From: Thermoplasmata archaeon
GTDB lineage: Archaea; Thermoplasmatota; Thermoplasmata; Halarchaeoplasmatales; Halarchaeoplasmataceae
Direction: 5' to 3'
Length of the DNA: 30,651 nucleotides
Assembly (NCBI GenBank): GCA_019594195.1
Contig: JAFDTP010000010.1
Coordinates: 1 to 30,651 of the forward strand
Below, one piece after another: positions 1 through 30,651 of the stretch (its first letter is position 1; the number at the start of each line of letters is the position of its first letter). The notes beneath the pieces are model-generated. The model was not told the DNA's origin. It did no database searches and saw nothing but the letters and a program-made list of their open reading frames with translations. The position numbers and the translations under genes are program-made.

Positions 1-1
1 A

Positions 2-133
2 AGATGTAGAAATGGAGATATACTCTGCGGCGAATGTAAGAGTCTTCTAAAAGAAAACATCAAGGCTTTCTTGGAAAGGCACCAGGAAAGGAGAGAAGAG
101 GCAGAGGAGAAACTAGACAAATTTCTTTTTTGA
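2..133 (+). CDS. trpS: Tryptophanyl-tRNA synthetase, C-terminal end (partial)
   Basis: This is the last 43 codons of a gene that begins before the window. The protein tail holds a CxxxxxxxCxxC cysteine pattern followed by a charged helix containing HQERREEAEEK. That matches the C-terminus of archaeal/eukaryotic-type TrpRS, where a GELLCGECK-like segment precedes an HQERR helix. The enzyme charges tRNA-Trp with tryptophan in the cytoplasm. A T-rich stretch runs into the TGA stop. About 130 bases separate it from the next gene, which has its own TATA box, so they are probably separate transcripts. The call rests on a short fragment, but the motif is distinctive. Confidence 0.75.
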   Translation, partial: RCRNGDILCGECKSLLKENIKAFLERHQERREEAEEKLDKFLF

Positions 134-186
134 GGGATTATGTTTAAAAGCCCAGTTACTATGAACTCGATAGGTTCTTGAATAAG

Positions 187-195
187 CTATAAATA
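187..195 (+). promoter_or_regulatory. TATA box of the aglB operon
   Basis: The string CTATAAATA is a good archaeal TATA element. Transcription would start near 212-218, giving a leader of about 50 bases that contains an AGGTGA ribosome binding site at 255-260, seven bases before the ATG at 267. Confidence 0.6.
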
Positions 196-266
196 GGGGT
201 CCCAATATAGTCGTGTTTACTGGTCTAATAGATGAGTTATATATCGTCTAATACAGGTGAATAGCA

Positions 267-3200
267 ATGGGTTCTAGTTTGTTTGGAAGTTTAACAGGTG
301 GAAAGAACAACCCCTCTTCAGGCCCCTCGTGGCTAGCAAAACACTGGGATACAACAGTAGTTCTAGTGGGTATATTCATAGTTGCAATTATGGTGAGAGC
401 CTATTTTGCATATGAGACGGCCACAGAATTTGGGCTGCCATATCTTTTAGGAGGAGGAGCTGACTCGCATTATAATGCTAGGATAGTAAATTATATCGCT
501 GAATATAATGAACATCTTTTTGCAGATCCATTGAGAGCTTATCCTCTTGAAGGTTATGTTAACACACGTCCACCTCTCTATCAATGGTCGGTAGTTCTAG
601 GAGGTTACTTGCTTGTTCCATTTGTAGGAAATCTTGACAAAGCTATCAATCTATCTTTCATATTCTCAGCTGCATTCTGGGGCGCACTCACGATCTTCCC
701 GACCTATCTGATAGGGAAGAGGACTTTCGGGAAGAAAGCCGGGATAGCCGGAGCGTTCCTTTTAGCTATCAGCGCTGCACACCTTGAAAGAGGTGTCCTT
801 ACGAATACTAATCACGATGCATTTTCTATGTTCCTGATCGTTACGGCTTTCTTCTTTTTCATGCGTTCTTTAGAGGAGATCAAAACAGATAGGAGATGGG
901 TCTCTGATTGGATGAAACTGGACGCTATCAAAGAAGGCATTTTGGCCTACATGGGCAAAAATAAAAAGAGTATGCTCTATGCTGCCATGACCGGTATAAC
1001 TATCGGGACTATAGCTCTTACATGGAAAGGTTACGCGTACGTGATGGTTATAATACTAGTGTATTTCTTGATCCAATTGCTCGTAGACAAATTTAGAAAA
1101 AGAGACTCTTTGGGCATAACGGTCAACATATTCATAATATTCATGCTGGCCTTCCTTATAGCACTGCCTTGGTATGCCAAGTACAGCCCGGGGATCTTGA
1201 CTAATTGGTTCCAATGGCCACTAGATAGATGGTTCCAAGTTCCGTTCTTGATATTCATAGGGACTTTTGGAGTTGGTGTTTACTTCACCGTTACAAGAGA
1301 CTTGCCTTGGGTACTAACATTTTCGATATTAGGGGCTGCCGGTTTGATTTTCTTCGTTCTTGGTCCGGACATCATACAGACTGCTGCGGCGCAGTACTTT
1401 ATAGACAATAAATTATATGCGACCATCGCAGAAGCACAAGCCCCGATGTTCAGCAGATTGGTTATGGCTGGAGGTGTAGTGACTTTCTTCTTATCCTGGG
1501 TCGGTATCGTTTTCGCTGGATGGCACTTAAGGAAGGAATGGTCCCGTTCATTTATTTTCATTTTAGTTTGGACCGCTTTTGCAATCTACATGGCTACGAC
1601 AGCTACTAGATTCATATTCAATGCGGCTCCAGCGTTCACGCTGACTGCAGGTTGGGTAGTAGCATTGACCTTCGACAAGGCCAACTTTGGAGAGATCTCA
1701 CGATATTTCAGAACACACAGAGGTAGCTTTATAAGAAGTCTAAAAGAAGGAGTCCAGATAAAACATGTTTTGGTTGTTTTATTCGTTGTTTTCCTACTTT
1801 TGACCCCGAATGCTCTTTATGCAGTAGATGCAGGGATACCGTTCGAAGAAAAGGAAAGATACAACAGGCAGATCCATGACGCTTTACCTAGCTTTTTGAG
1901 ACCACCTGAGGAAGAGGGCCAAGAAGGTCATCAATATCTTGGTGCCTTTGGGTATTCGATGGATAAACCGACCGATCATTGGCCTACTGCCTGGAGAGAT
2001 ATCCAGGACCAGAATTCTGGTATACCCCCAGAGGAAAGACCCGCCTTCCTAAGCTGGTGGGACTACGGTTTTGAGGCGATGAATCAAGGAGAGCTGCCCA
2101 CAGTTTCTGACAACTTTCAGCACGCTCATAGGTTTGCCGGTAATTTCTTGATGGCGCAGAACGAATCCGAGATGTTGGGTTTGCTCATCGGAAGACAACT
2201 TCAACTCCCATACAATGAAGAAGGGTCTTTTGAAGGTGATGTCGAGCGGATATTGATAGACCATCTAGGGGAAGAGAAGAAAGAGAAATTAGAAGATATC
2301 TATGACAACCCGGGATCTTATCGTAATGAGGTCTTGAACAATCCTGATCGATACCATCCAAGAGCTGATGATATAGATAATGCCAATGTTAGATGGGCTA
2401 TGGTTATGGGTACTTTATCTTATGAGGACATTGAAACTCTATCCTCTCTCTACAGAGAGATCAGTTATGATTCAGGATATGAAAGGCTGGAGAACAGGAT
2501 AGGTTATTTTGCTGTTGATTCTAGATTGTTCCCGACTTCCGCTCGCGATACAGGTATTTTCCATGCTCCTGCCTTCTTGTCAGGTCACCGTGTACAGGAA
2601 GAAGGCGAAACTCGAGTCCCTGTTGATTTTTACACAATGCAATTCATAGATCAGCAAGGCAGGTCTTATGAGAGTCAAGAAGAGATTCCAGAGGAAGCCC
2701 AAATAGTTGACCAAGAGATAGAGTTCAAAGAGATGTTTTATAATTCCGCATTATACAGGATATTTGCGGGTTATTCCCTTCAAGAAGTCGAGGAGGGAGA
2801 AGGAATACCTGGCATAGATGATCAACAGTCTCCTTCGATGCCCGGATGGAATCTCACACATTTCAGCGAAGTTCATAGAACAGCTTACTTCAATCCTCAT
2901 CCTCAAGACGAGGTACAGAATCATACTGATGCCTGGAGAGCAATGCCTTATCGTGAGGCTATGCAGTATGATCCTGAAGAGGACAATGTCACAGTCGATG
3001 ATACCCCCCGATCATATATGAGTCAGGGTGTGGTTTTCTTAGAGTATAACGATGGTGCCATAGTCGAAGGTCAGGTGAGGACTGAAGACGGCGAACCGGT
3101 ATCAAATGCTAAAGTAACGGTCATCGATACTGAGATCGGTACTCCTCACCATACGACCCGGACAGACTCAGAGGGGCGATACGAAGCGATATTACCTGAA

Positions 3201-6200
3201 GGCGATATGACCGTGACCGTATCTACCGGTGGTTTTGACGATGAACCGATGGGGCGACAGCAGCAGAGAGAACAGATCGCATTAGGCGCTCAAGAGTTCG
3301 AGATAAGTAGAGACCAGGCGATGAGGAGAGAGATAGACAGAACAGGTGATGGACGGTGGGATTATCTCTTAGAAGAGGATATTATTGTAGAGCCCGGACA
3401 GGTCGAGGGCAGGGTATTCCTTGATAGAACCGGCGATGGAGAATATAATCCCGAAAATGATACGCTTGTCTCGAAGGACGGTCATGTGAACCTTATGAAT
3501 GAGCAGTCCGATGTAAATTATAGTGTTGAAATAGAGGAAGGCAATTATAGATTCGATAGCGTAGTTCCGGGTAGATATACTATCGACACGTCAATAGAAG
3601 GGAGTTCTCCTATCGATGGTTTGATAGTAGAACGAGCTCAGCAAACAGATAGGGACATCCCAGTTTCGATGGGCAATCTAACCGTGACCTATGATGGTCA
3701 GCCTCTCGATAGAGAGAGCGTCACTCTTTCTCTCACTGGTGCTGATCAAACTACTGAGTTGACCTTAGGCGAACAAGATTCTCACGAATTTGAAAACTTA
3801 GCACCGGGCACATATACTTTAGAGATCGAAGAGGAAGGCTACACTTTGAAAAATGGCCCACAGGAGATAAGGATCGAACCTGGCGAGAGTCTCACGAGAG
3901 CGGTAACAGTTGTAAAAGCCCATAGGTTAGAAGGTGTGTTGACAAGGGGTGGTGAAGAATTAGCCAACCAGAGATTGAATGTTTTCAGTAAGGAGTACGA
4001 GGCAAGAGACGCGATTGATAGGGATTATGACAGAGATGTAATGACTGATGAAAACGGTGAATTCAGCATAAAATTGCCTCGCGGCGATTATCAACTACAT
4101 GGCGTTAATAGAAGGGACGGAGAAGTCACTGCTTATCTGAATAACATGGTCATTGAATCTGACACTTATATCGAAGGTGAATTCGTTAGTGCCCACAAAC
4201 TACGCGGTACTGCGGAATATGAAGGAGAAAATGTCTCAAGTGCAGAGATCTATATTATGGATGGTTCCGGAAGACAGTATTATCTGACTACAAATGAGAA
4301 TGGCAGATTTAGTACTCATCTACCTGAAGGACGCTACACGGTTTATGGTTGGAATGAACGTGATTTCCAGGACCCAGACGATATAGGAGAAAACCTATAC
4401 TTTTGGAGAGAGATAGGCCTGCATCGAAATAGAGAAATATCTATCGAGGGTTCTCCTGGGCGTTTGATAGAAGGAACTGTATATCGAGAGCAGTTAGGGG
4501 TAACAGATCCTGAACCTGTAGGAGACGGCATCTCAGCTAATATCAAACTATCTGTTAGTGGAAGGACGATACGCACTAGAACCACCATAGACGGTTATTA
4601 CCGCTTCTTCACTCCTGAAAAGGAGACTAGAATGACGATCGAAAAAGAGGGTTATTATCAAAAATCAGTAACATTAGATCCCTCAGAAGTTACCGGTGAT
4701 AGAGACATCTACTTGAGGGCAAAAGATGTCATCGTTGAAGGCGATCTAGATTTTGATAGAGATGAAGAATTGGCTATAGAATTCAGAGCGGTTGATGATG
4801 GTGCGGTTGGAAAGGAAGTTACAGTCGATGGAGATAGTTACAGTGTCGAACTTCAACCAGGACGATATGAAATAGTCAGTGAGCATATGGTGATGGATGG
4901 TGATGCCAAGTATGAGATATCAGATCAACTCACTATCAGACCCGGAGATGAAAATATAGAGCGATCTCTTACTTCAGTATATAAGCTGAGGCTTTTTGGA
5001 GATATACACATCGGGGAGGATCCCGCTGATGCCGAGATACATTTCCAGGGTCCTGAAGAGAAGATGATATACGGTGAAGGATCATATGAGGTCTATCTCG
5101 AAGCAGGTGATTACTCAGTCAGGGCTGTTCATCCCTATGAAAGATACACCATGCAGATGAATTTGACATTAGAGGAGCCTAAAGAAAGAGATATCGCTCT
5201 TGAAGAGGCGGTCCATCTAGACACCCTTATAGATGGACCTGGAGGACATGAGATACCTGTGAGTTTGAGAAATCTAGATACAGGATATATAATAAATACT
5301 GAAACTGATGTTGAAGGAAATCTGGATTTGAATATAACCGGTGGCCCATATGAGATCACAGTGGATTATGTCATTGCTGAAGAGATAGCTGACGAAGAGA
5401 GACAGGTCAGATATCATTTTGAAGGCGAGTACGAGATACCCCCCACTCCAGGAGTAATAAGCTTAGATAGCGAGATATTGAATTCAACATTGAGTGGACA
5501 GGTTTCTCTTAACGGAGGATCTGTTGCAGACCTCAACGTTATAATAAGGTCCGAAGAAGGTCATGAGAGAGTCGAAACGACAGACGAAGATGGGATCTAT
5601 AAATTTGATCAACTTATCCATGGCCGCTACTCAGTCTACATATCTCACGAGACCAGTGGTAGAACATACAGTCATTTTGAGTCTTTTGAGATGCCGGTCG
5701 ATGACAAACAGATGGATATCTCTCTCGAAGAAGGTGTGATATTTTCTGGACGTGTCGAATTAGATGGCGCCGGTGTGCAGACATCTATCAGTTTAACTAG
5801 ACGTGAAGCCAGTCAGGTTTTCGAAACTTCTGAGGATGGCTCTTTCAGGATATTGCTTCCTGAAGATGTCTATCATGTAGAGAGTGAAACGACCGATGAT
5901 AGTCTATATGGTCTGATCGACTATAGATATTCTTCTGAATTGGACATAACCAGCGATATTCAAAGAGACATAGAACTGAGCAAGGTGGAGGAATATGGTA
6001 TGGAGTTCCTCGGTTTGGATAGTAAACACGCTCCTTTAGGTGAAACTATAGAATACGATCTTCATGTAAGAAATACAGGCAACACACCAGACGAGTATGA
6101 GTTATCTGTTGCAGATACCGATTGGGAAGTTAATATAGATCCTGCGATGACCAGTGAGATAATACCAGGCGATCAGAGACAGGTAAGTATGGAGATAACC

Positions 6201-6788
6201 ATACCTGAAGATGCGAAAGTAGGTGAAACCGTAACTTTGAACGCTCGTTCTGTGAACTCAGATGAAGCAATCGAAGAAGAGATCCCCCTAGAGGTAGAAC
6301 AGATCTTCGGCGTGGAGCTATCAGAAGAAACTAGAGACGGGACATATAGGCGTGGTGAGCTCTCCTATTCTTTAGACATCGATAATATGGGGAATGGTCC
6401 TGATTCATTCCAATTGGATATAATGAATAAACAACGACTTAGAGACCAAGGTTGGGAAGTAACCGTTCAGGAACAAACAGAACAGTTAGATTCTGAAGAA
6501 ACTAGTTCTGTGCGGATCTATCTGAATGCGACCAGATCTAATCCAAGACCAAACGTGGAGGTCGAATTGAGGGCCAATTCGCTAGGTGATAATACGGTTT
6601 CAGAGTTGAGAAATATCCAGGCTTCAATACCTCAACTAGTTGCTTATGAAGACTCACTCGCTTTTGAAGGTGAAGAATTCATCATCGAAGATGAACCGTT
6701 CCAACTTAGTAATCTGCAGTGGACTGGTATAATCATACTGGTCGCGATAGCAGTTGTCTTCGTTATGAGGAAAAAGAGGTGGATATGA
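267..6788 (+). CDS. aglB: Giant AglB/STT3-type oligosaccharyltransferase with C-terminal Ig-like array
   Basis: STT3/AglB proteins transfer lipid-linked glycan to Asn in N-x-S/T sequons on the outer face of the membrane. Residues ~25-520 carry many hydrophobic helices, with an acidic loop motif GADSHYN at 64-70 and a second loop motif at 180-186. The WWDYG catalytic signature is at 597-601, in an extracytoplasmic domain running to ~925. What follows is unusual: about ten carboxypeptidase-regulatory/Ig-like beta-sandwich repeats from ~930 to ~1900 (each with a D-x-x-G-x-Y/F turn and PEG-x-Y ending), two NEW3-like domains near 1930 and 2030, and a final membrane helix at ~2152-2168 followed by MRKKRWI. 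Typical AglB proteins have 600-1000 residues; this has 2173. In the second acidic loop the usual D-x-D/H is N182-H-D184. An AGGTGA site supports the start. The stop overlaps the next gene's ATG. Confidence 0.88.
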   Translation: MGSSLFGSLTGGKNNPSSGPSWLAKHWDTTVVLVGIFIVAIMVRAYFAYETATEFGLPYLLGGGADSHYNARIVNYIAEYNEHLFADPLRAYPLEGYVNTRPPLYQWSVVLGGYLLVPFVGNLDKAINLSFIFSAAFWGALTIFPTYLIGKRTFGKKAGIAGAFLLAISAAHLERGVLTNTNHDAFSMFLIVTAFFFFMRSLEEIKTDRRWVSDWMKLDAIKEGILAYMGKNKKSMLYAAMTGITIGTIALTWKGYAYVMVIILVYFLIQLLVDKFRKRDSLGITVNIFIIFMLAFLIALPWYAKYSPGILTNWFQWPLDRWFQVPFLIFIGTFGVGVYFTVTRDLPWVLTFSILGAAGLIFFVLGPDIIQTAAAQYFIDNKLYATIAEAQAPMFSRLVMAGGVVTFFLSWVGIVFAGWHLRKEWSRSFIFILVWTAFAIYMATTATRFIFNAAPAFTLTAGWVVALTFDKANFGEISRYFRTHRGSFIRSLKEGVQIKHVLVVLFVVFLLLTPNALYAVDAGIPFEEKERYNRQIHDALPSFLRPPEEEGQEGHQYLGAFGYSMDKPTDHWPTAWRDIQDQNSGIPPEERPAFLSWWDYGFEAMNQGELPTVSDNFQHAHRFAGNFLMAQNESEMLGLLIGRQLQLPYNEEGSFEGDVERILIDHLGEEKKEKLEDIYDNPGSYRNEVLNNPDRYHPRADDIDNANVRWAMVMGTLSYEDIETLSSLYREISYDSGYERLENRIGYFAVDSRLFPTSARDTGIFHAPAFLSGHRVQEEGETRVPVDFYTMQFIDQQGRSYESQEEIPEEAQIVDQEIEFKEMFYNSALYRIFAGYSLQEVEEGEGIPGIDDQQSPSMPGWNLTHFSEVHRTAYFNPHPQDEVQNHTDAWRAMPYREAMQYDPEEDNVTVDDTPRSYMSQGVVFLEYNDGAIVEGQVRTEDGEPVSNAKVTVIDTEIGTPHHTTRTDSEGRYEAILPEGDMTVTVSTGGFDDEPMGRQQQREQIALGAQEFEISRDQAMRREIDRTGDGRWDYLLEEDIIVEPGQVEGRVFLDRTGDGEYNPENDTLVSKDGHVNLMNEQSDVNYSVEIEEGNYRFDSVVPGRYTIDTSIEGSSPIDGLIVERAQQTDRDIPVSMGNLTVTYDGQPLDRESVTLSLTGADQTTELTLGEQDSHEFENLAPGTYTLEIEEEGYTLKNGPQEIRIEPGESLTRAVTVVKAHRLEGVLTRGGEELANQRLNVFSKEYEARDAIDRDYDRDVMTDENGEFSIKLPRGDYQLHGVNRRDGEVTAYLNNMVIESDTYIEGEFVSAHKLRGTAEYEGENVSSAEIYIMDGSGRQYYLTTNENGRFSTHLPEGRYTVYGWNERDFQDPDDIGENLYFWREIGLHRNREISIEGSPGRLIEGTVYREQLGVTDPEPVGDGISANIKLSVSGRTIRTRTTIDGYYRFFTPEKETRMTIEKEGYYQKSVTLDPSEVTGDRDIYLRAKDVIVEGDLDFDRDEELAIEFRAVDDGAVGKEVTVDGDSYSVELQPGRYEIVSEHMVMDGDAKYEISDQLTIRPGDENIERSLTSVYKLRLFGDIHIGEDPADAEIHFQGPEEKMIYGEGSYEVYLEAGDYSVRAVHPYERYTMQMNLTLEEPKERDIALEEAVHLDTLIDGPGGHEIPVSLRNLDTGYIINTETDVEGNLDLNITGGPYEITVDYVIAEEIADEERQVRYHFEGEYEIPPTPGVISLDSEILNSTLSGQVSLNGGSVADLNVIIRSEEGHERVETTDEDGIYKFDQLIHGRYSVYISHETSGRTYSHFESFEMPVDDKQMDISLEEGVIFSGRVELDGAGVQTSISLTRREASQVFETSEDGSFRILLPEDVYHVESETTDDSLYGLIDYRYSSELDITSDIQRDIELSKVEEYGMEFLGLDSKHAPLGETIEYDLHVRNTGNTPDEYELSVADTDWEVNIDPAMTSEIIPGDQRQVSMEITIPEDAKVGETVTLNARSVNSDEAIEEEIPLEVEQIFGVELSEETRDGTYRRGELSYSLDIDNMGNGPDSFQLDIMNKQRLRDQGWEVTVQEQTEQLDSEETSSVRIYLNATRSNPRPNVEVELRANSLGDNTVSELRNIQASIPQLVAYEDSLAFEGEEFIIEDEPFQLSNLQWTGIIILVAIAVVFVMRKKRWI

Positions 6789-7603
6789 TGGTGTCTAAGA
6801 AGCTGCTAGTGTTGATTTTAGGTGTTTTTATGATCACCTCGGCTCTAACCATGGTCGCTACCGTACCGACAGCGCAGGCTGCCACTCAAGAAAGCAGGAT
6901 AGATCCTACCGTGGTCGATGCTCCAGATGAATTATTTGTGAATGAAACCGTGAACTATCAAGTGGAGATAAGAGGGGCGTTCGAGCATGATGGTGAAATC
7001 TTTGATAGTGAAGAAGCCGATAACTGGACCCTTCGAACTGAAACAGATCTAGACGCTACTATCGAACCTACTGAGGAGGAAAGCACCGTCACCAATGTTT
7101 TCAACGTTACCATAACAGTTCACGAGGAGGCTGAAGGCGACCTCGTCTTCACAGCATACCTGGGTAAAGAAGAGGCCGTTTACTTCAATGAGAGGCACTT
7201 CAGAATTGATGCGGAGACGCCTGAAAGGACCTCCTTGACCGTCACAAATCCGACTGATACACATATAGAAGAAGTCGAATTAGGTCTTTTCATAGATGGC
7301 GAGTTAAAGGCAAGGAAAACATTGGAAGACCTGGGGCCTAATGAGGATCGTCAAGTCACTTTTGCTTGGTCAAAAGAGAGTTTATCGGCTGGTGAACACG
7401 GTCTAGAGGTCTGGATGGATTACGGTTTTTCAGAGGAGGCAGAATTCAACAGAGATCACTTGATCATGGAAACCACCTTTGAAATCGAAGACCAGATCAG
7501 TACCTGGATATATGGTGGTGTAGCCATAGTGGTCATAGTAGGTGGATTCTTCATATTCATTTGGTACCAGAAAAGAAAAAGAAAACGTAGAAGACCTTGG
7601 TGA
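6785..7603 (+). CDS. Secreted single-pass membrane protein coupled to AglB, unknown function
   Basis: The 272-residue product starts at an ATG overlapping the aglB stop (ATGA); a second in-frame ATG follows at once. GAGGTGG lies just upstream, inside aglB. It has a signal peptide (basic MMVSKK, a hydrophobic stretch, then AQA as a likely cleavage site), one or two beta-sandwich domains resembling CARDB/NEW3 folds, and a C-terminal membrane helix at about 240-260 ending in a very basic tail (KRKRKRRRPW). The topology is therefore an outside domain with a short cytoplasmic anchor. Coupling to aglB suggests an accessory subunit or substrate of the glycosylation machinery, but no catalytic motif is visible. 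The frame is open further upstream within aglB, but that part lacks signal-peptide character. Confidence 0.7.
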   Translation: MMVSKKLLVLILGVFMITSALTMVATVPTAQAATQESRIDPTVVDAPDELFVNETVNYQVEIRGAFEHDGEIFDSEEADNWTLRTETDLDATIEPTEEESTVTNVFNVTITVHEEAEGDLVFTAYLGKEEAVYFNERHFRIDAETPERTSLTVTNPTDTHIEEVELGLFIDGELKARKTLEDLGPNEDRQVTFAWSKESLSAGEHGLEVWMDYGFSEEAEFNRDHLIMETTFEIEDQISTWIYGGVAIVVIVGGFFIFIWYQKRKRKRRRPW

Positions 7604-7626
7604 TCTAGAGAGATTCCCAAACCCTA

Positions 7627-7633
7627 TTTTTTT
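7627..7633 (+). terminator. Oligo-T terminator after the aglB operon
   Basis: Seven consecutive T residues lie 24 bases after the stop of the second operon gene and just before the convergent metG stop, fitting an archaeal U-tract terminator. Confidence 0.5.
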
Positions 7634-7638
7634 CTATA

Positions 7639-9831
7639 TTACATTACCTCGCATCCTGGAGAGAGCTCTTTATTAAGTCTGATCGGTCCTTGACTATCTT
7701 TTAACACGTATCCTTTATCTCCCTTTAGTAGTGCTACACTGATACCATCGAATCTCTTGGATTCTACGGGTTCTATTTCATCTTCAGTCATGATCTTCCC
7801 GTTCTCCCATCTTACTGTGGCAATCATGTATTCTTTAAACTCATCGAATGATATCTTATCCTCTCTACGTTCTGTTCCCTGTATATTTTCACCTATCTCT
7901 CCGGATGGTCGAAGCAGTGATACCGTATCTTCTTCCTGTGCAGCAAGCATCATCCCTTCTGATTCTATACCTCTTAACTTTGCAGACTCAAGGTTGGAGA
8001 CGACGACGATCTTTTTTCCTTCCATCTCCTGTTTATCGTAGTAAGGTTTCAACCCTGCCACTAAAGTACGTTCTTCATCACCGATGTTGACTCTAGTGAT
8101 ATACAGTTTATCGGCGTTAGGGTGTTCTTTAACCTTTGTGATCTTTCCTATCCTTAGGTCTAGTTTTCCTAAGGAGTCGATAAGTTCTGAATCTTCTCTC
8201 ATCCCTTCAAGCTCGATAGTATCGTAGAGTGGTTCTGGCTCATCTAGTTCTCTTCCAGCTTCTAATGGTTCAAAAGCTTCCTCCCAATCTTGGTCATGAA
8301 CACTTCCCTCGTGATAGAGATACTTCCAAAGTGAATCCATACTGTGGGGGAGATAAGGTGAAGCAGTCACGCATAGAGATTTTACCAATCTAAGTGAGAC
8401 ATTAAGAGTTGTTGCTGCCCTTTGCTTGTCATCAGGAAGATCTTCCCAAGGAGCTTTATCATTGAAATATCTGTTACCTGCACGGGACAGTTCCAATATC
8501 TTTTTAAGCCCTTTTTTAAATTTTCTAGATTCTATGCTTTCACCTATCTCACCTACTTTCTTATCGATCATGTCTATTATCTCTTGGTCTCTTTTACTCA
8601 ATTCACCAGCTTCAGGTACTTCTTTGAAGTTCGAGTGAGTGAAAGAAAGAACTCTATGGATGAAATTCCCCAAGTTTCCTACCAACTCTGAATTTATTTT
8701 ATCTTCGAATTCCTTCCAAGTGAAATTAGTATCTTTAGTCTCTGGCATTATCATAGTCACATAGTATCTAATGGCATCACTGCTGAAATTCTTTAAGATA
8801 TCGGGAAGTGAAACTATTATCCCTCTAGATGTTGAAAATTGTTCGCCGCCTAGGCGCATATATTGGTTCGCGGGTACGTCGTAGGGCAGATTGAGTTCTT
8901 CATCGTATCCCATCAATATCGAGGGCCATATGATCGTATGGAAAGGTATATTGTCCTTTGCTAAAAAATAATAATGCTCAGCATCAGGATCTTTCCAAAA
9001 TTTGGTCCAATCACCATTTGTCTCTTCAGACCATTTGATCGAGGTCGATAGATATCCGATCACCGCCTCGAACCAAACATATATTTTTTTGTCTTCATAA
9101 CCTTCGATCGGAACGGATATACCCCACTCCATATCTCTAGATATAGGTCTGTTTTCGAGACCTTCTTTAAGCCATCCCTTTGTAAAATTAAGGACGTGGC
9201 TTTTCCAAAAATCTTTGTCTTCGATATAAACCTCAAGATCATCTTGAAAGTCCGAAAGGTTTAGAAAAAAGTGCTCGCTTTCTTTAGACTCAGGGGTCTC
9301 ACCGCAGTGCATGCACCTTGGCTCTATCAGTTCTTCGGGCTCCAAAAGAGTTCCACATTCGTCACACTGATCCCCTTTAACGTCTTCTTGACCACATTCA
9401 GGACACGTCCCCAGCACATATCGGTCTGGAAGAGATCTTTCACAATTATTACAATAAAACGTCTCCATCGAATCGAGACCTATGTGTCCTTTCTCATATA
9501 AAGTTTTGAAGATGTCTCTAGCTATCTGTTTATGTGTTTCGTTCATGGTGTATGTGAAGTGTGTGAATTCGACACCTAAATTTTCTAGAGCTCTAGAATT
9601 GATCTTATGGTATTTTTCTGCTGTCTCTTTTGGAGTGAGTCCCTCCTCCTCTGCAGTCACTGTTACAGGGGTCCCGTGTTGATCTGAACCAGAGACCATC
9701 AATACTTCATTACCTTTCATCTCATGATAGCGTCTGAATATGTCCGGAGGTAGATAGCAACCTCCTACCTGTCCTATGTGTATAGGCCCGTTAGCGTAAG
9801 GCCATGCGACTCCGATCATTATTCGTTTCAT
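7639..9831 (-). CDS. metG: Methionyl-tRNA synthetase with C-terminal tRNA-binding domain
   Basis: This 730-residue class I synthetase charges tRNA-Met. The HIGH-type motif HIGQ is at residues 18-21 in WPYANGPIHIG. A four-pair CxxC zinc insert follows at ~125-185 (CNNC, CPEC, CDEC, CMHC). The KMSKS-type loop reads QFSTS at 331-335, so both usual lysines are replaced. A C-terminal EMAP/Trbp111-like OB domain starts near 554 (LDLRIGKITKVKEHPNADK). I start at the ATG at 9831 (MKRIMIGVAW), not an upstream in-frame ATG at 9867. A TATA box at 9856-9862 puts transcription start at about 9833, giving a leaderless mRNA, and the upstream ATG would lie before that box. It converges on the aglB operon. 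Confidence 0.95.
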   Translation of the reverse strand: MKRIMIGVAWPYANGPIHIGQVGGCYLPPDIFRRYHEMKGNEVLMVSGSDQHGTPVTVTAEEEGLTPKETAEKYHKINSRALENLGVEFTHFTYTMNETHKQIARDIFKTLYEKGHIGLDSMETFYCNNCERSLPDRYVLGTCPECGQEDVKGDQCDECGTLLEPEELIEPRCMHCGETPESKESEHFFLNLSDFQDDLEVYIEDKDFWKSHVLNFTKGWLKEGLENRPISRDMEWGISVPIEGYEDKKIYVWFEAVIGYLSTSIKWSEETNGDWTKFWKDPDAEHYYFLAKDNIPFHTIIWPSILMGYDEELNLPYDVPANQYMRLGGEQFSTSRGIIVSLPDILKNFSSDAIRYYVTMIMPETKDTNFTWKEFEDKINSELVGNLGNFIHRVLSFTHSNFKEVPEAGELSKRDQEIIDMIDKKVGEIGESIESRKFKKGLKKILELSRAGNRYFNDKAPWEDLPDDKQRAATTLNVSLRLVKSLCVTASPYLPHSMDSLWKYLYHEGSVHDQDWEEAFEPLEAGRELDEPEPLYDTIELEGMREDSELIDSLGKLDLRIGKITKVKEHPNADKLYITRVNIGDEERTLVAGLKPYYDKQEMEGKKIVVVSNLESAKLRGIESEGMMLAAQEEDTVSLLRPSGEIGENIQGTERREDKISFDEFKEYMIATVRWENGKIMTEDEIEPVESKRFDGISVALLKGDKGYVLKDSQGPIRLNKELSPGCEVM

Positions 9832-9855
9832 GTTTATTAGAAAAAAACTCTTGGG

Positions 9856-9862
9856 ATATAAA
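9856..9862 (-). promoter_or_regulatory. TATA box of metG
   Basis: Read on the minus strand this is TTTATAT, centred about 28 bases before the metG ATG at 9831, which implies a leaderless transcript and decides the start codon. Confidence 0.6.
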
Positions 9863-9941
9863 TTCAATGATTGACGAGATATGTTATCGATCTTCGAGTT
9901 TCAACTTAACAAATCCCGCTCCTCGGCAGACAAAAATGAAA

Positions 9942-9955
9942 TGCAGGCGCCGGGA
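9942..9955 (-). repeat. Partial copy of the tRNA-Gly 3' end (14-bp direct repeat)
   Basis: TGCAGGCGCCGGGA here is identical to 10057-10070, which covers the discriminator, the acceptor 3' strand and the start of the T-arm of the adjacent tRNA-Gly gene. The copies lie 115 bases apart in the same orientation. This is the pattern left by site-specific integration at a tRNA 3' end, here with almost nothing between. No integrase gene is present. Confidence 0.6.
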
Positions 9956-10036
9956 CCCTAGTCACAATCCCTCATCACATTCGGGATTCCAACGACTCAC
10001 ATATCACAGGAAACAAAAGATATGTTCGTGAACTAA

Positions 10037-10078
10037 GGTTCAAATCCCTAAAAAAGTGCAGGCGCCGGGATTTGAACC
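10037..10078. repeat. 12-bp inverted repeat involving the tRNA T-arm
   Basis: GGTTCAAATCCC at 10037-10048 is the exact reverse complement of 10067-10078, the T-arm of tRNA-Gly. The 10037 copy therefore looks like a T-arm fragment of a plus-strand tRNA, but no other cloverleaf part can be built around it. Confidence 0.6.
10050..10055 (-). terminator. Oligo-T terminator of tRNA-Gly
   Basis: Six T residues on the minus strand begin two bases after the discriminator base of the tRNA. Confidence 0.45.
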
Positions 10079-10130
10079 CGGCCAATGAGCTTGGAAGGCT
10101 CAGATCCTAGCCAGACTAGATCACGCCTGC
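10057..10130 (-). tRNA. tRNA-Gly (anticodon UCC)
   Basis: The minus strand folds into a full cloverleaf. The acceptor GCAGGCG pairs with CGCCTGC. The D arm is ATCT/GGAT, the anticodon stem TGAGC/GCTCA has loop CTTCCAA (anticodon TCC), and the T arm is CCGGG/CCCGG with loop TTCAAAT. The discriminator base is A, no CCA is encoded and there is no intron. A run of six T follows the 3' end on the coding strand. Confidence 0.93.
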
Positions 10131-10160
10131 ACTCAGTGTGAATATCAAACAAAGAAGGTG

Positions 10161-10169
10161 ATATTAATC
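10161..10169 (-). promoter_or_regulatory. TATA box of tRNA-Gly
   Basis: Minus-strand GATTAATAT lies about 35 bases before the mature tRNA 5' end, as expected for an archaeal tRNA promoter with a short 5' leader. Confidence 0.4.
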
Positions 10170-10269
10170 TTTTCTGCCGTCGTGAATTTTGATATCATAG
10201 AGATCTTAAGCCGACTTACAGATACGAAGTCCTCCTTTTTCATCATCATATAGACCGATGATTCCGATA

Positions 10270-10278
10270 GATTTTTAT
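10270..10278 (+). promoter_or_regulatory. Probable TATA box of sepF
   Basis: GATTTTTAT sits about 40 bases before the preferred ATG at 10315, so transcription would start near 10300 with a short leader. An upstream in-frame ATG at 10258 lies before this element and is disfavoured. Confidence 0.35.
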
Positions 10279-10314
10279 TGTTTGTCGCTAATCACTCTGT
10301 CGGACGTGAATGCC

Positions 10315-10704
10315 ATGATAGGAGATTTCCTTAAGAAAAAGACTCATCTAAAAAAGAAGGGAAAAAGTTCAGACCTCGGTGGAGAAGAATACATCGATCT
10401 TACACATCTCTCTGATGAAGGGGAAGAAAAAGATGTTTTCGATGCGGACACTTTGATCAAGATAGCTGAAGTTCATCGTTATGAAGATGTCAGAGATGTA
10501 ACAGAACATGTGTATGACGGTAACATACTTCTCGTCGATGTAGAGGCGATAGCGGGCAGCCAAGAATCGCTAGATAGAGTTCAAAGTGAATTAAAAGCGG
10601 TCGCTAGTGAGGTGTCTGGAGATATCGCTAGAGTTGGAAATAATTTTATCGCTCTAACGCCTAAAGGGATAGGTATAGACAGGAAAAAGATAAAACCATT
10701 CTGA
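10315..10704 (+). CDS. sepF: Cell division protein SepF (archaeal FtsZ anchor)
   Basis: The 129-residue product has an N-terminal amphipathic segment (MIGDFLKKK), typical of a membrane-targeting helix. An acidic linker follows, then a SepF core of about 85 residues: an IKIAEVHRYEDVRDV-like strand/helix, GNILLVDVEAIAG, a dimer helix, DIARVGNNFIALTPKG and a basic end. Archaeal SepF tethers FtsZ filaments to the membrane at midcell. No ftsZ is in the window. I chose the ATG at 10315 because it puts the membrane-targeting helix at the very N-terminus. An in-frame GTG at 10306 would add three residues and an ATG at 10258 would add nineteen. Confidence 0.85.
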   Translation: MIGDFLKKKTHLKKKGKSSDLGGEEYIDLTHLSDEGEEKDVFDADTLIKIAEVHRYEDVRDVTEHVYDGNILLVDVEAIAGSQESLDRVQSELKAVASEVSGDIARVGNNFIALTPKGIGIDRKKIKPF

Positions 10705-10769
10705 ATATATTTCATATATGAATACCGATCCGAGACAAACCCGCATCAGTTAGTTTGGTTTATATAGAT

Positions 10770-11705
10770 TCAACTCTTCGCTATTAGTCCGTCCTTGGTA
10801 GATTTTATCATATAGGGAGTTCCACCTTTCTTCTCAATTTCATCGGCTACTTTTTCAGGTTTGTCTGTTAGTGCTATCATAGAACCCCCTCCTCCTGCAC
10901 CGGTCAATTTTGCACCGTAGGAATGTTTCCTTGCACCTTTGATAAGTCTCTCGAGTTTTGGATGACTAACTCCCAGTATTGAAAGGAGGCGGTGATTTTC
11001 ATCCATCAGTTCACCGACCCGCTCTAGATTTTCATCTTTTAGGGAGATAGTTGCATCTTTCACTATGTCTCCTATATCTTTGATTATCTCCCTTGCAAAA
11101 TTGCTACTTTTGTAAAATCTCTTGACTTTTTTTACCAATGGTCCCGTGTTGGAATGGACTCCAGTGTCCCCTATAACCAGATCTATATCCGGTATTTCCT
11201 GATGATGGATATTCCAGATTTTATCCTTTTTCTCGATCCTCCATAAAAAACCGTCTTCTTTTTGTTTAGAAATCAATAGGGCATTGCCGTGAGTCGAAGT
11301 CGAAGTATCGATAGGACTAGCACTACCTTGGACCAAATATTCGATATCGAAGGCATCCTTTGCTATCTTTTCTTCATCAAACTCTTCTGATAGAAATTCT
11401 TTTAACGCCCCTAATGTTGAAACAGTAACCGCGGCGGAAGATCCCATGCCTGCGCCGCTGGGAAGATCACTATCCGTCTCTATCTGGAATTTCTCGTCGG
11501 TATCTAATTTTTCTATACACTCGAGGATATAACCGTGATGTTTCCTATCTATGGGATACCCGTTAACAAAAGTCCTTGAAGACGAAGTCGAAACTTCGCA
11601 CTTGATCCTCCTATCAACGGCTAAAGATAAAGCTGGTTCCCCATAAACTACAGCATGTTCCCCGAACAGGATAGCTTTACCCGGTGCCGAACTTTTTGCA
11701 CTCAC
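10770..11705 (-). CDS. mvk: Mevalonate kinase
   Basis: This 311-residue GHMP-family kinase phosphorylates mevalonate to mevalonate 5-phosphate, an early step towards the isoprenoids of archaeal lipids. The N-terminal APGKAILFGEHAVVYG motif is followed by the GHMP ATP-binding loop DLPSGAGMGSSAAVTVS (~85-100). Next is a SPIDTSTSTHGNAL segment, then the C-terminal KLTGAGGGGS glycine loop. The start is a GTG, supported by a TATA box at 11730-11738 that would give a leaderless mRNA. It converges on sepF with about 65 bases between the stops. Length and motifs are ordinary for archaeal mevalonate kinase. Confidence 0.93.
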   Translation of the reverse strand: MSAKSSAPGKAILFGEHAVVYGEPALSLAVDRRIKCEVSTSSSRTFVNGYPIDRKHHGYILECIEKLDTDEKFQIETDSDLPSGAGMGSSAAVTVSTLGALKEFLSEEFDEEKIAKDAFDIEYLVQGSASPIDTSTSTHGNALLISKQKEDGFLWRIEKKDKIWNIHHQEIPDIDLVIGDTGVHSNTGPLVKKVKRFYKSSNFAREIIKDIGDIVKDATISLKDENLERVGELMDENHRLLSILGVSHPKLERLIKGARKHSYGAKLTGAGGGGSMIALTDKPEKVADEIEKKGGTPYMIKSTKDGLIAKS

Positions 11706-11729
11706 GAGTTAGCAAAATCGCAATGGATA

Positions 11730-11738
11730 CTTATAGAT
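11730..11738 (-). promoter_or_regulatory. TATA box of mevalonate kinase
   Basis: Minus-strand ATCTATAAG is centred about 29 bases before the GTG start at 11705 and supports that start. Confidence 0.5.
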
Positions 11739-11762
11739 TTTTGAAGAAGTGGGATAAAAACA

Positions 11763-12623
11763 TCATAGATAGCTGAATTCCGACGCCATCTTTCTAAGTC
11801 TCTTGACTCTTTCCTCCGTTGGAGGATGGGAAGAGAAAAGCTTAACGAATGCACTAGATTTGAAAGGATTCACTATGAATAAAGATGAGGATGTGGTGTT
11901 TTTGCTTTTCATCGGATTGCTCTTATTTGCACTATCTAATTTTTCGAGTGCTCTCGCTAGAGCTCTTGGATTTTTAGATATCTCGGCGCCTTTTTTATCC
12001 GCTCCGAACTCTCTTTTTCTAGAGATGGCCAATTTGATTATTATGGCACCTATCGGCGCCAAGACCATGGCGATCAAAAAGATAGGATTTACTCTTCTCC
12101 TGCTGAAGATCATCTGAAACCAGACCATCCTTGCCATGAAAGTTATAGCTCCTGCGAGTGTAGCTGCGATGGTCATCACCATCATGTCCCTGTTTTGGAT
12201 GTGTCCTACCTCATGGGCTAAAACACCCTTCAGTTCGTCGTCATCTAAAACCTGAAGTATACCTTCGGTTGCTGCCACGACCGCGTTGTCTTCATTTCGC
12301 CCGGTAGCGAAGGCATTGGGTGTATTGGTCGGAACTATGGCGACCTTCGGCATCTCTATCCCAGCTTCGTAAGCGACTTCTTTGACAAGTCTGAATAATC
12401 TTGGGTTGTCTTTTTCTTCTATGATCTTCGCATTATGTGAGCGTAGGATCAGCTTATGACTGTAGAAATAGGAAACGATGTTCATTATCGCTGCTATAGC
12501 CAAGAATAATATCGTACCCGCTATCCAATTACCAAGGAAAAATCCACCTATAAGATATCCTATGGCTATGAAGAAGACGATCATAAATGCGAAAAGTCCG
12601 CCGGTTGTTGCTCTAGCACCCAT
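11763..12623 (-). CDS. htpX: HtpX-like membrane zinc metalloprotease
   Basis: This 286-residue M48-family peptidase degrades damaged membrane proteins at the cytoplasmic face. Two N-terminal membrane helices (~10-30 and 34-54) are followed by the zinc motif HEVGH at 137-141. Another hydrophobic pair follows (~148-195), then REFGAD, which supplies the third (Glu) zinc ligand. A C-terminal region contains SHPPTEERVKRLRKM, a segment shared with HtpX proteins. It is divergent from priS. A TTTATATA box on the minus strand at 12651-12658 gives a leaderless transcript. Confidence 0.93.
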   Translation of the reverse strand: MGARATTGGLFAFMIVFFIAIGYLIGGFFLGNWIAGTILFLAIAAIMNIVSYFYSHKLILRSHNAKIIEEKDNPRLFRLVKEVAYEAGIEMPKVAIVPTNTPNAFATGRNEDNAVVAATEGILQVLDDDELKGVLAHEVGHIQNRDMMVMTIAATLAGAITFMARMVWFQMIFSRRRVNPIFLIAMVLAPIGAIIIKLAISRKREFGADKKGAEISKNPRALARALEKLDSANKSNPMKSKNTTSSSLFIVNPFKSSAFVKLFSSHPPTEERVKRLRKMASEFSYL

Positions 12624-12650
12624 ATCAAATCATTAATGTCGTTCAAGGAG

Positions 12651-12658
12651 TATATAAA
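12651..12658. promoter_or_regulatory. Bidirectional TATA box between htpX and priS
   Basis: TATATAAA (plus) reads TTTATATA (minus). For htpX it is about 30 bases before the ATG at 12623. For priS it fits transcription starting near 12680 and translation at the GTG at 12726, and not the ATG at 12636, which lies before the box. Confidence 0.5.
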
Positions 12659-12725
12659 CGTTGCGGCATTTTTTCCTGGCATATCTACTCCAAAAATCTT
12701 TTACGTAGAAACAAGATTTACGTCT

Positions 12726-13964
12726 GTGAAAGGAAGCGACAGATCAAGGAGATTTCTTTCTCGAGTTTTAAGAGACTACTACTCGACTGTAGATATACGC
12801 CTCCCCTATAGGTTCACCATGAGAGAGTTCGCTTTCATCTATTTCGACAGCGAAGGTATGCACCGTCCAGTCGCCTTCGATTCTAAAAATGAGTTGGAAA
12901 AATTTTTGAAAAAAAAGACACCTCTGCATTCATATTATTCAACTGCATATTATTCTAATCCACAGGCACCTATGGCGGAAAAAGAATGGCTCGGTGCTGA
13001 CCTGGTGTTCGATCTAGATGCCGATCACTTACCAGGTAGTCAGGACTTAAATTATATAGAGCAATTAGAAAAGGTAAAAGAAAAATGTATCCTTTTGATA
13101 AACGACTTCCTTATGGATGACTTCGGTATAAAGGAAAAGGATATGGAATTATATTTTTCCGGCCACAGAGGCTACCACGTCCATGTAAGGGAAGACAAAG
13201 TTCTAAGCCTTTCTAAACAAGCTAGGAGAGAGATAGTCGATTATATAACGGGTGTAGGATTGGACATGGAAGTAATTCTACCTTACGAGAACATAAAAGT
13301 CGGTGAGTTCAAAGACATAGATAATATCAAAAAGGCACCTAGGCTTCCCGATGAAAAAGAGGGAGGATGGAGAAGGAAGACGAGAAAACTTACGACAGAT
13401 CTTCTTGAAAGATGGCATGAGATGGATAAAGAGTCTGTGATAGAGGAAATGGAAGAAAAACACGGTGTTGGGTCGAAGACGGCTTCTGGACTTTACGAAG
13501 ACTTATATAGAGAAGGGAAATGGAGGACCATCATCGACACTGCTGTTCTAGATGTTTTTTCAGAAGATAAAAGGATGGTCAATGCATCCACCTTCAAGAA
13601 GATAATCGAGGGCATATTGAATGAAGAGAATGTCCGGGAGATAGGATCGAAAATAGTAGGTTCGACTGATGAACCTGTGACAGGAGATACGAAGAGATTG
13701 ATCAGATTTCCTTTTTCTATACATGGAGGTTCATTTATGACGGTCGAGAAAATAGGTCTTGATTCACTTTCAAATTTTGATCCTCTGTGTGATGCAATCC
13801 CGAACTTTTTAGGCGATAAAAAATATGATATCCGGTTTGACAGCCTTCCTAGTATCGATGATATATCTTTAAAAGGCGAGGTATTTGAGATAGAAGAGGA
13901 GATGGAATTACCGGAATTTGCCGTGCCCTTTTTTATATCAAAGTTAGGAGCGAAACTCCTATAA
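12726..13964 (+). CDS. priS: DNA primase small (catalytic) subunit PriS
   Basis: PriS synthesises RNA/DNA primers with PriL at replication forks. From the GTG at 12726 the protein has 412 residues. Near the start is SRRFLSRVLRDYY, matching the usual N-terminal helix, followed by the REFAF strand. The catalytic acidic pair D96-L-D98 lies in LVFDLDADH, and SGHRGYHVHV at 145-154 is the second nucleotide-binding motif. I see no CxxC zinc knuckle. The frame is open to an ATG at 12636, adding 30 residues (MSFKEYINVAAFF...), but these do not look like primase and the likely TATA box falls inside them. I prefer GTG with moderate certainty. The next gene starts 28 bases after the stop. Confidence 0.92.
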   Translation: MKGSDRSRRFLSRVLRDYYSTVDIRLPYRFTMREFAFIYFDSEGMHRPVAFDSKNELEKFLKKKTPLHSYYSTAYYSNPQAPMAEKEWLGADLVFDLDADHLPGSQDLNYIEQLEKVKEKCILLINDFLMDDFGIKEKDMELYFSGHRGYHVHVREDKVLSLSKQARREIVDYITGVGLDMEVILPYENIKVGEFKDIDNIKKAPRLPDEKEGGWRRKTRKLTTDLLERWHEMDKESVIEEMEEKHGVGSKTASGLYEDLYREGKWRTIIDTAVLDVFSEDKRMVNASTFKKIIEGILNEENVREIGSKIVGSTDEPVTGDTKRLIRFPFSIHGGSFMTVEKIGLDSLSNFDPLCDAIPNFLGDKKYDIRFDSLPSIDDISLKGEVFEIEEEMELPEFAVPFFISKLGAKLL

Positions 13965-13992
13965 AGGGATTCGGAGATTACAGGATGCTTAT

Positions 13993-14913
13993 ATGGTTGA
14001 AGAGGAAGAATCCTCCGGGGACACCAGTCCTGCATTGAAAGAAAAATTGAAAAAGTTAGAGGGCGAAGTAGATAAACCCACTCAGATCACCCGTATCAAA
14101 AGATTGAAAGAACTGCAGGATAAACTAGAAGGGACTCATGAGATCGATAGGATAAAGAAAGTAAAGAAAAAATTGATCATCCCCCAGATAGTGGGTATTT
14201 TTATATTGTTCCCTTTTCTCCTCTACCTGAATGGAGCCTCTCAAGATCCTCTTTATTTTCCCCTTTATTATCCCATACTGATGCTCTTTGGATGGATATT
14301 GATCCTCATCGTAGAATCTTTCGTTTTCAGGGTCATGAGGATAAAGAGACACCGGAGTAAAAGCACAAAATACATTTTAGCAAAAAAATCCATGAAGAAG
14401 TCTCTAAGTTTTATGGTTATAGCCTTGATAATATTTGGAGTCATTTACACTCCTTTCCTGACCGATAGTATCAATGACCGCCTGTCAATCGAGGATGGGC
14501 GTATCGACGTTGAAGAAGCGGACGATAGATATGAAGCCCGATTTGAATTTGATGAGCTAGGAGTTTTTTCATTGAGTGGAGTGAAGAACTTGACTATAAG
14601 GCCGCATGAACATGATACTCAAATATTTTATACACTTTATGAGATCGGTGGTGATGAGCAGCAGAGTGGTGTGTTGAGAGAAAACGATGGCACACATTTC
14701 GAATTCGATAATGATGATTTCAGAAAATGGGTCATCAGGATCGAGTCTGATGACCGATTTTCATTAGAATATGAAAAAAGGATCGAATTGCTTGAAGACA
14801 AGATGAAGGGCTTTTCGATACTATCATTTTTCTACGTAGGTATATTCCTTCAATGGCCTGCGATACTCTATCCTATCAGGCAGAAGTACACTGGCAAAGG
14901 CATATATCGTTAG
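13993..14913 (+). CDS. Four-helix membrane protein of unknown function
   Basis: I do not recognise a family. The 306-residue product has a charged, coiled-coil-like N-terminus (~14-60, rich in Lys, Glu and Leu). Two membrane helices lie at ~61-79 and 88-112, a basic loop follows, and a third helix is at ~136-158. Residues ~160-275 form an acidic beta-rich domain, probably outside, and a last helix is at ~281-298. It starts 28 bases after priS on the same strand, so it is probably co-transcribed, but nothing links it to replication. Its end overlaps the stop of the opposing radical SAM gene by four bases. Confidence 0.65.
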   Translation: MVEEEESSGDTSPALKEKLKKLEGEVDKPTQITRIKRLKELQDKLEGTHEIDRIKKVKKKLIIPQIVGIFILFPFLLYLNGASQDPLYFPLYYPILMLFGWILILIVESFVFRVMRIKRHRSKSTKYILAKKSMKKSLSFMVIALIIFGVIYTPFLTDSINDRLSIEDGRIDVEEADDRYEARFEFDELGVFSLSGVKNLTIRPHEHDTQIFYTLYEIGGDEQQSGVLRENDGTHFEFDNDDFRKWVIRIESDDRFSLEYEKRIELLEDKMKGFSILSFFYVGIFLQWPAILYPIRQKYTGKGIYR

Positions 14914-15710
14914 ATCACACAGCACTTTTGGATACGTTTTACTTCGAAATTCTCTTTTGCCCATCTAAAAGTCTTTTTGGAAGGTAGCACTATACCTATA
15001 GCCCCCTGCTTCAGCGCTTGGATCTCCAGATCGTTCCTTCTTCTCTCTCTCATACAGCCCAACACGATATCAGTAGACTCGTCGATATGGTCCATCACTT
15101 GAATGAAATCCTCTTTTGAAACTCTTTTCCCGAAATCGTTCGGGATGAGTGTATTCAAAACTATCTTTTCTGGCTTGTCTAACAAGTCTATCGCTTTCAT
15201 CTCACCATCGAGTTCTCCTTCGTTCAATCCTACAGTTATGTGAGGTGAAACTTTGATACCCTTGTTTTTCAGAAGTCTGTATCCCTCTTTGTAATCTTCC
15301 GGTGTTGCATCTAAACCATAGATCTTTTCTATCGTTTGCTTAGATCCTATCATGTCGTATGAAACAGCGTCGATCCCAGAATCTGCCAAGCCTTCGATCA
15401 TCTTTTCAGAAGATAAACCTGTGTGGACATTTATAGATAGCTGAGTTGTCTGATCTATCTTAGAGAGTTTTTTTAGATATTTTTCGATCGGAACTCTACC
15501 TTTCTCTGTACAACCCCCGCTCAGTAGGAAACCATTGCCGCCAGATTCATCTAATTCTAAAGCAAAATCATAAAGTTCATCGGGGCCGGATACGTGGACC
15601 ATCCTCTCTAAAAATCTTCCATCGCAGTGAGGACAGGAGAGAGCACACTCTTTTCCAGTGACCGAAATACTCGGGAATTTTTTTCCGGGGTAGTAAAATT
15701 TCTTCATCAT
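14910..15710 (-). CDS. Radical SAM protein (biotin-synthase-like, COG1856-type)
   Basis: This 266-residue protein has the CxxxCxxC motif at C22, C26 and C29, which binds the 4Fe-4S cluster that cleaves S-adenosylmethionine. LLSGGC at about 62-67 is the glycine-rich SAM-binding strand, and a TIM-barrel-like rest follows. It ends with cysteines at 263-264 (QKCCVI), which could ligate a second cluster. Length and the GCMRERRR plus late Cys-Cys features suggest the uncharacterised archaeal COG1856 group. A role in sulfur insertion is possible but unproven. I start at the ATG at 15710; a TTG at 15719 also lies in frame. A TATA-like element at 15731-15740 supports a leaderless start there. Confidence 0.8.
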   Translation of the reverse strand: MMKKFYYPGKKFPSISVTGKECALSCPHCDGRFLERMVHVSGPDELYDFALELDESGGNGFLLSGGCTEKGRVPIEKYLKKLSKIDQTTQLSINVHTGLSSEKMIEGLADSGIDAVSYDMIGSKQTIEKIYGLDATPEDYKEGYRLLKNKGIKVSPHITVGLNEGELDGEMKAIDLLDKPEKIVLNTLIPNDFGKRVSKEDFIQVMDHIDESTDIVLGCMRERRRNDLEIQALKQGAIGIVLPSKKTFRWAKENFEVKRIQKCCVI

Positions 15711-15730
15711 CAAAATCAATGATATGGGAC

Positions 15731-15740
15731 GTAAATAAAC
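15731..15740 (-). promoter_or_regulatory. Probable TATA box of the radical SAM gene
   Basis: Minus-strand GTTTATTTAC lies about 25 bases before the ATG at 15710. Confidence 0.4.
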
Positions 15741-15750
15741 TTGAGGTTTT

Positions 15751-15960
15751 TTGAATTCCTTTGATTCGAGGAATTTGATTCCTCGTAAAGTTGTGCAGGA
15801 CTAACGTACTTGCAGTTCCGAGGCTTACTAGCCGAGGGAATAGAGGAATTTATTCCTCGCATCCTCGAAGCAAGTTCTGCGGATGTGGATGACGTACTGG
15901 AACTGCGTTCCACTTACTCGCAAGACACCTGTCTTGCTCACGCAACGCAATTACAAAGTG
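15751..15960. repeat. Palindrome-rich gene-free block
   Basis: The 377-base gap between 15711 and 16087 has no recognisable gene. It holds at least four short perfect stem-loops: CGAGGAAT-TTG-ATTCCTCG (15767-15785), GAGGAAT-TT-ATTCCTC (15843-15858), GGAAC-TGC-GTTCC (15899-15911) and GCAAGAC-ACCT-GTCTTGC (15920-15937). A longer-range pairing joins GCAGTTCC (15812-15819) to GGAACTGC (15899-15906). ACGTACT occurs twice (15804, 15892). The plus strand is open for 66 codons (15789-15986) without a clear start and the minus strand for 65. Candidates are a mobile-element remnant, a structured RNA or a decayed gene. Confidence 0.5.
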
Positions 15961-16060
15961 ATATAATTCCTTTTCTCACTCAAGCGTAGCTTTCATGATA
16001 AAAATGATCACGAGCGTCTTCCACTATAACTATAGAGACTTTGACCAATCCACCGAGTGA

Positions 16061-16070
16061 TTTATAAAAA
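16061..16070 (+). promoter_or_regulatory. TATA box of the rnp2 operon
   Basis: TTTATAAAAA is a strong archaeal TATA match centred about 23 bases before the ATG at 16088, implying a leaderless or nearly leaderless transcript. Confidence 0.65.
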
Positions 16071-16087
16071 GAGAGTGCTTATCTGAA

Positions 16088-16393
16088 ATGATGGTTGTAG
16101 GCGACGATAGACAGAGGTATATCGCTTTCGTGATAAAGGGAGCGAAGACCGATAGGAGAGGTATGATCGATGCTATCAGAGGACAGTTTTCAAGGGAAGA
16201 ATACGATGCGATAGAACCTTGGTTGACCGTATTTGAAGGAGATAGAGGTATAGTTAGATGTAATCATACAGGTAAAGATAAAGCAATAGAGATCTTGAAC
16301 AGGATAGAGATCAGTGGTGGCGAAGTAAGGACCGTTGTTACAAGTGGCAGTATAAAAAAGGCAAAGAAGGTTTTGAAAGATCATGATCGATGA
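16088..16393 (+). CDS. rnp2: RNase P protein component 2 (Pop5)
   Basis: The 101-residue product matches archaeal Pop5/Rnp2, which with Rnp3 activates the catalytic domain of RNase P RNA during tRNA 5' maturation. Supporting parts are RYIAFVIKGAKTDRRGMIDAI near the N-terminus, the GIVRCNHTGKDKAIEIL core (~55-71), and a C-terminal VVTSGSIKKAKK segment that fits the family's SGTIK-like motif. It is the first gene of a tight three-gene operon; its end overlaps the next start by 11 bases. Confidence 0.88.
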   Translation: MMVVGDDRQRYIAFVIKGAKTDRRGMIDAIRGQFSREEYDAIEPWLTVFEGDRGIVRCNHTGKDKAIEILNRIEISGGEVRTVVTSGSIKKAKKVLKDHDR

Positions 16394-18029
16394 AAGATGG
16401 AAAAAACCGGTAGATAGAAGAGAAAAAGTGGATATCCTAGTTTTAGACGGTTATGTAGACGAGCCAGGACTGTTGGGTGTTCCTCCTTATCTTTCCCCTG
16501 AACCTAGGATGTTAGTCGGTGTTGCAAGGGAATTAGACCTGACCTGGGAATACATAACAGCAGATGAGTACAGGGAATATGGAATACCCTTAGGAGATAT
16601 CATCCTGGTACATGGTGGTGTTACAGTCCCGGGTAAATATCTTGGCGGGACCCCTCTGACAGTGGAAGAGGCGGAGGATATAACTGATGAACCTGGAGAG
16701 ACCTTTTTAGGAGGGCCATTAGCTAGATATGAGGATGTAGAGGGATATGACCATTATGCTACCAAGGACCTTGCAGCCTATTTCTATGACTCTCTTTTCG
16801 GCGAAGGCGAGGACAGATGGGCCCAGCCCGAAGAGATCGAGGACTGGCTCAAATATGGTCATAAAGTGGTCGAAAGACATCCGCTTTATCCTGACCCCCT
16901 TTTATTAGAGATGACCGCTTACAGAGGATGTCCACGATATTTTACAGGAGGATGTTCTTTTTGTTCAGAACCCGCTTACGGTGAACCAGAATTTCGAGAT
17001 CAACATGATATAATAGAGGAATTTGAACTTCTTCATGAGAAAGGAATAAAGTACTTTCGTCTAGGCGGACAATCCTGCACTGTCAGTTACAAGGCAGAAG
17101 GGATAGGTGAAAAAGAAGTTCCGATGCCCCGGCCGAAAGAAGTCGAGAGGCTGTTCAGAGGTATAAATGAGGCGTGCCCAGGGATCGAAGTTCTCCATAT
17201 TGATAATGCTAATCCTGCCGTTATTGCTGAACACCCTGAAAGGAGCAGAGAGATCTTAAAGAGCCTAGTGGAGTATACCACTTCAGGAAACGTTCTAGCC
17301 CTGGGTATGGAATCGGCAGACGAAGAAGTGATAGAAAAAAACAATCTGAATTCAAATCCTCTGCTAGTGAGGAAAGCCGTGCGGATGATCAATGAAGTCG
17401 GAAGCGAAAGAGGTTCGAACGGTATGCCCGAACTTCTCCCCGGGCTCAATTTTTTGGGCGGTTTGAAAGGGGAGACAAGAGAAACATACGATAAAAACTA
17501 TAGCTTTTTAGAGGAACTGCTGGATGAAGGTCTTCTTTTGAGGAGGATAAACATACGTCAAGTACTTTCTCATGATGATAGCGATTTTGAATTGAGGTAT
17601 AAAAATGATTTCAAGCGGTTCAAGAAGAAAGTGAGAGAGAAAATCGACAACCCGATGTTGGAAAGACTACTTCCTCCTGGTACCGTTCTAAAAGACGTCT
17701 TTATGGAGAAGATCGATAGCAACGTTACTTTTGGTCGTCAGATAGGGACCTATCCTTTGTTGGTCGGTGTTGAATATGAACTGGATCTGCATGAGTACTA
17801 CGACGTGTTGATCACTGATCACGGACATAGGAGCGTTACTGGAGTCCACTGTCCTTTCTACGTTTCCGATGCTTCCTTTTCACAGCTTCAAAAGATCCCC
17901 GGGATCGGTAAAAAAAGAGCGGCTACGATATTCAGGAAAGCTCCTAAGAATGAAAAAGAGCTAAAAAAACTGATCGAAAACGATGAAAGTTTAAAAGAGA
18001 TATTGAGATTTGTAGATTTCAAGGAGTGA
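16383..18029 (+). CDS. Radical SAM protein with C-terminal HhH (COG1031-type)
   Basis: This 548-residue protein has an N-terminal domain of ~180 residues resembling a B12-binding-like fold. A radical SAM core follows with unusual cluster spacing, C183-x7-C191-x2-C194 in RGCPRYFTGGCSFC, then the FRLGGQSC and LALGME strands. A helix-hairpin-helix lies near 502-517 (LQKIPGIGKKRAATIF), suggesting nucleic acid binding. The architecture matches COG1031, a conserved archaeal family with no role known to me. Coupling to RNase P Pop5 (11-base overlap) and to a UPF0282 hydrolase four bases downstream suggests RNA-linked chemistry, such as tRNA modification. That is inference. Confidence 0.85.
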   Translation: MIDERWKKPVDRREKVDILVLDGYVDEPGLLGVPPYLSPEPRMLVGVARELDLTWEYITADEYREYGIPLGDIILVHGGVTVPGKYLGGTPLTVEEAEDITDEPGETFLGGPLARYEDVEGYDHYATKDLAAYFYDSLFGEGEDRWAQPEEIEDWLKYGHKVVERHPLYPDPLLLEMTAYRGCPRYFTGGCSFCSEPAYGEPEFRDQHDIIEEFELLHEKGIKYFRLGGQSCTVSYKAEGIGEKEVPMPRPKEVERLFRGINEACPGIEVLHIDNANPAVIAEHPERSREILKSLVEYTTSGNVLALGMESADEEVIEKNNLNSNPLLVRKAVRMINEVGSERGSNGMPELLPGLNFLGGLKGETRETYDKNYSFLEELLDEGLLLRRINIRQVLSHDDSDFELRYKNDFKRFKKKVREKIDNPMLERLLPPGTVLKDVFMEKIDSNVTFGRQIGTYPLLVGVEYELDLHEYYDVLITDHGHRSVTGVHCPFYVSDASFSQLQKIPGIGKKRAATIFRKAPKNEKELKKLIENDESLKEILRFVDFKE

Positions 18030-18033
18030 TCGC

Positions 18034-19104
18034 ATGGATAAGATCGAGGTCGAACCCGTATGGGCCGACAGTATGGGTGCGAAGAGTACGTGTGTAAAGG
18101 TTAAAACTTCTGACACTTCTATCATCATCGATCCCGCCGCAGCCGTAATGCAGAAGAGTTTTCCGTTAGAAACGGAGCGAAAATATGCTCTATTGGACAA
18201 GGCGAGGAGAAAGATAGAGTTATCCTCAAAAGATGCTGAACATGTCTTCATTTCACATTATCATTATGACCATCATTTCCTACCGGATGCTAGCGGTATC
18301 GATTTCAAAGATGTGTTTTCTGAAAAGGAGATATGGATAAAAGATCCGAACAGATGGATAAACCCTTCCCAGTGGAAACGGAGTAGAAAATTTTTACAGG
18401 CCATCTTAGACGCTGAGGAAGACGGAGAAGACCTAGATGATTTTAAAATCATACCTGATGAGGTAGAATATAAAGATCCTTTAAACGAACTACCTTTACT
18501 TCAAGAGATAGACGAGGGCGATTATAAGGACAGAAGAGAAGAACTTCACAAGAAGTGGAGGAGAAAATTCTTCGATAGAACTGATATGTGGAATGAGAAG
18601 AATCAAGTCGAAGAGCCTCTATCGAATATTCACTACGCTGACGGCAAAACCGTCAGAATAGGAGAAACCACTATCAGGTTCACTAAGCCTCTTTTTCACG
18701 GTATAGAGTACTCGAAAACCGGCTGGGTGATCGCTTTAGTCGTTGAAAAGGGGATGGATAAGTTCATATATACATCGGATATCCAGGGTCCTACGATAGA
18801 GGACTACGCAGAATGGATAATACATGAAGCTCCGGACTATCTGATAATGGACGGACCCGCAACATATCTTTTGGGTTACATGCTGAACAATTTCAATCTG
18901 AATCGATCTATCAAAAACGCATCACGGATCATCAGAGAGTGCGACTTCGAGACCGTTCTATACGATCATCATCTCACCAGAGAGGCCGATTTTCGGGATA
19001 AAACTGAAGATGTTTGGTGTGTGGCCGAGCAAGCTGAAGGCGACGTACTTACTTTTAGAGAAGCTCTGGAAGAAAAAAACCCTCTAGTAGAAGAGATCGG
19101 TTAA
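18034..19104 (+). CDS. Metallo-beta-lactamase-fold protein, UPF0282 family
   Basis: This 356-residue protein carries the HxHxDH metal motif at H75-H77-D79-H80 (SHYHYDHH), after an N-terminal WADSMGAKSTCVKV and a DP-containing strand typical of UPF0282. Later metal-ligand candidates are LFHGIEYSKTG, YTSDIQGP and YDHHLTR. UPF0282 members are archaeal putative hydrolases; the RNA-processing branch of the fold includes nucleases, but the substrate here is unknown. The AAGGAG site at 18021-18026 overlaps the end of the upstream gene and fits the ATG at 18034. It is the last gene of the rnp2 operon, and its stop region overlaps that of the opposing gene by four bases. Confidence 0.85.
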   Translation: MDKIEVEPVWADSMGAKSTCVKVKTSDTSIIIDPAAAVMQKSFPLETERKYALLDKARRKIELSSKDAEHVFISHYHYDHHFLPDASGIDFKDVFSEKEIWIKDPNRWINPSQWKRSRKFLQAILDAEEDGEDLDDFKIIPDEVEYKDPLNELPLLQEIDEGDYKDRREELHKKWRRKFFDRTDMWNEKNQVEEPLSNIHYADGKTVRIGETTIRFTKPLFHGIEYSKTGWVIALVVEKGMDKFIYTSDIQGPTIEDYAEWIIHEAPDYLIMDGPATYLLGYMLNNFNLNRSIKNASRIIRECDFETVLYDHHLTREADFRDKTEDVWCVAEQAEGDVLTFREALEEKNPLVEEIG

Positions 19105-19625
19105 TCTATTCTTTTCAGATCTTCTTTGTATCTTTTAGAGAAAGAGACGTATTCTTTTTTGATCTCTATCCATTCTTTTTTGTATCCCTCTGATATCTTT
19201 TTGATGACCTTTGAGGGTATACCGACTGCAACTTCTTCATCTTTTATCTCCTGACCGCTTTTTACTACTGCACCTTCTCCTACGACGCTCCATCTTCCTA
19301 TTTTTGCCTCATCGCTCACGATCGCTCCCATACCGATAACAGCGTATTCATCGACCTTTCCACCATGGATTATCGCCCCGTGTCCTACAGTGACCCAATC
19401 TCCAATTCTCGTTATTTTTCCCGGTCTCGCATGAATCACACAGTTCTCTTGAACATTAGTGTATTCTCCTATCCTGATCTTACCATAGTCGCCTTTTATC
19501 CTTGCACCAGGAGCGATATAGCAATCCTCCCCTATAGTTACGTCTCCTATCACAGTGGCGGTCTTAGCTATGTAACTACTATCTGAAATATCAGGTTTTT
19601 TACCCTCGAACTCATATATTGCCAT
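19101..19625 (-). CDS. Gamma-carbonic anhydrase-like hexapeptide-repeat protein
   Basis: This 174-residue left-handed beta-helix protein shows hexapeptide repeats from ~20 to ~140 (IGDVTIGEDCYIAPGARI and similar). The three zinc/iron-binding histidines of the gamma-class carbonic anhydrase family are at H65 (CVIHARP), H82 (TVGHGA) and H87 (IIHGG). A C-terminal helix (~148-172) closes the trimer. It may hydrate CO2, but PaaY/CaiE relatives with the same histidines have other roles, so the reaction is not certain. The start ATG is followed by the usual short MxIYxFEG-like opening. It is divergent from nob1. Confidence 0.85.
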   Translation of the reverse strand: MAIYEFEGKKPDISDSSYIAKTATVIGDVTIGEDCYIAPGARIKGDYGKIRIGEYTNVQENCVIHARPGKITRIGDWVTVGHGAIIHGGKVDEYAVIGMGAIVSDEAKIGRWSVVGEGAVVKSGQEIKDEEVAVGIPSKVIKKISEGYKKEWIEIKKEYVSFSKRYKEDLKRID

Positions 19626-19647
19626 GTGTTTTAAGTAGATAGAACAG

Positions 19648-19656
19648 TTAAAAATT
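19648..19656 (-). promoter_or_regulatory. Probable TATA box of the gamma-carbonic anhydrase gene
   Basis: Minus-strand AATTTTTAA is about 26 bases before the ATG at 19625. Confidence 0.35.
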
Positions 19657-19701
19657 TTCTCTCGATGGAAAAGGATATTATCAACTTATGATCATTGCTT
19701 G

Positions 19702-20181
19702 ATGATGAAGTACGTCCTCGATACTTCCGCTATACTATCGGGAAAAGACATCCCGATGGACGACGATATGTATGTCCCTCCGGGTGTATTATCAGAGATA
19801 AGTGAAGGTGGTCGGTGGCATAGAAAGCTAGAGATGATGAGATCAGCCGGTCTGACAGAGATGAGTCCTCCGGGAAATCTTATGAATAGGGTCAAAGAGC
19901 AGGCAAGCAGGACTGGGGACGATATAAGAATGTCAGAAACAGATATGGAAGTAGTAGCTCTGGCGATCTACGTGGAAGGGACTATATTAACCGACGATTA
20001 TTCTATTCAAAATTTAGCTAAATCCATGGAAGTTGAGTACAAAGGAGTCGCCCAAGAAGAGATCGACGAGGAGCGGGAATGGACATACAGATGCGAGAAG
20101 TGTCGTCGGTGGCTTAAAGAACCTAAAGAAGAATGTCCCAGATGTGGAGGGGACGTGGTGAGTGCGAAAATGGTCAGATAG
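19702..20181 (+). CDS. nob1: Endoribonuclease Nob1 (PIN domain plus zinc ribbon)
   Basis: Nob1 cleaves the 3' end of precursor 16S rRNA during small-subunit maturation. The PIN domain is seen as YVLDTSAILSGK at the start (first acidic residue), an SEIS glutamate, a central SETDMEVVALA segment and TDDYSIQNLA. A zinc ribbon follows at ~129-152 with CEKC and CPRC. Length (159 residues) and order fit archaeal Nob1. Two ATGs (19702, 19705) and an upstream TTG (19699) are in frame; only one or two residues differ. The stop is three bases from that of the convergent gene. Confidence 0.9.
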   Translation: MMKYVLDTSAILSGKDIPMDDDMYVPPGVLSEISEGGRWHRKLEMMRSAGLTEMSPPGNLMNRVKEQASRTGDDIRMSETDMEVVALAIYVEGTILTDDYSIQNLAKSMEVEYKGVAQEEIDEEREWTYRCEKCRRWLKEPKEECPRCGGDVVSAKMVR

Positions 20182-20184
20182 TGT

Positions 20185-20814
20185 CTAATTTTTTATTTCT
20201 TCTAAAATTTTTTGTGCTCTTTTCAACGTCTTTTCATTTTGGCTCTCTTCCCCTTCTAAGAACTCCTCTACCTGATTTTTGATCTGGTCTAGATGCTTCT
20301 TTTTGTGTTCATCATCGATAGGTTTTTCTCCTTGGATCTTTTGGTTTCCCTCATGAAAGCCTTCGGAAAAATACCAATCTTTGAACCAGGTGAAACCTCT
20401 TTTAAAGAGTTCATATCCCAAACGGGAACATGGCTCTGGTACTCCTGAAGACAGTTCTCTCATACTTATTTTGTCATTCTGATACTCTACAAAGATCCTC
20501 CCTCCTTCATCCATATGAGAGGCGAAAATATCTAGTAGTTCTTTTTCAACTTTTGAATCGAAATAACTGAATCTTTCTTCGCCGAAATTCAGGGAATTTC
20601 TTATGGAGAACATCTCTATCCAAGGCTTATAGTAGGGTTCTTTTCCTTTGTATATGCTTATTCTCATCAGTCTTTTTTCTTCACCATCCATCTCCAGTTG
20701 AAGGTCAAAATATTTTTGTTCTCTTATCCTACCTTCTTCGAAATTCCTCCCGAAAAGGGAGAATTCAGTTTTTTTAATCTTCTTTTTGAATTTTCCGATC
20801 AGTTTTTCATACAT
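20185..20814 (-). CDS. Uncharacterised protein, DUF1122-like
   Basis: This 209-residue soluble protein has a core GGRIFVEY...GVPEPCSRLGYELFKRGF followed by TWFKDWYFSEGFHEGNQK and a charged, helical C-terminus (~165-209). The SRLG...GFTWFKDWY...EG block resembles DUF1122, an archaeal family with no known activity. Its shape (acidic strand, R-x-G, then aromatic block) recalls a GNAT-like fold, but that is only an impression. AGGT at 20823-20826 precedes the ATG. It converges on nob1 with three bases between stops; such closeness does not imply a shared role. Confidence 0.6.
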   Translation of the reverse strand: MYEKLIGKFKKKIKKTEFSLFGRNFEEGRIREQKYFDLQLEMDGEEKRLMRISIYKGKEPYYKPWIEMFSIRNSLNFGEERFSYFDSKVEKELLDIFASHMDEGGRIFVEYQNDKISMRELSSGVPEPCSRLGYELFKRGFTWFKDWYFSEGFHEGNQKIQGEKPIDDEHKKKHLDQIKNQVEEFLEGEESQNEKTLKRAQKILEEIKN

Positions 20815-20915
20815 TTGGTGACCTCTATGATTCTAAGTTATGTTTAATTACGTTTGTTTGCAGGTATAATTAATTTTGCCCTAACATCTTAATTCAGAGA
20901 CTCGGTTTACTCTAG

Positions 20916-21668
20916 CTAAATGTTTTTACAAACTACTATCTGCTGCCCCGAATTGTTGGTGAAAGGCGATCTATCAAAATCACCGTACTTGTGCTCTATC
21001 TCGAATCCATTGTATTTGAAGACAGCATCAACTTCTTTAGGAAACCATACCCTGCTGGTCCATTCTCTGCTCATTTTACTATCTTCGAAATCGTAGAACC
21101 ATGTCAAATGTAGGATCTGCTCAGCCTTCTCGTAAGAGGTCTTCTCTGTGATCTCCACTTTCCCTTCTGAATCTGGATCTTCATATTCTATGACCTCGTG
21201 TTCCTTTTGAGGGTCCCTATTCAAGATATCAAGATCTGGATTGAAGAATTCGGTTATGAATCTCCCTTCTGGATTCAAATGACGTTTTACATTTTGAAAA
21301 ACTCTTTCTAAATCTTCTAGAGATAAGATATGCTGTATAGAGTTGAACGGGATGAAGATCAAATTGAAACTTTTGTCTAAAGAAAAGTTCCTCATGTCAC
21401 CTTCGATCCAACTGACATCCGATCCTTCCTTTTTTGCCTTCTCCTTACCCCTCTTCAAAAATTTCTTTGAAATGTCTAATCCGATTATGTCATAACCATC
21501 TTCAGCTATCGGGATCGTGATCCTCCCGGTGCCGCATCCCAATTCCAAGACTGGATCACCGTATTTTTTTACCTGATCTTTGTAGAAAGGTATATCCACG
21601 GTTCTTTCAGTCCAAGCATCGTAATGTTTTCCGTCGAAATATATCGGCAGGTCTTGGTTCGACTTCAT
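20916..21668 (-). CDS. Class I SAM-dependent methyltransferase
   Basis: From the ATG at 21668 the product has about 250 residues. The SAM-binding motif I is VLELGCGTGRITIPIA (~40-55). The motif II acidic residue is in IIGLDIS, and an IEGDMRNF segment and LIFIPFNSIQHI follow. The C-terminal half (~150-245) is beta-rich (HLTWFYDF, REWTSRVWF). Substrate unknown; the C-terminal half resembles small-molecule/sugar methyltransferases with an added cap. An in-frame TTG at 21680 would add four residues. It is 22 bases after another methyltransferase gene on the same strand and is probably its operon partner. Confidence 0.85.
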   Translation of the reverse strand: MKSNQDLPIYFDGKHYDAWTERTVDIPFYKDQVKKYGDPVLELGCGTGRITIPIAEDGYDIIGLDISKKFLKRGKEKAKKEGSDVSWIEGDMRNFSLDKSFNLIFIPFNSIQHILSLEDLERVFQNVKRHLNPEGRFITEFFNPDLDILNRDPQKEHEVIEYEDPDSEGKVEITEKTSYEKAEQILHLTWFYDFEDSKMSREWTSRVWFPKEVDAVFKYNGFEIEHKYGDFDRSPFTNNSGQQIVVCKNI

Positions 21669-21690
21669 ATTCTCACTCAAACATCTGTCC

Positions 21691-22362
21691 TCATAGATTT
21701 CTTAAATAATAAAGCCTGTTGGTCTGTCCTTCTAATTCTACGTCGACTCTTTTTTCTATCTTGAAGTGTTCGTTCAAGATATTCTTTACCTCTTCATCTG
21801 TCAGATTCCACAGGTAGAGTCCGCCTTCCTCCTTATACAGACTACCGTTGATATTTTTAGCGTTCCACTCATCCATCTGATCCGGATCTATATGATCGTT
21901 CAATTTTAGAAATATTTTGCCATCTGGTTCGATGATCCTGTTTAATTCTTTTAGAACTTCTTTTGAATCTTCTGGTAAAAGATTGTCGATGATGTTTGAT
22001 AGAATACCTCCATCGAATTCGTTCTCCTGAAGGTCTTGAAGGATTTCCTTTCCACCTACGACAAAATCCATCCTACCGTTTGAACCGGTCTTCTCTGCTA
22101 TCTTTTCGGCCTTATCGATGCCTTCCGAACTGATATCTATACCGGTCCCTTTTTCGGCTCCTTTGGCTGAACATCTAATAAGTAACTTTCCGTTTCCACA
22201 GCCGAAATCGATGATCGAAGATCCTTCATCGACCATCCAATCAAGACAATCCTCGATCTTATCTACCGATATCTTGCATTCTGGATCGAACTTCATTTCG
22301 ACGTCTTCAAATACCGCGTTCCAGTACTCTTCAGTTTCTTTGTATGTATTTTCGTTTCCCAT
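21691..22362 (-). CDS. Class I SAM-dependent methyltransferase, second of a pair
   Basis: This 223-residue protein has motif I IIDFGCGNGKLLIRC (~49-63), GTGIDIS as the ribose-binding acidic strand, and GGILSNIIDNLLP followed by IIEPDGKIFLK as motifs IV-VI. The N-terminal EEYWNAVFEDVE block is typical of small methyltransferases that begin with a Y/F-W helix. The ATG at 22362 follows GGGAGAAG, and a TATA-like element lies at 22394-22401. Substrate unknown. It shares only the fold with the next gene, so the pair is not a simple recent duplication. Confidence 0.83.
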   Translation of the reverse strand: MGNENTYKETEEYWNAVFEDVEMKFDPECKISVDKIEDCLDWMVDEGSSIIDFGCGNGKLLIRCSAKGAEKGTGIDISSEGIDKAEKIAEKTGSNGRMDFVVGGKEILQDLQENEFDGGILSNIIDNLLPEDSKEVLKELNRIIEPDGKIFLKLNDHIDPDQMDEWNAKNINGSLYKEEGGLYLWNLTDEEVKNILNEHFKIEKRVDVELEGQTNRLYYLRNL

Positions 22363-22393
22363 CTTCTCCCTGAACCTGAAAGAACTTCTTTCC

Positions 22394-22401
22394 TTATAAT
22401 C
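22394..22401 (-). promoter_or_regulatory. Probable TATA box of the methyltransferase pair
   Basis: Minus-strand GATTATAA places transcription start near 22372, ten bases before the ATG at 22362, leaving room for the GGGAGAAG site. Confidence 0.4.
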
Positions 22402-22423
22402 TATTAGGTTCTAAGACCCAAAG

Positions 22424-22434
22424 TTAAAAGTATA
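22424..22434 (+). promoter_or_regulatory. Probable TATA box of the SDR gene
   Basis: TTAAAAGTATA is about 27 bases before the ATG at 22456, implying a leaderless transcript. Confidence 0.35.
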
Positions 22435-22455
22435 CGTTTGAACTAATAATCTTCT

Positions 22456-23139
22456 ATGGATCTGAAAAACGCTGTAGTTCTCATCACTGGTTCCAGTTCC
22501 GGGATCGGAAAGGAGACCGCGATAAAGTTTTCAGAAGAGGGCTCTAAAGTAGCGGTGACTTACAAGGAAGGGAAAAGAAGAGGGGAAGAGGTTGTACAAA
22601 AGTGTAAAGAAAATTCTGAAGCGATGCTGGTCGAGTTAGATGTTACTGATAGAGATTCGATCAGGGAAGCTGTAGGGAAAGTAAAAGATGAATTCGGCCG
22701 GATCGATCTGCTTATCAACAACGCGGGAATATCAATCAGCGGAACTTTGAGTGAGATGGATTTTGAGGAGATAGAAAAACAGCTTGAAGTGAATCTGAAA
22801 GGTCTCATACAGACGACAAAGATCACTTTGCCTCATCTGAAAGAAGGATATAGTGGTATGATAATTAATATCGGAAGCGGTCTAGGGAAAAGCGGTAGTT
22901 CAGAGGTATCTATCTATTGCGCTACCAAGTTCGGGGTGAGAGGCTTCACCCAGTCTATAGCTGAGGAATTCTCTTCAGAGGTACCGTCTTACGTGGTAAA
23001 TCCTGGACTTACAGCCACACCAATGACTGATCATGAAGGAGAAGATCCCAGGAATGTGGCAAAAGTGATAGTCAGAACTGCAAGGGAAGAATTGGGTAAA
23101 AGACCGGGTGAAGACATAGACGTCTACAAGCAGATATGA
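22456..23139 (+). CDS. Short-chain dehydrogenase/reductase
   Basis: This 227-residue SDR has the TGSSSGIG cofactor loop at 11-18, a LDVTD adenine-side motif, NNAG at 88-91, catalytic Ser141 in INIGSG, and Tyr154-x3-Lys158 in YCATK. A PGLTATPM-like loop follows. The lack of an acidic residue right after beta-2 (VTYKEGKR instead) suggests NADP preference. It resembles FabG-type 3-oxoacyl reductases, but archaea do not usually make fatty acids this way, so the substrate is open. It is slightly shorter than the typical 245-250 residues because its C-terminus is reduced. Confidence 0.88.
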   Translation: MDLKNAVVLITGSSSGIGKETAIKFSEEGSKVAVTYKEGKRRGEEVVQKCKENSEAMLVELDVTDRDSIREAVGKVKDEFGRIDLLINNAGISISGTLSEMDFEEIEKQLEVNLKGLIQTTKITLPHLKEGYSGMIINIGSGLGKSGSSEVSIYCATKFGVRGFTQSIAEEFSSEVPSYVVNPGLTATPMTDHEGEDPRNVAKVIVRTAREELGKRPGEDIDVYKQI

Positions 23140-23157
23140 GAAAAGGAAAAAGAGGTT

Positions 23158-23661
23158 TTAGAGCAGTTTGAGTGTTTCTTCCATGAACGCGGGTAGATCA
23201 CCGGGATGTCTAGAAGTGACCAGATTGCCATCTACTACCACTTCCTGATCCAAAAACTCCGCTCCGGCGTTCTCCAGATCAGTTCTTACCGAATAATAGC
23301 ATGTCGCCTTCTTTCCTTCCAACAGATCCGTTTCTATCAGTAGTTGAGCGCCGTGACATATGGAGGAGATGACAAGGTCGTTATCCACTGCATCTTTAGT
23401 GAGCTTCACTATATCTTCCTTTATCCTCATCCTATCAGGACCTCTACCTCCGGGTATCACTAAAACGTCATAATCCGAAGCTTTAACGTCTTTCGCGGCT
23501 TTATGTGATCTTATATTTTGGCCATTTTTACTCTCGTATACCTCATCGGCTTCTTCCGCAACAAGATCGACTTCGAAACCGGCCTCCTGTAACCTGTAAT
23601 ATGGGTATGTCAACTCCGTATCTTCGAATCCATTCTCCAACAAAACGATAGCTTTAGTCAT
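23158..23661 (-). CDS. PfpI/DJ-1 family protein
   Basis: This 167-residue protein of the DJ-1/PfpI superfamily has an N-terminal Glu in NGFEDTE (~10-16), YDVLVIPGGRGPDRMR (~64-79) and the nucleophile elbow SSICHGAQ with Cys102-His103. A HPGDLPAFM segment near the C-terminus matches PfpI. Members are reported as intracellular proteases and/or glyoxal deglycases; which applies cannot be told here. AGGTGA lies six bases before the ATG at 23661, so I prefer it over the GTG at 23670. It converges on the SDR gene. Confidence 0.88.
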   Translation of the reverse strand: MTKAIVLLENGFEDTELTYPYYRLQEAGFEVDLVAEEADEVYESKNGQNIRSHKAAKDVKASDYDVLVIPGGRGPDRMRIKEDIVKLTKDAVDNDLVISSICHGAQLLIETDLLEGKKATCYYSVRTDLENAGAEFLDQEVVVDGNLVTSRHPGDLPAFMEETLKLL

Positions 23662-23775
23662 GTTATTCACCTGTTATCATTACCTTCTGCGTCGTATTAA
23701 TGTTTTGTCGAATCGAAAGGGAAAATTAAATTACACTCGGAACAGATAATAGATGTGATAGTGGAGGAAAAGGAG

Positions 23776-25134
23776 ATGTTGTTTAAACAGATAAAATCTG
23801 AAGGTTTAGCGCATTACTCCTACATGATAGGAGATAAGAACGAAGCTGCGGTTATAGATCCGAAACGAGATGTACAAGAATATATCGATCTTGCTTCTAA
23901 GCACGGCATGAACATCAAAACGGTACTAGAAACTCATAGGAACGAAGATTATGTGATCGGTTCTTACGAGTTAAAGAAGAGAACTGGGGCGGAAATTTAC
24001 CATGCTGACAAAGATCTAGACTACACTTACGGTGAACCGGCTGAGGAAAACGATACCTGGGACGTCGGTCGTTTGAAGATAGAGGCGATCCACACGCCTG
24101 GCCACACTTTAGGCAGCATGAGCTACATCCTATACGATCCCGACGGAGAACCTTGGAAGGTATTCACTGGAGACGCACTCTTTGCAGGTGACGTTGGAAG
24201 GATAGACTTCTACGGCGAAGAGAATCTCGAGAAGATGGCCCATACACTTTATGATTCCATCTTCAACAAGATATTATCTCTCGGGGACGGTGTGATCGTC
24301 TGCCCCGCTCATGGTTCCGGATCGGTCTGTGCAGGCGCTATAGCAGAACGTGAAACCACTACAGTAGGTATAGAAAAAGAAAGGAATCCCAAACTCCAGG
24401 TAGAAGATAAAGACGAGTTCGCCGAAAAGATATCTGAGATGTTAGAATATCCGCCCTATTTCGAGAAGATGGAAGAGATGAACCTCGATCTTCCTGAGTA
24501 TCCGATGTCAGAGGAGATGATGGATTATCTTTCTCCGAAGGAATTCAAAAAGAAAGCTGAAGACGCGGTGGTTCTAGACACCAGGAAGGAACTCGCTTTT
24601 GGAGCATCACACATCCCCGGAGCTATATCGATATGGGAGGACGGTATACCGAGCTTTGCAGGTTGGTTTTTGCCTTACGATAAACCTATCTTGTTGGTTG
24701 ATGAAGCAGGTAATCCAGCACAAGCGTACACTTATCTGAAAAGGATAGGATATGATAATGTGGAGGGATGTCTTGCCGGCGGTATGCTGTCCTGGAATAT
24801 GAACGGTCACGAGAGCGAATCTATAGATACGGTGAATGTCAATGATGCCTGCGATATACTAGACAGCGAAGAATCTACTTTCCTGTTAGATGTCAGACCT
24901 CAAGAAGAGATAGAACTTGAGGGGGAAATTGAAGGAGCCAAAGAGATACACCTGACTCAATTACCTGAGAGAAAAGAAGAAGTGCCGAAAGACAAACCGG
25001 TTTACGTGTTCTGCGGTAGTGGTCTGAGATCTATGACCGCAGCTAGCCTACTGAAAAAACATGGATGGGATGATCTTCATGTCATCCTAGGAGGCCTTTC
25101 AGGCTGGAGCTCAGTGACCTGTCCGATCGACTGA
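23776..25134 (+). CDS. CstB-like MBL-fold persulfide dioxygenase with two rhodanese domains
   Basis: The 452-residue product joins a metallo-beta-lactamase domain (~1-240) to two rhodanese domains (~255-350 and ~355-450), the CstB architecture. CstB-type enzymes oxidise persulfides and thereby remove excess sulfide. In the first MBL motif, THRNEDYV replaces THxHxDH, so two ligands are lost (N56, Y59) while H54 and D58 remain. Later ligands are present: TPGHTLG, FTGDALF and CPAHGSGS. The first rhodanese domain lacks a cysteine (LLVDEAGNPAQA); the second has Cys413 in VFCGSGLRS. GGAGG at 23763-23767 supports the ATG at 23776 over the GTG at 23755. Confidence 0.83.
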   Translation: MLFKQIKSEGLAHYSYMIGDKNEAAVIDPKRDVQEYIDLASKHGMNIKTVLETHRNEDYVIGSYELKKRTGAEIYHADKDLDYTYGEPAEENDTWDVGRLKIEAIHTPGHTLGSMSYILYDPDGEPWKVFTGDALFAGDVGRIDFYGEENLEKMAHTLYDSIFNKILSLGDGVIVCPAHGSGSVCAGAIAERETTTVGIEKERNPKLQVEDKDEFAEKISEMLEYPPYFEKMEEMNLDLPEYPMSEEMMDYLSPKEFKKKAEDAVVLDTRKELAFGASHIPGAISIWEDGIPSFAGWFLPYDKPILLVDEAGNPAQAYTYLKRIGYDNVEGCLAGGMLSWNMNGHESESIDTVNVNDACDILDSEESTFLLDVRPQEEIELEGEIEGAKEIHLTQLPERKEEVPKDKPVYVFCGSGLRSMTAASLLKKHGWDDLHVILGGLSGWSSVTCPID

Positions 25135-25148
25135 AAACCCTCAATCAC

Positions 25149-25155
25149 TTTTTTT
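25149..25155 (+). terminator. Oligo-T terminator after the CstB-like gene
   Basis: Seven T residues start 15 bases after the stop and overlap the stop codon of the convergent transporter gene. Confidence 0.45.
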
Positions 25156-27760
25156 ATCTTTCATACTTGAATTTGTACCAGGCCAGCAGGAAGGTCGGTG
25201 AGACGAAAACCGCAGCGAGGAAAGCGAAAAAGATGCTTAAAGCGCTCACCTGACCGAATTGAGCTAACGGTGGTATGACAGCAAAGGACAGGATACCAAA
25301 TCCTGCTATAGTCGTAGCGGCTGAACCGAACAAAGCGCTGCCTGTATGACTTGCGGAAACACAGAGAGCACATTCTGAATGAGGGATCTCTTCCGTGTCC
25401 TCGATGAATCTTTGGGTGAGATGTATACTGAAGTCGATTCCTATACCGACTATTATAGCTGCTATAGTCACGGTGACAGGATTGAGCGGTATGCCGAAGA
25501 AGTACATAGCTCCGAAGGTCCAAGTGATCACGAAAACGAGAGGAAGTACGGTCACCGCTCCAAGCAGAGGTCCTTTTCCCAGATAGACGTATAGACCTGC
25601 TAAGATCAATAGGGCTAGTATAAACGTTATAGCCAAAGTCTGTATCTGACCTTCGTTTATAGATTGAAAGATGGATTGACTGACTATCGGCCCGCCGGTG
25701 ACTATGACTCTGTCAAGGTCGTTATCGTCGAATACTCCAGCGGCTTCTTCCATCTGTTCCTGAGTTTCCTGGACCTTCTGTTCTTCCTGTGTATCTACAG
25801 GGATGCGGAGTAAAGTGCCAGTGAATTCATCGTTTTCCTCTTTCAATACTCTTCTCGTGTCGGCTTCTCTTTCACGTAACATCGCCCTGTATACCTTTTC
25901 TACGTCATCTCGAGAGGCCTCATCGTCTTCTTCGACTATCCTGAGCCAACTTTCAGTTTCGTTATCGTCAAAACTACCCCCTTCGAACATATCTTCTCCT
26001 ATATCATAAACAGTCTCGGGGCTTCTAGCTGTAACAGCGTAATCGCTCTCCATAGCTTCGTCTCTTGCTTCTTTCACATTTCTCAAAACTTCAGGCTGCG
26101 TAACGTCTCCCTCCACCAGTATATATATCGTTTCCTCACTGAAATCGAACTCGTCGACGAACATGTTGATGTTCTCGGTCACGTCCTCACCTTCAGGAAG
26201 AAAATCGGTAAAGCTGTATTCCGCTTCTATCTGTAGACCTCCGTAAGCAGCGACGGATGTGATGAGAAGAACCACCACTACCACTGCCAATGGAGTTCGA
26301 GCGGCTATGGCACCTAGACCCAAACCATTGTTCACACAGTCTCTGTCCGCTTCACAGAAACTCTCAGGTTCGCCTAACTTATCCCAGAATCTCTGTCCGA
26401 AGGTCCTTTTGTCCTCTTTTTTATTCTTTCTTTTAGAAGTCTTTTTCTTCACCAGTTCTTTACCTTTTTTCGTTCTCCGAGTATCTATGATGTTTTTAGC
26501 GGAAGGGAAGAAAGTGAGCATCAAGATGAATGCACTAATTATACCTACCGCGCACAAAACGCCGAACTCTCTGATTATGGAAATATTAGATGCAAGATTG
26601 CTCAGAAAGCCGATCACAGTAGTTATGGTGGTCAGCAGTATCGCGAATCCGACCGTAGCGCCGGTTTTAGACATCGCGTCTCTTACCTCACTCCCTTTCC
26701 CGATCTCCTCTTTATACCTTGAAGTGAAATGTATACCGTAATCTATACCTAAACCGATGACAAGAACCGGTACAGTTGTCATCATCGGATTGCCGAGATT
26801 GATGCCGGCCAACACCCCGATGCCGTAGGTCCAGATCACCGCCATGATTAGAGCTACAAGGTTAAGGATAGTATCGGTAAAGTTGCGGTACATTATGGCT
26901 AGAACAACTATCACAAAAACGAAGGCGAGAGGCATCAAGATGCCGATATTGTTGCCCGAAGCTTCGTTGACCTGTTCGTCGACCAGAGCATCGCCTATAA
27001 CTCTCAATCTAGTTCTCGTCACACTGCCTTCTTCGACATCTTCAGCGATGCTTAGGATCTCCTTTTCAGTGTCAAGGAGCTCATCATCTTCGAGTCCATC
27101 GATTATGAAGACGCTGGTGATGGACTTCGAGGCACTACTCTCCCCATCGTAATCTTTAGAAAGCAAAAATGGTAGGATCTCTTCAAGATCAAATACATCT
27201 ACGTCATATAATCCTTCGAGATGCTCATCAGGTGAAAACGGCTCATCGAATGTTGCCGGTCCTATAGTAGTATTTTCACCTTTTAATATCCCTCTAATTT
27301 GTTCAAAGGTAAGTTCTATTTCCATTGAAGCTCCATCTTGATCTCCATCTATTATCCCCATATCTTCCATTTCTTTTAAGAACCTCGTCTGCGCTATCAA
27401 TCTGGCAGGAGAAGAAACGCCGTTAGGGGCCTCCCTAGTCTTTCTCAACCTTTCTTCTAGTATTTCGCTCTCGTTCAGATTCTCTTCCAGATCCACCTGC
27501 ATCAAGAGATTATCAAGACTCAGAACGTTGTCCTCGGCATCGGAGATGATGTTGACCTGTACACCCTCTTCTCCGTACTCTTCTCTGATCATGCTGTTCG
27601 CCTTCGCGATCTCCGTATCTGGCTGGAAGTCCTCATCCCCTGCATCGAATTCGAACTGAGCCACTTGAGGTGCCAAGAAAATAGTTATCACGATCAAAAC
27701 AACAAGAAAGACTTTTGGATATTTAGCTACGATATTCTCATACTTACCGATAATGTTCAC
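25154..27760 (-). CDS. RND superfamily (HAE3/MMPL-type) membrane exporter
   Basis: The 868-residue protein has two repeats, each with one membrane helix, a large outside loop and a cluster of five helices. GIGIDYGIHF and GIGIDFSIHL carry the paired acidic residues for proton coupling in helices 4 and 10. The group includes archaeal HAE3 proteins, MmpL and SecDF relatives; cargo may be lipids or hydrophobic compounds. Two cysteine pairs on predicted cytoplasmic loops are unusual: C469/C475 (CEADRDC) and C797/C800 (CALC). I start at the GTG at 27760, four bases after a GGTGAG site. A TTTATATA box at 27798-27805 lies inside the longer frame from the ATG at 27814, which rules that start out. Cargo unknown. 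Confidence 0.88.
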   Translation of the reverse strand: MNIIGKYENIVAKYPKVFLVVLIVITIFLAPQVAQFEFDAGDEDFQPDTEIAKANSMIREEYGEEGVQVNIISDAEDNVLSLDNLLMQVDLEENLNESEILEERLRKTREAPNGVSSPARLIAQTRFLKEMEDMGIIDGDQDGASMEIELTFEQIRGILKGENTTIGPATFDEPFSPDEHLEGLYDVDVFDLEEILPFLLSKDYDGESSASKSITSVFIIDGLEDDELLDTEKEILSIAEDVEEGSVTRTRLRVIGDALVDEQVNEASGNNIGILMPLAFVFVIVVLAIMYRNFTDTILNLVALIMAVIWTYGIGVLAGINLGNPMMTTVPVLVIGLGIDYGIHFTSRYKEEIGKGSEVRDAMSKTGATVGFAILLTTITTVIGFLSNLASNISIIREFGVLCAVGIISAFILMLTFFPSAKNIIDTRRTKKGKELVKKKTSKRKNKKEDKRTFGQRFWDKLGEPESFCEADRDCVNNGLGLGAIAARTPLAVVVVVLLITSVAAYGGLQIEAEYSFTDFLPEGEDVTENINMFVDEFDFSEETIYILVEGDVTQPEVLRNVKEARDEAMESDYAVTARSPETVYDIGEDMFEGGSFDDNETESWLRIVEEDDEASRDDVEKVYRAMLREREADTRRVLKEENDEFTGTLLRIPVDTQEEQKVQETQEQMEEAAGVFDDNDLDRVIVTGGPIVSQSIFQSINEGQIQTLAITFILALLILAGLYVYLGKGPLLGAVTVLPLVFVITWTFGAMYFFGIPLNPVTVTIAAIIVGIGIDFSIHLTQRFIEDTEEIPHSECALCVSASHTGSALFGSAATTIAGFGILSFAVIPPLAQFGQVSALSIFFAFLAAVFVSPTFLLAWYKFKYER

Positions 27761-27797
27761 ATGTCTCACCACAATAACAATAAGAAAAGATGCTAAA

Positions 27798-27805
27798 TAT
27801 ATAAA
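27798..27805 (-). promoter_or_regulatory. TATA box of the RND transporter
   Basis: Minus-strand TTTATATA gives a transcription start near 27776 and a leader of about 15 bases that includes GGTGAG before the GTG at 27760. It lies just after the stop of the upstream gene, so the transporter has its own promoter. Confidence 0.65.
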
Positions 27806-27816
27806 TTTAATCACGA

Positions 27817-28380
27817 TCAGTAATCATTTAAGTCTCTCATTTCGAATTTTTTCTCTACTTCGGTTTTCGTTCTTTTCATATATTTCTTAGGCATGTTTTT
27901 ATTGAATAGCTCCTTGTTCTTTCTATTCTCAGAGTACTGGCTCTTGTAATAGGTTTCCCAAAGCTTTGTCAAATCTATCTCTTCCTCCAGCTCAAAATAT
28001 TCCTTCAACTCTTTCAACGTTGTTTCAAGAGGATCTCCTTTCTCATTTGATATGCCTTTCTCGGTATAGATCGATACCCAACTCTCCCTTTCGTTACCAA
28101 GAACTATGATGTACCCAGGGAATCTTTTTGCGAACCAATCTGCTACCATGAAACCTATATCATGTTCTGGCTTCATGTAGCCACATTTCACTTTTTCACC
28201 TAACTGTTTGAATCTAACGAACCCTTTCATCTTGTGTATCTCTCTACCGGTTTCTCTGATCAATTTTCTTATATGGATTATATCGTCTCTTTTCGCAGTT
28301 TCCAGTCTATCATCATCTATATTTTTAGCCAACTGGATATCATTTTTTTCGGTGTTTTCATTCGCCTTCAACAACTCCAT
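27817..28380 (-). CDS. DUF4130-like putative DNA metabolism protein
   Basis: The product has about 187 residues from the ATG at 28380. The central segment REIHKMKGFVRF, then KCGYMKPEHDIGFMVADWF and KRFPGYIIVLGNERESWVSIY, matches the DUF4130 domain (the TIGR03915-type partner of an rSAM/HhH protein). The tail (~130-187) has LWETYYKSQYSENRKNKE, also typical. The N-terminus seems shorter than in bacterial homologues, which start with a Y-D-G-S-F-E-G-like segment. The stop of the upstream radical SAM gene is 15 bases before this ATG; in-frame TTG (28431) and GTG (28407) starts inside that gene would overlap it. Function unproven. In bacteria the domain is often fused to a uracil-DNA glycosylase-like domain; here it stands alone. 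Confidence 0.78.
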   Translation of the reverse strand: MELLKANENTEKNDIQLAKNIDDDRLETAKRDDIIHIRKLIRETGREIHKMKGFVRFKQLGEKVKCGYMKPEHDIGFMVADWFAKRFPGYIIVLGNERESWVSIYTEKGISNEKGDPLETTLKELKEYFELEEEIDLTKLWETYYKSQYSENRKNKELFNKNMPKKYMKRTKTEVEKKFEMRDLNDY

Positions 28381-28394
28381 TTTTCTTTTACTTA

Positions 28395-29618
28395 TCAACT
28401 CGACCACCTGTCTAGAGTTGAATGCTTCCAACCGTTCACTTTCAGAAACGTTCTAGCTCTTTTGAGAACGACTCCCAATTTAGAGAGCTCACTCCACTTT
28501 GTGATATCCTCCTCCTCTCTAGATTTCACTATCCTTCCAGCGCTTTTAGGACCGATCCCTGGAACTCTTATCAATCTATCATATGAAGCTTCATTCGGAT
28601 CGACTGGCTCCTCTAATTCCTTCTGAGCGATCTCCATCTTAGGATCTCCATCTGGAAGAAAACCCTCCTCATCGAAAGCAAGGGTTATCTCGCTGGGATC
28701 TAAGTCGTAGACTCTGAAGAGCCAGTCGGTTTGATACAGTCGATGTTCTCTAGAGTTGGGCACGTCTTCTCTATCATCTAGGCCCGTGCCTTCTACCGGA
28801 GTGAATGACGAGTAATACATCCTTTTGATGTCCATCCTTCTGTATTCTCTTATCATACTCTCAAATATCTCCTTGTCACTCTCTCCCGCTCCACCTACTA
28901 TCGTTTGAGTTGTGTGTCCCGCGGGAAGATCCTTCTTTTCCATCAGATCTCTGATGTATCGCTGCCTCCGAAGTATGTCGTAGTCGTAATGCTTCGTAGA
29001 ACTCACTTCATGGAGTCTGCTCTTTGAACACGATTCGATATTCAGACTCAGTCTATCCGCATATTCTAAACTCCTTTTGATGTAATCCTTGTCAGTTCCC
29101 GGTAAGATCTTCAGATGTATGTAACCCTCGTAATTATATTCTTTTCTCAAAATACGGACCGTTTCGATCAATTTTTCCATGATTATATCTTCATCCTTAC
29201 CCGTACCGGAACTGAGGAAAAGCCCTTCTACATAATTGCCTTGGTAAAGAGAGAGCGTAATATCCGCAAGTTCTTTTGGAGTGTAAGAATAAGTCTTACC
29301 TTTGCTCGAACAGTCATCTGAGTTTGGACAGTAACTGCAGTCGTGAGAACATTCGTTCGTGAACAGAGTCTTGAAAAGACTGATACATCTGCCGTCAGGA
29401 GTGAAAGAGTGGCAGATCCCTCCTCTAGAAGTATTGCCTATCTTCTGAAGTCCTTTTACCATTCTAGGTGTAGCGGTGGAGGCGCAGACGTCGTGTTTCG
29501 TTCCCGCTCCTAGTGTTTGTACCTTGTTCAGATCTAACTCGTCCCAGTTTTTCCTGGGAGTAGAAACGTCGAATTCGCTCTCTTCTGCAAGATGGGCGAT
29601 CTTTTCTAGATTTGCCAT
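28395..29618 (-). CDS. Radical SAM/HhH protein, putative DNA repair or modification enzyme
   Basis: This 407-residue protein matches the TIGR03916/COG4277 type. The radical SAM cluster is C90-x3-C94-x2-C97 (NECSHDCSYC). Extra cysteines at C45, C69, C78 and C103 could hold another cluster. The family blocks CHSFTPDGRCISLFKTLFTN (~69-88), GLFLSSG and LKILPG are visible, and a helix-hairpin-helix, LIRVPGIGPKSAGRIV, at ~349-364 suggests DNA binding. The family is nearly always next to DUF4130 genes, as here. Genome annotators call it putative DNA repair/modification; I know of no shown reaction. A TATA box at 29642-29650 gives a leaderless mRNA from the ATG at 29618. Confidence 0.88.
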   Translation of the reverse strand: MANLEKIAHLAEESEFDVSTPRKNWDELDLNKVQTLGAGTKHDVCASTATPRMVKGLQKIGNTSRGGICHSFTPDGRCISLFKTLFTNECSHDCSYCPNSDDCSSKGKTYSYTPKELADITLSLYQGNYVEGLFLSSGTGKDEDIIMEKLIETVRILRKEYNYEGYIHLKILPGTDKDYIKRSLEYADRLSLNIESCSKSRLHEVSSTKHYDYDILRRQRYIRDLMEKKDLPAGHTTQTIVGGAGESDKEIFESMIREYRRMDIKRMYYSSFTPVEGTGLDDREDVPNSREHRLYQTDWLFRVYDLDPSEITLAFDEEGFLPDGDPKMEIAQKELEEPVDPNEASYDRLIRVPGIGPKSAGRIVKSREEEDITKWSELSKLGVVLKRARTFLKVNGWKHSTLDRWSS

Positions 29619-29641
29619 CTAAGTCCATCAATCGCTGAGAA

Positions 29642-29650
29642 CATATAAGC
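29642..29650 (-). promoter_or_regulatory. TATA box of the rSAM-DUF4130 operon
   Basis: Minus-strand GCTTATATG is about 28 bases before the ATG at 29618. Confidence 0.5.
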
Positions 29651-29678
29651 ATTTCATAGGGAGGTCAGTAAAAGTAGA

Positions 29679-29687
29679 CTTTATAAT
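29679..29687 (+). promoter_or_regulatory. TATA box of the SPL-like gene
   Basis: CTTTATAAT lies about 29 bases before the ATG at 29712, implying a leaderless or very short leader. Confidence 0.6.
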
Positions 29688-29711
29688 CCACCCTTTCAGT
29701 AGATTTTCTAG

Positions 29712-30569
29712 ATGGACGTAATAAACGAATTCGACCCGTGGGACAGCGAGATGTGCACCTGTCCCGAAAAATACTCGCTGAATCCCTACACCGGCTGTGG
29801 ACACAGGTGCATCTACTGCTATTCGACTTATATTCCTAACTTTTTCGAACCCAGGAGGAAGAAGAACGTTGTTGAGAGAGTGAAAAAAGACGTTAAAAAG
29901 ATCCCTGAAGGATCTCTGATCTCTATTTCTAACTCTTCAGATCCTTATATTCCAAAGGATGAAGAACATGGGGACACGAGAGAGATTCTCAAAATCTTAA
30001 AGAAGGAGGATATGAAAGTTCTAGTGGTTACTAAAGGTGTGCACGTTAGAAGAGATATAGATGTTCTAAAGAAGATGCATTCTGCCGTGACTATCAGTAT
30101 ATCAACACTGAAAGAAGATATACAAGAAAAATTGGAACCTAACGCTCCCTCTCCTCGAACAAGATTGGACTTGGTGAAAAGTCTTGCTGTGGAAGGTATT
30201 TCAGTGGGAGTTCGTTTCGATCCGATATTTCCTGAACTTACTGAGAGCGAGATACCCCGTGTAGTTAGAAAAGTGGAGGAAGCGGGAGCGGAACATATTG
30301 TCTCAAGCACATTCAAACCTAGAGGGGATAGTTGGAAAAGATTCAAGTTAGCTTTTCCTGAGATAGCCGAAGATTTAGAAGAGCTTTATTTTGAAGAGGG
30401 GGAGAAGATCGACAACAGTTATTATGTTCCCGAAGAAAAGCGAAAAGAGATATTGGGAACTGTTGCAAAAGAGTGTGAAGAGAACGATATACCATTTGCA
30501 ACTTGTAGAGAAGACCTTCCAAGCTTGAAAACTTCTGCTTCATGCGACGGGAGCCATCTCTTAAAATGA
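29712..30569 (+). CDS. Radical SAM protein, spore photoproduct lyase-like (SplB family)
   Basis: The 285-residue product has C29-x3-C33-x2-C36 in GCGHRCIYCYSTY, the usual SplB-type cluster motif followed by the YCYS aromatic signature. LISISNSSDPY (~68-78), VLVVTKG, AVTISISTL and GVRFDPIFPELTE (~163-175) follow. The end CDGSHLLK matches other archaeal COG1533 proteins. True SPL repairs the spore photoproduct in DNA; most archaeal members have no tested substrate. It shares a 93-base divergent promoter region with the rSAM-DUF4130 operon, hinting at joint use in nucleic acid repair. After its TGA the frame stays open to the window end (see findings). Confidence 0.85.
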   Translation: MDVINEFDPWDSEMCTCPEKYSLNPYTGCGHRCIYCYSTYIPNFFEPRRKKNVVERVKKDVKKIPEGSLISISNSSDPYIPKDEEHGDTREILKILKKEDMKVLVVTKGVHVRRDIDVLKKMHSAVTISISTLKEDIQEKLEPNAPSPRTRLDLVKSLAVEGISVGVRFDPIFPELTESEIPRVVRKVEEAGAEHIVSSTFKPRGDSWKRFKLAFPEIAEDLEELYFEEGEKIDNSYYVPEEKRKEILGTVAKECEENDIPFATCREDLPSLKTSASCDGSHLLK

Positions 30570-30651
30570 GAAGTTAAGGGTTTCTTTCTCAACGACGAGA
30601 ATAAGGAAATAGTTAGAAAAGCAGGTTTTGAAATACTGAAAACTTATGAAG
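30570..30651 (+). other. Coding-like open frame after the SPL-like stop (window edge)
   Basis: In the same frame as the upstream gene, the 27 codons after its TGA translate to EVKGFFLNDENKEIVRKAGF and onward without a stop, with ordinary codon use. There is no in-frame start. An ATG at 30566 overlaps the TGA (ATGA) but its own frame stops after three codons; losing one base near 30574-30577 would join it to this frame. It may be the start of the next gene with a frameshift, or a decayed gene. Confidence 0.3.

What the first reader, a model, noticed from the sequence alone, without database searches (positions are those of the whole stretch)
27817..30569. Putative DNA repair/modification island: rSAM/HhH + DUF4130, divergent from an SPL-like radical SAM enzyme
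Seen: 28395-29618 has a CxxxCxxC radical SAM core plus a C-terminal HhH and four extra cysteines. 27817-28380 has the DUF4130 core. A third gene, SplB-like, starts 93 bases away on the other strand, and both sides have good TATA boxes. Known: the rSAM and DUF4130 families occur as a pair and are labelled putative DNA repair/modification, in bacteria often with a uracil-glycosylase-like domain. I know of no shown reaction. Inference: the archaeal version lacks the fused glycosylase domain, and the adjacent SPL-like radical enzyme may add a second damage-reversal activity. If the three genes stay together in relatives, this is a compact radical-based system acting on DNA.
Basis: partly seen in the sequence, partly recalled or inferred. 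Interest (0 to 1): 0.72.

Follow-up and report, generated by a model that had tools for sequence, protein, structure and literature searches.

The report
Clamp-docked radical SAM DNA-repair pair
A salt-lake archaeon carries a known but unexplained pair of predicted DNA-repair proteins beside a third radical enzyme; protein tails suggest that the pair rides on the DNA sliding clamp, while the third gene was found beside it only in one small archaeal group.

Summary
The three genes are real and placed as described. The pair (TIGR03916 radical SAM/HhH plus DUF4130) is a known, named, uncharacterised pair; this archaeal variant lacks the UdgX domain and the bacterial DUF4130 N-terminal region. The third gene is SplB-like but far below the spore photoproduct lyase cut-off (27 against 400 bits), with Asn at the usual SPL H-donor Cys position in 27 of 27 aligned sequences. 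The three-gene link is local: present in 4 of 4 pair-bearing genomes of one order of halophilic Thermoplasmatota, absent in 3 of 3 other Thermoplasmatota pair loci and 12 of 12 bacterial plasmid loci read. The carriers fit a single gain or loss. New here: bacterial radical SAM members end in a sliding-clamp (DnaN) motif (119 of 120 listed; 12 of 12 varied loci counting variants), though 91 of the 119 have Leu, not the consensus Phe, last. Archaeal members lack that tail and end in a PCNA-box-like tail (8 of 8); so do 6 of 9 archaeal DUF4130 proteins, and no other of 371 archaeal ORFs, by a pattern chosen after seeing them. Seven of those 8 lack the box's Gln. Best reading: a clamp-docked radical enzyme pair acting on a DNA lesion, the SplB-like gene being a clade-specific companion.

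The parts
27817..28431 (-). DUF4130 protein (likely start TTG 28398; ATG 28380 also possible); no UDG/UdgX domain found; C-terminus ...RDLNDY is PCNA-box-like only by a loose pattern
   Evidence: PF13566 92.3 bits; TIGR03915 positions 100-238 only, below curated cut-off; conserved residues E64 H66 F71 R73 P88 R103 W158 N172 in 16 or 17 of 17
28395..29618 (-). TIGR03916 radical SAM protein with C-terminal HhH; CX3CX2C C90/C94/C97 plus C45, C69, C78; C-terminus ...HSTLDRWSS
   Evidence: 345.1 bits, cut-off 343.5; HHH_3; cysteines in 17 of 17
28395..28398 (-). four-base stop/start overlap TTGA of the pair (start inferred)
   Evidence: sequence; length of P0001
28395..28427 (-). codons (with stop) for the PCNA-box-like tail of the radical SAM protein
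   Evidence: tails of 8 of 8 archaeal members
29619..29711 (.). 93-base divergent intergenic region with TATA-like stretches on both sides and a conserved block around 29657-29678
   Evidence: alignment of 5 loci; exact pattern site 29663-29678
29712..30569 (+). SplB-like radical SAM protein (COG1533-type, name recalled); CX3CX2C C29/C33/C36, conserved C15, C17, C265, C278
   Evidence: Radical_SAM; 27.4 bits to TIGR04070 SPL, cut-off 400; these cysteines in 27 of 27

Best explanation
The pair is a sliding-clamp-docked, two-protein radical SAM enzyme that acts on DNA. Shown (as sequence facts): family membership, conserved cluster cysteines, the HhH, the close spacing of the two genes, and the clamp-motif tails. 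Inferred: the HhH and a C-terminal clamp motif (DnaN motif in bacteria, PCNA-box-like in archaea) bring the enzyme to DNA near the fork; the CX3CX2C cluster cleaves SAM; C45/C69/C78 hold a second Fe-S cluster; DUF4130 holds the damaged strand or base; the reaction reverses or trims a pyrimidine-type lesion. In the proteobacterial loci read, the DUF4130 protein also carries UdgX, a uracil-excising, self-crosslinking domain; here a separate UDG-like protein encoded elsewhere in the genome would remove uracil. The divergent SplB-like gene is a second radical enzyme that joined the pair, most simply once, in these halophilic Thermoplasmatota, and is probably controlled with it.
For: Family scores. 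Three extra Cys in 17 of 17 members. Bacterial radical SAM tails: Q-[LM]-x-L-[FL] in the last 25 residues of 119 of 120 listed proteins (the other ends QLSVL), none in 46,238 body residues; 28 of the 119 end in F, 91 in L. Of 12 varied plasmid loci, 12 show a form of it: 7 ending in F (QLSIF, QLSLF, QLKLF, QLSLF, QLEMF, QLALF, QLSLF), 4 in L, and QLILPF in L062 (tails printed); the script's regex met 9 of 107 ORFs called in these loci, all 9 the radical SAM protein (it missed L060 and L062 by pattern, and L064 probably because a longer overlapping ORF replaced it). Clamp consensus QL[S/D]LF or QxxLF, and a tight-binding QLSLPL peptide, from passages of PMC12309361. Archaeal tails: [STK]L[DERK]x[FYW] in the last 12 residues of 14 of 371 ORFs, namely 8 of 8 radical SAM and 6 of 9 DUF4130 proteins, nothing else. 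Archaeal PCNA boxes of three named species lie at the very C-terminus (passage of PMC6881253). FEN1 of six pair-bearing genomes ends QTSLTSF, QTSLSSF, QTSLSSF, QSSLLSFD, QKSLDSWF, QKSIDAWF (the seventh, G087, is a fragment), the same L-x-x-aromatic spacing. UdgX-named partner in 6 of 9 annotated bacterial loci. Predicted LexA control of splB and of COG1573-COG4277 in Bacteroidetes (passages of PMC8565304). The three genes stay together in 4 of 4 pair genomes of the order.
Against: No reaction is known to me for either protein. Most bacterial tails (91 of 119) end in Leu where the consensus has Phe; QxxLL clamp motifs such as that of E. coli MutS are known to me only by recall. The 120 proteins are the top of a capped list and, where named, mostly Rhizobiales and Rhodobacterales. 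The archaeal tails lack the box's Gln in 7 of 8 radical SAM proteins; the pattern was set after seeing them, the proteins are related, and part of the tail (G-W...L) aligns with a non-terminal stretch of alphaproteobacterial members, so it may be fold, not docking peptide. A looser pattern ([STK] then L-x-x-aromatic, last 12) meets 24 of 371 ORFs, 10 of them other proteins. The window's own DUF4130 and those of L016 and L017 miss the strict pattern. No complex could be predicted. The SplB-like gene is not linked to the pair in any locus read outside one order.
Confidence: 0.5

Rival explanations
1. The three genes form one functional radical DNA-repair system, the first reader's view: the SplB-like enzyme does a second damage-reversal step for the pair.
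For: SplB-like close orthologues (68-75%) in 4 of 4 pair-bearing and 0 of 12 pair-less genomes of the order, while the nearby MBL-rhodanese gene is in 12 of 16. A block of the intergenic region aligns in 5 loci. The three stay together although the MMPL gene is missing in G001 and the genes beyond SplB differ in the three relatives where they can be read. Equal longest-contig lengths suggest that 7 of 24 listed DUF4130 proteins share a contig with an SplB-like protein, the window, G001 and G003 among them (compared with 26 of the 120 listed SplB-like proteins; inference from length alone). In the same genomes a second SplB-like paralogue overlaps an Nre gene in 4 of 4 regions read, and NreB-SplB adjacency is described in PMC4929162 (section 5).
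Against: No SplB-like gene in the regions read around 3 of 3 other Thermoplasmatota pair loci and 12 of 12 bacterial loci. The carriers need only one change on the rhodanese tree (support 85/90, below the tool's star mark). 35 of 36 phylum genomes with an SplB-like relative have no DUF4130 match.
Confidence: 0.25
2. The pair makes a DNA modification (a changed base) rather than repairing damage.
For: NCBI's name says modification/repair. PMC3765255 says the associated enzymes might modify thymines (passage). The radical SAM model's best solved-structure matches are lipoyl synthase and viperin.
Against: Predicted LexA control of the bacterial pair and fusion to UdgX point to damage. The model behind the structure match is poor (pLDDT 67.0), and its matches may show only a radical SAM barrel.
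Confidence: 0.2
3. The pair handles DNA-protein or interstrand crosslinks, for example those that UdgX forms with AP sites.
For: UdgX bonds covalently to AP-DNA after uracil excision (abstract of PMC10359453 as started in the listing) and is joined to DUF4130 in the proteobacterial loci read. PMC4929162 speculates that archaeal SplB-like enzymes repair crosslinks.
Against: The archaeal pair proteins and the Bacillota, Bacteroidota and Fusobacteriota ones read here have no UdgX part, so the pair does not need it in the same protein.
Confidence: 0.15

Closest known systems
TIGR03916 / TIGR03915 pair (putative DNA modification/repair radical SAM protein with DUF4130)
   Same: Gene order, CX3CX2C, three extra Cys, C-terminal HhH, core DUF4130 residues
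   Different: The archaeal members read lack most of the bacterial DUF4130 N-terminal region and any UdgX part, and have a PCNA-box-like tail in place of the DnaN-type motif
DUF4130-UdgX protein of proteobacteria
   Same: DUF4130 core beside the radical SAM gene
   Different: No UDG domain here; UDG-like proteins below the TIGR03914 cut-off lie elsewhere in 4 of 4 pair genomes of the order and 7 of its 12 others
Spore photoproduct lyase (SplB, TIGR04070)
   Same: Radical SAM domain and a weak profile match (E 0.0016 to 4rh0)
   Different: 27.4 against 400 bits; Asn in 27 of 27 at the SPL C140/C141 position; extra conserved Cys
Archaeal NreB-SplB neighbourhood
   Same: An SplB-like gene beside a repair gene with a clamp link, as discussed in PMC4929162
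   Different: The partner here is the radical SAM/DUF4130 pair; the Nre-linked SplB is a separate paralogue in the same genomes

Membership tests
TIGR03916 radical SAM | score over curated cut-off | tested here: met
   345.1 against 343.5 bits
TIGR03916 radical SAM | CX3CX2C motif and C-terminal HhH | tested here: met
   C90/C94/C97 in 17 of 17; HHH_3
DUF4130 (PF13566) | score over gathering cut-off | tested here: met
   92.3 against 27 bits
TIGR03915 equivalog | score over curated cut-off, full length | tested here: not met
   93.6 against 112.25 bits; profile positions 100-238 of 243
UdgX (TIGR03914) fusion | UDG domain on the DUF4130 protein | tested here: not met
   only DUF4130/TIGR03915 matched
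Spore photoproduct lyase (TIGR04070) | score over curated cut-off | tested here: not met
   27.4 against 400 bits
Spore photoproduct lyase (TIGR04070) | H-donor cysteine (C141 in B. subtilis, C140 in Geobacillus) | tested here: inconclusive
   Asn in 27 of 27 at that position, but the alignment is weak and the Clostridium acetobutylicum enzyme uses a Cys elsewhere (PMC5368176 passages)
PCNA-interacting (PIP) box, radical SAM tail | hydrophobic residue at 4, aromatic at 7, at the C-terminus | tested here: met
   8 of 8 archaeal radical SAM proteins; the aromatic is Trp, while the definition in PMC4929162 names Phe and Tyr
PCNA-interacting (PIP) box, radical SAM tail | Gln at position 1 | tested here: not met
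   Gln in 1 of 8 (L017), not in the window
PCNA-interacting (PIP) box, radical SAM tail | binding to PCNA | not testable with these tools
   needs a binding assay
DHHA1-type fold for DUF4130 | structural match well above background | tested here: inconclusive

The most novel reading that the evidence does not exclude
A radical SAM/DUF4130 DNA-repair machine is docked to the replication sliding clamp in both Bacteria and Archaea, with the docking peptide exchanged to suit each domain's clamp, both archaeal subunits carrying one, and with a non-SPL SplB-like enzyme recruited as a third component in halophilic Thermoplasmatota.
Probability: 0.3. Interest if true: 0.75.

Novelty: new variant of a known kind. 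Interest (0 to 1): 0.45.

Why it matters
The radical SAM family is large (8,000 of the 8,000 candidates scored matched, a capped number), and I found no shown reaction for it. A clamp-binding tail would place it at the replication fork and give a direct binding and genetic test in ordinary laboratory bacteria. It would also give archaeal SplB-like enzymes, whose substrate PMC4929162 calls unknown, a second repair setting besides Nre.

Tried and rejected
A regulon for the intergenic block: GGTCANTGAAAGTAGA with up to 2 mismatches gave 65 matches in 7 genomes against 57 for the backward control (sums), so none is shown; the exact matches there were two, both at this locus (G398, G003), G001's site has one mismatch and G002's was not found. 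In the window, up to 3 mismatches gave one match against 2.08 expected.

A repair neighbourhood for the wider SplB-like family: 29 loci with about 1.5 kb flanks showed mixed neighbours and neither pair gene. The phylum search scored at most 6 candidates a genome, so its 36 may be low.

Solved structures by sequence: nothing convincing for DUF4130, only an HhH protein below E 0.001 for the radical SAM sequence; its profile adds HydE at E about 0.005. DHHA1 was not among the families that 17 DUF4130 proteins matched in Pfam at E up to 10. The radical SAM model is too poor (67.0; residues 38-71 and 88-108 under 50) to place C45/C69/C78.

Literature: searches returned no paper that I could see joins these families to a clamp. 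One search listed PMC11459621, which holds both 'UdgX' and 'sliding clamp' once each, and one search listed PMC4549789; I read neither.

Rows left out: of 158 plasmid records with the radical SAM gene, 12 were read, chosen for varied genera from the 60 listed; L067 ends soon after the gene and L064 about 4 kb after the match. In L062 DUF4130 is annotated but tblastn did not find it. Of 12 bacterial radical SAM proteins 9 were in the alignment A2. Of 319 SplB-like proteins 120 were listed and 26 aligned. G254 (DUF4130 without the radical SAM gene) and G014 (weak match, 19.4 bits) were not counted as pairs.
Full report
What is there. The window's 3' end holds three genes as described: DUF4130 (27817-28431, likely start 28398) and radical SAM/HhH (28395-29618) on the minus strand, and an SplB-like radical SAM gene (29712-30569) on the plus strand. 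The first two belong to DUF4130/TIGR03915 and TIGR03916. The radical SAM protein just passes its curated cut-off; the DUF4130 protein passes Pfam's but not NCBI's, and matches only from profile position 100 on. The three relatives found in genome contigs are Thermoplasmatota MAGs (record titles; that the sites are the Great Salt Lake and soda-lake sediment is my reading of the isolate names), and 'Natronoplasma' is among the names.

Is the three-gene link general? DUF4130 occurs in 6 of 389 sampled Thermoplasmatota (5 over cut-off) and in 4 of the 16 genomes held of the window's order. Those four carry the radical SAM gene and the divergent SplB-like gene. A close SplB-like orthologue (68-75%) is in those 4 and in none of the other 12; of these, 9 have only a 28-37% relative and 3 no match. 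The nearby MBL-rhodanese gene is in 12 of 16; in G001 it stands directly beside DUF4130 because the MMPL gene is missing there, and beyond the SplB-like gene the neighbours differ in the three relatives where they can be read. On a tree of that gene (12 of the 16 genomes plus the window) the carriers need one change, support 85/90, one side of a branch in 82% of bootstrap trees; the perfect co-occurrence may therefore be one event. Outside the order, 3 of 3 Thermoplasmatota pair loci (L017-L019) show no SplB-like gene in the regions read, nor do 12 of 12 bacterial plasmid loci within 5 kb or to the record's end (tblastn at E 1e-4). In the phylum sample 36 of 389 genomes have an SplB-like relative at E <= 1e-50 and only G001 has both. 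So far as read, the link is specific to this order. A block in the middle of the intergenic region aligns in 5 loci, which hints at joint control; no wider regulon is shown.

What the SplB-like gene is. It scores best with PA0069- and Rv2578c-type radical SAM models, though far below their cut-offs, and 27.4 bits with SPL. A profile of 27 sequences reaches solved SPL at E 0.0016, and there the SPL H-donor position (Ala or Ser in those entries; my count of the printed alignment) faces N74, Asn in 27 of 27. SPL of C. acetobutylicum uses a Cys elsewhere (PMC5368176 passages), so a lyase reaction is not excluded. C15, C17, C265 and C278, Cys in 27 of 27, hint at another metal site (inference). In 4 of 4 regions read, the second SplB-like paralogue of the pair-bearing genomes overlaps an Nre gene (PF04894/PF04895), the neighbourhood described in PMC4929162 (section 5 read); those Nre proteins end ...RHWN, with no clear PIP box at the end.

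What the pair is. In the bacterial loci read the partner is a stand-alone DUF4130 protein (Bacillota, Bacteroidota, Fusobacteriota) or one with UdgX (proteobacteria). C45, C69 and C78 are Cys in 17 of 17. The tails are the most telling feature. Bacterial radical SAM proteins end in a DnaN-type clamp motif in 119 of 120 listed proteins, 28 ending in F and 91 in L, and in some form in 12 of 12 varied loci. Archaeal ones lack that extension and end in xTLDRW-like tails (8 of 8). A strict pattern finds 14 of 371 archaeal ORFs, all of them radical SAM (8) or DUF4130 (6 of 9); L-x-x-aromatic with polar middle residues in the last 10 finds 18, 15 of them from these two families, the window's DUF4130 included; a loose third pattern finds 24, 14 of them from the two families. 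FEN1 of six pair-bearing genomes shows the same spacing, with Gln. Against this: Gln is missing in 7 of 8, the patterns were post hoc, the sequences are related, part of the tail aligns with non-terminal residues of bacterial members, and most bacterial motifs have Leu where the quoted consensus has Phe. I hold the bacterial clamp motif as likely and the archaeal box as plausible.

Known work. One search for the family names returned two papers, both seen by passages: PMC3765255 calls DUF4130 a predicted mutagenesis-related enzyme associated with SplB-like photolyases and UDGs, which might modify thymines; PMC8565304 predicts LexA control of splB and of COG1573-COG4277. The passages that I saw do not mention the sliding clamp. 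A tie of DUF4130 to SplB and to damage was thus already proposed; the clamp tails, the archaeal variant and the limits of the three-gene link are what this work adds, as far as these searches show.

Noticed in passing
L020:9094-10011 (G254): A 305-aa protein with a C-terminal DUF4130 and no radical SAM partner in the region read, ending ...VTLDDFPA, PCNA-box-like.
   Followed up: partly
window 16383-18029: Another radical SAM protein with an HhH motif (548 aa), weakly like B12-type radical SAM models, conserved in related genomes; no curated family reached.
   Followed up: no
window 14910-15719: LipS1-family lipoyl synthase, over the curated cut-off (237.6 against 230 bits).
   Followed up: no
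L056-L059: A second SplB-like paralogue overlaps an Nre gene in 4 of 4 regions read.
   Followed up: partly
window 267-6788: A 2173-aa protein joining an STT3-like N-terminus to repeated carboxypeptidase-regulatory-like and other beta-sandwich domains.
   Followed up: no
L016:14929-15576: In G398 the gene beyond the SplB-like gene encodes an RNase H with a topoisomerase-type zinc ribbon.
   Followed up: no
phage records H61-H70: The radical SAM gene has matches in 10 of 50,697 phage records, mostly unannotated faecal contigs; they may be host DNA.
   Followed up: no
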